Both the position numbers and the translations under genes were made by a program. A stretch of DNA of 64,000 bases from Pseudomonas fluorescens NCIMB 11764. GTDB lineage: Bacteria; Pseudomonadota; Gammaproteobacteria; Pseudomonadales; Pseudomonadaceae. Below are positions 1 through 64,000 of the stretch, in pieces. Each line of letters starts with the position of its first letter. Within the stretch, counting starts at the first letter, position 1. The stretch spans positions 5,476,001 to 5,540,000 of the forward strand of contig NZ_CP010945.1 of assembly GCF_000293885.2 (NCBI RefSeq). Direction: 5' to 3'. The notes beneath the pieces are model-generated. The model had not been told where the DNA came from, made no database searches, and worked only from the letters and a program-made list of their open reading frames with translations.

Positions 1-36
1 GTTGCAAGTTATTTCAATGTGCGAGGCCCGTCAGTC

Positions 37-330
37 CTAAAAGTTTCCGCCCTCAATATGGAAGACCTTCGGTTCTCCCGAAAAATATTCCTCTATGCCC
101 ATCATGAACAGCCGATGGTCTTCACTCGCTTCGAAGCCCGGCGTGTGATCCTCGAGTGATCGCCACCTCACTATCAGGTTGAACATCTCGGGGCTTTCGA
201 TCCCTTGCGCAAGCAAGTGGCCGCCGTAACCTTCGGCGCGGCTGAGCAAAGGAGCGACCTCGGCGAATGCACGTCGGAACGGTTCAATCCGTTCTTTGTG
301 AACGGGGAGCAGAGCGATTTCATAAATCAT
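37..330 (-). CDS. ABM-superfamily small monooxygenase-like protein
   Basis: A 97-residue protein with the pattern of antibiotic-biosynthesis-monooxygenase (ABM) domains: a start of the MIYEIALLPV type, a central W-R-S-x-E-D-H segment and an S-E-D-H-R-x-F-M helix before the last strand. Members are ferredoxin-like dimers, some cofactor-free oxygenases acting on quinone-type or aromatic molecules, others without known reaction. The ATG follows AGAGG by about 7 nt. It is the last gene of a minus-strand unit (arsR-type gene, oxidoreductase, this gene), 41 nt below the oxidoreductase, so it probably shares its inducer. The substrate cannot be read from the sequence. Confidence 0.75.
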   Translation of the reverse strand: MIYEIALLPVHKERIEPFRRAFAEVAPLLSRAEGYGGHLLAQGIESPEMFNLIVRWRSLEDHTPGFEASEDHRLFMMGIEEYFSGEPKVFHIEGGNF

Positions 331-371
331 GGCGTACCTCTGAATGGACGTGAACGATTGAAAGTGCGCAC

Positions 372-1346
372 TTACGAGATGAGCGATGGCTCGACAGCAA
401 TCGCGATTTTTCCTTGAATACCGTTGTTAAGACTTTCCAGCCGGGCATGTGCGAGGGGAATGTCGGCAAGCGAATAGACGGCGCCAACGTGTGGCCGTAG
501 CTGACCGCGCGCTATCAATGCGCTCAACTCATCGAGCTTGCCGCGGTTTTGCCGGGTGAAAACGAAGTGATAACTCGCGTTTTTGCCCCAGGCTTGAACG
601 ACGTTTTGTGGCTGCGCAATGTCTACGATCGTGACGACGCGACCAAGTTGTGCGAGCACGTCGGGGCTGCGTGACAATGTGTTGCCGCCGATGGTGTCGA
701 ACACAACATCAACGCCGCGGCCACCCGTTTCCCGAATGACGGCATCAACATAATCTTCTTTTTCATAGTCGATGATCACATCGGCCCCCATGCTGCGTGC
801 GAACTCAACGTTTGCTTCACGCACGGTCGTGAAGACCCTTGCGCCAATGGCTTTCGCCAGCTGGATCGCGACATGACCGACGCCTCCCGCGCCGCCGTGG
901 ACAAGAATGCTTTCCCCTACCCTGAGCGCCGCACGCACGACCAGTGCTTCCCACGCCGTTCCGCCAACCAGGGTCAGGCTTGCCGCCTCAAGATGGCTCA
1001 ACGAGGGAGGCTTTTTCCCGACAATATTTTCGGCCGCGATGTGGTACTCGGCATAACTGCCTGGCCCTTCAAATATTTGCGGGGTGTACCAGACTTCGTC
1101 TCCTGGAGCGAAGGTCGTCACACCTGGCCCAACTGCTTCGATAACACCAGAGACGTCGTGCCCGGTAATGGCCGGCAGTGGCACCAGGTCGGGATAATCG
1201 CCACGTCGAACCTGGTAATCCAATGGATTGATGGAGGTTGCGTGCACCCGGACCAGGACCTGCCCTGTTTGCGGCACGGGCTTGGGCACGTCGCAAAGTT
1301 CGAACGATTCAGGACCGCCGAATGATTTAAGCATCATCGCTTTCAT
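372..1346 (-). CDS. zinc-independent MDR oxidoreductase (quinone oxidoreductase-like)
   Basis: Medium-chain dehydrogenase/reductase of 324 residues. It has the N-terminal GroES-like half (residues 1-120), then a Rossmann domain with the nucleotide-binding loop GGAGGVG at 151-157. The catalytic-zinc cysteine is replaced (N-P-L-D-Y near residue 45, GHD near 63), as in NAD(P)H:quinone oxidoreductase/zeta-crystallin-like members that reduce quinones or enals. The frame stays open upstream to 1607, but the ATG at 1346 is preferred: it follows GAGGA, matches the family N-terminus, and avoids running through the regulator gene. It lies downstream of the ArsR gene, with a 20-bp palindrome in the gap, and upstream of the ABM gene. 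Likely role: detoxification of a reactive electrophile, induced through the ArsR protein. Confidence 0.8.
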
Positions 1347-1373
1347 AGTAAATCCTCGCATCGATAAAATGGA

Positions 1374-1393
1374 ATATCGAGATATCTCGATAT
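1374..1393. promoter_or_regulatory. perfect 20-bp palindrome, probable ArsR-family operator
   Basis: ATATCGAGATATCTCGATAT equals its own reverse complement. It lies between the ArsR-type gene and the oxidoreductase and closely resembles a second site upstream of the regulator (1720-1739), so both are probably operators of that regulator. Its position 28 nt before the oxidoreductase start suggests a second, internal repressible promoter. Confidence 0.6.
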
Positions 1394-1407
1394 GTTGCGG
1401 TAAAAAA

Positions 1408-1710
1408 TTACAAATCTTTCCCGATGATCTCGGCAAGCGCGCTGATGGTTGCTTCATTGCGTTTGTAGTAGGTCCACTGACCGATGCGCCTGACTTCGAC
1501 CAGGCCCACTCGTTGCAACGTGGCCAGATAACCGGACACCGTTGACTGCGACAGTCCGATCCCTTCTTGAATACTGCTGACGCAAACGCCGACCGTGAGA
1601 ACGTCACCTTCGTCCTGCGGAGGGAAGTTCTTTGCGGGATCCTTCAAACCTTTCAGGATTTCAAGACGCGTCGGGTTTGAGAGGGCTTTGAATATTTCGA
1701 TCAATTCCAT
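1408..1710 (-). CDS. ArsR-family winged-helix transcriptional regulator
   Basis: A 100-residue ArsR/SmtB-type regulator. The N-terminus [14 protein letters not shown] is the family signature; the recognition helix is around [14 protein letters not shown] (residues 52-66), and the wing is [11 protein letters not shown]. No ELCVCDL metal-binding cysteine box is present; single cysteines only (one at V-G-V-C-V). It is therefore more likely a non-metal sensor, for example of redox state or an organic ligand. It is first in the unit with the oxidoreductase and ABM gene and has a matching palindrome upstream of its own start, so autoregulation is likely. Confidence 0.85.
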
Positions 1711-1719
1711 GAGCCGAGG

Positions 1720-1739
1720 ATATCGAGATTTATCGATAT
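1720..1739. promoter_or_regulatory. imperfect 20-bp palindrome upstream of arsR-type gene
   Basis: ATATCGAGATTTATCGATAT differs from a perfect dyad at two inner positions and shares its left half and outer right half with the perfect palindrome at 1374-1393. It lies 10 nt upstream of the regulator start codon, a typical place for an autoregulatory operator. Confidence 0.55.
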
Positions 1740-1894
1740 GTCAATGCGAGAGCTTAAAACAATCTCGAGTTTTGCATTGCCAACGGTTTCTCACGCTAGA
1801 CCGAGTGACTGTTTATGGCTGTGGATTGATTTTTCATACAGAAGACACAGGCATTCGAGCCTGTTCAAAACCGTGTTTTGCTGAACGCAAGCCT

Positions 1895-2650
1895 CTACAA
1901 CTGCATCTCTGCAAGCGCTCTGCGCAACGGGGCATCTGAGATTTGTATCGGGCCGTGGAACGGAACATTCATGTCCAGTACAAGATAAACAGAGGCGGCT
2001 ATGAGTAGCGCCGATACGGTGAACATTCCCACGACCATAGGGTTGCGCGGCGCCCGGTAACCCAAACTGGCGTAGATAAGTGTCATCCATGCCACCAGCA
2101 TGCCGATCAGCGGGCCCGGGATGGCACCCTCTGATTGTTCAACGATCTTCCAGCGCTGTTCGATCAGAGAGTGATACTGCTGACGTATATCCACCATCAT
2201 GGTCTCGTGAAAGCGGTCCACTGGTTTGATGGCGGTCAATGCCCCACCGATAGCGTCCAGATATTGGACCGCGAGACTTTTTTGGTGCTGTAGCGCCTGG
2301 TCACCCCGATAGGGATTGGCAATGGCCTCTTCGACATAAACCATCAGATGCCCCCGGGCCTTTTCTGCGGCGGTGCCATAGGCTCGGAATGATCGATCGA
2401 GAATAATCAGACTTGTTGCATAAGCATGCACATTGGAGTCGATGGCTTCGAATGTGTTTTTGGCCGAATTAATCATCAGGCCGAATACCAACGAAGTCAT
2501 TACCACGAATATGTTCGCCACCAGACGAACCACGGCATTCGTGTCTTCGTCTTTGTGGCGCGCTGCCAGCTTTGGATACAGTTGCATCATCAGCAACGAT
2601 GCTGCCAGCAAACAGGTGAAAATGGCTACCGCTACCCAGATAGAATCCAT
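1895..2650 (-). CDS. DUF4239 (bestrophin-like) inner-membrane protein
   Basis: A 251-residue protein with two N-terminal membrane segments (about 5-25 and 42-62) and two near the C-terminus (about 178-195 and 205-228), enclosing a helical soluble part. This layout, with N-A-V-V-R-L-V-A-N-I-F after the first segment and a final short tail, is that of DUF4239 proteins, distantly related to bestrophin anion channels. The ATG follows GAAGG. It is monocistronic: neighbours are the ArsR unit (after 184 nt of unassigned sequence) and a secreted cupin. No function is established for the family in bacteria. Confidence 0.7.
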   Translation of the reverse strand: MDSIWVAVAIFTCLLAASLLMMQLYPKLAARHKDEDTNAVVRLVANIFVVMTSLVFGLMINSAKNTFEAIDSNVHAYATSLIILDRSFRAYGTAAEKARGHLMVYVEEAIANPYRGDQALQHQKSLAVQYLDAIGGALTAIKPVDRFHETMMVDIRQQYHSLIEQRWKIVEQSEGAIPGPLIGMLVAWMTLIYASLGYRAPRNPMVVGMFTVSALLIAASVYLVLDMNVPFHGPIQISDAPLRRALAEMQL

Positions 2651-2768
2651 GTGTTGCCTTCGAAGTCAGCGATTTGCAAGAGTCTGGCGTCGAGCGATTG
2701 ATAGCTTGATGCATCAAATCCTAGCCTATCTGCCATCGAATGGCATGGGTTGCTCAGTTCAAGCGAAG

Positions 2769-3263
2769 TTACTTCGCCGCATTCCGGGGATCATCATGGC
2801 TATCAATGTATTCAAGGCCCAGCGGCCCCGTTCCGTAAACCTGTGAGATGTACTCTCCTGATTTAGCCCAGTGAAAATGTGGCGTATTGGCCGGCAGTAT
2901 TACTACGCTGCCCGGACCGTAAGCCACCAGTTTTGCTGGATCGAAAACTGTACCGAAGCCAATGTAGAACACACCGGACATCACCGTGTAGATACGATCT
3001 TCAGGATGGGTATGGGGCATTAATTTGGTGCCACTGGGCACTTTGACTCTCACCACATAGGGTGCTGGCTTGCTCGGGTCGCCGGCCAACACAGCCAGTT
3101 TCACTTCTTTCGGGAACGCTGGAAAGCTGCGCCACTCCACGTCTTCATTATGCAAAGCACCCACTTTATCGAGTGGCAATGATTGTGCCTGGGCGAATGG
3201 CATTGCTGCGCTGGCGACAAGAAGTGCAGCCAGACCAGCAGTTTTCATCATGTTCTGAATCAT
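2769..3263 (-). CDS. exported cupin-domain protein
   Basis: A 164-residue protein with a signal peptide (hydrophobic residues about 5-20, A-Q-A cleavage region) followed by a single cupin. Cupin motif 1 is H-T-H-P-E-D-R-I-Y-T-V-M-S-G and motif 2 carries P-A-N-T-P-H-F-H-W, giving the His/Glu metal ligands. The ATG at 3263 follows AAGG at good spacing; a GTG nine bases upstream is the alternative. Such proteins are periplasmic and of unknown substrate. It is a single gene and is not related in sequence to the second cupin at 4199-4543 beyond the fold. Confidence 0.75.
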   Translation of the reverse strand: MIQNMMKTAGLAALLVASAAMPFAQAQSLPLDKVGALHNEDVEWRSFPAFPKEVKLAVLAGDPSKPAPYVVRVKVPSGTKLMPHTHPEDRIYTVMSGVFYIGFGTVFDPAKLVAYGPGSVVILPANTPHFHWAKSGEYISQVYGTGPLGLEYIDSHDDPRNAAK

Positions 3264-3593
3264 GAAAGACACCTTAATTACGCAGTAAACACATTGAGAT
3301 CGTCACCTGCTCCGCTAGTACATCCGGTGAGCAAATCGTGGCGAGTCACTGTATTTGTCACTGGCAGCGCTGAGAAAGACGTTGCCGCGCATTACAGTTG
3401 ATACGCAATGTAATCAATGTGCTGGCACGTTCCGGTTGCCAGCGCCGCACTCCATCATCACGTTCACCAGAGGCAGGCCGTTCGCTCTATCAATGCCGTC
3501 GATGGTCACCATCACGTCAATGAAGTTCTCATAAAAAATCCGCGGCGTAACATTGGCTCCATACCAACCAACAACACCCCGGAGCACACGATC
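3264..3593. other. intergenic region between divergent genes
   Basis: 330 nt between the exported cupin and the repeat protein, which diverge. It must hold both promoters. The only clear signal is the GGAG ribosome site just before 3594. Open frames crossing it show no family resemblance. Confidence 0.4.
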
Positions 3594-4112
3594 ATGAAAC
3601 GCCAAACCATCCTCAGCATCGCTTTCTCGGTTTTTGCAGTTAACGCTTTTGCCGCGACCTCGACTCACCCGGTTGTCGCTGAAGGCGGCTCGGATCGTCT
3701 GATTGAAAGTCGTGTGGCTGAAGGTGGTTCGGATCGTTTGATCGAGAATCGTGTGGCCGAAGGTGGCTCGGATCGTTTGATCGAGAACCGCGTCGCTGAA
3801 GGTGGTTCGGACCGTCTGATCGAAAAACGCGTCGCTGAAGGTGGCTCGGATCGCTTGATCGAGAACCGCGTTGCCGAAGGTGGCTCGGACCGTCTGATCG
3901 AAAACCGCGTTGCCGAAGGTGGCTCGGATCGTTTGATCGAGAACCGCGTTGCTGAAGGTGGTTCGGATCGTTTGATCGAGAATCGTGTGGCCGAAGGTGG
4001 CTCGGATCGTCTGATTGAAAACCGCGTTGCTGAAGGTGGCTCGGATCGTCTGATCGAGAACCGCGTTGCTGAAGGTGGCTCGGATCGTCTGATCGAAAGC
4101 CGCGCAGCATAA
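3594..4112 (+). CDS. secreted tandem-repeat protein (11 x 13 residues)
   Basis: A 172-residue protein. A signal peptide (residues 1-21; K-R then a hydrophobic stretch ending A-F-A-A) is followed by T-S-T-H-P-V and eleven nearly identical 13-residue units of the form VAEGGSDRLIENR, ending A-A. Only the residue before the last Arg varies (S, N or K). The ATG at 3594 follows GGAG; the longer frame from 3417 lacks such support. Short Pseudomonas proteins with AEGGSDR repeats are, as I recall, often labelled 'phage infection protein', with no function shown. Each unit mixes acidic and basic residues and has no Cys. Secretion and function as an envelope or extracellular repeat protein are inferred. 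A strong terminator follows. Confidence 0.8.
   Translation: MKRQTILSIAFSVFAVNAFAATSTHPVVAEGGSDRLIESRVAEGGSDRLIENRVAEGGSDRLIENRVAEGGSDRLIEKRVAEGGSDRLIENRVAEGGSDRLIENRVAEGGSDRLIENRVAEGGSDRLIENRVAEGGSDRLIENRVAEGGSDRLIENRVAEGGSDRLIESRAA
3675..4103 (+). repeat. eleven in-frame 39-bp tandem repeats
   Basis: Exactly 429 nt, eleven units of 39 bp encoding the 13-residue repeat. Units differ mostly at third codon positions (for example GTT/GTC/GTG, GAT/GAC, CGT/CGC), while the protein is nearly invariant. This points to purifying selection or gene-conversion homogenisation of the protein repeat. Because the unit contains no stop in either antisense frame, long false open frames appear on the opposite strand. 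Confidence 0.95.
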
Positions 4113-4136
4113 ACAAATCGCGTCACCGCAATTCCC

Positions 4137-4167
4137 AAAAAGCCCGGCCTGATCAGCCGGGCTTTTT
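4137..4167. terminator. bidirectional rho-independent terminator
   Basis: Stem AGCCCGGC/GCCGGGCT with a 7-nt loop, flanked by A5 on the left and T5 on the right, so it can end both the repeat-protein gene (plus) and the cupin gene (minus). Confidence 0.9.
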
Positions 4168-4198
4168 CGTGTTCATTGTCTCGATGCAGTCAGCGAAC

Positions 4199-4543
4199 TC
4201 ACCCTTGCCTGACGATATCAACCGAGATTTCCACCGCCGCAATGGTGCCTCTGTTCTCCAGCCAGTGCGTGGTGTTCCTGTCTTCGGGCCAGCCCACTCC
4301 CGGCCCATAGTCGGTGGCGACTCCGTCGCGGTGATCAGTGATCGTTCCTTGCAGGATGTAGACGGTGCCTGGTCTGTCCTTATGGTTATGAATCGGCCCG
4401 AAGACGCCTCCAGGATCAATGGTCACCAAACGCATTCGAAGTTGGCGCCCTGCCATGCCCTCGATCTCGGGGCCGAGGTCGACCGTTGCCAGTAACTTCA
4501 CCGCCACCCCTTTCGTTTCAGGGGCCACCTGTTCAATGCTCAT
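4199..4543 (-). CDS. cytoplasmic cupin-domain protein
   Basis: A 114-residue cupin without signal peptide. Cupin motif 1 is G-P-I-H-N-H-K-D-R-P-G-T-V-Y-I-L-Q-G, and the second strand set is G-W-P-E-D-R-N-T-T-H-W-L-E-N-R, so His ligands are present in both motifs. The ATG at 4543 (M-S-I-E-Q) has an AGAAGAG ribosome site; the frame extends 15 codons further upstream without support. Similar small cupins are predicted metal-dependent enzymes or sugar-binding proteins, but no substrate can be assigned. It is convergent with the repeat-protein gene and shares its terminator. Confidence 0.7.
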   Translation of the reverse strand: MSIEQVAPETKGVAVKLLATVDLGPEIEGMAGRQLRMRLVTIDPGGVFGPIHNHKDRPGTVYILQGTITDHRDGVATDYGPGVGWPEDRNTTHWLENRGTIAAVEISVDIVRQG

Positions 4544-4737
4544 CGCGCTCTTCTCTGTACAGACAAGGGTCTGACTAGAAGTAAACACCCTTAAAGGCGT
4601 GATCAGTTGGGAGGCGACAAAGGGTCAAATACGGACTCATGTGGCTAATGCCGGTCAGTTAAGTGACTGCAGCTCCTTGTAGCGATGGACGTTAACGACA
4701 ACGCGTGTTTGCTGGATAAACGCGTCATCCTCAGGTC

Positions 4738-4762
4738 CATCGCGAGCAGACTCGCTCTTACA
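4738..4762. repeat. REP-like palindrome
   Basis: Short hairpin GCGAG-CAGA-CTCGC followed by TCTTACA, the core typical of Pseudomonas repetitive extragenic palindromes. It sits at the 3' end of the hydrolase gene on the minus strand, where it could stabilise or end its transcript. Confidence 0.5.
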
Positions 4763-5798
4763 AATTTCCTGATGACTGAAGAAACTCCGCTATCAGCGAT
4801 ATAACCTGCTGTTGAATCTCTTCACGCGCACGACCGTTGTCGCCATCCAGGCAAATGATGCCATCGCCCGGTACTTCTTCTTCGAGCATTGCCTGCGCGC
4901 CAGGTTTGCACATCGACAAGAAACTGAAATGGCTGGCGTCGCTGATTTCGACGTAACGGCTTGACGCTGGAGGCAGGCGTTTGGCCAGGTTGGCAGACTC
5001 CAGCTCAGCGGGTAGATCGTGCGACGGTACGCCGGCAGCGATCACCAGCGTGGGTACTGGCAGCGCGGCCAGGCTTTCATCGGTCAGGCCCCGTGAAAGG
5101 CCCAGGTCCAATGTCACCACGGCCGTGACGCGTTTATCACGCAAATCGGCGGCCAACGCGGCCTTCGATTCTGCGGTGCTTGCCGGGTTTATCTTTCCAT
5201 AGACGGAGCAACTGGCTAACTGCGGGTGTGCTTTGCACTCCTGAGCGAAGCGGTCCGGATCGAAACGAGCACCGGCAATCTCCAGGGCGGTCATGCCGCC
5301 GAGTGAATGGCCCGCTACTGCAATTTGGCCATTGGCGACCACGCCGAATTTTTCAGGTTGAGTCGTGACGCTATCAATGGCGCGGCGCACATCAACGGGC
5401 CGCTGCCACAACTGCGCCGCTGCTTGAGGGCTACGGTCATGAGTGGTGGTGCCAGGGTGATTGATCGCAGCGACGATGTAACCCCTGTGAGCCAGAGCAC
5501 TGGCAAGCCAGATCTGGTTGCTCCAGTTTCCCCTGTACCCGTGGGAGAGCACGACCAAGGGATGCTTGCCGGCAGCGGGCGGCGCGTCACGAACGGCAGA
5601 AGCCCCGACAAACACCACATCATCGCCGATCAATTGCGTGGCGGCGGTCGTTGCACTGGGGTACCAGACGACCATCTCCAGTGAGCGGTCATTTTGCGGG
5701 TCCGGTAGTGTGGAAGACTGGAAGCCGATTGGGTTTTCGTCAGCGAGTGCGATAGTCGTCAGACAGGCCAAAAACAGGGCGCAGAAAGGTATTTTCAA
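4758..5798 (-). CDS. exported alpha/beta hydrolase (dienelactone hydrolase/PAF-acetylhydrolase-like)
   Basis: Read from a TTG at 5798 (ribosome site AAGGAAG), this is a 346-residue protein with a cleavable signal peptide (residues 1-19, ending A-L-A) and one hydrolase domain. The oxyanion region is L-S-H-G-Y-R-G (about 84-90), the nucleophile elbow is G-H-S-L-G-G with Ser165, and a His appears in D-A-S-H-F-S near residue 305. This is the COG4188 'predicted dienelactone hydrolase' type, also called platelet-activating-factor acetylhydrolase-like. It probably acts on esters in the periplasm. The frame is open to 6047, but the upstream part crosses a dispersed repeat and is not coding-like. It is a single gene with a REP-like hairpin at its 3' end. 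Confidence 0.75.
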   Translation of the reverse strand: MKIPFCALFLACLTTIALADENPIGFQSSTLPDPQNDRSLEMVVWYPSATTAATQLIGDDVVFVGASAVRDAPPAAGKHPLVVLSHGYRGNWSNQIWLASALAHRGYIVAAINHPGTTTHDRSPQAAAQLWQRPVDVRRAIDSVTTQPEKFGVVANGQIAVAGHSLGGMTALEIAGARFDPDRFAQECKAHPQLASCSVYGKINPASTAESKAALAADLRDKRVTAVVTLDLGLSRGLTDESLAALPVPTLVIAAGVPSHDLPAELESANLAKRLPPASSRYVEISDASHFSFLSMCKPGAQAMLEEEVPGDGIICLDGDNGRAREEIQQQVISLIAEFLQSSGNL

Positions 5799-5953
5799 TG
5801 TCGATTCTTCCTTGATTAGACATGTGCATGGCCACCTGAACCCGCCGGTCGGCGCATTCCATCTTCGTACGGAGTCGAAGCTAACGAGGCTGCCTATGGG
5901 CACGACATTAAAGCCCACATTCGAACCGCCCGCTGAACGATTTAACCAACCTG

Positions 5954-5990
5954 CTGCATCGACCGGTTGAATCCACAGCCGATTGCCGTC
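5954..5990 (-). repeat. dispersed 37-bp repeat, copy 1
   Basis: The reverse complement of this segment matches 51054-51090 at 34 of 37 positions, with core CAATCGGCTGTGGATTCAAC. Both copies are intergenic. Its flanks at 5799-6094 hold no recognised gene. Confidence 0.7.
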
Positions 5991-6094
5991 TTCTGCAAAG
6001 GGACTAACGGTCTTGGGACCACTAGTGCTGCTTCTCGCGAGACGCAAAAAAAGAGTCTGTTCAAACGTGAACCGGCCCAGCAGGAGGCATCACC

Positions 6095-6421
6095 TCAGGA
6101 AGGCAAATACCGCCTGACTCTCACCTCCAACACCTTGACCAGCCCAGGCTCCATGTACTGATAAACATCCGGTATGTCCAAACAAACGACACGCTTGTCC
6201 ACCAGCTCCGCACCAAATCGAGCCACCAGTTTGTTGCGATGAATCGGCTCCATGACACATACCAGATCAGCCCACTGCAGCAGCTCCAGGCTGACTGGAA
6301 CATACGCATCGTTACTGATACCTGCCGACGCAGTTTTCACGCCCGGCCAGTCAGCGAAATGTCGTTCGGCCGTGGGGCTTCGCAGGCGGTTCTGGCTGCA
6401 GATGAAAAGCACGTTCAACAT
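6095..6421 (-). CDS. short low-molecular-weight protein tyrosine phosphatase family protein
   Basis: 108 residues starting M-L-N-V-L-F-I-C-S-Q-N-R-L-R-S-P-T-A-E. The C-x5-R-S phosphate loop (Cys8, Arg14) is that of LMW protein tyrosine phosphatases, and an acidic loop D-I-P-D-V-Y lies in the C-terminal third, where the general acid is found. At 108 residues it is shorter than the usual ~150, as in the bacterial subgroup annotated as LMW-PTP family. The substrate is unknown, and it has no kinase partner nearby. It is a single gene, with start context lacking a strong ribosome site. The reading frame is intact. Confidence 0.75.
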   Translation of the reverse strand: MLNVLFICSQNRLRSPTAERHFADWPGVKTASAGISNDAYVPVSLELLQWADLVCVMEPIHRNKLVARFGAELVDKRVVCLDIPDVYQYMEPGLVKVLEVRVRRYLPS

Positions 6422-6465
6422 CGGATTAACTCCAAACAGTTAACGTGACCCGGGCTCAGCCAAGA

Positions 6466-7155
6466 TCACCGATTGACTGCCGCGCTTCGCGTCCCCGCAA
6501 ACGCACTCGTGCCCAGCCAACGCCACAGACATTCCGCATCCTTCACCGCGCCATCCACTCGCAACTCTCGCGACTGAAGCACTTCCCGCGGTGTGCGATC
6601 GCCCGACCACACTTCGGTCAATGCGCGCACGCTGGAATCCACGACCAGCGTCAGTTCACGGCCGGGGTCGTCGCGGCACAGGTCGGCCACGCCCTCCTCG
6701 ACCACCAGCCACCACGCTTGCTCGCCGGGCCGGGCGTCGCGGAATTTGAAGTGGATGACCACCGGTCGAGGTGGGAATGTTTCGATTCGCACGAACCGGC
6801 GCACGTCCCACATCAGCAGGCCCGCGTCGAGTTGGTCATCGTGCAGGCGACTGCCGATCCAGCGTGCGCCCCAATGACCCAGTGCCATGATGATGGGGCG
6901 CAGTTCCTCGCCCGCTTCGGTCAGGCTGTACTCCCAGACTTTGCCGGTGGCCGAGCGGTGTACGACGCCGATTTCTTCCAGGTGGCGCAGCCGCTGTGCC
7001 AGCAGGCTGGTGGACATTCGGGGTACGCCGCGGTGCAGTTCGTTGAAGCGCTTGCTGCCGCACAACAGCTCGCGCACGACCAAAGGTGTCCAGCGCTCGC
7101 ACAGTGCTTCGGCACCGCGTGCGACCGTGCAGAACTGACCGTAGCTTTCGTCCAT
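6466..7155 (-). CDS. HxlR-family transcriptional regulator
   Basis: A 229-residue protein with an HxlR-type winged helix at residues 1-110: C-E-R-W-T-P-L-V-V-R-E-L-L, then R-F-N-E-L-H-R-G-V-P-R-M-S-T-S-L-L-A-Q-R-L and wing V-W-E-Y-S-L-T-E-A-G. An added C-terminal domain of about 110 residues probably binds a ligand (SCP2-like sterol/acyl-binding fold seen in long HxlR proteins). The ATG at 7155 is chosen; the upstream extension would overlap the divergent nitrilase promoter. It diverges from the nitrilase gene with a 103-nt gap, so control of nitrilase and GFA genes is the likely role. A dyad TGAA-ACGC-TTCA in that gap is a possible site. Confidence 0.85.
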   Translation of the reverse strand: MDESYGQFCTVARGAEALCERWTPLVVRELLCGSKRFNELHRGVPRMSTSLLAQRLRHLEEIGVVHRSATGKVWEYSLTEAGEELRPIIMALGHWGARWIGSRLHDDQLDAGLLMWDVRRFVRIETFPPRPVVIHFKFRDARPGEQAWWLVVEEGVADLCRDDPGRELTLVVDSSVRALTEVWSGDRTPREVLQSRELRVDGAVKDAECLWRWLGTSAFAGTRSAAVNR

Positions 7156-7258
7156 TGCCTGGCCCCCGCGACTGAAACGCTTCAGATTGTGAACTAGCCC
7201 CGTCACTCCGCCACGCGCACGCTCAAGCCTTCGAAGCCAAGTGCAAACGGAGAACGCC

Positions 7259-8200
7259 ATGACCAAGGTAGCCATTATTCAGCGCCCGCCGGTGTTGCTC
7301 GACCGCGGCGCGACGATCGCCCGGGCCGTGCAATCGGTCGCCGAGGCAGCAGCGGCTGGAGCCTCGCTGATCGTTTTGCCCGAATCGTTCATTCCCGGTT
7401 ACCCGTCGTGGATCTGGCGGCTGGCGGCGGGAAAGGACGGGGCCGTAGTGGGTCAGTTGCACACGCGGCTGCTGGCCAACGCCGTCGATATCGCGAAAGG
7501 TGACCTGAACGAATTGTGCGAAGCCGCCAGGGTTCACGCCGTGACGATCGTATGCGGCATCAATGAATGCGAACGGCAAACGGGTGGCGGCACGCTCTAT
7601 AACAGCGTAGTCGTTATCGGCACGGACGGCGCAGTGCTCAACCGCCACCGCAAGCTGATGCCAACGAATCCCGAGCGCATGGTGCATGGCTTCGGTGATG
7701 CCTCCGGGTTGCGCACGGTGGACACACCGGTTGGCCGCGTGGGTGCGCTGATCTGCTGGGAAAACTACATGCCACTGGCGCGCTATTCACTGTATGCCCA
7801 AGGGGTGGAAATCTACGTCGCGCCCACGTACGACACGGGCGATGGCTGGATCAGCACGATGCGTCACATTGCGCTCGAAGGCCGCTGTTGGGTGCTCGGC
7901 AGCGGCACCGCGCTGCGCGGCAGCGACATCCCCGACGACTTCCCGGCGCGTGCGCAACTGTTTGCCGAGCCGGATGAATGGATCAACGACGGTGACTCGG
8001 TGGTGGTCAATCCGCAGGGCCGGATCGTCGCCGGTCCACTGCACCGCGAGGCCGGCATTTTGTATGCGGACATCGACGTCGCACTCGTGGCGCCAGCGCG
8101 GCGAGCGCTCGACGTTACCGGGCATTACGCGCGCCCTGACATTTTCGAATTGCAGGTGCGGCGCACGCCGGCGACGCCGGTGCGCTACATCGACGAATGA
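7259..8200 (+). CDS. nitrilase
   Basis: A 313-residue carbon-nitrogen hydrolase with the catalytic triad of true nitrilases: Glu42 (L-P-E-S-F-I-P-G-Y-P), Lys132 (H-R-K-L-M-P-T) and Cys166 (A-L-I-C-W-E-N-Y-M-P). The C-W-E-N sequence after the nucleophile marks nitrilases, which convert R-CN to carboxylate and ammonia, rather than amidases. The ATG follows GGAG. The protein is cytoplasmic and would form spirals or oligomers by family knowledge. It forms a unit with the GFA protein 29 nt downstream and is divergent from the HxlR gene. Aryl versus aliphatic preference cannot be read from sequence alone. Confidence 0.9.
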   Translation: MTKVAIIQRPPVLLDRGATIARAVQSVAEAAAAGASLIVLPESFIPGYPSWIWRLAAGKDGAVVGQLHTRLLANAVDIAKGDLNELCEAARVHAVTIVCGINECERQTGGGTLYNSVVVIGTDGAVLNRHRKLMPTNPERMVHGFGDASGLRTVDTPVGRVGALICWENYMPLARYSLYAQGVEIYVAPTYDTGDGWISTMRHIALEGRCWVLGSGTALRGSDIPDDFPARAQLFAEPDEWINDGDSVVVNPQGRIVAGPLHREAGILYADIDVALVAPARRALDVTGHYARPDIFELQVRRTPATPVRYIDE

Positions 8201-8229
8201 AGGCAAACCATTGATCAAGGAGTCACGCC

Positions 8230-8664
8230 ATGAACATTGAACGCTCTTACAAGGGCAGTTGTTTTTGCGGCGCAGTCGAGTTCACCGTCAGCGGCGAGCC
8301 GGTCGGGATGGGTTATTGCCATTGCGAGTCGTGTCGGCATTGGTCAGCAGGGCCGGTCAATGCCTTCACGCTGTGGAAACCCGACGCGGTGCAAGTAACT
8401 CGAGGGGCTGACAACATCGGCACCTACAACAAGACCTCGCGCAGTTACCGCAAGTGGTGCAAGACGTGCGGCGGGCATCTATTCACTGAACACCCGGAGA
8501 TAGGACTGATCGATGTATATGCCGCGGTCATCCCGGATCTCGCGTACTCGCCAGGCGTTCACGTTCACTATCAGGAGACTGTGTTGCGTATCAAGGATGG
8601 ATTGCCGAAGCTGAAGGATGTCCCCAAGGAACTGGGAGGATCGGGCATCAACGTGGACGAATAG
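8230..8664 (+). CDS. GFA/CENP-V family zinc protein
   Basis: 144 residues with the zinc-binding pattern of the GFA (glutathione-dependent formaldehyde-activating) family: C-F-C-G near residue 11, C-H-C-x2-C near 35 and C-x2-C-G near 78. Despite the family name, most members have no proven formaldehyde activity. It lies 29 nt after the nitrilase gene and before a strong terminator, so the two form a short operon. A role in handling an aldehyde or cyanohydrin-related intermediate of nitrile use is inference only. Confidence 0.85.
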   Translation: MNIERSYKGSCFCGAVEFTVSGEPVGMGYCHCESCRHWSAGPVNAFTLWKPDAVQVTRGADNIGTYNKTSRSYRKWCKTCGGHLFTEHPEIGLIDVYAAVIPDLAYSPGVHVHYQETVLRIKDGLPKLKDVPKELGGSGINVDE

Positions 8665-8684
8665 CACTTAAACCGGAGCCAATG

Positions 8685-8714
8685 AAAACGGGCGCCTTGT
8701 CGGGCGCCCGTTTT
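8685..8714 (+). terminator. rho-independent terminator after nitrilase/GFA operon
   Basis: Stem AAAACGGGCGCC / GGCGCCCGTTTT with a 6-nt loop, 20 nt after the GFA stop codon. The flanking A and T runs make it usable in both directions, so it may also end the Gly-rich gene on the other strand. Confidence 0.9.
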
Positions 8715-8745
8715 GTTCAGGGTTGCGTGCTGCGAATATCGCTGA

Positions 8746-9240
8746 TCAGTGCGATTTCTTTGATACGGACGTCCCGGCTTTACTCAACCCTTTCCCGTTG
8801 TGGTCCCCTGGTGTCGAGTCCGAGATTGCCGTGGCTTTGGTCACGCCACGCGTATCTTTGGAATGGGCGATGCCTGAAGTCGTTGTGCCATGACCGCGCT
8901 CACCATTGCGATCATTGCCGTAGTGGTTTCCACTTTCGCCGTGGTCACGAACAGACTTGCCGGCATGATCGCTGCTCAATCCATTACCGCGGCCGTTGCT
9001 GTTAGCGTTGCCGTGATCTGAACCGCTGTGACCACCACCGGTACCGCCGCCGTGGCCACCGCCATTACCGCCGCCATTACCGCCCCCATTACCGCCTCCT
9101 CCGTTACCGCCTCCGTTACCACCACCATCCTTCGCGTAGGCGGCGCTCATGGTAGAGAGGTGAGCAGGGAGTAAGGGTGCGGCTGCAAGCATCATGGCGC
9201 ATGACATGACAGCAACGAAACTCTTGTTTTTTAAAAGCAT
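8746..9240 (-). CDS. exported Gly/Asn/His-rich low-complexity protein
   Basis: 164 residues with a signal peptide (M-L-L-K-N-K-S-F then a hydrophobic core; likely cleavage near A-Y-A). A run of G-G-G-N-G units follows, then a hydrophilic tail with repeated S-D-H, G-N-H and D-H-G. The ATG at 9240 is preferred because GGAAG lies at correct spacing; an in-frame ATG is 12 nt upstream. No domain is recognised. It is next to the CigR-type gene in the same orientation (gap 141 nt); both encode small exported proteins rich in G/N/K. Surface, matrix or metal-binding roles are possible but unproven. Confidence 0.65.
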   Translation of the reverse strand: MLLKNKSFVAVMSCAMMLAAAPLLPAHLSTMSAAYAKDGGGNGGGNGGGGNGGGNGGGNGGGHGGGTGGGHSGSDHGNANSNGRGNGLSSDHAGKSVRDHGESGNHYGNDRNGERGHGTTTSGIAHSKDTRGVTKATAISDSTPGDHNGKGLSKAGTSVSKKSH

Positions 9241-9381
9241 GATCGCTTCCATAGGGTTGATATCGCGTACGTTAAGACGCGTTTTTCCCTCCGCAGTTCA
9301 AGTCATGCGACAGACGGGATGCGGTGCGCACTGACCCAATCAGCATGCCGCCAGAACGATCGCCGAGTCTTCACTCATCCA

Positions 9382-9843
9382 TTAATCAAACGCTCCGTTG
9401 AGCACTTCGTAGATGAGCCCGGTTGCCAGCGCGACCAGTATCAAATCGGTGCCCGCTTGCTGCCATTCGTATCCGTCGTAGTGCGGCAGCCTGCCAACCA
9501 ACCGACCGTCCAGTTTTTTCGCAATGCCGGGTGGAAGAGGCTTGCCCCGAGCGAGGTTTTTTTGAATGCCGGGTGGCAAAGCAGGGCCGGGACTCCAGTA
9601 ATCCCTGTAACCGCCAATGATTCCGAGGATGCTGCCTCGATTGATGCTCGGGCCATGATCCCAATCACCGCCCCCGGCGTTTTTGCCTTTACTGCCCTGA
9701 TTGCCATGTACCTGGCTGTTTTGCGGGTTTCCCTTGCCGTTTCCCTGGCCCTTTCCATTACCGGGATCGGCCAGTGCAGTCGCTGAGCCGCTGACCAGCG
9801 CAAGACATGTAATCGCGACAACCAATGAGCGTGATTTGAGCAT
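9382..9843 (-). CDS. CigR-family exported protein
   Basis: 153 residues with a signal peptide (1-25, ending A-L-A) and a G-N-G-K-G-rich linker. The conserved C-terminal part has two LPPGI.K.L motifs (L-P-P-G-I-Q-K-N-L and L-P-P-G-I-A-K-K-L) and ends in a hydrophobic L-I-L-V-A-L-A-T-G-L-I-Y-E-V-L helix. This matches proteins annotated as anti-virulence regulator CigR family, named after Salmonella CigR, which lowers MgtC-linked virulence by binding MgtC. There is no mgtC in the window, so any such partner would be elsewhere. The ATG is clear. Confidence 0.75.
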   Translation of the reverse strand: MLKSRSLVVAITCLALVSGSATALADPGNGKGQGNGKGNPQNSQVHGNQGSKGKNAGGGDWDHGPSINRGSILGIIGGYRDYWSPGPALPPGIQKNLARGKPLPPGIAKKLDGRLVGRLPHYDGYEWQQAGTDLILVALATGLIYEVLNGAFD

Positions 9844-10181
9844 GAGTCGTTCCTTCAGTGTGGCGGGACATCTCTCTGAATCTTAGACGCGATTGACAGC
9901 GCGGGTTCCGATCCTGCGAGCCATGGGCTGTATGCCTATGAACAATTGGAGCTTCCCGCATGAAGATTGGACGGGAGCGTCCTTGCAGAAAAAGTAATAG
10001 GAATTAGGACAAAAGAGGCATTTCGGCAGGCAACAACCGCAAAAAAGCAGACACTCTTCCTCACGGGTCGCCCAAGTCTCATCCATGGGTGAATGGCATC
10101 ACCTGGATGACTTTTCATGACGCCATCGAGTTCCGAAGGTGCGGTAGTTACCATGGACATCAATTCGGAAGGAGGCATGCC
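9844..10181. other. intergenic region between CigR-type and VOC genes
   Basis: 338 nt between divergent genes. I see no gene or clear hairpin. The only functional signal found is the GGAGG ribosome site just before 10182. Confidence 0.4.
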
Positions 10182-10637
10182 ATGGATCTGAAGTTCAGCC
10201 ACATCGATGTACTGGTCGAGAATCTCGAAGAAGCCTGTGATTACTACGCACAGATACTGAAAGCCAGGATCTCCAAAACGCTCGTCTGGGAAAGAGGTGG
10301 CTTGCATGTACGCTACGCGATTGCGCTGATCGGTCAGGAGCGTTTCATGTTGGTACAGCCACTGGCGGGGAATCTACGGGAGCTGTTGGACGCCTCGAGC
10401 GAGGGAATGATTTATCGCCATTGCTACTCGACACCCGACATCGAAAAGACCTATGACGAATTGATGGCGGCGGGTGTTCAACCGGAAGACGAAAACGGAA
10501 AGCCATTGGCCCGTGCGAACCTGCAATCCCCGTCCGGGACACGCATCATCTGGTTGCCCAAGCGCTTCGGTCACTTCTCTATCGAGATCCTGGAAGCCAA
10601 GGCGCTGGAAGCATTTGTCGAGGCTGCATTTGCCTGA
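10182..10637 (+). CDS. VOC (glyoxalase/epimerase-like) superfamily protein
   Basis: 151 residues forming one vicinal-oxygen-chelate domain of two beta-alpha-beta-beta-beta modules: H-I-D-V-L-V-E-N-L-E-E-A-C-D-Y-Y at the N-terminus and T-P-D-I-E-K-T-Y-D-E-L in the second module, ending with G-H-F-S-I-E-I-L-E. The layout is like methylmalonyl-CoA epimerase or glyoxalase-type proteins. The ATG at 10182 has a GGAGG site; the frame extends 31 codons upstream without one. It is a single gene, convergent with the lactate-permease-type gene. Its substrate is unknown. Confidence 0.75.
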   Translation: MDLKFSHIDVLVENLEEACDYYAQILKARISKTLVWERGGLHVRYAIALIGQERFMLVQPLAGNLRELLDASSEGMIYRHCYSTPDIEKTYDELMAAGVQPEDENGKPLARANLQSPSGTRIIWLPKRFGHFSIEILEAKALEAFVEAAFA

Positions 10638-10688
10638 GCACGTTCAAACTCGTTGTCGTGCCCAGACCGGCCAGCTCACCCGGCAATG

Positions 10689-12149
10689 CTATCCAAACCA
10701 CCCGCTCAGCAACCCTGCGCCCAACGCGACCAATGCCGTATTGAGGCAGACCAGCGCGAAGCCAAACCTTACCAGTTCGCCCTCTTCCGTGGCCTGGGTT
10801 TTGGCAAGACCCAGGATCAGCATGACGATCGACAGCGAGCCCAGTGCGGCATGCCCTGCCGCGCTGTTCTGTACCGCTGCCAGCAACAGCCGAGAGGGTT
10901 CGGGCAACATCGCGATGGCCGGCATGAAGATCGCGTTGCCGCCCACGTTCGACCCCGTCATGTAGCCTGACAACGCACCAAAGAGGGCCACCAGCGACGT
11001 CGCGGCGGTGGGCGACAAGCCCGCCAGCAGTTGCATCAAGCCCGCGAGAAAGCCGGCCTTCACCATCATCTGCGACATCGCGAGAAAGAAAAAAATGGTC
11101 AGCAATGGCCGCCTCGCACGCGCCGCCAAGGCAGCAGGCACACTGATGTCGGACGCTGTCTGGCGTGGTGTGTTGCGCGTGTAAAAACCTAACCCGATCA
11201 GCACCAGAACCAACGCCAGGCCGGGGGATGCCAGTGGCTTCCAGGTGACTTGGGCACCTTGTACGATCCAGCTGTCCTGCCAAGAGGTGATCGTCCACAC
11301 CATCTTCAACGCGACGATGTAGACAATCAGCAACAGATACGGCCAGGCCTGACGCGGCCATTGCACTGAACCGCGCTCACTATCGCTGCGACGCAAGCGC
11401 CAAAGCCCGGCCGATAGAACGGCAACGGCCGTCACCAGGCCCGCGGCAACACCGGCCACTTCCGGCCCCAACCACCGACTGGCACTGTAAAGCACACCTA
11501 CAAACAGCAGCCAGAAAACGCCCAGCGCCCTCCACTCCCGCCACTCACGAACGCCTGCCAGAAAGAGCGCTATCGCACTGAGGGCGAAAAAAACCGGTGC
11601 GCTGGTGAGTGCCGAGGTCGACGCCAGCGCGGCGGCGTCCAGGTGAGCCAGCGAGGCACCAATGACCGAAGCCAGGCCCAGCGTTCCCCACGGCATGATT
11701 GCCATGCCGGCGAGCGCTATGCGCAGCGCGACCCGGCGCTCGAAGAGGCTGAGCAACAGGGGCACCGTTGCGATCAATGACACGCCGAAGCCGGTCATCG
11801 CTTCCAGTAACGGTGCCAGCCCGAGGACGATGAACGCCACTTGATCGCCGCGTCGCAAACCCAGTGACCGCACCCATTGGCTCAGCGCCAGGTTGACGCC
11901 CAGGCGCTCGATAAAAATCACGAAGGCCAGACCCGGCACGATCACGAAGGCCGTGCTGGCAAACAGCACAGCGGTATCTTGAACGGCAGCCATCATACTG
12001 CTCGGCTGCCACGCTTCGGCAACGCCGGCGAGCCAGAGCACCACGACGAGTAGAGTGCCGGCGATGGCGGCATGAACGGGCGGCCGGCGCAGCACGACGA
12101 GCATGGCTGTCACCAACAGGACAGGGGAAAGATGAAACAGTGCGAGCAT
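10689..12149 (-). CDS. L-lactate permease (LctP) family transporter
   Basis: A 486-residue polytopic membrane protein, about 12-14 hydrophobic segments. The segment G-L-A-P-L-L-E-A-M-T-G-F-G-V-S-L-I near residue 115 corresponds to the conserved E-x-x-x-G-F-G region of the lactate permease family (TC 2.A.14), which imports lactate or glycolate with protons. The C-terminus has G-A-L-S-G-Y-M-T-G-S-N-V-G-G-N, also family-like. The ATG at 12149 follows AGGAT; a start 30 nt upstream is possible. It diverges from an AsnC/Lrp-type regulator, which likely controls it. It is shorter than E. coli LldP (about 550 residues) and distant, so the substrate could be another small monocarboxylate. Confidence 0.75.
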   Translation of the reverse strand: MLALFHLSPVLLVTAMLVVLRRPPVHAAIAGTLLVVVLWLAGVAEAWQPSSMMAAVQDTAVLFASTAFVIVPGLAFVIFIERLGVNLALSQWVRSLGLRRGDQVAFIVLGLAPLLEAMTGFGVSLIATVPLLLSLFERRVALRIALAGMAIMPWGTLGLASVIGASLAHLDAAALASTSALTSAPVFFALSAIALFLAGVREWREWRALGVFWLLFVGVLYSASRWLGPEVAGVAAGLVTAVAVLSAGLWRLRRSDSERGSVQWPRQAWPYLLLIVYIVALKMVWTITSWQDSWIVQGAQVTWKPLASPGLALVLVLIGLGFYTRNTPRQTASDISVPAALAARARRPLLTIFFFLAMSQMMVKAGFLAGLMQLLAGLSPTAATSLVALFGALSGYMTGSNVGGNAIFMPAIAMLPEPSRLLLAAVQNSAAGHAALGSLSIVMLILGLAKTQATEEGELVRFGFALVCLNTALVALGAGLLSGWFG

Positions 12150-12254
12150 GCCAATTATCCTGTGTGAATTCCCGATCAAGGCGGCGAGAGCCGTCTGCAG
12201 GCAAGATAATATTTCTCGCAGCTAGATAAAGGGCCGCAGTTTTCTGGTAGTTTT

Positions 12255-12269
12255 CGAGAAATTTTCTCG
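12255..12269. promoter_or_regulatory. 15-bp palindrome, probable operator of the AsnC-type regulator
   Basis: CGAGAAATTTTCTCG is a perfect dyad (7-1-7) in the divergent promoter between the permease and regulator genes. The half-site TTTCTCG recurs near 12212, nearer the permease. It lies 11 nt before the regulator start. Confidence 0.5.
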
Positions 12270-12279
12270 CGGGCCTGAC

Positions 12280-12768
12280 ATGGCAAAAATCGACGCAGCC
12301 TCTGCACCACTGGACAAATTCGACCGTGCCATCCTGGACCTCGTCCAGCGCGACAACACCACACCGCTGCGCCTGATGGCCGAGCAGGTCAATCTCTCCA
12401 CGGCTGCCGTGCAGCGCCGCATCAAGCGGATGGAAGAAAGGGGTGTCATCACGGGCAATGTCGCCATCGTCGATCCCACCGCCGTAGGACGGCCGATCAC
12501 GATCATTGTGGAGGTGATGGCCGAGCGCACGAGCATCGAGGCACTGGAGGCGATGAAGGCACACTTCGCGGTGCCCGAAGTTCAGCAGTGCTACTACGTC
12601 ACCGGCGAAGTGGATTTCGTCCTGGTGTTAACCGTTGCCAGCATGCAGGAATACCAGGCGTTGGCGCGGCGATTGTTTGCCGAGAATGCCAACGTGACCT
12701 GGTTCAAGACCATCGTGGCGCTGGACCGTGTGAAAGTCGGGCTTGAGGTACCCAGCGTGCCGGGGTAA
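12280..12768 (+). CDS. Lrp/AsnC-family transcriptional regulator
   Basis: 162 residues. The N-terminal winged helix begins L-D-K-F-D-R-A-I-L-D-L-V-Q-R-D-N-T-T-P-L and has V-N-L-S-T-A-A-V-Q-R-R-I-K-R-M-E as recognition helix. The RAM/AsnC effector domain follows (about 75-155), with Y-Y-V-T-G-E-V-D-F-V-L-V-L-T-V. Such proteins form octamers and usually sense amino acids or small acids. It is divergent from the permease gene, with a palindrome between them, so local control is likely. The start codon has only a weak ribosome site. Confidence 0.88.
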   Translation: MAKIDAASAPLDKFDRAILDLVQRDNTTPLRLMAEQVNLSTAAVQRRIKRMEERGVITGNVAIVDPTAVGRPITIIVEVMAERTSIEALEAMKAHFAVPEVQQCYYVTGEVDFVLVLTVASMQEYQALARRLFAENANVTWFKTIVALDRVKVGLEVPSVPG

Positions 12769-13012
12769 TCGTTCCCTGAAGCTTTCAGTTGTCAGACCGA
12801 TTTAAAACAACCTGGTACCCGGAAATCGACGAAGGACCGTCCGTGAGCCGCTTACCGGCCCTGCCCTTTGCTTCCATTGATCTGTTTGATGCATTAATGA
12901 ATGCCAACAATGCACTTATCATATCGATCCCCCTACTCCACCATTCGCCCTAATAAGATCCGTGCGCCGCGTCCAGGCAGCGCACGTCATAAAAGCGGTG
13001 GAGTACAGGTCA

Positions 13013-14305
13013 ATGACAACATCAAACCCTTCCGGGCGTTCACGCGCCAGTGCGATTTTTCGAGTTACCTCGGGTAACTTCCTCGAACAGTTCGATTTCT
13101 TCCTTTTCGGCTTTTACGCTACGCAGATTGCGGCTGTGTTCTTCCCGGCCAGCAGTGAGTTTGCCTCCCTGATGATGACCTTCGCGGTGTTTGGCGCGGG
13201 TTTCCTGATGCGTCCGTTGGGTGCGGTGGTACTCGGTGCTTACATCGACGATGTGGGTCGGCGCAAAGGCTTGATCGTGACGCTGTCGATTATGGCCAGC
13301 GGCACGATTCTCATTGTGTTGGTGCCCGGTTACGAAACCATCGGGTTATTTGCACCCGCCCTCGTGCTGATCGGTCGCTTGCTGCAAGGCTTCTCGGCCG
13401 GTGCGGAAATGGGGGGTGTCTCGGTGTACCTCTCGGAGATCGCCACTCCGGGCAACAAAGGCTTCTTCACCAGTTGGCAGTCGGCCAGCCAGCAAGTGGC
13501 GATTATCGTCGCGGCGGCTTTGGGCTACGGGTTGAATCAGTGGATGGCGCCCGCAATGATTGCCGATTGGGGCTGGCGGATTCCGTTTTTCCTCGGTTGC
13601 ATGATCGTGCCGTTCATTTTTTTCCTGCGCCGTAACCTCGAAGAAACCAAGGAGTTCGAAGCGCGCAAGCATCGGCCGAGTATGGGCGATGTGTTCCGCA
13701 CTCTGGCGCAGAACTGGGTCATCGTGTTCGCCGGGATGATGATGGTCGCCCTCACCACCACGGCTTTTTACCTGATCACCGTGTACGCGCCAACCTTCGG
13801 CAAAACCGTGCTGCACCTGAGTACGTCCGATGCGTTATTGGTGACCTTGCTGGTTGGTGTTTCGAACTTCTTCTGGTTACCCATTGGCGGCGCGTTGTCT
13901 GACCGCATCGGTCGGCGTCCAGTGCTGATCGCCATGGCACTGTTAACCCTCGCCACTGCGTATCCAGCGCTGACTTACCTGGTCAACGCGCCCAGCTTCG
14001 TCAACATGCTGTTGGTCTTGCTGTGGTTGTCGTTCATTTACGGTTTGTACAACGGCGCGATGATTGCCGCGCTCACGGAAATCATGCCGGTCGAAGTTCG
14101 GGTCGCCGGTTTCTCCTTGGCTTATAGCCTGGCTACGGCGGTGTTTGGCGGCTTCACCCCGGCGATGTCGACTTTCCTGATTCAGTACACCGGCGACAAG
14201 GCCGCCCCCGGTTACTGGATGAGTTTCGCCGCGCTCTGCGCCCTGTGCGCCACGTTATATCTCTATCGCCGCTCCACTTACCGCCTCCAATCAGCGATGT
14301 CTTGA
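13013..14305 (+). CDS. MFS citrate/tricarballylate:H+ symporter (second TcuC-like copy)
   Basis: A 430-residue major facilitator of the metabolite:H+ symporter (MHS) family, 12 segments. It is closely similar to the TcuC-like protein at 20160: both share [18 protein letters not shown] and [18 protein letters not shown] members import citrate, tricarballylate or related acids. The ATG at 13013 is chosen from alignment with that paralogue; the frame continues 51 nt upstream. It is followed after 24 nt by a ModA-like binding-protein gene with which it forms an operon, and the LysR gene at 15096 is convergent. Confidence 0.85.
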
Positions 14306-14329
14306 ACCCGCACTTTCGAGAAAATAACC

Positions 14330-15106
14330 ATGAAAAAACTATTCAATGTTGCCGCCTTCGCCTTGTTGACCAGCCTCAGTCTGAGCACCCTGGTCCAAGC
14401 GGAAGAAATCCGCGTGATGACCTCCGGTGGTTTCACCGCGGCCTACAAAATCCTCGGCCCTAAATTTGCCGCGTCTACCGGCCACACGCTCGACACCGCC
14501 CTTGGCCCGTCGATGGGCAAAGCGCCGGAAGCTATTCCCAACCGTCTTTCTCGCGGAGAAAAAGCTGATGTAGTGATCATGGTCGGCTACGCCCTCGATG
14601 ACCTGATCAAGCAAGGCAAAGTTGATCCCGCTTCACGGGTTGAACTGGCCGATTCCCGAATCGGGCTCGTAGTGCGCGAGGGCGCGACGAAGCCGGACAT
14701 CAGCTCCGTTGACGGACTGAAGAAGACCTTGCTCGACGCGAAGTCCATCGCCTATTCCGATAGCGCCAGCGGCGTGTACATCGAGAATCAGTTGTTCAAG
14801 CGCCTGGGCATTGAAGACCAACTCAAACCCAAATCGAAGATGATCTCGAAAATCCCCGTGGGCTCGGTGGTTGCCGCTGGCGACTACCAACTGGGCTTCC
14901 AGCAGGTCAGCGAATTGCTGCCCGTGCCGGGCGTAAGTTTTGTGGCAAAGATTCCAGAGTCGGTGCAATCGGTAACGCGTTTCGCTGCCGGCATTCCAGT
15001 GGGTGCGCAACACCCGGCTGAAGCCAAGGCGCTGCTGGAGTATTTGGCTTCCTCGACCGCTCAACCGGATGTAAAGGCCACCGGGCTGGATTCGGTCAGT
15101 CGCTGA
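14330..15106 (+). CDS. ModA-like periplasmic substrate-binding protein
   Basis: 258 residues with a signal peptide (1-24, V-Q-A cleavage) and a type-2 periplasmic binding fold of the ModA/sulfate-binding class: I-R-V-M-T-S-G-G-F-T-A-A-Y, D-T-A-L-G-P-S-M-G, and G-E-K-A-D-V-V-I-M-V-G-Y. No ABC permease or ATPase is adjacent; its partner in the operon is an MHS symporter. Proteins of this kind are often misnamed molybdate-binding. Binding of an organic tricarboxylate and helping capture, sensing or delivery is inferred from context. Its last 11 nt overlap the end of the convergent LysR gene. Confidence 0.75.
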   Translation: MKKLFNVAAFALLTSLSLSTLVQAEEIRVMTSGGFTAAYKILGPKFAASTGHTLDTALGPSMGKAPEAIPNRLSRGEKADVVIMVGYALDDLIKQGKVDPASRVELADSRIGLVVREGATKPDISSVDGLKKTLLDAKSIAYSDSASGVYIENQLFKRLGIEDQLKPKSKMISKIPVGSVVAAGDYQLGFQQVSELLPVPGVSFVAKIPESVQSVTRFAAGIPVGAQHPAEAKALLEYLASSTAQPDVKATGLDSVSR

Positions 15107-16001
15107 CCTGAACTTTCATTTCCACCACCAGCCGTTCCAGTTCCAACGCAGCCGGGGTCAACGTGCGACCCCGGCGCTTGATCAGGCCGACACTGCGCAT
15201 CACCTGCGGGTCGGTCAGCGGCACCCGCGTCAGAATCGGGTGATCAGCTGCCGGCATCGCCATCATCGGCACCGCCGCCACCCCCAACCCCGCTTCCACC
15301 AAGCCGATCATCGTCGTCACATGCCGGGTTTCACAGATGCTCTGCCGGTGCGGCACGATTCCGGTCAGCGCCTGATCCAGCAAAAAGCGATTGCCCGAGG
15401 TCTTGTCCAGCGAGATGTAATCCTGCTGATAGAACTCATCCCAGGTCACGCTGGTTCGACCCGCCAACGGATGATCGCGCCGACAGGCCAGCACATAACC
15501 TTCCTGCACCAATGGCTCGAACTCGACTTCAGTCTCCAGCGTACCCATGAAGCTCAGACCGAAATCGGCTTCGCCATTGACGACGGCGCTGAGTACGTCG
15601 TGGGCGCTAGAGTCGAGCACTTTTACTTTGATCCTCGGGAACTGCCGGTGGTAATGGGCGATCACGCGCGGCATGAAGTAATACGCCGCCGAGGGCACGC
15701 AGGCCACCGTGACATGGCCGAGCCGGGTCGAGGCGACTTCGCTGATTCCCAGCAGCGCCACGTCCAGATCGTCCAGCAAGCGCTCGACGCTGGGCATGAA
15801 ACCGCGCCCGGCCTGAGTCAAGCTGACCTTACGTGTAGTGCGTTCGAACAATCGTACGCCGAGGGCGTCTTCAAGTTTTTCGATACGCCGGCTCAGCGCA
15901 GGCTGAGAGATACGCACGGTGTCGGCGGCTTTGCGAAAACTGCCCTGCTCGACCACGGCGCGAAAAGCTTGCAGGTCGTTGAGGTCGAAGTTTATGGCCA
16001 T
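15096..16001 (-). CDS. LysR-type transcriptional regulator
   Basis: 301 residues with an N-terminal LysR helix-turn-helix (N-D-L-Q-A-F-R-A-V-V-E-Q-G-S-F-R-K-A-A-D, residues about 6-60) and a periplasmic-binding-like effector domain (about 90-290). The ATG at 16001 is chosen over a GTG nine bases upstream. It is convergent with, and overlaps by 11 nt, the ModA-like gene. Its most likely target is the upstream transporter/binding-protein operon or a divergent target on the other side. The effector is probably a carboxylic acid, from context only. Confidence 0.85.
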   Translation of the reverse strand: MAINFDLNDLQAFRAVVEQGSFRKAADTVRISQPALSRRIEKLEDALGVRLFERTTRKVSLTQAGRGFMPSVERLLDDLDVALLGISEVASTRLGHVTVACVPSAAYYFMPRVIAHYHRQFPRIKVKVLDSSAHDVLSAVVNGEADFGLSFMGTLETEVEFEPLVQEGYVLACRRDHPLAGRTSVTWDEFYQQDYISLDKTSGNRFLLDQALTGIVPHRQSICETRHVTTMIGLVEAGLGVAAVPMMAMPAADHPILTRVPLTDPQVMRSVGLIKRRGRTLTPAALELERLVVEMKVQVSD

Positions 16002-16184
16002 GGTGCGCACTCGGGATCAGACATGATTGATCAGCTTATCCTATCAATGTACAAAATTATTCCACAATGCAGGTTCCGGTGAGGTTGGAGACCGTGTGCG
16101 AAATACGCTGGCTACGATCATCAGGAACTTAGAATTCATCAATATGACGCAGCGGTGCCGATGACCCCGCAATGAGTTCATCCT

Positions 16185-16220
16185 GACAAACAGCAACCGG
16201 CGAGGAGCGGTCATTCGACA
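16185..16220 (+). repeat. dispersed intergenic repeat, partial copy a
   Basis: Matches the 3' half of the repeat family seen at 27808, 48277, 51850, 52853 and 53335 (GGCAG-AAA-CGGCC-AGAAGCGG type). The rest of the 16002-16410 gap between two LysR genes holds no recognised gene and must carry the tcuR promoter. Confidence 0.55.
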
Positions 16221-16410
16221 CTCCCTGTGCCAACCGTTATCAATGGCCTCAGTCTTGATGACAGCTTCGGGGCAACGGCTACAGTCCTCGACAAGGCGCA
16301 CGCGCTCAACGGCCAACCCAAACCTGCGACAATGCGGCCTCGTCGGGCTTCGTAACTTGCGTGACAGACGTTCAGGTATTTGAATAACAAATTCGCGGGG
16401 AGCAGCCACA

Positions 16411-17346
16411 TTGGAATTGAGACAACTGCGCTATTTCGTAAAAATCATCGAGCTGGGCAGCCTGGGGCGTGCGGCACTTGAACTGGACGTTGGTGTGTCA
16501 GCCCTCAGTCAGCAAATCTCCAAGCTGGAAAGCGAACTGTGCACCCGCCTCCTGAATCGAACCTCCACCGGCGTGACGCCCACTAGCGCCGGATTTGCGT
16601 TTTTACACCATGCCCAATTGACGCTACGCCAGGCGGAAAACGCAATCATGGCCGCCCATCGCGGGCGAATGAGCGGTTATGTCAGCGTCGGCTTACCGCC
16701 GACTACCGCAACGGTGCTCGCGTTGCCGTTGATCAACGCAATGCGTGCGCGTTATCCGGACATACAACTGCATTTGGTGGAAATGCTTTCCGGCCACTTG
16801 GCGGCGCAGCTCAACGCACGGCAAATTGATCTGGCCATCCTCTTCCAGCTCGAAGGGGGGAAACGCTGGAGCGTGACTCCGCTGCTGGATGAAAAGCTGT
16901 TTGTCATTGCCTCGCCCAGCCTGCCTCAAGCGCCGTCTGGCGACAGCGTGCAGTTAGCCGACCTCGGCGGCCTGCCGCTGGTGATGCCCAGCGTGCAGCA
17001 TGGGTTGCGTTCAACATTGACCAGCGCGTTCGAGCGGGTCGGGCTAACGCCCAATGTCATTATGGAGGTCGACGGCCTCGCTGTTTTGATGAACGCCGTT
17101 CGGGCCGGTCATGCGGCAACGATACAACCGGGGGCCGCCGCTGCATTGAAAGACGGGTCCGGACTTTCACTGATCAGGATTGCCGATCCCCATGTGGGCC
17201 GGCGTAATCTTCTGGCGACGCTGGCTGACGACGAACTCTCTTCGGCGGCGCTGGCAACGCGGTTGGTCATTGTCGATGTGGCGCGACAGCTGGTCGTCGA
17301 CAAACAGTGGCCAGGAGCGACATGGATAGAAGGTGTAGACGCGTAA
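16411..17346 (+). CDS. tcuR: LysR-type regulator of tricarballylate genes
   Basis: 311 residues, LysR type: M-E-L-R-Q-L-R-Y-F-V-K-I-I-E-L-G-S-L-G-R-A-A at the N-terminus and an effector domain from about residue 90. It begins at TTG (16411) with GGGGAG at good spacing. It lies immediately upstream and on the same strand as tcuA, tcuB and tcuC, the order known from Salmonella tcuRABC, where TcuR activates in response to tricarballylate. The assignment rests on this synteny more than on the sequence itself. Confidence 0.75.
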   Translation: MELRQLRYFVKIIELGSLGRAALELDVGVSALSQQISKLESELCTRLLNRTSTGVTPTSAGFAFLHHAQLTLRQAENAIMAAHRGRMSGYVSVGLPPTTATVLALPLINAMRARYPDIQLHLVEMLSGHLAAQLNARQIDLAILFQLEGGKRWSVTPLLDEKLFVIASPSLPQAPSGDSVQLADLGGLPLVMPSVQHGLRSTLTSAFERVGLTPNVIMEVDGLAVLMNAVRAGHAATIQPGAAAALKDGSGLSLIRIADPHVGRRNLLATLADDELSSAALATRLVIVDVARQLVVDKQWPGATWIEGVDA

Positions 17347-17513
17347 TCCTCCTTCACCGCGGGCACATGAGTCCGTCTTGACGAAAAAGCCTTTAGAAAA
17401 ACTAAACACCCCGCGTCAAATGCAGCCTTTCGGCCGCTCCGTCCCCACCTTATCGTTCTCCCCACTCGCAAGGAGCACTTCGTTCCCGCTTCCTTGCAAA
17501 TCGAGGAGCGATA

Positions 17514-18968
17514 ATGATCGATGTCTTAATCATAGGGGGTGGCAACGCTGCCTTGTGCGCCGCTCTGATGGCGCGAGAAGCGGGCGCCAGCGTGATGCTG
17601 CTGGAAGCCTCTGCGAAAATCTGGCGCGGTGGCAACTCCCAACACACCCGTAACCTGCGGTGCATGCACGACGAACCGCAGGATGTGCTGATCGATGCCT
17701 ATCCGGAAGAAGAATACTGGCAAGACCTGTTGAAGGTTACCGGTGGCCTCACGGATGAAAAGCTTGCACGCATTGCCATTCGGGCATCGTCTTCTTGCCG
17801 CGACTGGATGCGTTCGCACGGCGTGCATTTTCAGCCACCGCTGTCCGGCGCGCTGCACGTGGCGAGAACCAATGCATTTTTTATGGGCGGCGGCAAAGCG
17901 CTGGTCAATGCGTATTTCCGCAGCGCCGAGCGCCTGGGTGTAAAAGTTCGCTACAACACGCAAGTGACCGACATCGAGCTGGATGGGGGGAAATTCGTCG
18001 CCGCCCACGTGGGCGAACATGAGGTCGACGGTCAGCATTTCGCCGCGGAACGCATTGAAGCCCGAGCCTGCGTATTGGCGGCCGGCGGCTTCGAATCCAA
18101 TCGTGAATGGCTGCGCGAAGCCTGGGGTCAGAACGAGCGCGGTGAATGGCCATCGGACAATTTCCTGATCCGGGGCACCCGATTCAACACCGGCATTTTG
18201 CTACGGCGCATGCTCGACCTTGGCGCAGATGTGATCGGCGATCCGACGCAAGCACACATGGTCGCGATTGATGCCCGCGCGCCACTCTACGACGGCGGCA
18301 TCTGCACCCGTATCGACTGCGTATCGCTGGGTGTGGTGGTCAATCGTGATGGCGAACGCTTCTACGACGAAGGTGAAGATTTCTGGCCAAAGCGTTATGC
18401 GATCTGGGGGCGTCTGGTGGCCGGACAACCCGGTCAGCAGGCGTATTCGATCATCGATCAACAAGCCATCGGCCGCTTCATGCCGCCGGTCTTTCCCGGA
18501 ACCACCGCCAATACCCTGCAAGACCTTGCCCGTCAGTTGCAGCTGCCTCAAGAAAAATTCGTCAAGACTGTCGAGGACTACAACAACGCCTGCCGCGTTG
18601 GCACGTTCGACCACACGGCATTGGACGACTGCCACACCCAAGGACTGACGCCCGCCAAAACCCATTGGGCGCGGCCATTGGTGAAACCACCCTTCTACGC
18701 CTACCCGCTTAAACCGGGTGTCACGTTCACCTACCTCGGCCTCGCCACCGACGAAACCGCTGCCGTGCATTTCAACGGCAAAGCGAGCCCCAACCTGTTC
18801 GTCGCGGGAGAAATGATGGCCGGCAATGTTCTGGGCAAGGGCTACACCGCCGGCATCGGCATGGCCATCGGTACCGCGTTTGGCCGTATCGCCGGTGTGC
18901 AGGCGGCTGCTTCGGTGGGCTTTGGCGTTTCATCTGCAAACTCGGAGTCTCGACATGCAACTGTTTGA
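17514..18968 (+). CDS. tcuA: FAD-dependent tricarballylate dehydrogenase
   Basis: A 484-residue flavoprotein of the fumarate reductase/succinate dehydrogenase flavoprotein class: FAD-binding [10 protein letters not shown] at the N-terminus, [12 protein letters not shown], and a closing motif [19 protein letters not shown]. TcuA oxidises tricarballylate to cis-aconitate, which then enters the citric acid cycle. The ATG has a GAGGAG ribosome site. The gene overlaps tcuB by 14 nt, consistent with translational coupling; TcuB reoxidises the FADH2. Context with TcuR and TcuC supports the name. Confidence 0.9.
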
Positions 18969-20112
18969 TCCCCAAGCGTCGGGCGGGCTGATCCCGGTGT
19001 TGAATCTTGACGAAAGTGAAGTCCAGCGGCAGATGACCATCTGCAATGCCTGCCGTTATTGCGAAGGCTTTTGCGCGGTATTTCCGGCGATGACCCGGCG
19101 CCTGGAATTCACCCAGGCCGACATCCATTACCTGGCGAACTTGTGCCATAACTGCGGCGCGTGCCTGCACGCCTGTCAGTACGCCGCCCCACACGAATTC
19201 GACGTCAACATACCCAAAGCCATGGCCAAAGTGCGCCTGGATACGTATGCCGAATACGCCTGGCCGCCAGTGATGGGCAGGTTGTATCAGCGCAACGGCC
19301 TGACCCTGGCGCTGGCTTCCGGTGGGGGACTGGCCTTGTTTTTATGCCTGACCCTGATGCTCATGGGCAACCTGTTCACGGCCATTCCCGGGGGCGACTT
19401 CTACAAGATTTTCCCGCATAACACCCTGGCGCTGATGTTCGGTTCAGTGTTCGGCTTTGCGGTACTTGCCCTGACCCTGGGTGTACGGCGCTTCTGGCGC
19501 AACGTTTCACCGGTCGCAGCGCCACTGCCGTTGAAAGCGTCCGCTGCATTGGAGGCTACGGCCAACGTCGCGAAACTCAAATACCTGGACGGTGGCCATG
19601 GCGAGGGCTGCAACAATGCCGATGATGAATTCACCTTGTGGCGACGCCGATTCCACCACCTCACCTTCTACGGCTTCATGCTGTGCTTCGCCGCCACCGG
19701 TGTCGCCACGCTCTTTCACTATCTGCTGAAGTGGTCGGCGCCTTATCCGATCTTCAGCTTGCCGGTGATGTTGGGTATTGCCGGTGGCATCGGCCTGCTG
19801 ATCGGCCCGGCGGGTCTTCTTTGGCTGAACCTGCGTCGCAACCCTGCGCACGGCGACGAGAACCAAAAACCCATGGATCGCGGCTTCATCGCGCTGCTGT
19901 TTCTGGTCAGCGCAAGCGGCCTGGCGCTCCTGGCGTTGCGTGAAACCAGCGCCCTGGGCTTGATGTTGGCTATCCATCTCGGCCTGGTCATGGCGTTTTT
20001 CCTGACCATGCCCTACAGCAAATTCGCCCATGGAATATTCCGCAGCGCAGCGCTGCTCAAACACGCCATCGAGAAGCGTCAACCCAACCCGATCAACGCC
20101 GGCAGCGACTGA
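18955..20112 (+). CDS. tcuB: TcuB/CitB iron-sulfur membrane electron-transfer protein
   Basis: 385 residues. The N-terminal half holds two ferredoxin-like cysteine sets, [15 protein letters not shown] and [16 protein letters not shown]. About six membrane segments follow, with histidines (for example R-F-H-H-L-T-F-Y) likely binding haem. TcuB takes electrons from TcuA's FADH2 and passes them to the quinone pool. The start at 18955 lies inside the end of tcuA (14-nt overlap, GGAG site), although the frame is open from 18826. Confidence 0.9.
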
Positions 20113-20159
20113 CGGCTGAAGCACTCATTCCAAAAACAATAGTGAGCATAACGGTAGCC

Positions 20160-21461
20160 ATGATGAAAACGACAACGGCAACAACCCGAGCCAAGGGGTC
20201 CAAATTGGGCGCCATTTTGCGGGTCACCAGCGGTAATTTTCTCGAGCAGTTCGACTTCTTTCTGTTCGGGTTCTACGCGACCTACATCTCCCGGACGTTC
20301 TTTCCAGCCACCAGCGAGTTTGCCTCGTTGATGATGACCTTCGCGGTATTCGGCTCCGGATTCCTGATGCGTCCGTTAGGCGCCATTGTGCTGGGGGCGT
20401 ACATCGACAAGGTGGGCCGTCGCAAGGGGCTGATCGTGACGCTGTCGATCATGGCCGCCGGCACCGTATTGATCGCCCTGGTGCCGGGCTATGCCGCCAT
20501 CGGCGTGGCGGCACCGATTCTGGTGTTGTTGGGCAGGCTGCTACAGGGCTTCTCCGCTGGCGCGGAAATGGGCGGTGTTTCCGTGTATCTGGCGGAAATT
20601 TCCACCCCCGGTCACACCGGTTTCTACACCAGTTGGCAATCGGCCAGCCAACAGGTGGCGATCGTCGTCGCGGCCGCGTTGGGCTACACGATCAATGCCA
20701 CGATGCAGGCCGCTGAAATCGCCGATTGGGGCTGGCGTATTCCGTTCTTCATTGGCTGCGTGATCATCCCGTTCATTTTCATTATTCGTCGTTCACTGGA
20801 AGAAACCGCTGCCTTCACGGCTCGCAGCCATCGTCCAACAACTCGCGAAGTTTTTCGCTCGATGCGTGACAACTGGCGCACCGTACTGGCGGGCGGTTTG
20901 CTGGCGTCCATGACCACCACCACGTTCTACCTGATTACGGTCTACACACCGACGTTTGGCAGGACAGTACTGAACTTGAGCACCACCGACAGCCTAGTGG
21001 TCACATTGCTGGTCGGCATCAGCAACTTTATCTGGCTGCCTATCGGCGGCGCCCTCTCCGACCGCATTGGCCGTCGGCCACTGTTGCTGGCGATATCGTT
21101 GCTGTGCATCTTCACTGCCTATCCCGCCATGCACTGGCTGGCAGAGGCGGCGAGTTTCGAACGACTGCTCGCTGTCCTGCTGTACTTCTCATTCTTCTTT
21201 GGCATTTACAACGGCGCCATGGTCGCGGCACTGACCGAAGTCATGCCACAGAACGTGCGGGTCGTCGGGTTTTCACTGGCCTTCAGTTTGGCCACCGCGG
21301 TGTTTGGCGGTTTTACCCCGGCAATCTCGACGCTGCTTGTCCAGGCCACGGGCGACAAGGCATCACCTGCCTACTGGCTGATGTTCGCGGCGGTGTGCGG
21401 GTTCACGGCGACGACGATCCTCTATCGTCGGCAAAAAGCTTTGGCAGTCAGAACCGTTTAG
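20160..21461 (+). CDS. tcuC: tricarballylate/citrate:H+ symporter
   Basis: A 433-residue MHS-family major facilitator with 12 segments. It has the loop signature D-K-V-G-R-R-K-G-L between helices 2 and 3 and a second D-R-I-G-R-R-P in the central loop. It is third in the tcuABC operon, 47 nt after tcuB, so import of tricarballylate is expected. The start is uncertain: ATG codons at 20160 and 20163 and a GTG at 20142 are in frame and none has a strong ribosome site. It is a close paralogue of the transporter at 13013, less than 8 kb away. Confidence 0.87.
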
Positions 21462-21533
21462 TTCCTCGATCGCCGACGCTTACCACGCGTCGATCCGCGG
21501 CGGAAACCGAATGAGAGGGGTATGAGGTCGATT

Positions 21534-21626
21534 TCAGTCTTTCGTCAGGACAGTGATCGGCCTCAGCCCCCGGCATAACGTACCCAGGGCAGCGCCCAAT
21601 AGAAGGTACATAGCCCAATCGATCAT
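21534..21626 (-). pseudogene. remnant of a TauE/SafE (TSUP) permease N-terminus
   Basis: A 30-codon open frame beginning M-I-D-W-A-M-Y-L-L-L-G-A-A-L-G-T-L. It resembles the first helix of TauE/SafE-family anion permeases, whose next residues are normally G-G-L-F-G-I-G-G-G; here the match stops and a stop codon follows. The part past the break weakly resembles the dispersed repeat described elsewhere in this window. The remaining 21462-21779 interval holds no other recognised gene. Homology is judged by eye and is tentative. Confidence 0.4.
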
Positions 21627-21779
21627 TTGAGGCTGTCCCGCCTTTGGCTCATGACTTGAATGTTCGAAATATAGCGCGCAGGCCATTGGCTCTAAAAAAC
21701 CACATCAAACATAAAGTCCTCGCTGCGAGGCCGCACTGGCGGTTGTAGGAAATTCGCGGCCTCGAGCGAAATGAGATGA

Positions 21780-22661
21780 CTAGTTGCCCAGCTTGGCCCA
21801 GAACTCTTCCGCAGAGGGGCTGATTGGGGCCCTGGGACGAGTGAGATGAATCTCTAGGGGAATATCCCAGCTTTCGTCGAGTGCCCTGACCAGACGACCG
21901 TCAGCCATTTCCTGTTCTGTCAGGCTTTTCGGTAACCATGCGACACCCTTGCTTTCCAAGGCCATGGACATCAGCACCGCTGCAAGGTGGCTGCTGAAAA
22001 GTGGCTTTAGGTGAAGGTAGTCTTCCTTTCCGTGAAGTCGGTGAGCGACGATGCGGCCTAGACCCGATTCGTGGGTGTATGCCAAGTAGGGCAGCGTTTC
22101 AGGTGAGGTACCAAAATTGGCAGAGACGCTTGCCAAAGGCACTAGCACATCCTCTCCAACCTTTTTCCCAATGAACTGATCGGGAGCCAGTAACGGCGGA
22201 ACGTCGGGGTGGCGATGGCAGAGCAGGAACTGAACCTGGCCCTGGATCAGCATCTGTTCACAAACAGCCATGCTATCTGAGTGCAGGCGTACAGCCTCTA
22301 TCGGCGCGCCGTTTTCAGTACTTCTCAGCCATCTTGGGAAAAATGTAAATGACAGGGAGTGAGTTGCCGCGAATTGGAGTGTTTTGGCTGCCATCCCAGC
22401 CACTTCCTGTGCCTCTGTGCGCATCCTGTACAAGCGTCTGGCAGCCTCCTGTGCAGCGGGCAAAATCTGCCTTCCTGCCTCGGTAAGCGTTGCTCCTTGA
22501 GGGGTGCGCACAAACAAATCCACCCCCATCCAATTCTCCAGTGAACGGACTCTGCGACTGAATGCCGGCTGAGTAACGTGCCGCGCTTCTGCGGCACGAA
22601 CAAAGCTGCCGTATTCCGCAAGAGCTGAAAAATCTTCGAGCCAGACGAGTTCCAAGGGCAA
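21780..22661 (-). CDS. LysR-type regulator, divergent from D-tartrate genes
   Basis: 293 residues with the LysR helix-turn-helix (W-L-E-D-F-S-A-L-A-E-Y-G-S-F-V-R-A-A-E, T-Q-P-A-F-S-R-R-V-R-S-L-E) and an effector domain from about residue 90. It is divergent from the D-tartrate dehydratase gene with a 93-nt gap, the usual place for an activator of that operon. D-tartrate or a dicarboxylate is the likely effector, inferred from context. Confidence 0.85.
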   Translation of the reverse strand: MPLELVWLEDFSALAEYGSFVRAAEARHVTQPAFSRRVRSLENWMGVDLFVRTPQGATLTEAGRQILPAAQEAARRLYRMRTEAQEVAGMAAKTLQFAATHSLSFTFFPRWLRSTENGAPIEAVRLHSDSMAVCEQMLIQGQVQFLLCHRHPDVPPLLAPDQFIGKKVGEDVLVPLASVSANFGTSPETLPYLAYTHESGLGRIVAHRLHGKEDYLHLKPLFSSHLAAVLMSMALESKGVAWLPKSLTEQEMADGRLVRALDESWDIPLEIHLTRPRAPISPSAEEFWAKLGN

Positions 22662-22754
22662 TGCCTCCTGTGCATAGGGCGCGGCATTAATAGCATTGGG
22701 CGAGTGTCATCGCAAAGCATAACGTGGGGCCACCAACAACAAGAGGAACCCGTC

Positions 22755-23924
22755 ATGCGTATCGTAGACATCCGTGAAAAAACAGTTTCGATTGCGTCCC
22801 CAATCGCCAATGCCTACATCGATTTTTCCAAAATGACCTGTTCGGTCGTCGCTGTTGTCACGGATGTGATTCGCGATGGTAAACCTGTCATCGGCTACGG
22901 CTTCAACTCCAACGGTCGCTATGGTCAAGGCGCATTGATGCGTGATCGCTTCCTGGCGCGAATCATGGAAGCTGATCCGGACACTCTAATCGACCATGAG
23001 AACAACAACCTGGATCCGTTCGCCATCTGGAAGACCCTGATGACCAACGAAAAGCCAGGTGGCCACGGCGAACGTTCAGTTGCAGTCGGCACCATTGATA
23101 TGGCCGTGTGGGATGCCGTTGCCAAGATCGAAGGCAAGCCGCTATACCGCCTGCTGGCCGACCGTTATCGCGATGGCGTGGCAGATGACAAGGTTTGGGT
23201 TTACGCGGCGGGTGGCTATTACTATCCAGGCAAAGACCAGACCAAGCTCAAGGCAGAGATGCAGAGCTATCTGGATCGTGGGTACGACGTCGTCAAGATG
23301 AAGATCGGCGCTGTGCCACTGGACGAAGATATCCGTCGCATCGAAGCGGTACTCGAAGTGGTTGGCGACGGTCGTCGCCTCGCGGTAGATGCCAACGGTC
23401 GCTTCGATCTGCAGACAGGTATTGCGTACGCCGAAGCCATCAAAAAGTACAACCTGTTCTGGTACGAAGAGATTGGCGATCCGCTGGACTATGCACTCCA
23501 GGCCGAGTTGGCCAATCACTACGAACTGCCAATGGCTACTGGTGAAAACCTGTTCTCCCACCAGGATGCACGTAACCTGCTGCGCCACGGTGGCATGCGC
23601 CCTGATCGCGACTATCTCCAATTCGACTGTGCACTGTCCTACGGGCTCGTGGAGTACATGCGCACCTTGAAGGTGATGGAGGAAATGGGTTGGTCTTCTC
23701 GCCGCGTAGTGCCGCACGGTGGTCACCAGATGTCCCTGAACATCGCTGCGGGCCTGCACTTGGGCGGTAACGAATCCTATCCGGACGTATTCCAGCCATT
23801 CGGTGGATTTGCTGACGGCATACAGGTTGAAAACGGCTACGTAGGCCTTCCTGACATCCCTGGTGTTGGTTTTGAAGCCAAGTCAGCTCTGTACGCAGTT
23901 ATGCGCGAGCTGGGCGAAGGCTGA
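22755..23924 (+). CDS. tarD: D(-)-tartrate dehydratase (enolase superfamily)
   Basis: 389 residues, mandelate-racemase subgroup of the enolase superfamily. The sequence closely follows the biochemically characterised Bradyrhizobium D-tartrate dehydratase as I recall it (for example Y-G-F-N-S-N-G-R-Y-G-Q-G, N-E-K-P-G-G-H-G-E-R-S-V-A-V-G-T, F-S-H-Q-D-A-R-N-L-L-R). Catalytic features visible: K-M-K at 181-183, metal ligands Asp212, Glu238/239 and Glu264, and His321 in P-H-G-G-H-Q. The enzyme removes water from D-tartrate to give oxaloacetate. The ATG has a GAGG site. The oxaloacetate decarboxylase and dicarboxylate transporter downstream fit this reaction exactly. Confidence 0.92.
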   Translation: MRIVDIREKTVSIASPIANAYIDFSKMTCSVVAVVTDVIRDGKPVIGYGFNSNGRYGQGALMRDRFLARIMEADPDTLIDHENNNLDPFAIWKTLMTNEKPGGHGERSVAVGTIDMAVWDAVAKIEGKPLYRLLADRYRDGVADDKVWVYAAGGYYYPGKDQTKLKAEMQSYLDRGYDVVKMKIGAVPLDEDIRRIEAVLEVVGDGRRLAVDANGRFDLQTGIAYAEAIKKYNLFWYEEIGDPLDYALQAELANHYELPMATGENLFSHQDARNLLRHGGMRPDRDYLQFDCALSYGLVEYMRTLKVMEEMGWSSRRVVPHGGHQMSLNIAAGLHLGGNESYPDVFQPFGGFADGIQVENGYVGLPDIPGVGFEAKSALYAVMRELGEG

Positions 23925-23932
23925 TAGCCCCG

Positions 23933-23963
23933 AACTGTGGCCTCTGCGCTTGAGGCCACAGTT
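23933..23963 (+). terminator. strong hairpin between dehydratase and transporter genes
   Basis: Perfect 12-bp stem AACTGTGGCCTC / GAGGCCACAGTT with a 7-nt loop, 9 nt after the dehydratase stop. There is no T run after it, so it may act as a partial terminator or mRNA-stabilising element that sets unequal expression of dehydratase and transporter. Confidence 0.6.
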
Positions 23964-24026
23964 ATCCGGCGTCATCCACTGACGCCACGCCACACGCCCA
24001 TCACAAAAATAAAATGAGGTGCTTCC

Positions 24027-25334
24027 GTGGAAATCTCCAAGTCCCGCTGGTACAGCCAGCTGTATGTGCAGGTGCTGATCGGCATCGTAATCGGTGCAGC
24101 AATCGGCCACTTTGAACCGCAATTCGGAGCCAGGCTTCAACCTTTTGCGGATGGCTTTATCAAACTCATCAAAATGCTGTTGGCGCCTATCATTTTCGGT
24201 ACCGTCGTCGTTGGTATCGCTAAGATGGGCAGCATTAAGGAAGTCGGGCGGATCGGCGTCAAAGCGCTGCTCTACTTTGAAATCCTTTCAACCATTGCGC
24301 TGGTCATCGGCCTTATTGTGGTCAATATCGCAAAGCCAGGCGTTGGGATGAATATCAACGCTACCACGCTTGATGCCAGCGCTATCACCAAGTACAGCCA
24401 AGCCGCCAGTGAACAGGGCGGAACAATCGATTTCTTTCTCAACATAATCCCGAGCACCTTCATCGGCGCATTCTCGAATGGAGTCATGCTTCAGGTCATT
24501 CTGATTTCGGTTTTGATGGGCGTTGCCCTCGTTCAAATGGGCGAAACCAGCAAACCGCTGATCAATACCATCGATCTGTTTCTGCAAGGGTTGTTCAAGA
24601 TCGTGGCAATGGTAATGCGCCTGGCTCCGATTGGTGCCGGTGCCGGGATGGCTTTTACCATCGGCAAGTACGGGATTGGTTCGTTGTTGTCACTCGGCCA
24701 GTTGCTGATCGCGCTCTACATCACGACCTTGATTTTCATCGTGGTAGTGCTGGGCACGGTTGCTAGATGGTCGGGCATGCCGCTATTGCAATTTCTTCGT
24801 TATTTCAAAGATGAAATTCTCATCACGCTTGGCACCTGCTCAACCGAAGCCGTGCTTCCGCGAATGATGGTGAAACTTGAAAAGCTGGGCTGCAAGAAGT
24901 CAGTGGTGGGCATGGTGCTACCAACTGGGTATGCCTTCAATGCGGATGGCACCTGCATCTACCTCACCATGGCCGCGATTTTTATCGCACAGGCAACCAA
25001 TACGCCACTGACGTTTGTGGATCAAATGATTCTGTTGGGCGTGTTCCTTCTGACCTCAAAAGGCTCCGCTGGTGTGGCGGGTGCCGGGTTCATAACCCTT
25101 GCGGCAACGCTTACAACCATCCACTCCATTCCGCTGGTAGGCCTTGTACTGCTCTTGGGCATCGACCGTTTCCTGAACGAAGCGCGAGCCGTGACCAACC
25201 TGATCGGCAACGGCATCGGCACTATCGCGATTGCCAAGTGGGACAACTCGTTCGATGTCGAAGCCTGCGAGCGTGAAATTGCTGCAATGAAAAGCGAGAA
25301 AGCAGAGCGTAAAGCGTTGCTGGCGCAAAAGTAA
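24027..25334 (+). CDS. dicarboxylate:cation symporter (DctA/GltP family)
   Basis: 435 residues of the dicarboxylate/amino acid:cation symporter family (TC 2.A.23). Eight helices and two re-entrant loops are indicated, with the conserved T-L-G-T-C-S-T-E-A-V-L-P (serine-rich loop) and P-T-G-Y-A-F-N-A-D-G-T-C-I-Y motifs, then L-T-S-K-G-S-A-G-V-A-G. It begins with GTG at 24027 after GAGG. In this operon it should bring in D-tartrate or a similar C4-dicarboxylate. Note M-L-P-T-G-Y, not a glutamate-specific variant that could be read by eye. Confidence 0.88.
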   Translation: MEISKSRWYSQLYVQVLIGIVIGAAIGHFEPQFGARLQPFADGFIKLIKMLLAPIIFGTVVVGIAKMGSIKEVGRIGVKALLYFEILSTIALVIGLIVVNIAKPGVGMNINATTLDASAITKYSQAASEQGGTIDFFLNIIPSTFIGAFSNGVMLQVILISVLMGVALVQMGETSKPLINTIDLFLQGLFKIVAMVMRLAPIGAGAGMAFTIGKYGIGSLLSLGQLLIALYITTLIFIVVVLGTVARWSGMPLLQFLRYFKDEILITLGTCSTEAVLPRMMVKLEKLGCKKSVVGMVLPTGYAFNADGTCIYLTMAAIFIAQATNTPLTFVDQMILLGVFLLTSKGSAGVAGAGFITLAATLTTIHSIPLVGLVLLLGIDRFLNEARAVTNLIGNGIGTIAIAKWDNSFDVEACEREIAAMKSEKAERKALLAQK

Positions 25335-25345
25335 TCGCCATCGCT

Positions 25346-25385
25346 TACCGGTCATTCCTCTTCAAACAAGGCGTAATGACCGGTA
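25346..25385 (+). terminator. hairpin after the symporter gene
   Basis: Arms TACCGGTCATT and AATGACCGGTA (11 bp, perfect) enclose an 18-nt loop with a smaller inner pairing. No T run follows; read-through to the decarboxylase gene 72 nt later is possible. Confidence 0.5.
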
Positions 25386-25456
25386 GCCAATGCTATGTCT
25401 CGTTCTCACAGGACGATTCAGCGATGTACTCAGTTGAAATGTGATGGAGCCGAAAA

Positions 25457-26329
25457 ATGATTGAGCGATCTCATCATGAACTACGACAGGCGTTCGGTGA
25501 TTTGCTTCATGGAACAGCCTGTAAATTTGCCGCATCAGTATTTGATCCGATCTCTGTTCGAATGGCTGATGACCTTGGCTTTGAGGTCGCTATCCAGGGT
25601 GGATCGGTCGCCTCGCTTCAAGTGCTGGGTGCCCCGGATATCTCGTTACTCACGCTCGATGAGTATGTTGAGCAGGTTTCCAGAGTCGGGCGTGCCAGCC
25701 AAATCCCAATCATTGGGGACGCCGACCATGGATTCGGAAACGCGCTCAATGTGATGCGGACAGTTACGGAGTTACAGAAGGCAGGCGTTGCCGCCCTGAC
25801 GCTGGAAGATACGCATCTGCCCGCCAAGTACGACGAACAATCGCACGTCCTCATCAACATGGAAGAGGCCGCGAGCAAGATCTACGCCGCACGATTTGCC
25901 CGATCAGATGATGCCCTTAGCATCATCGCCAGGACGAACGTGGCCGTTACCACTTTGGAAGATTCGATTGCTCGGACTACGGCTTATGAAAAGGCTGGCG
26001 CAGACGCTATTTGCTTCGTTGGAGTAAAGGACTTGCAGCATCTGGAAGCACTCACAGCGCATCTCACCGTTCCGATCATGCTCATCAATTACGGCAATCC
26101 TGCACTGGGCGATGTTGAGAAACTGAGCGCGGCGAATGTACGGATAGTGGTCAATGGACATGCCCCGTATTTGTCCGCACTTAATGCGACCTACGAGGCG
26201 CTGCGCGAACAAAGTGGCGCAGGGGGGCGCGAGCTTTCGCTCCCGGAGCTGCTTTCAAAATACACACTTTCGGACAATTACCGCGAATGGGCAAAAACCT
26301 ATTTGAAGTCGGATAACGGCTCCAATTGA
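25457..26329 (+). CDS. oxaloacetate decarboxylase (PEP mutase/isocitrate lyase superfamily)
   Basis: 290 residues. The sequence closely resembles Pseudomonas aeruginosa PA4872, a structurally and kinetically characterised oxaloacetate decarboxylase (S-H-H-E-L-R start, S-V-F-D-P-I-S-x-R, G-G-S-V-A-S-L-Q-V-L-x-A-P-D, D-A-D-H-G-x-G-N-A-L-N-V-M-R-T-V). The D-A-D-H-G motif binds Mg2+, and the loop around T-L-E-D-T-x-L-P-A-K/Q replaces the isocitrate lyase cysteine loop. It converts oxaloacetate to pyruvate and CO2, the step after D-tartrate dehydratase. The ATG follows GGAG. Confidence 0.88.
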   Translation: MIERSHHELRQAFGDLLHGTACKFAASVFDPISVRMADDLGFEVAIQGGSVASLQVLGAPDISLLTLDEYVEQVSRVGRASQIPIIGDADHGFGNALNVMRTVTELQKAGVAALTLEDTHLPAKYDEQSHVLINMEEAASKIYAARFARSDDALSIIARTNVAVTTLEDSIARTTAYEKAGADAICFVGVKDLQHLEALTAHLTVPIMLINYGNPALGDVEKLSAANVRIVVNGHAPYLSALNATYEALREQSGAGGRELSLPELLSKYTLSDNYREWAKTYLKSDNGSN

Positions 26330-26355
26330 ACTTGAGACAGGTGGAATAAAGCGTC

Positions 26356-27345
26356 ATGAAAAAGACAATCCTGGCCTTCAGCCGAGTCTCGCCCAGCATG
26401 CTAGAGCCTTACATAGATAAGTACGACATCGTCATCATGAGCCCTAAACTTGGTGATATGGATGTTCAGTTCGAGGCAGCCCTTCCCAACGCTCATGGAC
26501 TGATCGGCGGGAATCGTCGCCTGGGCGAGGTTGAGCTGGCATCGGCTAAAAACCTTGAGATCATTTCCAGCATTTCGGTTGGTTATGACAACTATGACCT
26601 CAGCTATATCAATAGCAGGGGGATCATGTTGACCAATACACCAGATGTGCTGAACGAAACCACTGCTGATCTCGCTTTTGCCTTGATTCTAGCCACAGCG
26701 AGACGTATCCCGGAGCTTGATGCCTGGACAAAAAATGGGAATTGGTCAACGACAATCGACACCTCCTATTTTGGATGTGATGTGCACGGAAAAACCTTGG
26801 GTATTATCGGTCTGGGCAAAATCGGAGAAGCCATCGCACGCAGGGGATTTTTCGGCTTCGGCATGAATATTTTGTACAGCGGCAAAAGTCGTAAACCTCA
26901 GCTGGAACAAGAACTCGGTGCAAGATTTGTCCCGCAGGAACAGCTGTTAATTGAGTCTGATTTTGTCTGTCCGGTCGTACCATTGACAGCAGAAACCAGA
27001 AACCTCATTGGCCAAAAAGAGCTGGCACTAATCGGCGCAGAGGGCATTTTGATTAACGTTTCTCGGGGCCCGGTGGTTGATCAGGACGCGCTCATCCAAG
27101 CGCTTGAGGAAAAGACGATTCGGGGGGCCGGCCTGGATGTATACGTGGAAGAGCCGTTGACTGACTCCAGGCTTTTCAAGCTGAAAAATGTCGTGACGGT
27201 ACCTCACATTGGCTCGGCAACAAATGACACTCGCGATGCGATGGCCAAGCGTGCCTTGGACAACTTGCTGATGGGGCTCGAAGGTCAGTGGCCTCGGGAT
27301 CTCGTTAATTCGCATGCACTACGTCAGTCAGAATTGACTCGCTGA
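26356..27345 (+). CDS. D-2-hydroxyacid dehydrogenase, GhrB-like
   Basis: 329 residues, NAD(P)-dependent 2-hydroxyacid dehydrogenase of the glyoxylate/hydroxypyruvate reductase B type. The Rossmann motif is L-G-I-I-G-L-G-K-I-G (about 148-157). Catalytic residues are visible as Arg in N-V-S-R-G-P-V-V-D, Glu in V-E-E-P-L and His in V-P-H-I-G-S-A-T. It lies 26 nt after the oxaloacetate decarboxylase gene, so it is in the same operon. Reduction of a 2-oxoacid made from tartrate (hydroxypyruvate, glyoxylate or oxaloacetate-derived) is the likely role, but the exact substrate is open. Confidence 0.87.
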   Translation: MKKTILAFSRVSPSMLEPYIDKYDIVIMSPKLGDMDVQFEAALPNAHGLIGGNRRLGEVELASAKNLEIISSISVGYDNYDLSYINSRGIMLTNTPDVLNETTADLAFALILATARRIPELDAWTKNGNWSTTIDTSYFGCDVHGKTLGIIGLGKIGEAIARRGFFGFGMNILYSGKSRKPQLEQELGARFVPQEQLLIESDFVCPVVPLTAETRNLIGQKELALIGAEGILINVSRGPVVDQDALIQALEEKTIRGAGLDVYVEEPLTDSRLFKLKNVVTVPHIGSATNDTRDAMAKRALDNLLMGLEGQWPRDLVNSHALRQSELTR

Positions 27346-27405
27346 CTGCTTGTGGATCGTCGGACACCCAGTCCCAGCCACTCTGCTGAATCGAAGGAAA
27401 CCAAT

Positions 27406-27591
27406 ATGCCGCAAGTCATCGTCTACGCCGCTGCAGGTAAGACTGTTGAACAGCAACATCTGCTTTTGAAAAGGATTACCGAGGCCGTGGTGGAAAGCTA
27501 CGAAATACCGGCGGAAATCGTAACTGTGCAGATCGTCGAGGCTCCAAGCCACTTGAAGGCCAAGGGCGGTATTCGCTTCTGTGATCGCTGA
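27406..27591 (+). CDS. 4-oxalocrotonate tautomerase-family protein
   Basis: 61 residues. Pro2 follows the start Met and becomes the catalytic N-terminal proline after Met removal (M-P-Q-V-I-V-Y-A-A-A-G-K-T). The central helix K-R-I-T-E-A-V-V-E-S-Y-E-I-P is typical of the 4-OT family. The ATG at 27406 follows AAGGAA. As last gene of the D-tartrate operon it could interconvert enol and keto forms of oxaloacetate, the enol being the direct product of tartrate dehydration. That link is inference. Confidence 0.8.
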   Translation: MPQVIVYAAAGKTVEQQHLLLKRITEAVVESYEIPAEIVTVQIVEAPSHLKAKGGIRFCDR

Positions 27592-27807
27592 GTGGTACGA
27601 CATCGATACGGGTACGTCAGCCCCCCTACATTCGTCATCACAGCTTAGAAGGAGAAGGCAGTAATATTTCCGTTTATGATCAGGAGCAGATCGGTCAAGT
27701 CAGTACCCTCGTTGTGCCAGTTTCATAGGTGCTAACAGTCAATTGAATCGCAGATCGGTTCTAAAAAGTATCCATGGCGAAATGCGAAAGAGTGCTGAAT
27801 GACCGCA

Positions 27808-27867
27808 ATTGGGCTGTTTTCAGCCGGCCGCCAAAGGCAGAAAACGGCCAGAGGCGGACAATCCTGG
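27808..27867 (+). repeat. dispersed intergenic repeat, copy b
   Basis: Shares with the copies at 51850-53394 the order TTGGG, TTTTC/GGCAGAAAA inverted arms, then CGGCCAGAGGCGGACAATC. Present in the 442-nt gap 27592-28033, which has no credible gene; a short open frame at 27799 is the repeat itself. A hairpin with arms GCGCCTC (27979-27985) and GAGGCGC (28002-28008) lies before the LysR gene's end and may help stop its transcript. Confidence 0.75.
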
Positions 27868-28033
27868 GCTGAAATTCAAGGGCAACAGGCTCCTATCGAG
27901 CAATATACATACGCCACCCACCTTGACGTCGCCGCAGCGGTTGCAGCAACGGTTGATCAACCGGTTCTTACAATAATTGCGCCTCAGAGCGTTTCCTGAC
28001 CGAGGCGCAAGTACCTTTATTACTAGTCACTTT

Positions 28034-28960
28034 TCAATCGATGAGTTCTTTAGCAGTGGTTGCCAGCTCACTGCCAACCTGATGTTTTAACACATCAATA
28101 AAGCGAGTTATCTTTGCGTCGACAAACTGTCGAGAGGTATAGACGGCATAAACGTTGCGCTCGTACGTGTGATAGTCAGGCAAGACCCGCACCAGCTTCC
28201 CAGAGCGCAAGTCGTCGATGGCCGTGAATCCAGCCAGCAAGCCGATCCCAGCGCCCTCCCGTATGGCAACCGCCATCGCGTCCATATCATTCACGCTGAA
28301 ACTTGGCCCCGTGGGCGCAAATTTCGCGTCACCCGCCTTGCTCTTCAACTGCCACTCATCCCTCACATAGTCCACAGTGCCCAGCAGCAGGCATTGGTGA
28401 TCGCTGAGATCCTCTGGGGTCAGCGGGGCCGCATGCCTCTTCAGATAGTCTGGAGACGCTACCAAGACACAATGGCTGATTCCAATCTTCTGACTGACAT
28501 ACGCGGAATCCGGCAGCGTTCGGGCAATCAGGATCGAGACATCCAGTTGGTCTTCCAGCAGGTTGGGCATTCGTTGGGAAAGCATTAAATCCACGGTCAC
28601 ATCCGGAAATTCCTTGCGGTACTCCAGCACGGCGCCGGTGACCAGTTGCCTCGCCAGTCCGGGTACGCAATGCACACGTAGAGTTCCCCTGGGATTCAAG
28701 GCTGCATTGCTCGCTTCGGCTTCCGCACTCTCAAGGTCTGCCAAAATTTTCGTGCACCGCTCATAAAACCGTCGGCCCGCATCGGTCACCGAGAGACGCC
28801 GAGTCGAGCGTTGCAACAGACGGGCGTCGAGTACGTTTTCAAGTGCGGACACAGCACGCGATACGTTACCTACTGTGGAGTCCAGATGGTTTGCCACGGC
28901 AGTGAAACTGCCCATCTCGACAACCTTTACGTACACCGACATGTTCGAAAGTTTATCCAT
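28034..28960 (-). CDS. LysR-type transcriptional regulator
   Basis: 308 residues. The N-terminus M-D-K-L-S-N-M-S-V-Y-V-K-V-V-E-M-G-S-F-T-A-V-A and the segment L-D-S-T-V-G-N-V-S-R-A-V-S-A-L-E form the LysR helix-turn-helix; the effector domain starts near residue 90. This is the DhcR/AaeR-like LysR subgroup by N-terminal pattern. It diverges from the semialdehyde-dehydrogenase operon with a 243-nt gap and is its likely regulator. Confidence 0.85.
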   Translation of the reverse strand: MDKLSNMSVYVKVVEMGSFTAVANHLDSTVGNVSRAVSALENVLDARLLQRSTRRLSVTDAGRRFYERCTKILADLESAEAEASNAALNPRGTLRVHCVPGLARQLVTGAVLEYRKEFPDVTVDLMLSQRMPNLLEDQLDVSILIARTLPDSAYVSQKIGISHCVLVASPDYLKRHAAPLTPEDLSDHQCLLLGTVDYVRDEWQLKSKAGDAKFAPTGPSFSVNDMDAMAVAIREGAGIGLLAGFTAIDDLRSGKLVRVLPDYHTYERNVYAVYTSRQFVDAKITRFIDVLKHQVGSELATTAKELID

Positions 28961-29203
28961 CCCGACCTTCCTGTAGATCTGACAATTACCCGTGAGAACG
29001 AGCGATTGCCCCAGATGCTACACGCTCCTCCCTGTGCTCGATATTACTTCTGGGTACAACAATGATTCCCTTTTGGCCGACTAAATCAAATGGCTCACCT
29101 TCCATAGACTTGGTTGCACAGGCCGCCTGAACAGGCCCTGCGGCACAGCCACTCAGGCGCCGATTTTCATACGAATCCCTGACAACCAACTGAAGGCCAA
29201 ATC

Positions 29204-30640
29204 ATGAACAGTTCATACGATCCGCTTTATCTTTTCATCGGTGGTGAATGGATCAGTGCCGAAGGGCGCGATACAGCCTCTGTCGTTAACCCGGCAACCG
29301 GACGTGAAATCGGACGCGTCCCCCTCGCCACCGCAGTCGACCTTGATCACGCCCTTGAAGTGGCTCGACTGAGCTTCGAAGAATGGCGCCAGACCGTACC
29401 TGACAAACGCGCAAAAATCCTGAAACGGGCCGCCGATCTGATCCTGGAACGAGCACCTCACATCGCAGCGCAGATGACACTGGAAGAAGGCAAGCCGCTG
29501 GGTGAAAGCATGGATGAGGTTACCCGTGCATCTGAGTACTTTGAGTGGTTCGCCGAAAGCGCCCGTCGTATCGATGGCCGTGTTGTACCGGCCAACCGTC
29601 CAGGCGTACTGCAACTGGTAAAACGCCAGGCCATCGGACCTGTGGCGGCATTCACACCCTGGAATTTCCCGGCCATTACTCCCGCTCGCAAACTCTCGGC
29701 AGCTTTGGCCGCCGGTTGCAGTGTCATTCTCAAGCCAGGCGAAGAAAGCCCCTCCACGGCGCTGGCCCTGGCTCGCGCCCTCGACGATGCAGGATTGCCT
29801 AAAGGTGTACTGCAAGTGGTCTTTGGCGTCCCGGATCAAGTGTCCCGTCACCTGATCGCCTCACCGATCATTCGCAAGGTGACATTTACCGGCTCAGTGC
29901 CCATCGGCAGACTCCTGTCAGCCCGAGCAGCCGAGGGCGTCAAGCCAATCACCCTTGAACTGGGTGGCCACGGACCCGTGCTGGTCTTTGAAGACGCAGA
30001 CATTGAAAAGGCCGCTGTTGAGGGTGTCGCGAACCGGTTTCGAGGGACTGGCCAGGTCTGTATCTCCTCCACCCGTTTTCTGATCCAGCGTGGCGCATAT
30101 GAGAGGTTTGTCGATCATTTTGTCGCTGCAACCAAAGCCCTGAGAATCGGTAATGGCCTGCATCCGCAGACGCAGGTCGGTCCGCTCGCCAACCCAAGGC
30201 AGCTGGCAAAGATGGAAGAGCTGATAGCCGATGCCGTGGAGAAAGGTGCACGAGTATTGGTCGGTGGCGAGGCCTTACCAGGTGAAGGCTTTTTCTTCCA
30301 ACCCACGGTTCTGGCAAATGTCCCCATGAACGCCCGCGTCATGCACGAAGAACCCTTCGGGCCCATCGCCGTGTTGATGCCTTTCGATGACCTGACTGAT
30401 GGCCTGAAAGAAGCCAACCGCTTGCCCTACGGACTTTCAGCCTACGCGTTCACCTCCAGCGCTCGAACTGCAATTGACGTCGCTGACGGCTTGGAGGCCG
30501 GGATGATCGGGATCAACCAATACCGCATCGTCGCCACCGAGCTGCCTTTCGGCGGAATGAAAGAAAGCGGTCACGGCTCGGAAGGCGGCATTGAGGGAAT
30601 TGAGCACTATCTCACCAACAAATTTATCAGCCAAGTTTAA
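29204..30640 (+). CDS. NAD(P)-dependent semialdehyde dehydrogenase (GabD-like)
   Basis: 478-residue aldehyde dehydrogenase. Catalytic residues are visible: Asn in T-P-W-N-F-P (154), Glu252 in L-E-L-G-G-H-G and Cys286 in G-T-G-Q-V-C-I-S-S. Length and sequence resemble succinate-semialdehyde dehydrogenases, but the usual G-Q-x-C-x-x-x-N-R after the cysteine is S-S-T-R, so the natural aldehyde may differ. The ATG has GAAGG. It is first in an operon with a carboxymuconolactone-decarboxylase-like protein (12-nt gap) and a quinone oxidoreductase (1-nt gap). Confidence 0.85.
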   Translation: MNSSYDPLYLFIGGEWISAEGRDTASVVNPATGREIGRVPLATAVDLDHALEVARLSFEEWRQTVPDKRAKILKRAADLILERAPHIAAQMTLEEGKPLGESMDEVTRASEYFEWFAESARRIDGRVVPANRPGVLQLVKRQAIGPVAAFTPWNFPAITPARKLSAALAAGCSVILKPGEESPSTALALARALDDAGLPKGVLQVVFGVPDQVSRHLIASPIIRKVTFTGSVPIGRLLSARAAEGVKPITLELGGHGPVLVFEDADIEKAAVEGVANRFRGTGQVCISSTRFLIQRGAYERFVDHFVAATKALRIGNGLHPQTQVGPLANPRQLAKMEELIADAVEKGARVLVGGEALPGEGFFFQPTVLANVPMNARVMHEEPFGPIAVLMPFDDLTDGLKEANRLPYGLSAYAFTSSARTAIDVADGLEAGMIGINQYRIVATELPFGGMKESGHGSEGGIEGIEHYLTNKFISQV

Positions 30641-30652
30641 GGAAACTGTCCC

Positions 30653-30985
30653 ATGTCCAATATCAATTTCAGCAGTCCTCGCGAAGCGGCCCGAGCGTTT
30701 ACACCGAAACTGTCGCAATTCGTCGACTCAACGCTCTACCCGCAGATCTGGAGCGATCCCGCGTTGTCCCCCCGTGACCGCAGTCTGATCACCGTGGCCG
30801 CATTGATTGCCGGTGGTCACTCAGAAGAGTTGCCTGCACACCTACGGCGGGCGGTCAGCAATGGGGTGACTCATGACGAAATTGCGGCGGCGATTACCCA
30901 CCTGGCGTTTTACGTGGGCTTCCCTGGCGCAATCACCGCGTCTGCTATTGCCAATGCAACGTTTACCGAATCGGAGCAAAGCTAA
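30653..30985 (+). CDS. carboxymuconolactone decarboxylase-family protein
   Basis: 110 residues of the CMD/AhpD-like family: P-A-L-S-P-R-D-R-S-L-I-T-V-A-A-L-I-A-G-G-H-S-E-E-L-P-A-H and the conserved G-V-T-H-D-E-I-A-A-A-I-T-H-L-A-F-Y-V-G-F-P segment. The C-x-x-C of AhpD peroxidases is absent, so this belongs with cysteine-less CMD-like proteins. The ATG follows AAGGAA. Its role between the dehydrogenase and quinone oxidoreductase genes is not clear; metabolism of a cyclic or aromatic intermediate is possible. Confidence 0.83.
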   Translation: MSNINFSSPREAARAFTPKLSQFVDSTLYPQIWSDPALSPRDRSLITVAALIAGGHSEELPAHLRRAVSNGVTHDEIAAAITHLAFYVGFPGAITASAIANATFTESEQS

Positions 30986-30986
30986 G

Positions 30987-31988
30987 ATGAAAGCCATCAA
31001 CATCAGAGAATTCGGCGCGGCGGACGTCCTGGAACTCGCAGATGCTCCCAATCCTGAAGTACGCCCTACCGACCTGCTAGTACGTGTCTATGCAGCGGGC
31101 GTGAACCGTGCGGATCTGACTCATCGAACCGGTGGATATGGCCATCCGAATTTCGGCGACTCGCTGATTATCGGGTTGGAAATCGCTGGTGAGGTGATTG
31201 ACAAAGGTAGCGCGGTAACGGGGTTCGAGGTGGGAGATCGAGTGATGGGCGTCGTCGGAGGCGGCGCCTATGCCGAACTGGCACGCATCGACTACCGCAT
31301 GGCCATGCACATCCCTGCGCAGCTCGACTATGTGCACGCGGCGGCAATTCCCGAGGTCTTCGTCACCGCCCATGAAGCGATGATGCACCTGGCCCGGCTG
31401 AAATCCGGCGACTCAGTATTGATTCACGCTGCCGCTGGAGGCGTAGGGTCTGCCGCAGTGCAATTGGCATACGCCACAGGCGCCACGGTGTATGCGACAA
31501 CCGAAGGCAGCAAGTTATCGCGTGTGGAGCACTTGGGGGCCGATATCGCTATTGACTACAAGAAACAGGATTTCGCCGAAGTCATTGCCGATAAAACCGA
31601 TGGTCGAGGCGTCGATGTCGTTATCGACTTTGTTGGCGAGCCCTACTTCGCACGCAACGTCGCGTCTCTTGCTCACGGTGGCCGCATGATCCAGATCGGT
31701 ATCCTTGGCGGTGGCGGCAAAGTGACTGTGGAGCTGGAGCACATCCTCTACCGTCACTTGCAAATCATCGGTACGGTCATGAAGTCCCGCACGCAGCCAG
31801 AGAAACACGCCATGATCAAGCGCTTTCGCGAGCATTGGCTTGATCGCTTCGATGGCGCTGGAAGCCTGGAGCCGGTCGTTGATAGCACTTTCCCGCTGTC
31901 ACAGGCTGCCGATGCCCATCGCCGGATGGAGTCATCCGAGAACGTTGGGAAAATTATCTTGACGATGCAGCCTGAAGACTTGGTTTAA
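30987..31988 (+). CDS. NADPH:quinone oxidoreductase-like MDR protein
   Basis: 333 residues read from ATG 30987, one base after the previous stop. GroES-like domain, then Rossmann loop A-A-A-G-G-V-G-S-A-A (near 145-154). It resembles PIG3/TP53I3-type quinone oxidoreductases: N-R-A-D-L-T-H-R-T-G-G-Y, and no zinc-ligand cysteines. The frame is open 114 nt upstream, inside the CMD gene, but the chosen start fits the family. It ends the operon and is followed by a strong terminator. Confidence 0.85.
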   Translation: MKAINIREFGAADVLELADAPNPEVRPTDLLVRVYAAGVNRADLTHRTGGYGHPNFGDSLIIGLEIAGEVIDKGSAVTGFEVGDRVMGVVGGGAYAELARIDYRMAMHIPAQLDYVHAAAIPEVFVTAHEAMMHLARLKSGDSVLIHAAAGGVGSAAVQLAYATGATVYATTEGSKLSRVEHLGADIAIDYKKQDFAEVIADKTDGRGVDVVIDFVGEPYFARNVASLAHGGRMIQIGILGGGGKVTVELEHILYRHLQIIGTVMKSRTQPEKHAMIKRFREHWLDRFDGAGSLEPVVDSTFPLSQAADAHRRMESSENVGKIILTMQPEDLV

Positions 31989-32013
31989 GTTTGGTCGACT
32001 CGTCGATAGACAT

Positions 32014-32044
32014 GAAAACGGTGTCATTGGAGGACACCGTTTTC
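32014..32044 (+). terminator. rho-independent terminator after quinone oxidoreductase gene
   Basis: Stem GAAAACGGTGTC / GACACCGTTTTC, loop 7 nt, 26 nt after the stop codon. A second hairpin with GACCCTG/CAGGGTC arms near 32151-32173 lies nearer the convergent MFS gene and may serve it. Confidence 0.85.
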
Positions 32045-32191
32045 GGGTGGACAACTGCCTTGCTGGGCGTTCCTGAACGGATTCAGAGCCAGAACTGCTT
32101 CTCACGAGCGGACTGAATCAAAACGCCTCTCGCTGCACAGCTCCGCCGTCGACCCTGCTCACGGAACAGGGTCGGGGGAATCGACGGCCAG

Positions 32192-33544
32192 TCAGGCATT
32201 GATGTCTCTGGATAGCATCGATTTTGGAATCAGCAGGATCAACACACAGCTGACGAGCAGGCAACCACCCAGGACATAGGTGCCGTTGTTCATGTCGCCG
32301 GTCAGTGTCTCGGCCATGGCTGTAATCATGGAACCGGTGAACCCGGAGAGGTTGCCGATTGCGTTGATCATGCCAATACCCGCTGCTGCAGCCACACCCG
32401 ATAAAACCGTGCCGGGCAATGTCCAGAAAATTGGCATCAGGCTCAGCAACCCTGATGCGGAGATGCTGAGGAAGAAAATCGACACCGGCAGGTTATGGGC
32501 GAAGAAGGCGCTGCCAATCAGGCCCATCCCGCCAATGAATGCCGGGATGGCCGCGTGCAATCGGCGCTCACCGGTTTTATTGGAGTGCCAGGCGTTGAGG
32601 GTCATGGCGACGATGGCGGTGGCGTAGGGAATCGCGGTCAGCAAACCGATGTGCAGGGTGTTGGAAATACCGGTGGACTTGATGATCGTCGGCATCCAGA
32701 ACGCCAGTCCGTAAAAACCGGTGTTGAACGTCAGCAGAATCAACACCAGTAACCACACGCGACCGTTGAAGATCACATCCCGAAGGCTGGAAGCCTTCGC
32801 CGTGTTGTCTCGGTCGAGGTTGTTTTTGAGCATGTTCTTTTCTGCCGTGCTCAACCACTTGGCATTGTCGATTTTATCGACCAGCAACGTCACCACGACA
32901 ACGGCCATGATCAACGACGGGATGCCTTCGATGATCAGCATCCACTGCCAGCCGGCCATGCCATGGACACCCTGCATCGCGTCCATCAACCACCCGGAAA
33001 GAATCCCGCCCAATGTCAGGCTGATCGGCATGGCCATCAAAAAGCCCGCCATTACACGGCTTTGGCGATGCGTCGGAAACCAGTAGTTGAGGTAAAGAAT
33101 CACCCCTGGGAAGAAACCGGCTTCGCAGATTCCCAGCAGGAAGCGCAGCACGTAGAACATGGTTTCCGATTCAATGTGAAAGAACTTGGCCAGCGGCACG
33201 GTAAAGGCTACCGCCATGGAGACAATGCTCCAGCTAATCATGATGCGGGCGATCCAGAGGCGTGCACCGAAGCGATGGAGGAACAGATTGCTAGGGACTT
33301 CGAAGAGGAAATAACCCCAGAAGAAAATGCTCGCGCCCAGGGCGTAGACCGTGTTGCTGAATTGCAGATCGTTGAGCATGTCCAGCTTGGCAAAGCCGAT
33401 ATTCACCCGATCCAGGTACGCCGCCATGTAGCAGAACAGCAGGATCGGCAGGATGCGCAGGATGACTTTGCGGTAGGTACGATCCTCGGAGGTAAGCTCC
33501 GCCGAGCCCTCTCCTTCGAGAGGACGCTGAGATACTGATTCCAT
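32192..33544 (-). CDS. MFS sugar-acid transporter (anion:cation symporter family)
   Basis: A 450-residue major facilitator, 12 segments. The N-terminal part Y-L-D-R-V-N-I-G-F-A and E-V-P-S-N-L-F-L-H-R-F-G-A-R marks the anion:cation symporter family (TC 2.A.1.14: hexuronate, galactonate, phthalate and related acids). The start has a GAGG site. A TGTTACCGGTAACA palindrome identical to that before the pentonate dehydratase gene lies 117 nt upstream, and the LacI gene is next. Uptake of an aldonic acid such as xylonate or arabonate, co-regulated with its catabolism, is therefore likely. Confidence 0.83.
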   Translation of the reverse strand: MESVSQRPLEGEGSAELTSEDRTYRKVILRILPILLFCYMAAYLDRVNIGFAKLDMLNDLQFSNTVYALGASIFFWGYFLFEVPSNLFLHRFGARLWIARIMISWSIVSMAVAFTVPLAKFFHIESETMFYVLRFLLGICEAGFFPGVILYLNYWFPTHRQSRVMAGFLMAMPISLTLGGILSGWLMDAMQGVHGMAGWQWMLIIEGIPSLIMAVVVVTLLVDKIDNAKWLSTAEKNMLKNNLDRDNTAKASSLRDVIFNGRVWLLVLILLTFNTGFYGLAFWMPTIIKSTGISNTLHIGLLTAIPYATAIVAMTLNAWHSNKTGERRLHAAIPAFIGGMGLIGSAFFAHNLPVSIFFLSISASGLLSLMPIFWTLPGTVLSGVAAAAGIGMINAIGNLSGFTGSMITAMAETLTGDMNNGTYVLGGCLLVSCVLILLIPKSMLSRDINA

Positions 33545-33660
33545 GTGTTGACCTCAAGGCATGTCGTCATGCCGATTGTTTTTGTTTTTGGCTTGCGACC
33601 TTGAGTTCCTTGGGCTGACCTAGGCCAATCCACAGGGAAAAAAGACGCTGCAAGTTAGTC

Positions 33661-33674
33661 TGTTACCGGTAACA
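33661..33674. promoter_or_regulatory. LacI-type operator upstream of the MFS gene
   Basis: TGTTACCGGTAACA is a perfect 14-bp palindrome with the central CG typical of LacI/GalR operators. An identical copy is at 34931-34944. It sits in the MFS promoter region, just past the end of the LacI gene. Confidence 0.8.
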
Positions 33675-33729
33675 TTTTTAATCTAGCAATTAAATTCGAC
33701 GCAAAGCAAGCGCGCCCGGTTAAAAAAAT

Positions 33730-34767
33730 TCAGGTGCTTTCGCGCGCCATGATTTTGAATTCGACGACATCGGACGCCTTCGGACGAGGCAGTCCAAGAC
33801 GCTGGGCAGCGGCACTGGCAACCAGCAACTCACCTGCGCGGCGGCCAATTCCGTAGGGGTCGACCGAAACCGTGGTGATCGTCGGCGTGCAGTACCGTGA
33901 GACTTCGAAATCGCCAAAACCGGCGATCGCAATGTCCCCGGGCACCCGTCGACCTTGCCGATGGCATTCCATGATCGCGCCGAACGCTGACAGGTCACTG
34001 ACGCACATGACCGCGTCTGTGTCCGGCCACTTCTCCAGCAGTCTCTTCACGGACTCTCCGCCATGGCTCATGGTGATAGGCGACTCGCCATATTCCATCA
34101 CCCGGGGCTCACCTGCCCCCAACGCCGCGACAGCCTGAAGGTAGCCTTGCTGACGTTGCTGTCCTCGATGGTCGAGAACCGACGCGCCACCGATGTAACC
34201 AATTCGCCGATAGCCTTGCTGATACAGATATTCGTACAACGCCGCGGCGGCGGACACGTTACAAAATCCAACTGATTGCTCGATAGGATCGGTTGGAATA
34301 TCCCAAGTCTCTACAACGGGAACCTGTGCTTGGCGTAGAAGTTTACGGGTTTCGTCCAAATGCGCGCTGCCCGTCAACATCACCCCTACCGGCCGGTGGC
34401 GTAGCAATGTGCGTACCAGCAATGCCTCCTGCTCCAAGTGGTAATCCGTGTCACCCAACAGCAGACAGAGCCCATGTTCGCTAACGGCATCATTCAGGCC
34501 GCGGACGGTGTCGGCAAAGTTCGAACTCGCCAAAGACGGCACCAGCGCAACGATAAATTCCGAACGTCCGGTGGCCAGGGTTCCTGCAGAGGCATCAGGC
34601 AGATAGCCGAGCGTTTCAATCGCCTCGTGGACCAGCTTCTGCGTGCGCTCTGAGACGTCGCGACCGGCCAGGACCCGGGAAACCGTCATTTTCGAAACAC
34701 CGGCCAGTTTGGCGACGTCGGCCATTCGCGGCGGCGTGGTGGGTTTGCCTGAATCCTCGTAACTCAT
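33730..34767 (-). CDS. LacI-family repressor of pentonate genes
   Basis: 345 residues. The HTH is R-M-A-D-V-A-K-L-A-G-V-S-K-M-T-V-S-R-V-L-A-G (residues 14-35), followed by the hinge helix region; the periplasmic-binding-like effector domain starts at about 65. It resembles GntR (gluconate) type repressors, which respond to sugar acids. The ATG follows AGGACG. Identical palindromes lie in front of the MFS gene and in the 278-nt gap between this gene and the divergent dehydratase gene, so it likely represses both and itself. Confidence 0.88.
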   Translation of the reverse strand: MSYEDSGKPTTPPRMADVAKLAGVSKMTVSRVLAGRDVSERTQKLVHEAIETLGYLPDASAGTLATGRSEFIVALVPSLASSNFADTVRGLNDAVSEHGLCLLLGDTDYHLEQEALLVRTLLRHRPVGVMLTGSAHLDETRKLLRQAQVPVVETWDIPTDPIEQSVGFCNVSAAAALYEYLYQQGYRRIGYIGGASVLDHRGQQRQQGYLQAVAALGAGEPRVMEYGESPITMSHGGESVKRLLEKWPDTDAVMCVSDLSAFGAIMECHRQGRRVPGDIAIAGFGDFEVSRYCTPTITTVSVDPYGIGRRAGELLVASAAAQRLGLPRPKASDVVEFKIMAREST

Positions 34768-34930
34768 GAACGTCCTGTTTTCCTGAAAATGACCGGGCGG
34801 GCCCTGGAAATCAACGCCGCCAACACAGATGGTCGCTGATTATACATGGCCGTTGGCAGGCCGACCTCTGCTCCTTGCAAAGGCGTCCAGCGCCCATTCG
34901 AACATCGAGATTGGGTCTTTACAAATAAAA

Positions 34931-34944
34931 TGTTACCGGTAACA
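34931..34944. promoter_or_regulatory. LacI-type operator in the divergent repressor/dehydratase promoter
   Basis: Second identical TGTTACCGGTAACA, 101 nt before the dehydratase start and 163 nt before the repressor start. It probably covers the promoters of the dehydratase operon and perhaps of the repressor. Confidence 0.8.
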
Positions 34945-35045
34945 TCAAGCCATTCGAACGCCGACGGCGGTGATGATTCGCCTGTTTGTCGTCTCCTGCG
35001 GTGGTTCACTTTCCGCTGATATGCCTCTAACAAGAGATAAAAACC

Positions 35046-36830
35046 ATGCCCGAAAACACTCCTCTGCCTCTGCGAAGTCAACAATGGTTTGACGATCCCA
35101 GTCATGCTGACATGACCGCGCTCTACGTCGAACGCTTCATGAATTACGGTATGACGCGCGAGGAGTTGCAATCGGGCCGTCCCATCATCGGCATCGCTCA
35201 AACCGGTAGCGATCTCGCGCCGTGCAACCGTCATCACCTCGAACTCGCGCAACGCACCAAAGCAGGTATTCGCGATGCCGGCGGCATTCCGATGGAGTTC
35301 CCGGTGCACCCGATGGCCGAACAAACCCGGCGTCCAACTGCCGCACTGGATCGCAACCTGGCGTACCTGGGCCTGGTCGAGATTCTTCATGGGTACCCGC
35401 TGGATGGCGTGGTGCTGACCACTGGCTGCGACAAGACCACCCCTGCCTGTCTCATGGCGGCCGCGACGGTTGATATCCCGGCGATCGTCTTGTCGGGCGG
35501 TCCAATGCTTGATGGGCACCACAAAGGCAAATTGATCGGCTCCGGCACGGTGCTGTGGCATGCGCGCAACCTGCTCTCCAGTGGAGAGATCGATTATGAA
35601 GGCTTCATGGAGATGACCACGGCGGCCTCTCCTTCGATCGGTCACTGCAACACGATGGGCACCGCGTTGTCGATGAACGCGCTGGCCGAAGCGCTGGGTA
35701 TGTCCCTGCCCGGCTGTGCGAGCATTCCGGCCGCCTATCGTGAACGCGGCCAGATGGCGTATGCGACTGGCAAGCGCATCGTCGACATGGTCCGTCAGGA
35801 TATTCGTCCTAGCCAAATCATGACCCGCGAAGCCTTTGAAAATGCCATTGCCGTGGCGTCGGCTTTGGGGGCGTCGACCAATTGCCCGCCGCACCTCATC
35901 GCTATCGCGCGGCACACCGGAATCGATCTCAGCCTGGAAGACTGGCAACGGATTGGCGAAGACGTGCCCCTGCTGGTCAATTGCATGCCCGCCGGGAAAT
36001 ACCTTGGCGAGGGTTTCCACCGCGCGGGCGGCGTTCCGGCAGTCATGCACGAACTGCAGAAAGCCGGGCGACTGCATGAAGGCTGCGACACGGTCTCAGG
36101 CAAGACCGTTGGCGAGATCGTCAGCCATACGGCCGCCAGCGATACCGATGTGATCCACGCGTACGAAAATCCCTTGATTCAACGGGCCGGGTTCATCGTG
36201 CTGAGCGGTAATTTCTTCGACAGCGCCATCATGAAGATGTCGGTGGTGGGCGAAGCATTCCGCAAAACCTACCTGTCCGAGCCGGGCGCGGAAAACAGTT
36301 TCGAAGCCAGAGCCATTGTTTTCGATGGCCCCGAGGACTATCAGGCGCGCATCAACGACCCGGCTCTGGACATCGACGAGCGTTGCATTCTGGTGATTCG
36401 GGGCTGCGGCACCGTGGGTTATCCAGGCAGCGCCGAAGTGGTCAACATGGCCCCACCCGCAGCACTGATCAAACGAGGCATTGACTCCCTGCCCTGCCTG
36501 GGTGATGGACGCCAGAGCGGGACCTCGGCCAGCCCGTCGATACTCAACATGTCCCCTGAAGCCGCGGTGGGGGGCGGCATCGGTTTGCTGGAAACTAATG
36601 ATCGCCTTCGCGTCGACCTCAACGCTCGCCGCGTCGATCTACTGGTGGATGAGAGCGAAATGGCACGCCGCCAGGCGGCGTTCAAACCGTCCTTTCCAGC
36701 CTCGCAAACGCCATGGCAGGAACTCTACCGACAGCAGGTTGGCCAACTCTCGACCGGTGGTTGCCTGGAGCCCGCGACCTTGCACCTGCGGGTCATCGCA
36801 CGCAGCGGCGACCCACGTCATTCCCACTGA
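35046..36830 (+). CDS. pentonate dehydratase (IlvD/Edd family; D-xylonate or L-arabonate)
   Basis: 594 residues of the IlvD/Edd family. Cys60 (L-A-P-C-N), Cys128 (T-T-G-C-D-K-T) and Cys201 (G-H-C-N-T-M-G) are the iron-sulfur ligands; their spacing agrees with the pentonate dehydratases from Caulobacter and Rhizobium, which carry a [2Fe-2S] cluster and Mg2+. The enzyme would form 2-keto-3-deoxy-pentonate. It is first in an operon with an FAH-family dehydratase and a ketoglutarate semialdehyde dehydrogenase, that is, the oxidative route from pentonate to 2-oxoglutarate. Xylonate and arabonate specificity cannot be separated by eye; xylose genes nearby favour xylonate. Confidence 0.88.
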   Translation: MPENTPLPLRSQQWFDDPSHADMTALYVERFMNYGMTREELQSGRPIIGIAQTGSDLAPCNRHHLELAQRTKAGIRDAGGIPMEFPVHPMAEQTRRPTAALDRNLAYLGLVEILHGYPLDGVVLTTGCDKTTPACLMAAATVDIPAIVLSGGPMLDGHHKGKLIGSGTVLWHARNLLSSGEIDYEGFMEMTTAASPSIGHCNTMGTALSMNALAEALGMSLPGCASIPAAYRERGQMAYATGKRIVDMVRQDIRPSQIMTREAFENAIAVASALGASTNCPPHLIAIARHTGIDLSLEDWQRIGEDVPLLVNCMPAGKYLGEGFHRAGGVPAVMHELQKAGRLHEGCDTVSGKTVGEIVSHTAASDTDVIHAYENPLIQRAGFIVLSGNFFDSAIMKMSVVGEAFRKTYLSEPGAENSFEARAIVFDGPEDYQARINDPALDIDERCILVIRGCGTVGYPGSAEVVNMAPPAALIKRGIDSLPCLGDGRQSGTSASPSILNMSPEAAVGGGIGLLETNDRLRVDLNARRVDLLVDESEMARRQAAFKPSFPASQTPWQELYRQQVGQLSTGGCLEPATLHLRVIARSGDPRHSH

Positions 36831-36857
36831 TTCGCCACTTCTGCCGAGGTTTTTTTC

Positions 36858-38075
36858 ATGCCCCAAACAAACGTTGCCATCACATTGTCGGATTTGAACA
36901 CTCCAGCCCAGGACCTCACGCAAGGCACCTGGATCGGTCGCGTGTGGATTCCTGGCGCCACGGCAGGGCCTGCCATCGTCCTGCTTAAAGACCGCGAGGT
37001 CTATGACATCAGCGTTCGGGTGGCGACCGTTTCGGCCCTGCTTGAACTCGATGACCCCGTTGCTTACCTGCGCAGCCTGCCATTGGAGCAAGCGCTAATC
37101 AGCGTCGACGCGTTACTGCGCAACAGCGATGTCTCGATGCGCGACGAAACACTGCCGTGGCTGCTGGCGCCGATTGACCTGCAAGCGATAAAAGCCGCCG
37201 GGGTGACCTTCGCAACCAGCATGCTTGAGCGGGTGGTCGAAGAGCAGGCCAAGGGCGACCCGGCCAAGGCCGATAGCATTCGCGCAACTCTGGTAGCGAG
37301 CATCGGTACTGACCTTGGGGACATCGTGCCGGGCTCTTCCCAGGCCGCCGCGCTCAAGGAAGTGCTGATCAGCCAGGGCATGTGGTCGCAGTACCTCGAA
37401 GTGGGCATCGGCCCGGACGCCGAGATATTCACCAAAGCTCAGCCGTTGTCAGCGGTGGGTTACGGATCGGACATTGGTATCCATCCGAAGTCCAGCTGGA
37501 ACAATCCAGAGCCCGAAGTGGTATTGGCCGTTTCCAGTCGTGGCAAGGTGCAGGGCGCTACGTTGGGCAATGACGTCAACCTGCGCGACTTCGAAGGGCG
37601 CAGTGCGTTGTTGCTTTCCAAAGCCAAAGACAACAATGCGTCAACCGCGCTTGGGCCATTTATCCGACTGTTCGATGAAACCTTCAGCATCGAGGAGGTG
37701 CGCTCGGCAGAAGTCGCACTGCGTGTCGTAGGCGACGATGGTTTCATCATGGATGGCAGCAGCTCCATGAACCAGATCAGTCGTGACCCGCTGGATCTGG
37801 TCGCCCAGACACTCAATGAGAACCATCAGTACCCGGACGGCTTTGTGCTGTTCCTCGGCACGCTGTTTGCCCCCAAGCAAGACCGCGATATACCCGGCGG
37901 AGGCTTCACCCATAAAGAGGGTGATCTGGTCGCCATCAGCAGCGCCAGGTTCGGCACGCTGGTCAACCGCGTGACGACAAGCGATCGCGCGCCGGCCTGG
38001 CAGATGGGTTATCGCGCCCTGCTCGACAACCTACACAGCCGTGGCTTGGTTTCTGCCGCCATCAAGCCACGCTAG
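36858..38075 (+). CDS. FAH-family 2-keto-3-deoxy-pentonate dehydratase
   Basis: 405 residues. The C-terminal two thirds form a fumarylacetoacetate hydrolase fold with the E-V-V-L-A-V-S-S-R-G and G-A-T-L-G-N-D-V-N-L-R-D-F-E-G-R stretches that hold acidic metal ligands. Length and place in the operon match XylX-type dehydratases of the Weimberg pathway, which convert 2-keto-3-deoxy-xylonate to 2-oxoglutarate semialdehyde. The ATG follows GAGG. It lies 27 nt after the IlvD/Edd gene and 17 nt before the dehydrogenase gene. Confidence 0.83.
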   Translation: MPQTNVAITLSDLNTPAQDLTQGTWIGRVWIPGATAGPAIVLLKDREVYDISVRVATVSALLELDDPVAYLRSLPLEQALISVDALLRNSDVSMRDETLPWLLAPIDLQAIKAAGVTFATSMLERVVEEQAKGDPAKADSIRATLVASIGTDLGDIVPGSSQAAALKEVLISQGMWSQYLEVGIGPDAEIFTKAQPLSAVGYGSDIGIHPKSSWNNPEPEVVLAVSSRGKVQGATLGNDVNLRDFEGRSALLLSKAKDNNASTALGPFIRLFDETFSIEEVRSAEVALRVVGDDGFIMDGSSSMNQISRDPLDLVAQTLNENHQYPDGFVLFLGTLFAPKQDRDIPGGGFTHKEGDLVAISSARFGTLVNRVTTSDRAPAWQMGYRALLDNLHSRGLVSAAIKPR

Positions 38076-38092
38076 CCAACACGAGAATCCCT

Positions 38093-39676
38093 ATGAACGC
38101 TTACACCGGACACAACTTTATCAACGGCGGACGCAGTGCCAAGGGGCACTCTCGCCTGCAGAGTTTCGACGCCACCACTGGGCAGGAACTGCCGGGCTAC
38201 TTTACTGAAGCCACGCGAGAGGAAGTGGATGCTGCCGCCCATGCGGCGGCAGCGGCCTACCCGCAGTACCGCACCCTGCCGCCCCTTCGACGCGCGGCGT
38301 TTCTCGACGCCATCGCGGATGAACTCGACGCCCTGGGTGACGAATTCATCGCGACGGTCTGCCGCGAAACGGCGCTGCCGGCCGCACGTATTCAGAGTGA
38401 ACGTGCCCGTACCAGTGGTCAGATGAGACTGTTTGCCAAGGTGTTGCGACGTGGGGATTTCTTTGGTGCACGTATCGATCGTGCCTTGCCTGACCGTCAA
38501 CCGCTGCCCCGTCCCGATCTGCGCCAATACCACATCGGTATCGGCCCGGTCGCCGTATTCGGCGCCAGCAATTTCCCCCTGGCCTTCTCTACGGCGGGCG
38601 GTGATACCGCCGCTGCGCTGGCGGCGGGTTGCCCGGTGGTATTCAAGGCCCACCCCGGGCACATGGCTACGGCGGAATGGGTCGCTCTGGCAATCATTCG
38701 CGCCGCCGAACAGACCGGAATGCCGCCCGGTGTCTTCAACATGATTTACGGCGGGACGGTCGGTGCCTGGCTGGTGCAACACCCGGCAATCAAAGCCGTA
38801 GGCTTCACCGGATCGCTCAAGGGCGGCCGGGCGCTGTGTGACATGGCAGCGGCAAGACCAGAACCCATCCCGGTGTTCGCCGAGATGTCGAGTGTCAATC
38901 CGGTACTGGTGCTGCCGGAGGCCCTCAAGACCCGTGGTGCAAACATTGCGGCCGAGGTCAGCGCCTCTGTGGTTCAAGGGGCAGGACAGTTCTGCACAAA
39001 ACCTGGAATGGTGATCGGAATACGCTCTCCCGAGTTCGATGCGTTTCTCGATGACCTGACCTGGCAGATCAACGCTCAGCCTGCACATACCCTGCTCAAC
39101 GCCGGCGGGCTGTGCAATTACTCCGATGGCCTGACCCGCCTGCATGATCACCCGCAGATCCACCATCGAGCGGGGAATCCTCAAGCAGGTATCCAGGCTC
39201 ACCCACAGCTGTTCGAAGCGGACGCCGAACTGCTGATCAACCATGACGAACTGCTGCAGCACGAGGTGTTTGGCCCGGTTGTAGTCGTCGTTGCGGTCAA
39301 TGACCGGCAACAGCTGCAGCACGCGCTGCACGGTTTGCAGGGACAACTGACCGCGACCTTGATTGCCGAACCCGCGGATCTGGAGATGTTTGCCGAATTG
39401 ATTCCAGTGTTGGAACTGAAGGCGGGTCGCCTTTTGCTCAATGGTTACCCGACCGGTGTGGAGGTCTGCGATGCGATGGTTCATGGCGGCCCCTACCCCG
39501 CCACCTCGGATGCCCGAGGCTCGTCCGTGGGAACGCTGTCGATCAACCGCTTCCTGCGGCCGATCTGCTTCCAGAACTACCCGGACAGTTTGCTTCCCGA
39601 CGCGTTGAAAAACGCCAACCCGCTCGGCATTCAACGCCTGGTAGACGGCGCCAGCACAAATGAGCGTTTGCGTTGA
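38093..39676 (+). CDS. 2-oxoglutarate semialdehyde dehydrogenase (NADP+-type)
   Basis: 527-residue aldehyde dehydrogenase of the KGSADH type. Catalytic Asn is in G-A-S-N-F-P, Glu264 in A-E-M-S-S-V-N-P and Cys301 in G-A-G-Q-F-C-T-K-P-G; the last two motifs are typical of ketoglutarate semialdehyde dehydrogenases. It makes 2-oxoglutarate, the exit of the pentonate route into the citric acid cycle. It is last in the LacI-controlled operon; the XylR gene then lies on the opposite strand after 99 nt. Confidence 0.88.
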   Translation: MNAYTGHNFINGGRSAKGHSRLQSFDATTGQELPGYFTEATREEVDAAAHAAAAAYPQYRTLPPLRRAAFLDAIADELDALGDEFIATVCRETALPAARIQSERARTSGQMRLFAKVLRRGDFFGARIDRALPDRQPLPRPDLRQYHIGIGPVAVFGASNFPLAFSTAGGDTAAALAAGCPVVFKAHPGHMATAEWVALAIIRAAEQTGMPPGVFNMIYGGTVGAWLVQHPAIKAVGFTGSLKGGRALCDMAAARPEPIPVFAEMSSVNPVLVLPEALKTRGANIAAEVSASVVQGAGQFCTKPGMVIGIRSPEFDAFLDDLTWQINAQPAHTLLNAGGLCNYSDGLTRLHDHPQIHHRAGNPQAGIQAHPQLFEADAELLINHDELLQHEVFGPVVVVVAVNDRQQLQHALHGLQGQLTATLIAEPADLEMFAELIPVLELKAGRLLLNGYPTGVEVCDAMVHGGPYPATSDARGSSVGTLSINRFLRPICFQNYPDSLLPDALKNANPLGIQRLVDGASTNERLR

Positions 39677-39775
39677 TGCGCCAGTTAGATCCCGCACTAC
39701 GGTGATGTTAAATCGACTGTCTCCAGTGTCGAATGACTACTTCTGGCCAAACCAACCCTTCTCACCCTAAAACAA

Positions 39776-40972
39776 TCAACCAATTGCACCCGGCACCACT
39801 ATAGCGCCCTGCTGGTATTCACGGGGCGTACAGCCAAACTCGCGACGAAACACCGTGTGCAGATACTGTGCGGATTTGAATCCGCACGAGCGGGCAACGT
39901 CCGCAATCGCTGTCTCGGTATTTTCCAACTCGCTCGTCGCCGCCGCCAGTTTGAAATGCAGAATCTCATCATGCACGCTGCAGCCCCTCACAGTGCGAAA
40001 GTGCGACTCCAGCGATGAGCGCGAGACCCCGACATAAGCCGCCACTTGCGCGGTCTTGATGCCCTGGCAGGCATATTGGCGGATAAACAGCAGCGCTTGC
40101 ATGACGTAGGGGTTGCCCAACGGTTGGTGCAAACTCGACACCTGCACGTTGATCGCATCCGGCGGGATCAGGATGTGCGTGCCGGTGGACGGCATGCCGT
40201 GCAGCATCTGGTGGAGCAGTTGCGCGGCAGTGCGGCCCATGGTTTCGGTGCCCTGAATGACTGAGCTCAAGGGGACCCGGGTCAGGCTGCGTGTCAGCGG
40301 ATCGTTGTCGATGCCGATCAACGCTACCTGTTCCGGTACGGCGATTCCGGCGGTCAGGCAGGCCTGCAGCAACTGCCTTGCACGGGCGTCACTGACGGCG
40401 ATGATACCTATGGGTTTAGGCAGGCTTTGCAGCCAGGCGATCAGTTGTTCGACGGCGCTGTCCCAGAGAGGTGCACTGGTGCCCATGCCGCGGTAGACCT
40501 CGGCATGCAAGCCGTCACGTTGCATCAGCCGTCGAAAGGCTTTTTCCCGCTCCTGCGCCCAACGATTGGCCTGCGCTTCAGGCAGGCTGAAGCAGGCAAA
40601 ACGCTGCAGCCCCGCCTCGATCAAGTGCGCATAAGCCAGGGTAATCAATGCGTTATTGTCGGTGGCGACATAAGGGATTCCTTTCGGGTAGGCGCGCTCA
40701 TCCTGATAAGAACCACCCACCGCGACCACCGGCAACTTGATGTCGGCCAGCGCCTCGCCAATCAGCGGATCGTCGAAGTCGGCAATGATCCCGTCACCCT
40801 GCCAGCGCTCGATCCCTTTCAACCGGCAGAGAAAGTCCTCTTCCAGGAACAGGTCCCAGGACGCGCGGGTGCTGCTCAGGTAGTTGCCGATGCCACTGAT
40901 GATGCCCCGGTCATAGATCTTGCTACCGTTGAACAACAGTGCGATGCGGTGAACAGGCGGTACTGTTTTCAT
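39776..40972 (-). CDS. xylR: xylose operon regulator XylR
   Basis: 398 residues. An N-terminal LacI/ribose-binding-like sensor ([15 protein letters not shown], then W-D-L-F-L-E-E-D-F and [10 protein letters not shown]) is fused to a C-terminal AraC helix-turn-helix (about 290-390; S-R-S-S-L-E-S-H-F and [21 protein letters not shown]). This is the E. coli XylR architecture, which binds D-xylose and activates xyl genes. The ATG at 40972 matches that N-terminus; a GTG 16 codons upstream is in frame. It diverges from xylA. Confidence 0.9.
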
Positions 40973-41054
40973 TTTTTTCAGGCTTGTTCCGGGGCCCCTT
41001 CTCACGGAGGCGGTTTGCACAGACTAGGCGCGCAGACCACGAATCTCAATACGC

Positions 41055-41081
41055 AAAATCGCACCCAGTGTTGGTGATTTT
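41055..41081. promoter_or_regulatory. inverted repeat in the xylR/xylA divergent promoter
   Basis: AAAATC-G-CACC and GGTG-ATTTT arms flank 7 nt, an imperfect dyad 68 nt before xylA. It may be a XylR site or a local hairpin; no consensus was available to check. Confidence 0.3.
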
Positions 41082-41148
41082 CATAATCAGCAGGCATGGC
41101 GCCGTTGCTAGTATCGAGACACCGCCAAGAACAACAAGGACATTGCCA

Positions 41149-42465
41149 ATGCTGTACTTCCCCGATGTCGACAAGATTCGCTACGAAGGCCCTGCCAGCG
41201 ATTCTGCCCTCGCCTTCCGTCACTACGACGCCGACAAAATCATCCTCGGCAAACCCATGCGCGAACACCTGCGCATGGCCGCCTGTTATTGGCACACCTT
41301 TGTCTGGCCGGGCTCCGATGTGTTCGGTGCAGGTACTTTCAAGCGCCCGTGGCAACACGCCGGCGACCCGATGGAGCTGGCGATTGGCAAGGCGGAAGCC
41401 GCGTTCGAGTTCTTCTCCAAACTGGGTTTAGACTATTACTGCTTCCACGACACGGATGTCGCCCCGGAAGGCAATTCGCTGAAGGACTACCGCAACCACT
41501 TCGCGCAAATGATTGATCATCTGGAGCGACATCAGGAGGAAAGCGGGATCAAGCTGCTTTGGGGCACCGCCAACTGCTTCAGCAATCCGCGTTTTGCCGC
41601 CGGCGCCGCCAGCAACCCGGACCCCGAAGTGTTTGCCTTCGCCGCTGCCCAGGTCTTCAGCGCCATGAACGCGACCCAACGCCTGAAAGGGTCCAACTAC
41701 GTGTTGTGGGGCGGTCGCGAAGGCTACGAAACCCTGCTCAATACCGACTTGAAACGTGAACGCGAACAACTGGGCCGCTTCATGCGCATGGTGGTCGAGC
41801 ACAAGTACAAGATCGGTTTCAAAGGTGACCTGCTGATCGAACCCAAGCCGCAGGAGCCGACCAAGCACCAATACGATTACGACAGCGCCACCGTGTTTGG
41901 CTTTCTCCAGCAGTTCGGCCTGGAAAAGGAAATCAAGGTCAACATCGAAGCCAACCACGCGACCCTGGCCGGTCATAGCTTTCATCACGAGATTGCGACC
42001 GCCATCTCGCTGGGGATTTTCGGCAGCATCGACGCCAACCGCGGTGATCCGCAGAACGGCTGGGACACCGATCAGTTCCCCAACAGCGTCGAAGAAATGA
42101 CCCTGGCCACCTATGAAATCCTCAAGGCCGGCGGGTTTAAGAATGGCGGGTACAACTTCGACTCCAAGGTTCGCCGCCAGAGCCTCGGTGAGATCGATCT
42201 GTTCCATGGTCACGTCGGCGCAATGGATGTCCTCGCCCTGTCCCTGGAGCGGGCAGCCGCCATGGTGCAGAACGATCAGCTTCAACTGCTCAAGGATCAA
42301 CGCTACGCCGGCTGGCAGCAGCCGTTCGGGCAGGCGGTGCTGACGGGTGAGTTCAACCTCCAGTCATTGGCCGAACATGCCTTCGCCAACGAACTGAATC
42401 CGCAGGCCGTCAGCGGCAGGCAGGAGATGCTCGAAAACGTCGTCAACCGGTTCATCTATCGCTGA
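41149..42465 (+). CDS. xylA: xylose isomerase
   Basis: 438 residues, class II xylose isomerase. The catalytic pair is in C-F-H-D-T-D (His100, Asp103), with [11 protein letters not shown] (metal-ligand Glu), [12 protein letters not shown] and [17 protein letters not shown] motifs. It converts D-xylose to D-xylulose. The ATG at 41149 follows AAGGA; the frame is open 210 nt upstream into the xylR start region. It is followed by xylFGH on the same strand. No xylulokinase gene is in the window. Confidence 0.96.
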
Positions 42466-42613
42466 TCGCCCCGGCGTCTGCGGACGCATTAACGCTGTGA
42501 CATTCGCACGACAAATCTGTGTCCGCGGCGTCTGCCGATTCTCTACAGTTCTACCAGCCCGAGACTCATCGTCAGGCAGTGTCTTTCAAACAAAAACAAA
42601 AGGACGCACCACT

Positions 42614-43615
42614 ATGAAGAATGTGAAACGCGCGCTACTGGCCAGCGCCCTGGCGCTGCTGTCGCTACCGGTGATGGCCGATGCTGCCCACCCGAAAATC
42701 GGTTTCTCCATTGATGATCTGCGGCTGGAACGCTGGTCGCGTGACCGCGATTACTTCGTCGCGGCGGCGGAGAAAATGGACGCCAAGGTCTTTGTACAGT
42801 CGGCCGATGCCAACGAGCAAAAGCAAATTTCGCAAATCGAAAATCTCATTTCCCGTGGCGTCGATGTGATCGTCATCGTGCCCTTCAACGCCACGGTCCT
42901 GACCAATGTAGTGGCCGAAGCGAAGAAAGCCGGGATCAAAGTCGTGTCCTATGACCGCCTGATACTCAACGCGGATGTCGACGCCTACATTTCCTTCGAT
43001 AACGAAAAGGTCGGCGAGATGCAGGCCAGCGGCGTGCTGCACGCAGCGCCCAAGGGCAATTACTTCCTGCTCGGTGGTGCGCCTACCGACAACAACGCAA
43101 AAGTCCTGCGCGAAGGTCAGATGAAAGTGCTGCAACCGGCCATCGACAAGGGGGATATCAAGATCGTAGGCCAACAATGGGTGAAGGAATGGAACCCGAC
43201 CGAAGCGCTGAGCATTGTTGAAAACGCCTTGACCCGCAACAACAACAAAATCGACGGCATCGTCGCTTCCAACGACGCCACGGCAGGTGGCGCCATCCAG
43301 GCATTGGCCTCTCAGCAACTGGCCGGCAAGGTGCCGATTTCGGGGCAGGACGCAGACCTCGCAGCGGTCAAGCGAGTGATCTCCGGCACGCAAACCATGA
43401 CCGTGTACAAACCGCTCAAACTCATCGCCTCCGAAGCCGCCAAGCTCTCGGTGCAACTGGCGCGTAACGAGAAACCCGCCTACAGCTCGCAATACGACAA
43501 CGGCAGCAAAAAAGTCGACACCATCCTGCTCACCCCGACTCCGTTGACCAAGGACAACATCGACTTGCTGGAACAGGACGGGTTTTACACCAAGGCGCAG
43601 ATTGCCGGGCAGTGA
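42614..43615 (+). CDS. xylF: D-xylose ABC transporter substrate-binding protein
   Basis: 333 residues with a signal peptide (1-22, V-M-A-D-A) and the ribose-type binding fold: I-G-F-S-I-D-D-L-R-L-E-R-W-S-R-D-R-D near the N-terminus as in XylF, V-Q-S-A-D-A-N-E-Q-K-Q-I-S-Q-I-E and the sugar-binding hinge around G-Q-D-A-D-L-A-A-V. The ATG at 42614 follows AAGGA. It precedes xylG with an intervening REP-like hairpin, which fits the usual need for more binding protein than ATPase. Confidence 0.94.
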   Translation: MKNVKRALLASALALLSLPVMADAAHPKIGFSIDDLRLERWSRDRDYFVAAAEKMDAKVFVQSADANEQKQISQIENLISRGVDVIVIVPFNATVLTNVVAEAKKAGIKVVSYDRLILNADVDAYISFDNEKVGEMQASGVLHAAPKGNYFLLGGAPTDNNAKVLREGQMKVLQPAIDKGDIKIVGQQWVKEWNPTEALSIVENALTRNNNKIDGIVASNDATAGGAIQALASQQLAGKVPISGQDADLAAVKRVISGTQTMTVYKPLKLIASEAAKLSVQLARNEKPAYSSQYDNGSKKVDTILLTPTPLTKDNIDLLEQDGFYTKAQIAGQ

Positions 43616-43637
43616 TCATCGCCCCGTAATGCCACCT

Positions 43638-43659
43638 GCAGGAGCGAACTTGCTCCTGC
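43638..43659 (+). repeat. REP-like hairpin between xylF and xylG
   Basis: GCAGGAGC-GAACTT-GCTCCTGC, 8-bp perfect stem, the common Pseudomonas REP core. It lies 23 nt after xylF's stop. Confidence 0.7.
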
Positions 43660-43697
43660 GGGACCGGCCTCGTACCTGCCGCTTATGAGTCTCTGCC

Positions 43698-45254
43698 ATG
43701 TCCGACTATCTGCTGCAAATGAACGGTATCGTCAAAACCTTCGGCGGTGTCACAGCGCTCAATGGCATCGACATCAAGGTTAAGCCGGGGGAATGCGTCG
43801 GGTTGTGCGGCGAGAACGGCGCAGGCAAATCCACGCTGATGAAGATCCTTTCCGCGGTCTACCCCCATGGCACCTGGGACGGTGAAATCCTCTGGGACGG
43901 TCAACCACTCAAGGCGCAATCGATCAGCGAAACGGAAGCCGCGGGCATCGTCATCATTCACCAGGAACTGACCCTGGTTCCCGACCTGTCGGTGGCCGAG
44001 AACATTTTCATGGGCCATGAACTAACGCTGCCCGGTGGACGGATGAATTACCCGGCGATGATCCACCGCGCCGAAGCCCTGATGCGTGAATTGAAAGTGC
44101 CGGACATGAACGTATCGCTGCCGGTTTCGCAGTACGGCGGCGGCTATCAGCAACTGGTGGAAATCGCCAAGGCACTGAACAAGCACGCGCGCCTACTGAT
44201 CCTTGACGAGCCTTCATCGGCCCTGACCCGTTCGGAAATCGAGGTGCTGCTGGACATCATCCGCGACCTCAAGGCCAAGGGTGTTGCCTGTGTCTACATC
44301 TCCCACAAGCTCGATGAAGTGGCCGCCGTGTGCGACACCATTTCGGTGATCCGCGATGGCAAACACATCGCCACGACTGCCATGGTGGACATGGATATTC
44401 CACAGATCATCACCCAGATGGTCGGACGGGAAATGAGCAACCTCTACCCCACCGAACCACACGATATTGGCGAGGTGATTTTCGAGGCCCGCCACATCAC
44501 CTGCTACGACGTCGACAACCCCCAGCGCAAACGAGTCGACGATATTTCCTTCAGCCTCAAACGCGGGGAAATCCTCGGCATCGCCGGACTGGTCGGCGCA
44601 GGCCGCACCGAACTGGTGACAGCGCTGTTCGGCGCCTACCCCGGCCGCCAGGAAGGCGAAGTCTGGCTGGACGGCCAACTCATCGACACCCGCACGCCGC
44701 TCAAGTCAATCCGTGCTGGCCTGTGCCTGGTGCCCGAAGACCGCAAGCGCCAGGGCATCATTCCAGACCTGGGCGTCGGCCAGAACATCACCCTGGCCGT
44801 GCTGGACAGCTACTCGAAACTGACCCGTATCGATGCCGAAGCCGAACTGGGCAGCATCGATCGAGAAATTTCACGCCTGCACCTCAAGACCGCGAGCCCG
44901 TTCCTGCCAATCATCAGTCTGTCCGGCGGCAATCAACAAAAAGCCGTATTGGCGAAGATGCTACTGACCAAGCCCCGGGTGCTGATTCTCGATGAGCCCA
45001 CCCGAGGTGTGGATGTCGGCGCCAAGTACGAGATCTACAAGCTGATGGGGGCGCTGGCGGCCGAAGGCGTGTCGATCATCATGGTGTCGTCAGAGCTGGC
45101 CGAAGTGCTCGGCGTTTCCGACCGCGTTCTTGTGATTGGCGAAGGCCAGTTGCGGGGTGACTTCATCAACCACGGACTCACCCAGGAACAGCTGCTCGCC
45201 GCCGCACTCAGCCAGCCTGATGGCCATAACAATAATGATCGGAAATCCGCGTAA
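43698..45254 (+). CDS. xylG: xylose ABC transporter ATP-binding protein
   Basis: 518 residues with two ABC domains, as in sugar importers of the CUT2 class. Walker A of domain 1 is [12 protein letters not shown] signature-like Y-G-G-G-Y-Q-Q; Walker [13 protein letters not shown]. Domain 2 has degenerate Walker [10 protein letters not shown], intact signature L-S-G-G-N-Q-Q and Walker [13 protein letters not shown]. The stop codon abuts the xylH start. The ribosome site is weak. Confidence 0.94.
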
Positions 45255-46391
45255 ATGAACCAGGTCAAACAGCTCTTCACTCGCTACAAGATGCTCGCGC
45301 TGGTGTTTGCCGTGGCGTTTATCTGGCTGTACTTCAGTTGGCAGACCGAGGGCGGATTCCTGACACCGCGCAACCTTTCCAACCTGCTGCGCCAGATGTC
45401 CATTACCGGGATTCTCGCCTGCGGCATGGTGCTGGTCATCATCAGCGGAGAGATCGATTTGTCGGTTGGCTCATTGCTGGGCCTGCTCGGAGGCGTCGCA
45501 GCTATTCTCGACGTGGTCTACCACGTACCGTTGCTGGCGAACCTGGGCCTTGTGGCCCTGTGCGGGCTGCTGATCGGCCTCGCCAACGGCTACATGGCCG
45601 CCTACCTGCGTATTCCGTCATTCATCGTCGGGCTGGGAGGCATGCTGGCTTTCCGCGGCATTTTGCTGGGGATTACCGGCGGCACGACCATCGCCCCGGT
45701 ATCGCCGGAACTCGTCTACATCGGTCAGGGTTATTTGCCCCACATAATCGGCACGGGCCTGGGCGTTCTGCTGTTCGCACTGACGTTGTTCCTGACTTGG
45801 AAACAACGACGCAATCGCGCCCTTCATGGCCTTGCGGCACATTCACTGGTGCGTGACGTCGTGCGTGTGCTGTTGATCGGCGCGGTGCTAGCCGGATTCG
45901 TCCAGACCCTCAACAGCTATGACGGCATTCCCGTGCCGGTCCTGCTTCTGCTGGTTCTGCTGGGCGGTTTCAGCTACGTGACCAGCCAGACCGTGTTCGG
46001 CCGGCGCGTATATTCCGTGGGCAGCAACATGGAAGCGACACGTCTGTCCGGTATCAATGTGCAGGCCGTGAAGCTGTGGATTTTCGGAATCATGGGCGTC
46101 ATGTGCGCCCTCGCCGGCGTGGTCAACACCGCTCGCCTGGCCGCCGGTTCACCCTCGGCCGGAAGCATGGGCGAACTCGACGCCATCGCCGCCTGCTTCA
46201 TCGGCGGCACCTCCATGCGCGGCGGGTCCGGCACCGTTTACGGCGCCCTCCTCGGCGCACTGGTCATTACCAGCCTGGACAACGGCATGTCCATGCTCGA
46301 CGTCGACAGTTACTGGCAGATGATCGTCAAGGGCAGCATTCTGGTGTTGGCCGTGTGGGTGGATGTGAGCACTCGGACTGGGCGACGTTGA
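45255..46391 (+). CDS. xylH: xylose ABC transporter permease
   Basis: 378 residues, about 10-11 membrane segments, CUT2 permease of the ribose/xylose type (I-S-G-E-I-D-L-S-V-G-S-L-L-G, G-G-M-L-A-F-R-G-I-L-L-G, A-C-F-I-G-G-T-S-M-R-G-G-S-G-T-V). It starts directly after the xylG stop, so translation is coupled. It is last in the xylAFGH group; no terminator was recognised immediately downstream. Confidence 0.94.
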   Translation: MNQVKQLFTRYKMLALVFAVAFIWLYFSWQTEGGFLTPRNLSNLLRQMSITGILACGMVLVIISGEIDLSVGSLLGLLGGVAAILDVVYHVPLLANLGLVALCGLLIGLANGYMAAYLRIPSFIVGLGGMLAFRGILLGITGGTTIAPVSPELVYIGQGYLPHIIGTGLGVLLFALTLFLTWKQRRNRALHGLAAHSLVRDVVRVLLIGAVLAGFVQTLNSYDGIPVPVLLLLVLLGGFSYVTSQTVFGRRVYSVGSNMEATRLSGINVQAVKLWIFGIMGVMCALAGVVNTARLAAGSPSAGSMGELDAIAACFIGGTSMRGGSGTVYGALLGALVITSLDNGMSMLDVDSYWQMIVKGSILVLAVWVDVSTRTGRR

Positions 46392-46485
46392 TCTGCTGTG
46401 TATGAAGTGATCCGCGGCAGTCTGCGTCTAGGGAGAGCCGATTTTTCGCGACGGTTGTCATGCGGCCACCGATGGTCAGCCACCC

Positions 46486-46590
46486 GCCGGAGTAAGTGCG
46501 GAGATGAGCTTGAATGTTCTCGCCTGCAACTTGAAACGGGTCATGAAAATCATTGGTGCCAACGGTTTCATGAAAGCGCTGACGGCCTGA
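46486..46590 (+). pseudogene. C-terminal remnant of an IS transposase (IS1182/IS5-like)
   Basis: A frame ending A-E-M-S-L-N-V-L-A-C-N-L-K-R-V-M-K-I-I-G-A followed by a short tail and TGA. This matches the conserved end of DDE transposases of the IS1182 type (T-E-M-S-L-N-V-L-A-Y-N-L-K-R-V). The rest of the transposase is missing and no terminal inverted repeat was recognised. The gap 46392-46955 otherwise holds no gene I can support; a minus-strand open frame over it is the antisense shadow of this remnant. Confidence 0.65.
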
Positions 46591-46955
46591 AAAAAGCTGA
46601 TTTTGGCCCATTCCAGAGGCTGTAAAAACAGCGTTGGCGTGTTCCAGGCTACGACTGATATGGCCCGTGACATGACCGTGCGATCGCTCAGTCAACGAAC
46701 GTCACTGTTCCACTTATTGAGGTGTCCGAAAATCATATTGCTTGGTTTCGAATTTTTGAAAAGTATGAGATTCCGCAACCCACCGGCTGTGTACTCAATT
46801 AAGTGAATGGAGCCAACCCTAATCTTAGCTTTGCGCCTGGAACCGCCTCTCAACGAGCGTTAGTGCCGACCCGATGCGACTCGGAACCGGCAGCTGCTCA
46901 CAATGATCGAGTCAAGTCAGACTTCTGTGTCATTTGCTCAGGTACTCGTCAAGCT

Positions 46956-47846
46956 TTAAAGCACTGGTTTGTCACTGCGCGCCTTGAGATTGGCTTTGAG
47001 CTGTTCGCTCATCGGCATATTCAGATTCATTCCTTTTGGAGGAATCGGTGATTGAAACCACTTGGTGTATAGCCTTACGAATTCGCCCGACTCCATGAGA
47101 CGGGTAATGGTGCCATCGACCAATTGCTTGAACTCAGGATCATCTTTGCGAAGCATGCAGCCGTAGGGTTCGACTTGCAGCGCATCACCCACGACTTCGA
47201 GCGAATCGGGATTTTTGGAGTTCGCCATGAGGCCAAAAAGCAGAATATCGTCCATGGCAAACGCCACGGCACGATCATTTTCAACCAGCGCCAAGGAGTC
47301 GTCATAGTCTTTGCCCAAGACAACCTGTACGTCTAGATTGTTGTCGGTACTGTATTGGCGGAGGACCTTCTCGTTCGTGCTGCCGACGGTGCTGGCGACA
47401 GTCTTCTTTGCGAGATCGGCGTAGTTCTTTATGCCGGAGGTCTTCTTGGTCAATAGGCGCGTGCCGGTGTAGAAATGGCTAATTGCAAAAGCCACGTCCT
47501 TGCCACGCGCAGCGTTGTTGGTTGTGGATCCGCACTCCAGATCGTATGTGCCGTTGACCAGCAACGGAATGCGGGTTTGCGAAGATACAGGAATGTAAGC
47601 CACTTCTAAGTTCGGCTTGTTGAGCTTCCTGCGCACATCATCAACGATGGCATCGGTTAAATCGACTGAGAAACCCACGGCTTCGGTAGGACTGATCAAG
47701 TAGCTGAAAGGTACCGATGCCTCCCGGTAAGACACGGTGATTTTGTTTTTATCGGCAACTTTTTCGAGTGTCTGCGAGTTGGCGGGTGCCATGGCAGACA
47801 AGCCTGCGGCGAGGATTGTCGTTGCTACGAAATATGAAGTTTTCAT
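46956..47846 (-). CDS. GltI-like glutamate/aspartate periplasmic binding protein (orphan)
   Basis: 296 residues with a signal peptide (1-24, A-N-S-Q) and a polar-amino-acid binding fold: I-T-V-S-Y-R-E-A-S-V-P-F-S-Y, L-E-C-G-S-T-T-N-N and T-V-G-S-T-N-E-K are typical of GltI/PEB1a-like glutamate/aspartate-binding proteins. The ATG at 47846 follows AAAGGG. No ABC permease or ATPase genes are near, and the IS remnant lies on its 3' side, so it is probably a displaced or accessory binding protein that uses a transporter coded elsewhere. Confidence 0.85.
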   Translation of the reverse strand: MKTSYFVATTILAAGLSAMAPANSQTLEKVADKNKITVSYREASVPFSYLISPTEAVGFSVDLTDAIVDDVRRKLNKPNLEVAYIPVSSQTRIPLLVNGTYDLECGSTTNNAARGKDVAFAISHFYTGTRLLTKKTSGIKNYADLAKKTVASTVGSTNEKVLRQYSTDNNLDVQVVLGKDYDDSLALVENDRAVAFAMDDILLFGLMANSKNPDSLEVVGDALQVEPYGCMLRKDDPEFKQLVDGTITRLMESGEFVRLYTKWFQSPIPPKGMNLNMPMSEQLKANLKARSDKPVL

Positions 47847-48276
47847 CGGACACCCTTTAAAGTATGAAAAAGGCAAAAACATCTCAAAAACACACTGAGA
47901 AACGTAAAGGACGTGAGCACTAATATCCGGCATGTCTACGAAACGTTATTGCAAACACTACGCCCAGGGACGGTAGATACTTTGAGCCAGATCAGAAAAC
48001 CGAGTCATGTGCGAAGTCGCACAAACTCCATCGCGACGGATCGCGGGCGCTTCAGCTTAAGACGCCACGCTGCCGATTGGAGTATTTGGGGGTGCGGAAA
48101 TGAGGGAAGATATTTCGCTGACACTTAGGCGCATCTAAAGCCTGCGGCTTAACGTATCGATCGATATGGGCGCCGGACGAAGAAGCCCCATCGCGAGGGG
48201 TTAGGCCAGACCTTGAATGTCTGCTCCCCACGCTGGCTACTTCAGCTTTTGGCCGACTGCTGTAACTTACCAGTGT

Positions 48277-48366
48277 CAGCTTTGGGTTGTTTTCTTCCTT
48301 TCGCCACCGTCAGCTAAGGGTCGATTGCTGCGCCTGGGCAGAGGCAGAAATCGGCCAAGAGGTTCC
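48277..48366 (+). repeat. dispersed intergenic repeat, composite copy c
   Basis: TTTGGGTTGTTTTC at 48281 followed at 48318 by GGGTCGATTGCTGC and GGCAGAAATCGGCCAAGAGG: two overlapping partial copies. It lies in the 724-nt gap 47847-48570, where no gene is recognised. Upstream of it the segment 48241-48256 resembles the repeat's end in inverted order. Confidence 0.65.
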
Positions 48367-48570
48367 ACCTCGCCAGCCACCTCAGGGACGAGCTGGTTGG
48401 GCGGCAACTGGCGAGGCGAACACATAGACAATAGCTTCCCTTGCTGAACACGCCTCACGCCGCTCATCAAATACCCCTGCTCGTCCGCCGCCTCCCTCCG
48501 CAGCTTTCGTTTAGACGTAAGCTCAACTACGGTGATTCCAAGACTGCTGTCCAACCGAGGAGCCCAGTGC

Positions 48571-48960
48571 ATGTCCAGAATCTTCTCTCTGATGCTCGCC
48601 GGCCTGTTTCTGTACACCAGCCAGGCGATGGCAGACACCCTCAAGATCGGCGTGATCGGCGCCGGCAAACTGGACGGCAAAGTGATATTCAGCACCAGTA
48701 ATCCATTCGGCGGCCGTGACGCAGGTGTCGGGCGCAAGGCGCTGGACATGGGCGTGGCCCTGGCGGATCAGCCGTATCTGCCCGGCGTGCACCTGGTGCG
48801 GGCGTTCAACGCATGGCCTGGCTTGGGGCTCCACCTTGAGCATGGCGCGCAAAAAAACCTTGGATAATTGCATCCGCTATGCCGGCCGATCCGGTGGCAC
48901 GCCGACTACTTGCCAAGTGGTGTTGGCGGAGTGCAGGCATTGAAACCTATGCAAAGCCGA
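48571..48960 (+). pseudogene. decayed NADPH-dependent F420-reductase-like gene
   Basis: Starts with GAGGAG-ATG and an intact signal peptide, then L-K-I-G-V-I-G-A-G-K, the first strand and dinucleotide loop of exported NADP/F420-type reductases. Directly after this comes D-G-K-V-I-F-S-T-S-N-P-F-G-G-R-D-A, which in intact relatives lies roughly 80 residues later, so an in-frame deletion removed the middle of the Rossmann domain. The conserved L-P-G-V-x-L-V-R-A-F-N-A follows, then the frame shifts; a family-like tail (A-D-P-V-A-R-R-L-L-A-K, A-G-I-E) continues in another frame to about 48960. The intact family is annotated from general knowledge; the function is lost here. Confidence 0.6.
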
Positions 48961-49021
48961 GGAACGACAGGATAACCACGACGACCACCACTAACCCGAC
49001 GATGTAGATGATGTTGTTCAT
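48947..49021 (-). CDS. 24-residue single-helix membrane peptide
   Basis: ATG at 49021 follows GAGGTGGG at ideal spacing and encodes M-N-N-I-I-Y-I-V-G-L-V-V-V-V-V-V-I-L-S-F-L-G-F-A. This is one uninterrupted membrane helix with a short polar start, and the pattern M-N-N-I-x-Y-I-V-G-x-V-V-x-x-x-x-x-L-S-F-L-G is one I recall from small Pseudomonas ORFs. It is too short for ordinary gene finding. Its 3' end overlaps the decayed reductase tail by 14 nt on the other strand. Function unknown; small membrane peptides often modulate a larger membrane protein. Confidence 0.6.
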   Translation of the reverse strand: MNNIIYIVGLVVVVVVILSFLGFA

Positions 49022-49147
49022 GAAACCCACCTCTCAACCAGAATAGGACTGCGGCACGAGGGCTTGCACCTTCACGGTAGTGCAGCTTTGCTCGCAATGC
49101 CATTCAGCAAGAGACGATCGGGCAAGACAGTTTCCCTTGCTCACGGA

Positions 49148-50002
49148 CTAGAGCCGAAAATGCTGTTGCATGGCTTGGGAGAGCAAATCCACCGCTTCAT
49201 CCCCATCTGAAGACGGCGATCGGATAAACACGACCTCATGCTCCGGTATGACGGGCAAACCGTCGAGAATCTGCATACTTTCCGTCACCCTGGCGCGGTC
49301 TATCAGACTGATCGCCAACCCGGCCTCCACGCAGGCGCTGACGGCCTGGTTGGACGGACTGTCCAGCACCGCGCGCCACCGGCGGCCGCTTTGTTTGAGT
49401 GATGCCACCATGGCTTGCCGATAAGGGCATTGCGCCGCATGTACGGCCAGTGGCAGCGGATCCATCGAGGCCAGCGACTTGTTTGCCGGCCCCACCCAGA
49501 TCGGCGTGGTGGCGACGAGAAATTGCGCCTGCATGGTCAACTGCCCCCTGGCTTGGGCAATCACCGCGGCCTGAAGCTTTCCACGCTGGACCTGCTCACG
49601 CAGCGAATCACTGGGGGCTGTCTTCAACTCCAGCACCACGTTGGGCCAGGCAGCGGCGAATGTCGGCAGGATGTCGCGGATGACGTGGGCGGCGTATTCG
49701 TCGGGGACACCCAGGGTAATGCGTCCTGCCAGGTGGCTTCCATGCAGGTCGGCCAGCACCCGGTCATGGGTGCTCAGCAGTTCTGTCGTCGACAAAAGCA
49801 AACGCTTGCCCAGTGCGGTCAGGGAGACGGACTGATTATCGCGATTCAGCAAGCGCCCCCCGGCGACTGCCTCAAGCCGCTGGATATGCACGCTCACCGC
49901 CGCCGGGCTTTTATGCAGCTGCTCGGCCGCCGCACTGAATTTGCCAATCCGCGCCACCGCATGAAATGTACGTACCAGCTCGATATCGAGGATCGCCGTC
50001 AT
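49148..50002 (-). CDS. LysR-type regulator, divergent from EamA exporter
   Basis: 284 residues. LysR helix-turn-helix at D-I-E-L-V-R-T-F-H-A-V-A-R-I-G-K-F-S-A-A-A and K-S-P-A-A-V-S-V-H-I-Q-R-L-E; effector domain from about 88. It is divergent from the EamA-family gene with a 74-nt gap, an arrangement in which the LysR normally activates the exporter on sensing its substrate. Confidence 0.85.
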   Translation of the reverse strand: MTAILDIELVRTFHAVARIGKFSAAAEQLHKSPAAVSVHIQRLEAVAGGRLLNRDNQSVSLTALGKRLLLSTTELLSTHDRVLADLHGSHLAGRITLGVPDEYAAHVIRDILPTFAAAWPNVVLELKTAPSDSLREQVQRGKLQAAVIAQARGQLTMQAQFLVATTPIWVGPANKSLASMDPLPLAVHAAQCPYRQAMVASLKQSGRRWRAVLDSPSNQAVSACVEAGLAISLIDRARVTESMQILDGLPVIPEHEVVFIRSPSSDGDEAVDLLSQAMQQHFRL

Positions 50003-50076
50003 GATTTAATCTTCGTGAATGACTGCTGCACTTTATTTTGATTTATTAGATTAGGCCGATTTCGTAGCCTGTGGCA

Positions 50077-51012
50077 ATGAACCAGCCCACACCGATCTCC
50101 TGTCAGCAGCAAGTCATCCCCCACTGGCGCCAGAAGGTACCGCTGCCGCTGCTCGAGGCGGCTTTGATTCTGACCTGGAGTTCCGGATTCGTCGGCGCGC
50201 GATTCTCGATGGACTATGCGTCCCCCTTGTTGGTGGTGTTTTGGCGCTGCGTCGTGGTCACGCTGATCCTGTTTCCTTTCGTCGACAGGCAATTGCGGCA
50301 AACCTCCCCTGCCGTGTTGCTGAAAAACGCCGGCATCGGTCTTCTGGCCATGGCCGGCTATCTGGCCGGCGTCATACAAGGCATAGCCCTGGGTGTACCG
50401 GCGGGCCTTGCCGCGGTGTTCGCCAACCTGCTGCCGATGGCGGTCGCATTGCTGGCCGCTGGCGTGCTGGGGCAAAGACTGGCCTGGCAAGTCTGGGCAG
50501 GGCTGGGCATCGGCCTGGTTGGGGTTGTGGTGGTGACGCTTGGCGCACTGGCCTGGGGTAGCGCGCCCCTCTGGGCGTATGGCCTGCCGGTGCTCGGTAC
50601 GCTTTCGCTCGCCATCGCGACACTCTGGCAGAAGCATTTGCACGCCTCTGAATCGCTGGACCTCCTGCCCAACCTGTGGCTGCAATGTTGCGTGTCGAGT
50701 TTTGCATTCGCCCTGATCGAGGGCACGCAAGGTAGCCTGGCGCCGATACCCGGCATGGGGTTTGCGCTGAGCGTACTGTGGACGGTGGGATTGTCTACGT
50801 TAGGCGGCTACGGGCTTTATTGGGTCTGCCTGCGCCGGGCGACAGCCACACGAGTGGCCAGCGTCTTGTACCTGAGCCCGCCCGTCACGATGCTTTGGGC
50901 CTGGGCCATGTTCAACGAACCGTTGTCATGGCAAATGGTGTCAGGCATGGCAGTGTCCGGGGTCGGCATCTGGATGGTGGTTCGGTCGGAGGCTCGGCAG
51001 GCCTGGCGGTAA
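50077..51012 (+). CDS. EamA/DMT-family transporter
   Basis: 311 residues with ten membrane segments in two EamA repeats: L-L-E-A-A-L-I-L-T-W-S-S-G-F-V-G-A-R-F near residue 30 and P-V-T-M-L-W-A-W-A-M-F-N-E-P-L-S near 275 (the E-P-L position typical of DMT exporters). It probably exports an amino acid or related metabolite. The ATG at 50077 is chosen; a GTG six bases upstream is in frame. Regulated, by position, by the divergent LysR. Confidence 0.85.
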   Translation: MNQPTPISCQQQVIPHWRQKVPLPLLEAALILTWSSGFVGARFSMDYASPLLVVFWRCVVVTLILFPFVDRQLRQTSPAVLLKNAGIGLLAMAGYLAGVIQGIALGVPAGLAAVFANLLPMAVALLAAGVLGQRLAWQVWAGLGIGLVGVVVVTLGALAWGSAPLWAYGLPVLGTLSLAIATLWQKHLHASESLDLLPNLWLQCCVSSFAFALIEGTQGSLAPIPGMGFALSVLWTVGLSTLGGYGLYWVCLRRATATRVASVLYLSPPVTMLWAWAMFNEPLSWQMVSGMAVSGVGIWMVVRSEARQAWR

Positions 51013-51053
51013 AGCTGATGGATGTTGCGGGGCAGAAGATGCTCTTGCCGACA

Positions 51054-51090
51054 GACTGCAATCGGCTGTGGATTCAACCGATCGATGCAA
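51054..51090 (+). repeat. dispersed 37-bp repeat, copy 2
   Basis: 34 of 37 positions equal the reverse complement of 5954-5990 (core CAATCGGCTGTGGATTCAAC). It lies 42 nt after the EamA gene's stop. Confidence 0.7.
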
Positions 51091-51192
51091 CACATCTAAA
51101 TTCTGTGTAAGCAGAAGGAGTGTTGCAGATGGCCACGCTGGTTTACCAGCCCGGTATGACATGAAAATCCCGGTCTAGCACTGGTTATTAGA

Positions 51193-51735
51193 TTATGTGC
51201 GCGACTCGGAAGAAATGAGGAGGACCAGATCAGTATCGCCTACGTCGACACCAGCTTGTGACAGCAAAGTAGTAACTTGGCCTCGGTGATGAGTCTGGTG
51301 GTTGAAGAAATGCATGACCAAGCCATAAAAGCTCCTGTCAGCGGGGGTTCCTTTCATGCTTGTGTAATTGAGGGTGTGATCTAAATCCGCCTCTGTAATC
51401 GAGCGAGACCACTCGACAATCACCTGATCGAGCCAAACGCGATGTGCCGAAAGTGCTCGGATATTTGAGAGCTGTAACTGGTCGAGACTTGTGGGGGCCG
51501 GGAGCTGTCGAATCGGCTCCAGAGCCAAGTGATTCGCCGGGTGCCTGGCAAATCGCTTTAGCCAGATAGTGTCCCCGGCCACCAGGTGATTCAACGTCCC
51601 GAGAATAGAACCAAAGAATGCTTTCCTATCCACTGACAGCTCTTCGTCTGTCAGACTTCTGGCCGCCTCATAAACCTTTGCGTTCATCCAATCGTTATAG
51701 ATAGCCATCAGGCAGATATGGTCGGTGCGGCCCAT
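51193..51735 (-). CDS. DinB-family protein
   Basis: 180 residues of the DinB/YfiT four-helix family. The three metal-ligand histidines are visible in L-N-H-L-V-A-G-D, and H-F-F-N-H-Q-T-H-H-R-G-Q. The ATG at 51735 has AAGGA at good spacing; the ATG nine bases upstream would have the site too close. DinB-like proteins bind divalent metal and include thiol-dependent transferases; the actual function here is unknown. It is a single gene with a repeat copy just upstream. Confidence 0.85.
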   Translation of the reverse strand: MGRTDHICLMAIYNDWMNAKVYEAARSLTDEELSVDRKAFFGSILGTLNHLVAGDTIWLKRFARHPANHLALEPIRQLPAPTSLDQLQLSNIRALSAHRVWLDQVIVEWSRSITEADLDHTLNYTSMKGTPADRSFYGLVMHFFNHQTHHRGQVTTLLSQAGVDVGDTDLVLLISSESRT

Positions 51736-51849
51736 CGTGTTCATCCTTTGAGTGAATACTGGACAAGCGTTCCACGCTCATCTGGGGCCATTCTAGAGCA
51801 AGGCTTTTTGAATCACCCTTGATTTCGTAGACACGTGACCGGCTATATC

Positions 51850-51905
51850 GGGTCGGCTGCTGCTCTTCGCGACAGGCAACAATCGGCCAGGAGCGGCCAT
51901 TGGCG
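51850..51905 (+). repeat. dispersed intergenic repeat, copy d
   Basis: GGGTCGGCTGCTG, then CGCGACAGGCAACAATCGGCC and AGGAGCGGCCATTG. It lies in the 303-nt gap between the divergent DinB and carbon-nitrogen hydrolase genes. Confidence 0.75.
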
Positions 51906-52038
51906 TTCGTGCAAACTCCTCCGTACGCACTTTTCAAACTGCCAACGTTCGTGCAGCATGCATTGACTTTTAAGCAGAGGCTGAGCACCAGTTCAGTCAC
52001 TCTCGAAGCTAACCCTACACATGGAAGCGAGACGGGAA

Positions 52039-52770
52039 ATGAAGTTAATCGCTGCGCAGATCCTCCCTGTACCCGGGGAATATGAGAAAAACATCACCAG
52101 ACACATTGATGTCATCCACCTGGCTGCAAGCCAAGGCGCCAATCTCGTGCTTTTTCCCGAGCTTTCCCTCACCGGTTACGAACCGAGGCTGGCTGAGGTC
52201 TTGGCGGTGCATCCGAGTGACGGCCGTTTTGACGAGTTCCAGAGGTTAAGCGACCTATATGGGATGACCATCGCTGTTGGCGCGCCAACGAAGGGAACTA
52301 AAGGCACCGAGATCAGCATGATCACCTTCCAACCCGGCCTGGAGCGCACGAGCTATTCAAAACAGCATCTACATTTCGACGAATTACCTTTTTTCACTCC
52401 GGGCACCGAGAAGCTTGTGCTGAGTCAGGCAAATTTTGTCCTTGCACCCGCCATTTGCTACGAGTCACTGCAACCAAGCCACGCCGCACAAGCCGCAGAG
52501 TCAGGCGCTCAGGTGTATTTGGCAAGCGTGGCCAAGTCTGAGAGAAGTATTGCATCGGCAAACAGTCATTATCCGATGATTGCTAAAAAGCATTCCATGA
52601 CGGTGATGATGGCGAACTGTATAGGCACCGCCGACGACTTTGTAGCAGCAGGTTGTTCTGCCATCTGGAACAGTCACGGTGAACTCGTTTGCAGCGCCAA
52701 CGCCTTTCAAGAGGCATTAGTTGCGTACGATGTACAGACTGGAGAAGCGAGCATTTTCAGCCTGGTTTGA
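52039..52770 (+). CDS. carbon-nitrogen hydrolase (nitrilase superfamily amidase)
   Basis: 243 residues. The catalytic triad is Glu41 (F-P-E-L-S-L-T-G-Y), Lys109 (Y-S-K-Q-H-L-H) and Cys140 (P-A-I-C-Y-E-S-L). C-Y-E rather than C-W-E-N indicates the amidase/N-carbamoyl-type branches, not a true nitrilase. At 243 residues it is slightly short for the superfamily (about 260-300). The start is between ATG 52021 and 52039; the second matches the family N-terminus M-K-L-I-A-A-Q. It is a single gene flanked by repeat copies d and e; base composition is lower in GC than neighbouring operons. Confidence 0.83.
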   Translation: MKLIAAQILPVPGEYEKNITRHIDVIHLAASQGANLVLFPELSLTGYEPRLAEVLAVHPSDGRFDEFQRLSDLYGMTIAVGAPTKGTKGTEISMITFQPGLERTSYSKQHLHFDELPFFTPGTEKLVLSQANFVLAPAICYESLQPSHAAQAAESGAQVYLASVAKSERSIASANSHYPMIAKKHSMTVMMANCIGTADDFVAAGCSAIWNSHGELVCSANAFQEALVAYDVQTGEASIFSLV

Positions 52771-52852
52771 AATCCCGCTCATGCTCACCCTCGCTGACAG
52801 CTACCTACCAACCGTTACCAGTATCGGTGAAGGTGGGACGGACTATCTATAT

Positions 52853-52910
52853 TGGGTCGTTTTCTGCGCTCTCGCGATAGGCAGAAATCGGCCAGAAGCG
52901 GACGGTCGTC
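52853..52910 (+). repeat. dispersed intergenic repeat, copy e
   Basis: One of the most complete copies: TGGGTCGTTTTCTGC, CTCTCGCGATAGGCAGAAA, TCGGCCAGAAGCGGACGGTC. It lies 83 nt after the carbon-nitrogen hydrolase stop. Confidence 0.85.
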
Positions 52911-52973
52911 CCCGCCAATAAGCCCGTACTTGGGAAGATATTTTTTTGGTAGATGTCAGGCTTTTTCACCAAC

Positions 52974-53273
52974 TCACAGCAGTTTGTCCTTCAGCAGCTG
53001 CTTGATCAGTCGTTCCGTCTCACACATTTCACCGAGAAATTTCTGATCATAATGACTGGTGGTTTCCAGGTAGCCTCGCGTGCAGTTCAAGAGCCCCTTC
53101 AAGCTCGCCTCCAGCTTTTGTTTTGAGCCAGTACCGATTAGCGCCAAGCTTGCCTCGTACCGCTTTAAGTAATCAGCTACGACGACTTCATCAGACGCGA
53201 TGCATTTGTCTCGAATTGCAGCGATAGTTTTTTCGATTTGCTGGTTCACATTCCGCAAGCTGTCTGAAAGCAC
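52974..53273 (-). CDS. hypothetical all-helical protein
   Basis: 99 residues from GTG 53273, which follows GGAG with 6-nt spacing. The composition is helical and charged (for example V-N-Q-Q-I-E-K-T-I-A-A-I-R-D-K, E-T-E-R-L-I-K-Q-L-L-K-D-K-L-L) with three Cys and no signal or membrane segment. I do not recognise the family. It stands alone between repeat copies e and f, and its AT-richer sequence suggests recent arrival. Confidence 0.5.
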   Translation of the reverse strand: MLSDSLRNVNQQIEKTIAAIRDKCIASDEVVVADYLKRYEASLALIGTGSKQKLEASLKGLLNCTRGYLETTSHYDQKFLGEMCETERLIKQLLKDKLL

Positions 53274-53334
53274 CTTTTACTCCCGCTACTATTCGCCGAA
53301 TGGTCCCTGGATTTTATAGACACAAATGAACGAC

Positions 53335-53394
53335 AGCTTTGGGTCGCTTTCTGCCTCGCGCGACTGGCAGAAAACGGCCAAAAACAGTCGTTGG
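53335..53394 (+). repeat. dispersed intergenic repeat, copy f
   Basis: AGCTTTGGGTCGC, then TTTCTGCC (53348-53355) and GGCAGAAA (53366-53373) as perfect 8-bp arms, then ACGGCCAAAAACAGTCG. Another inverted pair, GTTGGAAAAC at 53390-53399 and GTTTTCCAAC at 53435-53444, follows. No gene is recognised in 53274-53600. Confidence 0.85.
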
Positions 53395-53600
53395 AAAACT
53401 CTATGGGTCCAACAGTTTTTCCCACCATTGCTAGGTTTTCCAACTGTTCCGCGTTAGCCGTCTTCGTGCTGGCTATGCTCCATGGTAAAGCGATTCAAGC
53501 CAAGTCGGGCTTCAGTCGCGATACCCTGGACGCGGTAGTCGACCAAGCCTTGTAGCCTTGTCCATCAAAATCGACCGTTCCGTTTCGCTTAGCTCCATTG

Positions 53601-54554
53601 TCACGCTTCTGGATAGTTGCCAGCAAAATAAGGAACCACGTACTCACCCAGCTCCTGAACAACCTCGTGCGCAGGGCGGCGACCATATTTGAGATTCAAG
53701 CCGACATGGTTGACCCCTATCTCTCTCAACGTTTGCAGGTAATGGATCAGGAAACGATGGCCTGACCTGAATCCGAGATGAATAGGCGTGGCTGCTTCTT
53801 CCGGATCTGGCGAGAGATCAACATAAAGTGACTGCGAGAATGGCTTGAAACCTTGAGTCAACGACCGCCATTTTTTTATCGTCACTGCCTGTTGCACCAC
53901 GTCCTGCGGATAGTAGAGCCAACCGTCGGCATGATTGGCGATCCACTCCAGCGATTGACGCGAGTGTCCCGTAACCATAACAGGGATGGCGCCCAGTAGA
54001 GGCTTGGGTAGCAGGTCTGCGACGGAAAGTTCTACCCTAGACGTGGAGATCCTTGGCGACTCTTCGCTCCATACACGGCGCATCACCGTCAATGCTTCCT
54101 GAAACAATTCCTGGCGTTTTTCGAGAGAGGCGTTGAAGGCCGAGAACTCGGTTGGCCGGTCCCCTGTCGCAAGACCAAGCACGAGGCGCTGTCCCGACAG
54201 TCTGTCTACCGAAGCTGCTGCCTTGGCGAGATGCAAGGGATGACGCAAGGTCGAAACGATGCTGCCCGTCGCGAGCGCGATACGGGTCGTCTGCGCCGCC
54301 ACATAGCCCATGAATACCCATGGGTCATAAATGTGGCCCACATCACCGAACGAAGGAACATTCAGAGGAACATCCCTGAAATACACGGCCGAAAATCCGT
54401 AGCGTTCCGCCATTTGTGCGGTACTGATCTGTCGCGCTAAATCCATCTCCGGGATAGCCCCTGCGTAGGATTCAATCGCGAAGTAAAGCCCAAGAGTCAG
54501 GTGCCCCTCGCGGTACATGGCCGAGTATCCGCGGTGATCTTTGAAGTCATGCAT
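53601..54554 (-). CDS. LLM-class flavin-dependent oxidoreductase (BA3436-type)
   Basis: 317 residues of the bacterial-luciferase-like (F420/FMN-dependent) TIM-barrel family. The sequence G-H-L-T-L-G-L-Y-F-A-I-E-S-Y, Y-F-R-D-V-P-L, S-F-G-D-V-G-x-I-Y-D-P-W-V and G-D-R-P-T-E-F matches the 'luciferase-type oxidoreductase, BA3436 family'. It is probably an FMNH2/O2-dependent monooxygenase; no flavin reductase is adjacent. The start at 54554 is not backed by a strong ribosome site. Two 17-bp TetR-type palindromes lie upstream (54629-54675), linking it to the GcvP-like cluster. Confidence 0.85.
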   Translation of the reverse strand: MHDFKDHRGYSAMYREGHLTLGLYFAIESYAGAIPEMDLARQISTAQMAERYGFSAVYFRDVPLNVPSFGDVGHIYDPWVFMGYVAAQTTRIALATGSIVSTLRHPLHLAKAAASVDRLSGQRLVLGLATGDRPTEFSAFNASLEKRQELFQEALTVMRRVWSEESPRISTSRVELSVADLLPKPLLGAIPVMVTGHSRQSLEWIANHADGWLYYPQDVVQQAVTIKKWRSLTQGFKPFSQSLYVDLSPDPEEAATPIHLGFRSGHRFLIHYLQTLREIGVNHVGLNLKYGRRPAHEVVQELGEYVVPYFAGNYPEA

Positions 54555-54628
54555 GTTTGACGATTGATCCAAGTGAAGAAGTGCCGCATGCATCATCCTG
54601 GCCAAGCCTGGTTGGGCAGAAGCTTGCT

Positions 54629-54675
54629 ACATACGCAATGTATGCAGAGCAAAATACAACATACAACCCGTATGT
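54629..54675. promoter_or_regulatory. pair of 17-bp TetR-type operators before the LLM gene
   Basis: Site A (54629-54645) ACATACG-CAA-TGTATGC and site B (54659-54675) ACATACA-ACC-CGTATGT start exactly 30 bp apart. They match the consensus ACATACGnnnCGTATGT seen also at 54797-54845 and 61806-61875. Confidence 0.8.
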
Positions 54676-54796
54676 CAATCGACAGATTTGCCCCTTCACC
54701 ACAAAAAATCCCCTGCTGCTCAATCGATTTCTACGACAACCCAGCCTTCCATCGCTCCAGGTTTTACGAAAAAGCATTCGGTATGCATGCCGCTTG

Positions 54797-54845
54797 ACAT
54801 GCGTAGCGTATGTTAAATAGCATTACTAACATACGCCACGTATGA
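54797..54845. promoter_or_regulatory. pair of 17-bp TetR-type operators before the SnoaL-like gene
   Basis: Site C (54797-54813) ACATGCG-TAG-CGTATGT and site D (54829-54845) ACATACG-CCA-CGTATGA, starts 32 bp apart. Site D ends 80 nt before the SnoaL-like start codon. The rest of 54555-54924 has no gene I can support. Confidence 0.8.
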
Positions 54846-54924
54846 AAAATTCCGCCGCACGGACGCCATACCTTCATCACCCGCAGAAAAGTTCCAACAC
54901 CACGTAAGCCAACAGGGAGTATTC

Positions 54925-55362
54925 ATGATCGACAGTCTCGTTGGGTACCAGTCGCCCTCCATGATTTCCGACACCGCGACCCGGGAGTCACTCAATGCCT
55001 TTATCACGAAAGTCCTGCAGGGTTTTTCCACGCCTAGCTCGGACGTCGCCAAGTACTTCACCGATCCGGACGTCGCGATCGCCGGCTCAGGCCTGGACGA
55101 GTTCTTCATGGGGACCGAAGCGGTACAAAATGGCGTGACGTGGGTGACCACCCTGAACATCCGATGGGAACCACGACTGGTGGTGTCCTGGATACGCGGT
55201 GACATTGCCTGGGCGCAGATCCGAATCGACGGCCACACGTTTGAAAACGCTGAGCCAACGGTCGTCCAGTACGTTACGACCGGGGTATTCCAGCGCAAGG
55301 GCGACGGCTGGATCTGGTTGTACTGGGGTGGCAGCGAACCGCAAAAAGTAGCTCGGCTGTAA
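54925..55362 (+). CDS. SnoaL/NTF2-like protein
   Basis: 145 residues with the cone-shaped alpha+beta barrel pattern of the SnoaL-like/NTF2 superfamily: an N-terminal helix, F-T-D-P-D-V-A-I-A-G-S-G, then strands W-E-P-R-L-V-V-S-W-I-R-G-D-I-A-W-A-Q and G-D-G-W-I-W-L-Y-W-G-G. The ATG follows AGGGAG. Members include cyclases, isomerases and dehydratases, and many are of unknown function. Divergent from the LLM oxidoreductase gene, with two pairs of shared palindromes between, so both probably respond to the same TetR protein. Confidence 0.75.
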   Translation: MIDSLVGYQSPSMISDTATRESLNAFITKVLQGFSTPSSDVAKYFTDPDVAIAGSGLDEFFMGTEAVQNGVTWVTTLNIRWEPRLVVSWIRGDIAWAQIRIDGHTFENAEPTVVQYVTTGVFQRKGDGWIWLYWGGSEPQKVARL

Positions 55363-55739
55363 TCAGATACTGCCGCAAGTTCGACCAGATCCGAGGCCGT
55401 TAACTCCTAGCATTCCTTTACAGATGGACGACAACGGTGGTCAACAAACGAGTGGATTGCCGCCTACGGCCAAGGTTCGTAATCCCCCAACCCAGCCTGT
55501 TTACCCAACCTCGATTTCCCGTCCCCTGCCCACCATCGGTATTGCACCGGAGGCCCAGATGCCTTTTTTCAGAACCTATGCCTTCCATCTCGACAATGCT
55601 TCGCTTGAGAAGTATTGCCGACCCGCTGATTTTTTTGCCTGCGATACGTTGATGCAGGAAGAGGTCGGCGAGCTTGGCGTCCCCCACGCCAATAAAACCT
55701 GCGAACAGGATCTGCAAACGCTGAAGCCTTCAGCCAACC

Positions 55740-55775
55740 ATCAGCCTTCTCCATTTAAACTGGAGAGAGGCTGAT
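55740..55775. terminator. long hairpin downstream of the SnoaL-like gene
   Basis: Outer arms ATCAGCC/GGCTGAT with an inner CTCCA/TGGAG pairing and AT-rich loop; no T run. The gap 55363-55825 has no credible gene: open frames on both strands show no family features. Confidence 0.45.
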
Positions 55776-55815
55776 AGCCTTTGCCGGCTACTCCAGCTAA
55801 CGCGCTCTAAACTTG

Positions 55816-55835
55816 GGCACTCTTTTCAGAGTGCC
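55816..55835 (-). terminator. hairpin enclosing the acyl-CoA synthetase stop codon
   Basis: On the minus strand GGCACTCT-GAAA-AGAGTGCC: a perfect 8-bp stem closed by a GAAA tetraloop. The TGA stop codon of the synthetase gene overlaps the loop. No T run follows, so it may protect or pause rather than terminate. Confidence 0.6.
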
Positions 55836-57448
55836 TTGGCCCAATCGCGCAACAAGTACTTCTGGATCTTGCCTGTCGATGTTTTCGGCAACTCGATGAA
55901 CACCACGGTTTTCGGCAATTTGAAGCCCGCCAGATGTTCACGACAGAACAGGATGATATCGGCTTCCCGGGTGTTCTGATAATCGACTTTGAGCTTGATG
56001 AAGGCGCAAGGAGTTTCGCCCCACTTTTCGTCCGGACGGGCGACCACTGCGGCCTCCAGTACTGCCGGGTGACGATAGAGAACGTCTTCGACCTCGATGG
56101 TGGAAATGTTCTCGCCGCCCGAGATAATGATGTCCTTTAGGCGATCCTTGATTTCGACATAACCGTCAGGGTGACGTACCGCCAGGTCGCCGGTATGGAA
56201 CCAGCCGCCTTCGAACGCTTCACTTGTCGCTTCGGTGTTCTTCAAATAGCCCTTCATGATCGTGTTCCCGCGCATGAAGATTTCGCCGACACTTGTGCCG
56301 TCCAAGGGGACCGGTTCAAGGGTTTTCGGATCGGCAACCATCAGCCCTTCCAGGGTCGGATAGCGCACGCCCTGGCGCGACTTGATCCTTGCGCGCTCAT
56401 TCAGCGGTTGCTCGTCCCACTGGTCATGCCAGGCGCAAACGGTCACCGGGCCGTAAACCTCAGTCAGCCCATAAACGTGTGTGACCTTGATGCCCATCTC
56501 CTCGACCGCACCGATGACTTTGGCCGGCGGTGCGGCGCCCGCCAGCATGGCGTCGACCGGATGATCGAAGGCAGCCTTGGACGAGTCTGGCAGATTGACC
56601 AACGCATTGAGGACAATCGGCGCACCACACAAATGGCTGACCCGATGTTGATGAATCAAAGTGAGGATTTTCTGCGGATCGACCCGACGCAGGAATACAT
56701 GAGTCCCAGCCAACGCAGTCACCGTCCATGGATAGCACCAGCCGTTGCAATGAAACATCGGCAAGGTCCACAAATACACCGGGTGGTGCCCCATGGCCCA
56801 AGTCATCTGATTTCCCAGTGAGTTGAGATACGCCCCGCGGTGGTGGTAAATGACCCCCTTGGGATTCCCCGTGGTGCCGGATGTGTAGTTGAGCGAGATG
56901 GCTTGCCATTCATCCTCAGGCCATTGCCAGGCGAACTGTGGATCACCTTCAGCGAGGAAGGCTTCATAGTCCAGCGTGCTAACCGCGCTGCCTTCGCCGT
57001 ACTCCGGGTCGTCCACATCGACAACCAGTGGCGGATGAGAGAGCAGGCTCAAGGCTTCACGAATAACAGCGTGGAACTCCCGATCGGTGATCAACACCTT
57101 GGCTTCGCCGTGCTCAAGCATGAAGGCAATAGCTTGCGCATCCAGCCGCACGTTCAGGGTATTGAGTACAGCGCCGATCATCGGCACGCCAAAGTGGGCT
57201 TCGAGCATGGCCGGGATGTTGGGGAGCATCACTGCCACGGTATCGCCCTTGCCGATACCCCTCTGGCTTAGTGCGCCAGCCAGGCGCCGGCAACGTTCAT
57301 AGGTCTCTTGCCAGTTGCGGCGAATGGCGCCGTGGATCACGGCGGGATACTCACCGTAGACAGAGGCTGTGCGCTCGATGAAGCTCAGCGGAGAAAGGGC
57401 GATATGGTTGACTGCCGAGGGCGCCAGGCCCGTTTCGAAAATCGACAT
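55826..57448 (-). CDS. acyl-CoA synthetase (AMP-dependent ligase)
   Basis: 540 residues of the ANL superfamily. The P-loop is Y-T-S-G-T-T-G-N-P-K-G-V (about 181-192), then Y-G-L-T-E-V-Y-G-P, W-F-H-T-G-D-L-A and the C-terminal catalytic Lys in S-T-G-K-I-Q-K. Sequence and size resemble AlkK/DmdB-type medium-chain or methylthiopropionyl-CoA ligases. Residues P-M-F-H-C-N-G-W-C lie in the acyl pocket. It would activate a short or medium carboxylate to its CoA thioester in the cytoplasm. It is in line with the GcvP-like genes but separated from them by a terminator (57534-57562), so it may have its own promoter. Confidence 0.88.
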   Translation of the reverse strand: MSIFETGLAPSAVNHIALSPLSFIERTASVYGEYPAVIHGAIRRNWQETYERCRRLAGALSQRGIGKGDTVAVMLPNIPAMLEAHFGVPMIGAVLNTLNVRLDAQAIAFMLEHGEAKVLITDREFHAVIREALSLLSHPPLVVDVDDPEYGEGSAVSTLDYEAFLAEGDPQFAWQWPEDEWQAISLNYTSGTTGNPKGVIYHHRGAYLNSLGNQMTWAMGHHPVYLWTLPMFHCNGWCYPWTVTALAGTHVFLRRVDPQKILTLIHQHRVSHLCGAPIVLNALVNLPDSSKAAFDHPVDAMLAGAAPPAKVIGAVEEMGIKVTHVYGLTEVYGPVTVCAWHDQWDEQPLNERARIKSRQGVRYPTLEGLMVADPKTLEPVPLDGTSVGEIFMRGNTIMKGYLKNTEATSEAFEGGWFHTGDLAVRHPDGYVEIKDRLKDIIISGGENISTIEVEDVLYRHPAVLEAAVVARPDEKWGETPCAFIKLKVDYQNTREADIILFCREHLAGFKLPKTVVFIELPKTSTGKIQKYLLRDWAKAL

Positions 57449-57533
57449 GAGGTTATCCTGTGGGGGAAATCACCAGCCTGTTTTACTGTGCTGGAAACCT
57501 CCGATGGCTGATTGTTAGCTCTGATCAGGTTTC

Positions 57534-57562
57534 AAAACGGCCCCGCCTGATCAACGGGGCCG
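57534..57562 (-). terminator. terminator after the GcvPB-like gene
   Basis: On the minus strand CGGCCCCG-9 nt-CGGGGCCG followed by TTTTG, 20 nt after the GcvPB-like stop. It separates the GcvP-like pair from the synthetase gene. Confidence 0.8.
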
Positions 57563-57581
57563 CTGCGTGCAAACGCCAGGT

Positions 57582-59138
57582 TCAAGCAGTCTGTTGCTTG
57601 GTTTTGCGCAGGTGCGCACGCCAGGTCATGGCCCAATGAGCCGGGTCTTCCAGCGGTGCGCTCTTCAACCGGTGAATAGCCTGGTTGTGCGGCGAGGTCT
57701 TGACGATCACCGGATTCGAGTAAGCCTCGTCGGATATGTGCGCAAGCACCGCAATCCAGGTGTCCAGCGCCTCTTTACCGTACATCTCGCCTGCCTCGGG
57801 GGTGAACGGCTCCGGTACCAGCCACGGGTGGTGACTGCTCCACATCGGATCAATACCGAAATCGCTCATGCGGTTTTGCACGTCATGGACGTCGACTCCG
57901 GTTTCCTCCTTGAGTTGCTCAAGGCTGTAGCGCGTCATCTCCATCCGGTGGCTTTTAGCCTCAGGGTGTGAACGAGTCACGCCACGAATCGCCAGCAAGC
58001 CTTTTTCCATGTAGTTGTTGGCCAGTACCGAAATGTCCGACGCCTCAGCCATCCCTTTTGCGCCCATGGCGCGGGACCAAGCGTAGGCCTTGAGGATGAC
58101 CGGAACGTTGCCCCAGAACTCGCGGATCTTGCCGGCACTCTGCGGACGGTCGTAATCCAGGCTGTATCGTTCACCGTCAAAGGCCACCACCGGTGCCGGC
58201 AGGAACGGTGCAAGTTCTGCCGAACAACCATAGGCGCCCACTGCCGGGCCTCCCACTCCACTTTTCGGTGCGCCGAACGTCTTGTGGAGCATGAACATGC
58301 ACGCGTCGAAACCGAGCTCTCGCGCACGAATCTTAGTCATCGCGCCGTTGAAGTTTGCATGGTCGTAGAAGCACAGACCGCCCGCTTCATGCACCACGCG
58401 CACCCACTCACGAATTTCCGGGTTGTACACGCCCATGTCGTCGGGGTTGTTCACCATCAGCGCTGCCGTGCGGTTGGACACGGCGGCCTTCAGGGATTCG
58501 AGCGACGGGTAACCGTTCTCTTCGATCATCAGGGTGATGACCTTGAACCCGGCGGCAGCTGCCGTCGCGGCGCTGCTGGGGTGCGTCTGGATGGTGGTGA
58601 TGATCTCGTCACGCTGCTCCAGTTCGCCACGGGAAGCATGGTAGGCACGGGTCACCGCGCAACTGGTGTACGCCGCGTCAGCACCGCCGCCTGCCTGGAA
58701 GATGAACTGGTCCATCCCGGACAACTCGCGCAGAATCGTGTCCATGCCATGCACGACTTCGAGCGCGCCTTGCAGGGTGTCCTCGTCCTGATGTGGATGC
58801 ACGTGAGTAATTTCGGGGCGCCATGCCATCGCCTCGTTGATCTGCGCGTTGTACTTCATGGTGCAGGTGCCGAACAGGCTGATGTTCATCATGCCCAGGG
58901 TCTGCTGCGACAGGCGCAAGTAGTGATACAACACCTCGGGCTCGGACAGTTCCGGCAACGCCGGTTTGCTGGAGCGCCGCATGTTCGCGGGAATCAAATC
59001 GACGGCGCTGCCGACAGCTGCTTGCACGTCAGCCTCAACGTCGGAAAAGATCACACCGCGACGGCCGGGATAGCCCATCTCCAGAATGACGGGTTCGCTC
59101 CAGACGGGAGCATGGTATTCCTTGAGTGGAGTGCTCAT
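57582..59138 (-). CDS. divergent glycine decarboxylase-like PLP subunit (GcvPB family)
   Basis: 518 residues. The PLP lysine is Lys286 in M-L-H-K-T-F, and F-G-T-C-T-M-K-Y-N-A-Q-I-N-E (90-102) is family-like. Several active-site motifs differ from canonical GcvP: H-P-H-Q-D-E instead of H-P-F-x-P-E, Y-D-H-A-N instead of Y-D-G-A-N, and S-G-V-G-G-P-A-V-G instead of the glycine loop H-G-G-G-G-P-G. It would decarboxylate an amino acid other than glycine, or act without the normal lipoyl carrier. Its ATG overlaps the end of the GcvPA-like gene by 4 nt, so the two subunits are coupled. No gcvH or gcvT is nearby. Confidence 0.85.
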   Translation of the reverse strand: MSTPLKEYHAPVWSEPVILEMGYPGRRGVIFSDVEADVQAAVGSAVDLIPANMRRSSKPALPELSEPEVLYHYLRLSQQTLGMMNISLFGTCTMKYNAQINEAMAWRPEITHVHPHQDEDTLQGALEVVHGMDTILRELSGMDQFIFQAGGGADAAYTSCAVTRAYHASRGELEQRDEIITTIQTHPSSAATAAAAGFKVITLMIEENGYPSLESLKAAVSNRTAALMVNNPDDMGVYNPEIREWVRVVHEAGGLCFYDHANFNGAMTKIRARELGFDACMFMLHKTFGAPKSGVGGPAVGAYGCSAELAPFLPAPVVAFDGERYSLDYDRPQSAGKIREFWGNVPVILKAYAWSRAMGAKGMAEASDISVLANNYMEKGLLAIRGVTRSHPEAKSHRMEMTRYSLEQLKEETGVDVHDVQNRMSDFGIDPMWSSHHPWLVPEPFTPEAGEMYGKEALDTWIAVLAHISDEAYSNPVIVKTSPHNQAIHRLKSAPLEDPAHWAMTWRAHLRKTKQQTA

Positions 59139-60538
59139 TGTGCGATTACCTCTTTAAGTGCAGCAGTCAGGCGCTGAATATCGGCTTGTGTGTGAATCTC
59201 GGTGACGCAGTACAGGGCGCTGGCCCCAAGCGCCGGAAAGTCGTGAGTCAGATCTTTGCCGCCGAAGATTCCGAGCGCGAGCAACTGCTTGTTGATGTCC
59301 TTCACGCTCAGCCCGGTGGCGTCGAAATTCACCACGAACTCCTTGAAGAAACCAGAAGGGAATGTCACTGCCAGGCCCGGAACTTCACTCAGCAACTTCG
59401 CCGCGTAGTGAGCACGTTGCAGGATGAGATTGCCTACATCCTCGAAGCCCTTTGGTCCCATCATCGCCATGTAGACGGCATTGGCGATGGCCCACATGTA
59501 GACCGAATGACCGGTCCAGTCATTGCCCTTGTCACGCAAGCCGTAGGACGATTGTTCGAACAAGCTCAGGCCAAAACCATATTCGCCGGGCTTGGTGGTT
59601 TCGGCGATGCTGATGAACAGCGTCGGGTATTGGTGGGCGTACAGTTCTTCGTCGCGGGTTGCAATGAAGCCGCTGACCCCGCCACCACAGTTCATATGCA
59701 CGCCGAGCGGCTGAGTGGTACCCACCACGATGTCGGCGCCGAAATCAATCGGTGCGGCCAGCACGCCGAGGGAGATCGGATCGACCCCAACGATGACTTC
59801 GGCACCCGCTGCATGGGCAATGGCGGCGATTTCGGCCCCTTGCTGTTCGATCACACCGAAATAAGACGGTGTTTCGAAATAGACCGCAGCCGTTTGCGCA
59901 CCGATCGAGGCACGGAGGTGATCAATATCGAGCAAGCCGGTTTTCGGGTCAAAGTCGACGAGTCGCACGACGATGTGGCCCGGCATTTCCACGGGTTCGC
60001 AGTAGTTGCGGATGATGGAAAGCCGCTCAGGATCGATGGCACGGACCACCGCCACTTCGCTGCGCCCGGTAATTCGGGTTGCCATGCGAATGGCGTGACC
60101 CGCAGCGCAACCCCAGCTGCGCACCGGCAGGCCGACCAGATCCATGTTCAGCAGCTCGCCGAGCTGGCTGCAGAACTCGAACCAGGCTTGATTGCGACCG
60201 TGGTCGGAGCTCGGCTCACCAAACACCGAGGTCAGCCATTCATTACGGCGCACGACTTCGTCGCACGCTGCCGGAACGTGATGCTGCCAACAGCCGGCGC
60301 CCAGGAAGTTAAGGTTTTGCTCGCAGGTCTTGTTTTTCGACAACGTGCTGAGCAGATGCCGACGCAGCTCGCTCTCGTTGAGCGCCGGCGGCAAATCAAT
60401 CGGACGTTGCAGGCGGTGTTCATTGGGAATTTGCTGGAACAACTCCTCAATGCTGTCTACACCGATCGAGTCGAGCATCTCCTGTTTGAGTGCAGGAACA
60501 GAGTTCGCCATGTAGGGGTGGGCGACATGATTACTCAT
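59135..60538 (-). CDS. divergent glycine decarboxylase-like subunit (GcvPA family)
   Basis: 467 residues. The family start F-L-G-A-G-x-x-x-H-x-x-P-A (77-90) and P-S-Y-F-G-V-I-E (about 222) are retained. The canonical Y-T-P-Y-Q-P-E-I-S-Q-G is replaced by V-F-G-E-P-S-S-D-H-G-R-N-Q, Y-D-G by R-S-W-G, and S-F-G-G-P-x-L-G by N-C-G-G-G-V-S-G. These positions line the glycine and lipoyl-arm site in true P protein, so the substrate is probably different. The ATG follows GAGGAT. It lies 36 nt after the kinase-like gene and overlaps its partner subunit by 4 nt. Confidence 0.85.
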   Translation of the reverse strand: MSNHVAHPYMANSVPALKQEMLDSIGVDSIEELFQQIPNEHRLQRPIDLPPALNESELRRHLLSTLSKNKTCEQNLNFLGAGCWQHHVPAACDEVVRRNEWLTSVFGEPSSDHGRNQAWFEFCSQLGELLNMDLVGLPVRSWGCAAGHAIRMATRITGRSEVAVVRAIDPERLSIIRNYCEPVEMPGHIVVRLVDFDPKTGLLDIDHLRASIGAQTAAVYFETPSYFGVIEQQGAEIAAIAHAAGAEVIVGVDPISLGVLAAPIDFGADIVVGTTQPLGVHMNCGGGVSGFIATRDEELYAHQYPTLFISIAETTKPGEYGFGLSLFEQSSYGLRDKGNDWTGHSVYMWAIANAVYMAMMGPKGFEDVGNLILQRAHYAAKLLSEVPGLAVTFPSGFFKEFVVNFDATGLSVKDINKQLLALGIFGGKDLTHDFPALGASALYCVTEIHTQADIQRLTAALKEVIAQ

Positions 60539-60574
60539 GGGGTTATCCTCGTTTTTATCGGATGAAACAATTGA

Positions 60575-61741
60575 TCAGGATCGAACCCTGAAGAAGACGG
60601 ACCGGTCAGGCCCTGTGTGCACGCGTATGTGGCCGCTGAGCATGGCATCGACTTCGGCGTCACCCGTGTCGACGCGCAAGCAGCCGGTATCGAGGGAAAG
60701 GAGCTTGTCCATCGAGGTGATCACGATGATGTGTTCGCGCCCTGCCCGGCGGATGACCTCGGCGCTGATCTGCTGGTTGCCACGGCCGAACAAGCTGCCG
60801 TGACCGCCCAGAACGCCAACGATGATGCGTGTCTCGTACCCTTCCATCAGACGGATCAACGCGTGTTCATTGAGGTCGGCACCCACCAGCGCACCGTCCA
60901 TGACCGCGTCTACGCCCAACAGCGTCGACGGCAGGCCGAGCTCGGTCATAATGCGTCGCGTGGTGGTGCCTGGCCCCAGCAGGTATAGGCAACCGGGTTT
61001 CATGTCCCTGACAACCTGTCGGGACACGGCGTCGAGCGCCATGTTTTCGTTGGCCAAGGAACCGGCCTTGGCGTTTTGCGTCAGGTGACGTTGGTGCGGG
61101 CTGCGGGCGTAGCCATACAGCCGCGCCGACACCTGATCGTTGCGCATGGCAGCCTCGTCGATGTCCATGACCTCGGCTTCGCGAAAGCGCACCGACGAGT
61201 CGCCGGCAACGAAGCGTGCCGCAAGATGTCCAGCGTTCTGCGGATTAGTGCCGAACACGGCGGAATACATCTTCACACCCGTAGGGATACCGAGGATCGG
61301 TACGCGATCACTGACCTTTTCCAGCACATCGCGCGCGGTGCCATCTCCGCCGGCGAACAAAAGCAGATCGACCGAGGCATGCGCCATGACGAGCGCGGCA
61401 TTTCGGGTGTCATCGGGCCGGCTCGCTCCCGGCGACGACGTATAGACGACAATCGGGTCGAGACCGGCGGCGCGCGCGACATCTTCGCCCAGCTCACCCG
61501 AGCCGGTGATCAGCCGGAATGGCGTCGTCGAAGCCGCCAGACGCTTGAGCGCGATCAAGGCCCGATCGCTTGAAACGGGTTGCGCACCGCGGCGCCTTGC
61601 TTCCTGCAAAACCTCGACACCGTCGGTGCCCTTTAGCCCCACGCGTCCGCCCATTCCGGCGACCGGGTTGAGGATAAATCCCAGGGTTTTCCCCTGACCT
61701 GCGGGGTGCAGTGAAATATCGGAATCGCGCTGTTCACGCAT
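60575..61741 (-). CDS. ATP-NAD kinase family protein (AcoX-like)
   Basis: 388 residues. The diacylglycerol/NAD-kinase fold motif G-G-D-G-T-A-R-D (near residue 115) and the N-terminal F-I-L-N-P-V-A-G-M-G-G-R-V-G-L-K-G-T-D are those of the COG3199 group that includes AcoX of acetoin operons. P-G-T-T-T-R-R-I and G-V-L-G-G-H-G-S-L-F-G-R-G-N-Q-Q follow. The start at 61741 has AGGAT; the frame is open to 62014 but would cross the operator region and overlap tetR. It is first in the operon with the GcvP-like genes. Whether it phosphorylates NAD or a pathway metabolite is unknown. Confidence 0.82.
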   Translation of the reverse strand: MREQRDSDISLHPAGQGKTLGFILNPVAGMGGRVGLKGTDGVEVLQEARRRGAQPVSSDRALIALKRLAASTTPFRLITGSGELGEDVARAAGLDPIVVYTSSPGASRPDDTRNAALVMAHASVDLLLFAGGDGTARDVLEKVSDRVPILGIPTGVKMYSAVFGTNPQNAGHLAARFVAGDSSVRFREAEVMDIDEAAMRNDQVSARLYGYARSPHQRHLTQNAKAGSLANENMALDAVSRQVVRDMKPGCLYLLGPGTTTRRIMTELGLPSTLLGVDAVMDGALVGADLNEHALIRLMEGYETRIIVGVLGGHGSLFGRGNQQISAEVIRRAGREHIIVITSMDKLLSLDTGCLRVDTGDAEVDAMLSGHIRVHTGPDRSVFFRVRS

Positions 61742-61805
61742 TGCTCGGTATCCTGTGCGAAATGGCGGGGCTCCCGAGGCTGAGAGCACACAGCTCAGAC
61801 TCATT

Positions 61806-61875
61806 GCATACGCCTCGTATGTGATACACAATACGACATACGCGAAGTATGTCAACTTACATACGCAACGAATGT
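61806..61875. promoter_or_regulatory. three 17-bp TetR-type operators between kinase-like gene and tetR
   Basis: Site 1 (61806-61822) GCATACG-CCT-CGTATGT, site 2 (61836-61852) ACATACG-CGA-AGTATGT, site 3 (61859-61875) ACATACG-CAA-CGAATGT. Sites 1 and 2 start 30 bp apart, the same spacing as sites A and B near 54.6 kb. They fill the divergent promoter. Confidence 0.85.
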
Positions 61876-61901
61876 TAAATTCTTTATAGGGAACACGACC
61901 G

Positions 61902-62486
61902 ATGGCGCAGAAGCGTGCGGACATGATTGCGGAGACTCGCGGCAAACTGATCAAGGCGGCGCGAGACGCATTTGCTGCGAAGGGATATGCGGAAAGTTCG
62001 ATGGACGATTTCACCGCTCAAGCGGGTCTGACCCGGGGTGCGCTGTACCATCACTTTGGCGACAAAAAGGGCTTGCTACAGGCCGTCATCGCCCAGATAG
62101 ATGGAGAAATGATGGAACGGTTGTCGGTCATTATCGAAGAGGCCAGCACAACCTGGGACGGCTTCATCGATGAGTCCATCGCCTACATCAAGATGTCCCT
62201 GGAACCTGAAATCCAGCGCATTCTCTTCCTCGACGGGCCAGCGGTACTGGGCGACCCGTCGCAATGGCCGAGCCAGAACGCGTGCATCCGAAGCACCCAA
62301 CGCAGCATTCAAAAGCTGATTGACGAAGGAACGATCCGCGTGGTCGACACCGAAGCGACGGCGCGCCTGATCATGGGTGCCCTGCTCGGCGCTTCCTTGT
62401 GGATTGCACATGCTGAGGATCCCCAGACCGCCTCTGAAAAAGCCGTCGAAAGTTTCCGGGCATTGGCGTCCGGATTGCTGCTGTAA
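61902..62486 (+). CDS. TetR-family repressor of the GcvP-like regulon
   Basis: 194 residues. N-terminal TetR domain: T-R-G-K-L-I-K-A-A-R-D-A-F-A-A-K-G-Y-A-E-S-S-M-D-D-F-T-A-Q-A-G with recognition helix T-R-G-A-L-Y-H-H-F-G-D-K-K-G-L (46-60); ligand domain after residue 60. The ATG follows GGAAC. Three palindromes lie directly upstream, and four more copies stand before the LLM and SnoaL genes, so it probably represses itself, the kinase/GcvP-like operon, and the LLM/SnoaL pair until an inducer binds. Confidence 0.9.
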   Translation: MAQKRADMIAETRGKLIKAARDAFAAKGYAESSMDDFTAQAGLTRGALYHHFGDKKGLLQAVIAQIDGEMMERLSVIIEEASTTWDGFIDESIAYIKMSLEPEIQRILFLDGPAVLGDPSQWPSQNACIRSTQRSIQKLIDEGTIRVVDTEATARLIMGALLGASLWIAHAEDPQTASEKAVESFRALASGLLL

Positions 62487-62517
62487 GGACAAGCGACAGG
62501 CGTAACGGTGCCGCACG

Positions 62518-63435
62518 ATGCACAGGCAGACTCAACACTTCGACGAAATCATCGAACACGCCGCATCACTGGCGCACTGGTCGCAACACTACGACAAGCT
62601 GACGCCCGGTGCTTTTCACGGTGCCCTGCAGGACGTGCAACTGAACGGCGTCCGATTGTTCCGTGAAACCCTGAGCAGCGCTGTTGCCCAGCACACGCAC
62701 ACGCCTGCCCAGTGCATAAACCTGCTGCTGCCGGTGAACCTGCCGAGTCAGCCCGACGTGGCGCCGAATCGAAGCCTTCTTGCCGACGGGCTGAACTTCC
62801 TGCCCTACGACGACGATTTTTTCTTCGTCACACCGCCGGACACTGACTACATTGTGGTTTCGTTAAATTGCCAGGTGCTTGAACAACTGTTGGTCGCTGA
62901 GGACGTTGAACTGTTCTACCGTCGACCCAGGGGTTACGGGATGAAGCTGTGTGCCGGGGGTCTACAAGGTGCCCAGGTTGCCATGACCGGCCTGCTTGAT
63001 CAGCTCCAAACCCTTGACGACCTCAATGATCAAACCCTTCAGAACTGCGTACTCGATACGCTGCTCGACTTGCTGGAGCCGCAAAACCCGGTGCGCTTAC
63101 AGGGACTGGGCGGCAGCCACCAGCACATTGTCAAATACTGCCATGAGCGCGTGCTGCAAAGCCCTGCAGGGGAGTCGCTGTCGATCCTGGACTTGTGCAG
63201 GGAGTTGAAGATCCCCCGCCGCACGCTGCATTACAGCTTCGAAAAAATCGCCGGCAGCTCGCCTCTGACGTATCTGCGCGCCGTCCGTTTGAACGCCGCC
63301 CAGCGCAGCCTTACCGAGCACCCGGCCCCCAGCGTCGCCGATGTGGCGTACCGCTGGGGGTTCACCCATCAAAGCTATTTCAGCCAGGAGTACAAACGCC
63401 TGTTTGGCCATTCACCCTCGGCCCAACGGCGTTGA
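62518..63435 (+). CDS. AraC-family regulator (EutR-like)
   Basis: 305 residues. C-terminal double helix-turn-helix (about 215-300): S-I-L-D-L-C-R-E-L-K-I-P-R-R-T-L-H-Y-S-F and S-V-A-D-V-A-Y-R-W-G-F-T-H-Q-S-Y-F-S-Q-E-Y-K-R-L-F-G. The N-terminal part lacks a cupin-like AraC arm and resembles EutR-type activators. It lies 31 nt after tetR on the same strand and could be the activator of the cluster or of a neighbouring function. Its 3' end overlaps the convergent membrane-protein gene by 56 nt. Confidence 0.83.
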   Translation: MHRQTQHFDEIIEHAASLAHWSQHYDKLTPGAFHGALQDVQLNGVRLFRETLSSAVAQHTHTPAQCINLLLPVNLPSQPDVAPNRSLLADGLNFLPYDDDFFFVTPPDTDYIVVSLNCQVLEQLLVAEDVELFYRRPRGYGMKLCAGGLQGAQVAMTGLLDQLQTLDDLNDQTLQNCVLDTLLDLLEPQNPVRLQGLGGSHQHIVKYCHERVLQSPAGESLSILDLCRELKIPRRTLHYSFEKIAGSSPLTYLRAVRLNAAQRSLTEHPAPSVADVAYRWGFTHQSYFSQEYKRLFGHSPSAQRR

Positions 63436-64000
63436 TAGTCGGCACAGGTTTGCGATGCATAACACGATCGACCCACAGCAGAAGCAACGCCGACAGGCAC
63501 ATCAGCGCGCCCCCCAAAAACTGATCCAGTTGAGCACTCATGTTCCCGACACCGTGCATGTGCATCATCGAGTGACCGTGCATGGGATACAGAGGTGGAC
63601 TGAGCAGCAGCATCAAACCGACCAGCACTTGCGGTAGCGCCACCCCCAGGCTGAAGCTCCACTGCTTGCGCAAGGGAACATCCGCGCGCTGGCAATAACG
63701 CCCCATTACCCGGCACAACCACAACCCACTCACGGCCATGGCCCATTTCATCAGCGCATACAGCGTGGCATCGTCCATCAATCGTTGATGCAATTGCGGC
63801 AGCATCCATACGCCGCTCATTGCACCAAACGCGATCACCACCCAAATTCGCACCGCCCTCCCTCCCTTTGTGAAACCCGCTTCACTGGCCGGCTCCCGGG
63901 CGACGGCAAACAGTAAAAGGATCGGCGCCAGGTGATGAATCAAGGCACTTTGCAGGCAGTGCAGCCAGACGCTGTGGCGCGCAGCGGCGTCCAGCGCCGG
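63380..64000 (-). CDS. CtaG-like integral membrane protein (5' end outside window)
   Basis: The frame runs off the window end at 64000, so the N-terminus is missing; at least 206 residues are present. Several hydrophobic segments, an L-I-H-H-L-A-P-I-L-L-L segment, a Met/His-rich loop (H-G-H-S-M-M-H-M-H-G) and the near-terminal D-Q-F-L-G-G-A-L-M resemble the caa3-type cytochrome oxidase assembly factor CtaG (copper-linked). The assignment is tentative because the gene is incomplete. Overlaps the AraC gene's 3' end. Confidence 0.5.
   Translation of the reverse strand, partial: PALDAAARHSVWLHCLQSALIHHLAPILLLFAVAREPASEAGFTKGGRAVRIWVVIAFGAMSGVWMLPQLHQRLMDDATLYALMKWAMAVSGLWLCRVMGRYCQRADVPLRKQWSFSLGVALPQVLVGLMLLLSPPLYPMHGHSMMHMHGVGNMSAQLDQFLGGALMCLSALLLLWVDRVMHRKPVPTINAVGPRVNGQTGVCTPG

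Follow-up and report, generated by a model that had tools for sequence, protein, structure and literature searches.

A GcvPA/GcvPB-like gene pair with a constant AcoX-like kinase partner, a candidate PLP enzyme outside the glycine cleavage system

GcvP is, to our knowledge, known only as a lipoyl-carrier-dependent enzyme, and it is usual, if not obligatory, for a P-protein gene to be clustered with gcvH and gcvT. A 64,000-nucleotide stretch of the Pseudomonas fluorescens NCIMB 11764 genome (7.0 Mb, one contig), referred to here as the window, raises the question of whether a GcvP-like enzyme can serve a different pathway. Two minus-strand open reading frames overlap by 4 bp, and both are open at the coordinates given in Table 1. 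Their products score 503 bits as GcvPB (NCBIfam cut-off 441) and 445 bits as GcvPA (cut-off 364), and the top PDB matches of both subunits are 1wyt A/B; the first-pass annotation had read them as a two-subunit GcvP-like pair, and this assignment holds. Like GcvPA/GcvPB of Thermus thermophilus (PDB 1wyt), they belong to the same family, are split into two subunits encoded by adjacent genes, and carry the PLP-site residues. The pair lies in a minus-strand row of four genes, in the order kinase, GcvPA-like, GcvPB-like and acyl-CoA synthetase. A gap of 133 bp separates the GcvPB-like gene from the synthetase gene that follows it, probably on the same transcript. On balance we favor the view that the two subunits form a heteromeric PLP enzyme which belongs to the GcvPA/GcvPB family, has left glycine cleavage, is coupled to the kinase, and catabolizes an amine, or an amino acid different from glycine.

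Table 1. Genes and candidate operator sites in the window.
Feature	Position	Strand	Basis
GcvPB-like PLP subunit, 518 aa	57582..59138	(-)	open reading frame; NCBIfam; PDB; alignment
GcvPA-like subunit, 467 aa	59135..60538	(-)	open reading frame; NCBIfam; PDB; alignment
AcoX-like / ATP-NAD kinase family protein, 388 aa from ATG	60575..61741	(-)	Pfam; tblastn
Acyl-CoA synthetase (ACS)	55826..57448	(-)	NF006020
LLM-class flavin oxidoreductase	53601..54605	(-)	TIGR03571; operator sites
SnoaL-like protein, divergent from LLM	54925..55362	(+)	operator sites
TetR-family regulator, divergent from kinase-led operon	61902..62486	(+)	domain search
Three palindromic candidate operator sites	61807-61821, 61837-61851, 61860-61874		TetR/kinase intergenic, around conserved TTGACAT box
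Four candidate operator sites	54630-54644, 54660-54674, 54798-54812, 54830-54844		between LLM and SnoaL

A pattern scan of 84,980 species genomes returned 184 stretches containing a relative. The best 80 of the 184, which span Proteobacteria, Actinobacteria and Bacteroidota, were used together with the window as a set of 81 loci; for 56 of the 80, both contig flanks extended to at least 10 kb. In a FastTree phylogeny for which rows L094, L104 and L137 were omitted and about every second remaining subfamily row was taken, the 46 subfamily sequences formed one clade (support 0.998, stem 0.90) separate from the canonical sequences (26 two-subunit, 15 single-chain), placing the proteins outside canonical GcvPA/GcvPB as the first-pass annotation had supposed. 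GcvPB identity to the window is 91–97% in six Pseudomonas loci, 83% in Streptomyces, 79–80% in Rhodococcus and 77% in Pedobacter. These values across phyla are far above the 28.5–39.2% identity between subfamily and canonical two-subunit GcvPB and imply transfer between phyla. Within Pseudomonas the module is rare (3/59 same-genus genomes, the window's own counted). It is also present, at E 1e-100, in eight plasmid records, among them one typed as conjugative and a haloarchaeal one with a 53% relative; in seven plasmid records the relatives are annotated in line with the curated GcvPA and GcvPB models, as glycine dehydrogenase subunits.

The loci were divided by identity and gene context into group A (L064-L091 and the window, n = 29) and group B (L092-L143, n = 52), and GcvPB residues agree with this division: residue 71 is Tyr in 29/29 group A and Arg in 52/52 group B proteins, and a Val inserted at position 295 is present in 29/29 versus 0/52. 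Searches by tblastn found GcvPA in 80/81 and the kinase in 79/81 loci (the window and the best 80 of 184), so that their seeming absence from some loci was mostly an artefact of open reading frame choice. A 978-aa frame in L113 that resembled a natural GcvPA-GcvPB fusion proved to be the GcvPB frame remaining open through GcvPA.

Conserved residues of the GcvPB-like subunit were evaluated by aligning 83 subfamily rows with 53 canonical rows (38 two-subunit, 15 single-chain), an invariant column being defined by a residue present in at least 90% of rows in both canonical groups. The PLP lysine Lys286 and its neighbors Asp259, His186 and Ala261, which we take to be PLP-site residues, are identical in 83/83 subfamily rows, and the HKT of the PLP lysine motif is likewise retained in all 83. 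Of the 119 canonical-invariant columns, 58 are kept and 61 fall below 90% in the subfamily, a loss that, judged from the alignment, is far beyond chance. The canonical QGE at 154-156 consistently becomes (D/E)AA, the canonical ST at 233-234 is replaced by S233D and T234D, and G187P, E239N, H281M, N283M, H292K, P302A, Y354W and H398R are also consistent. The glycine-rich loop, described initially as replaced, is altered only in part: H292K, G299A and P302A are changes, but Gly294, Gly296 and Gly297 are kept. The H-P-F segment, also listed initially among the replaced motifs, does not distinguish the two sets, as His114 and Pro115 are the same in both and the third residue varies in canonical rows (Leu in 35/53, Phe in 15/53). 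A structure of the GcvPB-like protein predicted without its partner subunit has a middling pLDDT of 71.

Changes in the GcvPA-like subunit include motifs of the canonical active site and modelled H-protein surface. Among 80 subfamily and 37 canonical rows, 37/64 canonical-invariant columns are not conserved in the subfamily. The YTPYQ motif corresponds by alignment to human Tyr161 and Tyr164, which are labelled as active-site residues in PMC7259800; as first suggested, it is replaced in 79/80 rows (one gap), by a segment of (V/I)(W/F/Y)G type that is shorter by one residue. The block REQHIRRxKATSNICT aligns with human H-protein interface residues that, in PMC7259800, come from a published docking model, and this modelled docking block is of a QSSYGxRxxGxDWTGx type in 79/80 rows (one gap); a Lys at the position of human Lys376 remains in 30/80. 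The Y-D-G motif was only partly replaced, contrary to the initial description: Asp is converted to Ser or Thr in 79/80 rows (one gap) and Tyr is Arg in the window's group, but Tyr is kept in 50/51 group B rows. Canonical GcvPA/GcvPB thus differs from the subfamily at YTPYQ, the docking block, QGE, ST, His281, Asn283 and His398.

Neighboring gene families were counted at E 1e-25 in the window and the best 80 of 184 relatives. Group A loci contain an acyl-CoA synthetase (13/29), TetR (12/29), a Zn alcohol dehydrogenase (7/29), LLM (5/29), SnoaL (4/29), an APC permease (3/29) and a Cu amine oxidase (3/29). Group B loci contain FAD amino-acid-oxidase-like (34/52), 3-hydroxyacyl-CoA-dehydrogenase-like (30/52), DHDPS-family (26/52) and OYE (25/52) proteins, a subunit labelled here as opine-oxidase-like (25/52), an amino-acid-binding protein (22/52) and a class III aminotransferase (18/52), with amino-acid ABC transporters and FAD oxidases among the neighbors; the acyl-CoA synthetase is present in 1/52 and LLM in 0/52. 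A general partnership of the module with the LLM enzyme is unsupported by these counts; at a looser E of 1e-4 LLM is found at 11/81 loci. Gemmobacter and Pseudomonas Irchel 3A7 carry the group A module with an SDR, an APC permease, a copper amine oxidase and an acyl-CoA synthetase, the closest PDB protein to the Gemmobacter oxidase being phenylethylamine oxidase, and Rhodococcus qingshengii carries it with SDRs, an APC permease, a synthetase and a deacylase. None of the recurrent neighbor families identified is a carrier protein. As judged from gene content, the neighborhoods point to amines or amino acids as substrate; the APC permease, Cu amine oxidase, amino-acid ABC transporter and FAD oxidase neighbors fit the amine or amino-acid pathway first envisaged. 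Because the contexts differ between the groups, the substrate may also differ between groups A and B.

The putative kinase had been viewed as one neighbor among several, but it is instead a fixed partner: it was detected in 79/81 loci, and the two loci without it are contig ends. We adopt the name AcoX for this protein from the earlier annotation, as an assumption; no acetoin dehydrogenase was identified among nine window proteins. The protein matches Pfam NAD_kinase, its GGDGT motif is invariant in 38 kinase rows, and RefSeq names it ATP-NAD kinase family protein or NAD(+)/NADH kinase. It shares the NAD_kinase domain and GGDGT motif with the AcoX / ATP-NAD kinase family and is 37–40% identical to other Pseudomonas copies lying away from any GcvP-like gene, none of them a bona fide acetoin-operon AcoX; these copies adjoin pdxB in 8/15 loci. 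The window kinase differs from that family in its linkage to the GcvP-like pair. No credible PDB relative was detected by sequence, and in a fold search NAD kinase tied as best match with diacylglycerol kinases among the families listed.

These properties bear on an alternative in which the PLP enzyme alone carries out the catabolic step and the AcoX-like protein is a cofactor kinase, converting NAD to NADP or acting on another metabolite, that serves the neighboring dehydrogenases. The Pfam match, the fold match to NAD kinase and the frequency of dehydrogenases among the neighbors are in its favor. However, alignment with the NAD kinase of the same genome is limited to 40 columns around GGDGT, the diacylglycerol kinases are an equally good fold match, and the kinase is constant while the dehydrogenases vary. 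We therefore consider this alternative unlikely. The constancy of the kinase suggests, for the catabolic enzyme that we favor, a phosphorylation before or after the PLP step.

The relation of the flanking genes to the pair was addressed through candidate operators. In ten loci, one of them the window, the intergenic region between TetR and the kinase contains a TTGACAT box, and most of these regions also have palindromes matching CATACGNNNCGTATG. Because this operator pattern was derived visually from the ten regions, its matches within them are to some extent circular; neither the LLM/SnoaL sites nor the genome-wide count is affected. The window contains seven sites at no more than one mismatch, in only two intergenic regions. 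Counted on both strands, this gives 14 matches compared with 0.59 expected, and 0/100 shuffled sequences reached 14. The whole genome has 11 sites, of which 7 are in the window, and a reversed control pattern has 2. Eleven TetR-bearing relatives contain 28 sites in 230 kb versus 1 in 1.29 Mb from 69 loci without TetR, a contrast that is weaker at two mismatches (43 in 230 kb versus 42 in 1.29 Mb). At least one site lies beside the TetR gene in 9/11 of these relatives, and eight of the nine have at least two; at this stringency they are lacking in Cryobacterium (L077) and Cupriavidus (L078). Further sites adjoin SnoaL in L064-L066. The TetR protein would presumably bind these candidate sites. 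In Acidovorax (L070), one strand carries ACS-SnoaL-kinase-PA-PB-LLM in this order, beside TetR. For the window's group, the shared TetR operator and the Acidovorax gene order very likely place LLM and the acyl-CoA synthetase in one pathway with the pair, and to this extent the association originally proposed for them stands.

The absence of lipoyl carrier genes from the neighborhood, also noted initially, extends to the relatives. GcvH is near the pair in 0/81 loci (the window and the best 80 of 184, with the whole 64-kb window included); GcvT has no match in the window and is near the pair in 1/81, L133, where the match is distant in sequence (24% identity) and some 8 kb off. GcvH and GcvT are each nearby in 18/20 canonical control loci, whereas the subfamily has the kinase partner instead. 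The observation named at the outset as refuting the idea, an equivalent cluster with gcvH and gcvT in relatives, was thus not made. The initial description of the system as having no H or T protein is accurate for the neighborhood but not for the genome, which encodes two other, long GcvPs, each with a GcvH match about 1 kb or less away, and GcvT matches elsewhere. As GcvH is present somewhere in 43/43 module genomes examined (out of 80 loci), we infer H-independence only indirectly, and H protein may be supplied in trans.

If the pair were instead a diverged isozyme of glycine decarboxylase, relying on H and T proteins from other parts of the genome, these genomic copies would be accounted for, as would the curated models naming the proteins GcvPA/GcvPB. 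Such an isozyme would nevertheless have to operate with both YTPYQ and the docking block replaced in 79/80 rows and with its cluster separated from the H and T genes that accompany canonical pairs, in a genome that already has two long P proteins, and we regard it as quite improbable.

Taking these results together, the best reading of the sequences is a PLP lyase or decarboxylase that would act independently of H protein, within the non-glycine catabolic module proposed above. An inducer of TetR would switch the regulon on, and the LLM flavoenzyme and the SnoaL-like protein would act on the compound. Oxidation by LLM as the first step and decarboxylation as the PLP reaction, both put forward in the first-pass annotation, are conjectural. 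The kinase would phosphorylate a hydroxyl group on either the substrate or the product. External aldimine formation by the PLP enzyme, followed by cleavage of a C-alpha bond, is still expected because the PLP residues are intact; the cleavage would release CO2, phosphate or an aldehyde. The carbanion would then be protonated in place and not handed to lipoate; loss of the modelled H surface and of YTPYQ, and the lack of a carrier gene nearby, make protonation or elimination in place likelier than lipoate transfer. The resulting acid would be activated by the acyl-CoA synthetase.

One specific order, phosphorylation followed by cleavage, would have the kinase act on a beta-hydroxy amino acid or amino alcohol that the GcvP-like enzyme then decarboxylates or subjects to elimination; we advance it tentatively, as a possibility that falls short of the general proposal in likelihood. 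It resembles PduX/CobD in logic only: there, according to PMC6249242, threonine phosphate formed by a kinase is decarboxylated by the PLP enzyme of that pair. The module is unlike sphingosine kinase and S1P lyase in that its PLP partner is GcvP-like, and the polar amino-acid transporters at many group B loci argue against a lipid substrate.

Transfer of the decarboxylated fragment to a non-lipoate acceptor (a small thiol, an aldehyde or another carrier) would be in keeping with canonical GcvP, which hands its carbanion to an acceptor, and the newly conserved Asp234, Arg398 and Lys292 of GcvPB and Asp340/Trp341 of GcvPA could shape an acceptor site, but the recurrent neighbor families identified include no such carrier and we think this highly doubtful.

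A search of published open-licence papers yielded no description of the module. If the non-glycine catabolic reading is correct, a core one-carbon enzyme has been re-used for catabolism, with its PLP site kept, its H surface dropped and a kinase gained. Under the curated NCBI glycine dehydrogenase labels, metabolic models may wrongly credit these genomes with an extra glycine cleavage system. AcoX-type kinases, whose function is, as far as we know, unsettled, would gain a defined partner. Were phosphorylation followed by cleavage to be correct, the reaction type would be new to the GcvP family, and the kinase would have the first defined role for an AcoX-type kinase, in a module spread horizontally between phyla and masked by a glycine dehydrogenase label. 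The TetR operator offers a direct route to the inducer and hence to the substrate.

The AraC-family regulator adjoining the TetR gene resembles EutR at 104 bits, below the cut-off of 319, and is not conserved with the GcvP-like module, being found at 3 of the 81 module loci at E 1e-4 (window counted). The window also carries an ordinary xylose operon, in which xylose isomerase and XylF were family-checked and the regulator, ABC ATPase and permease were read from open reading frames.

Among the same 81 loci, a single GcvT-like match was detected, a distant one (24%) located ~8 kb from the GcvPB-like gene in L133. An archaeal member of the GcvP-like clade (53% identity) is encoded on a Natronosalvus halobius plasmid, where an M20 hydrolase gene adjoins it and no kinase match was found within 12 kb. 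Copper amine oxidase genes in a Pseudomonas locus and on a Gemmobacter plasmid are each followed by a gene for a CtaG-like or cytochrome oxidase assembly protein, which may help to deliver copper to the amine oxidase.

Positions of the features discussed
Feature	Location	Strand
Xylose operon	window 39776-46391	
AraC-family regulator, EutR-like	window 62518-63435	
GcvT-like match	L133:19215-20468	minus
Archaeal clade member	L178:10493-13545	
Copper amine oxidase and assembly protein, Pseudomonas	L066:3716-6595	
Same, Gemmobacter plasmid	L174:14898-17668	
Neighbour of GcvP-unlinked kinase gene (example)	L196:55-384	
Kinase homologue (example)	L196:1501-2595	

Homologues of the AcoX-like kinase (37-40% identity) were located at 15 loci in other Pseudomonas genomes (L186-L200), none near a GcvP-like gene. 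At eight of these, pdxB (PLP biosynthesis) lies within 1.5 kb of the kinase gene. A second conserved gene, which we take to encode the AlaA aminotransferase, adjoins the kinase gene at six of the 15; a family search with this neighbour returned no match. The neighbours of these GcvP-unlinked genes may hint at the substrate of the kinase.
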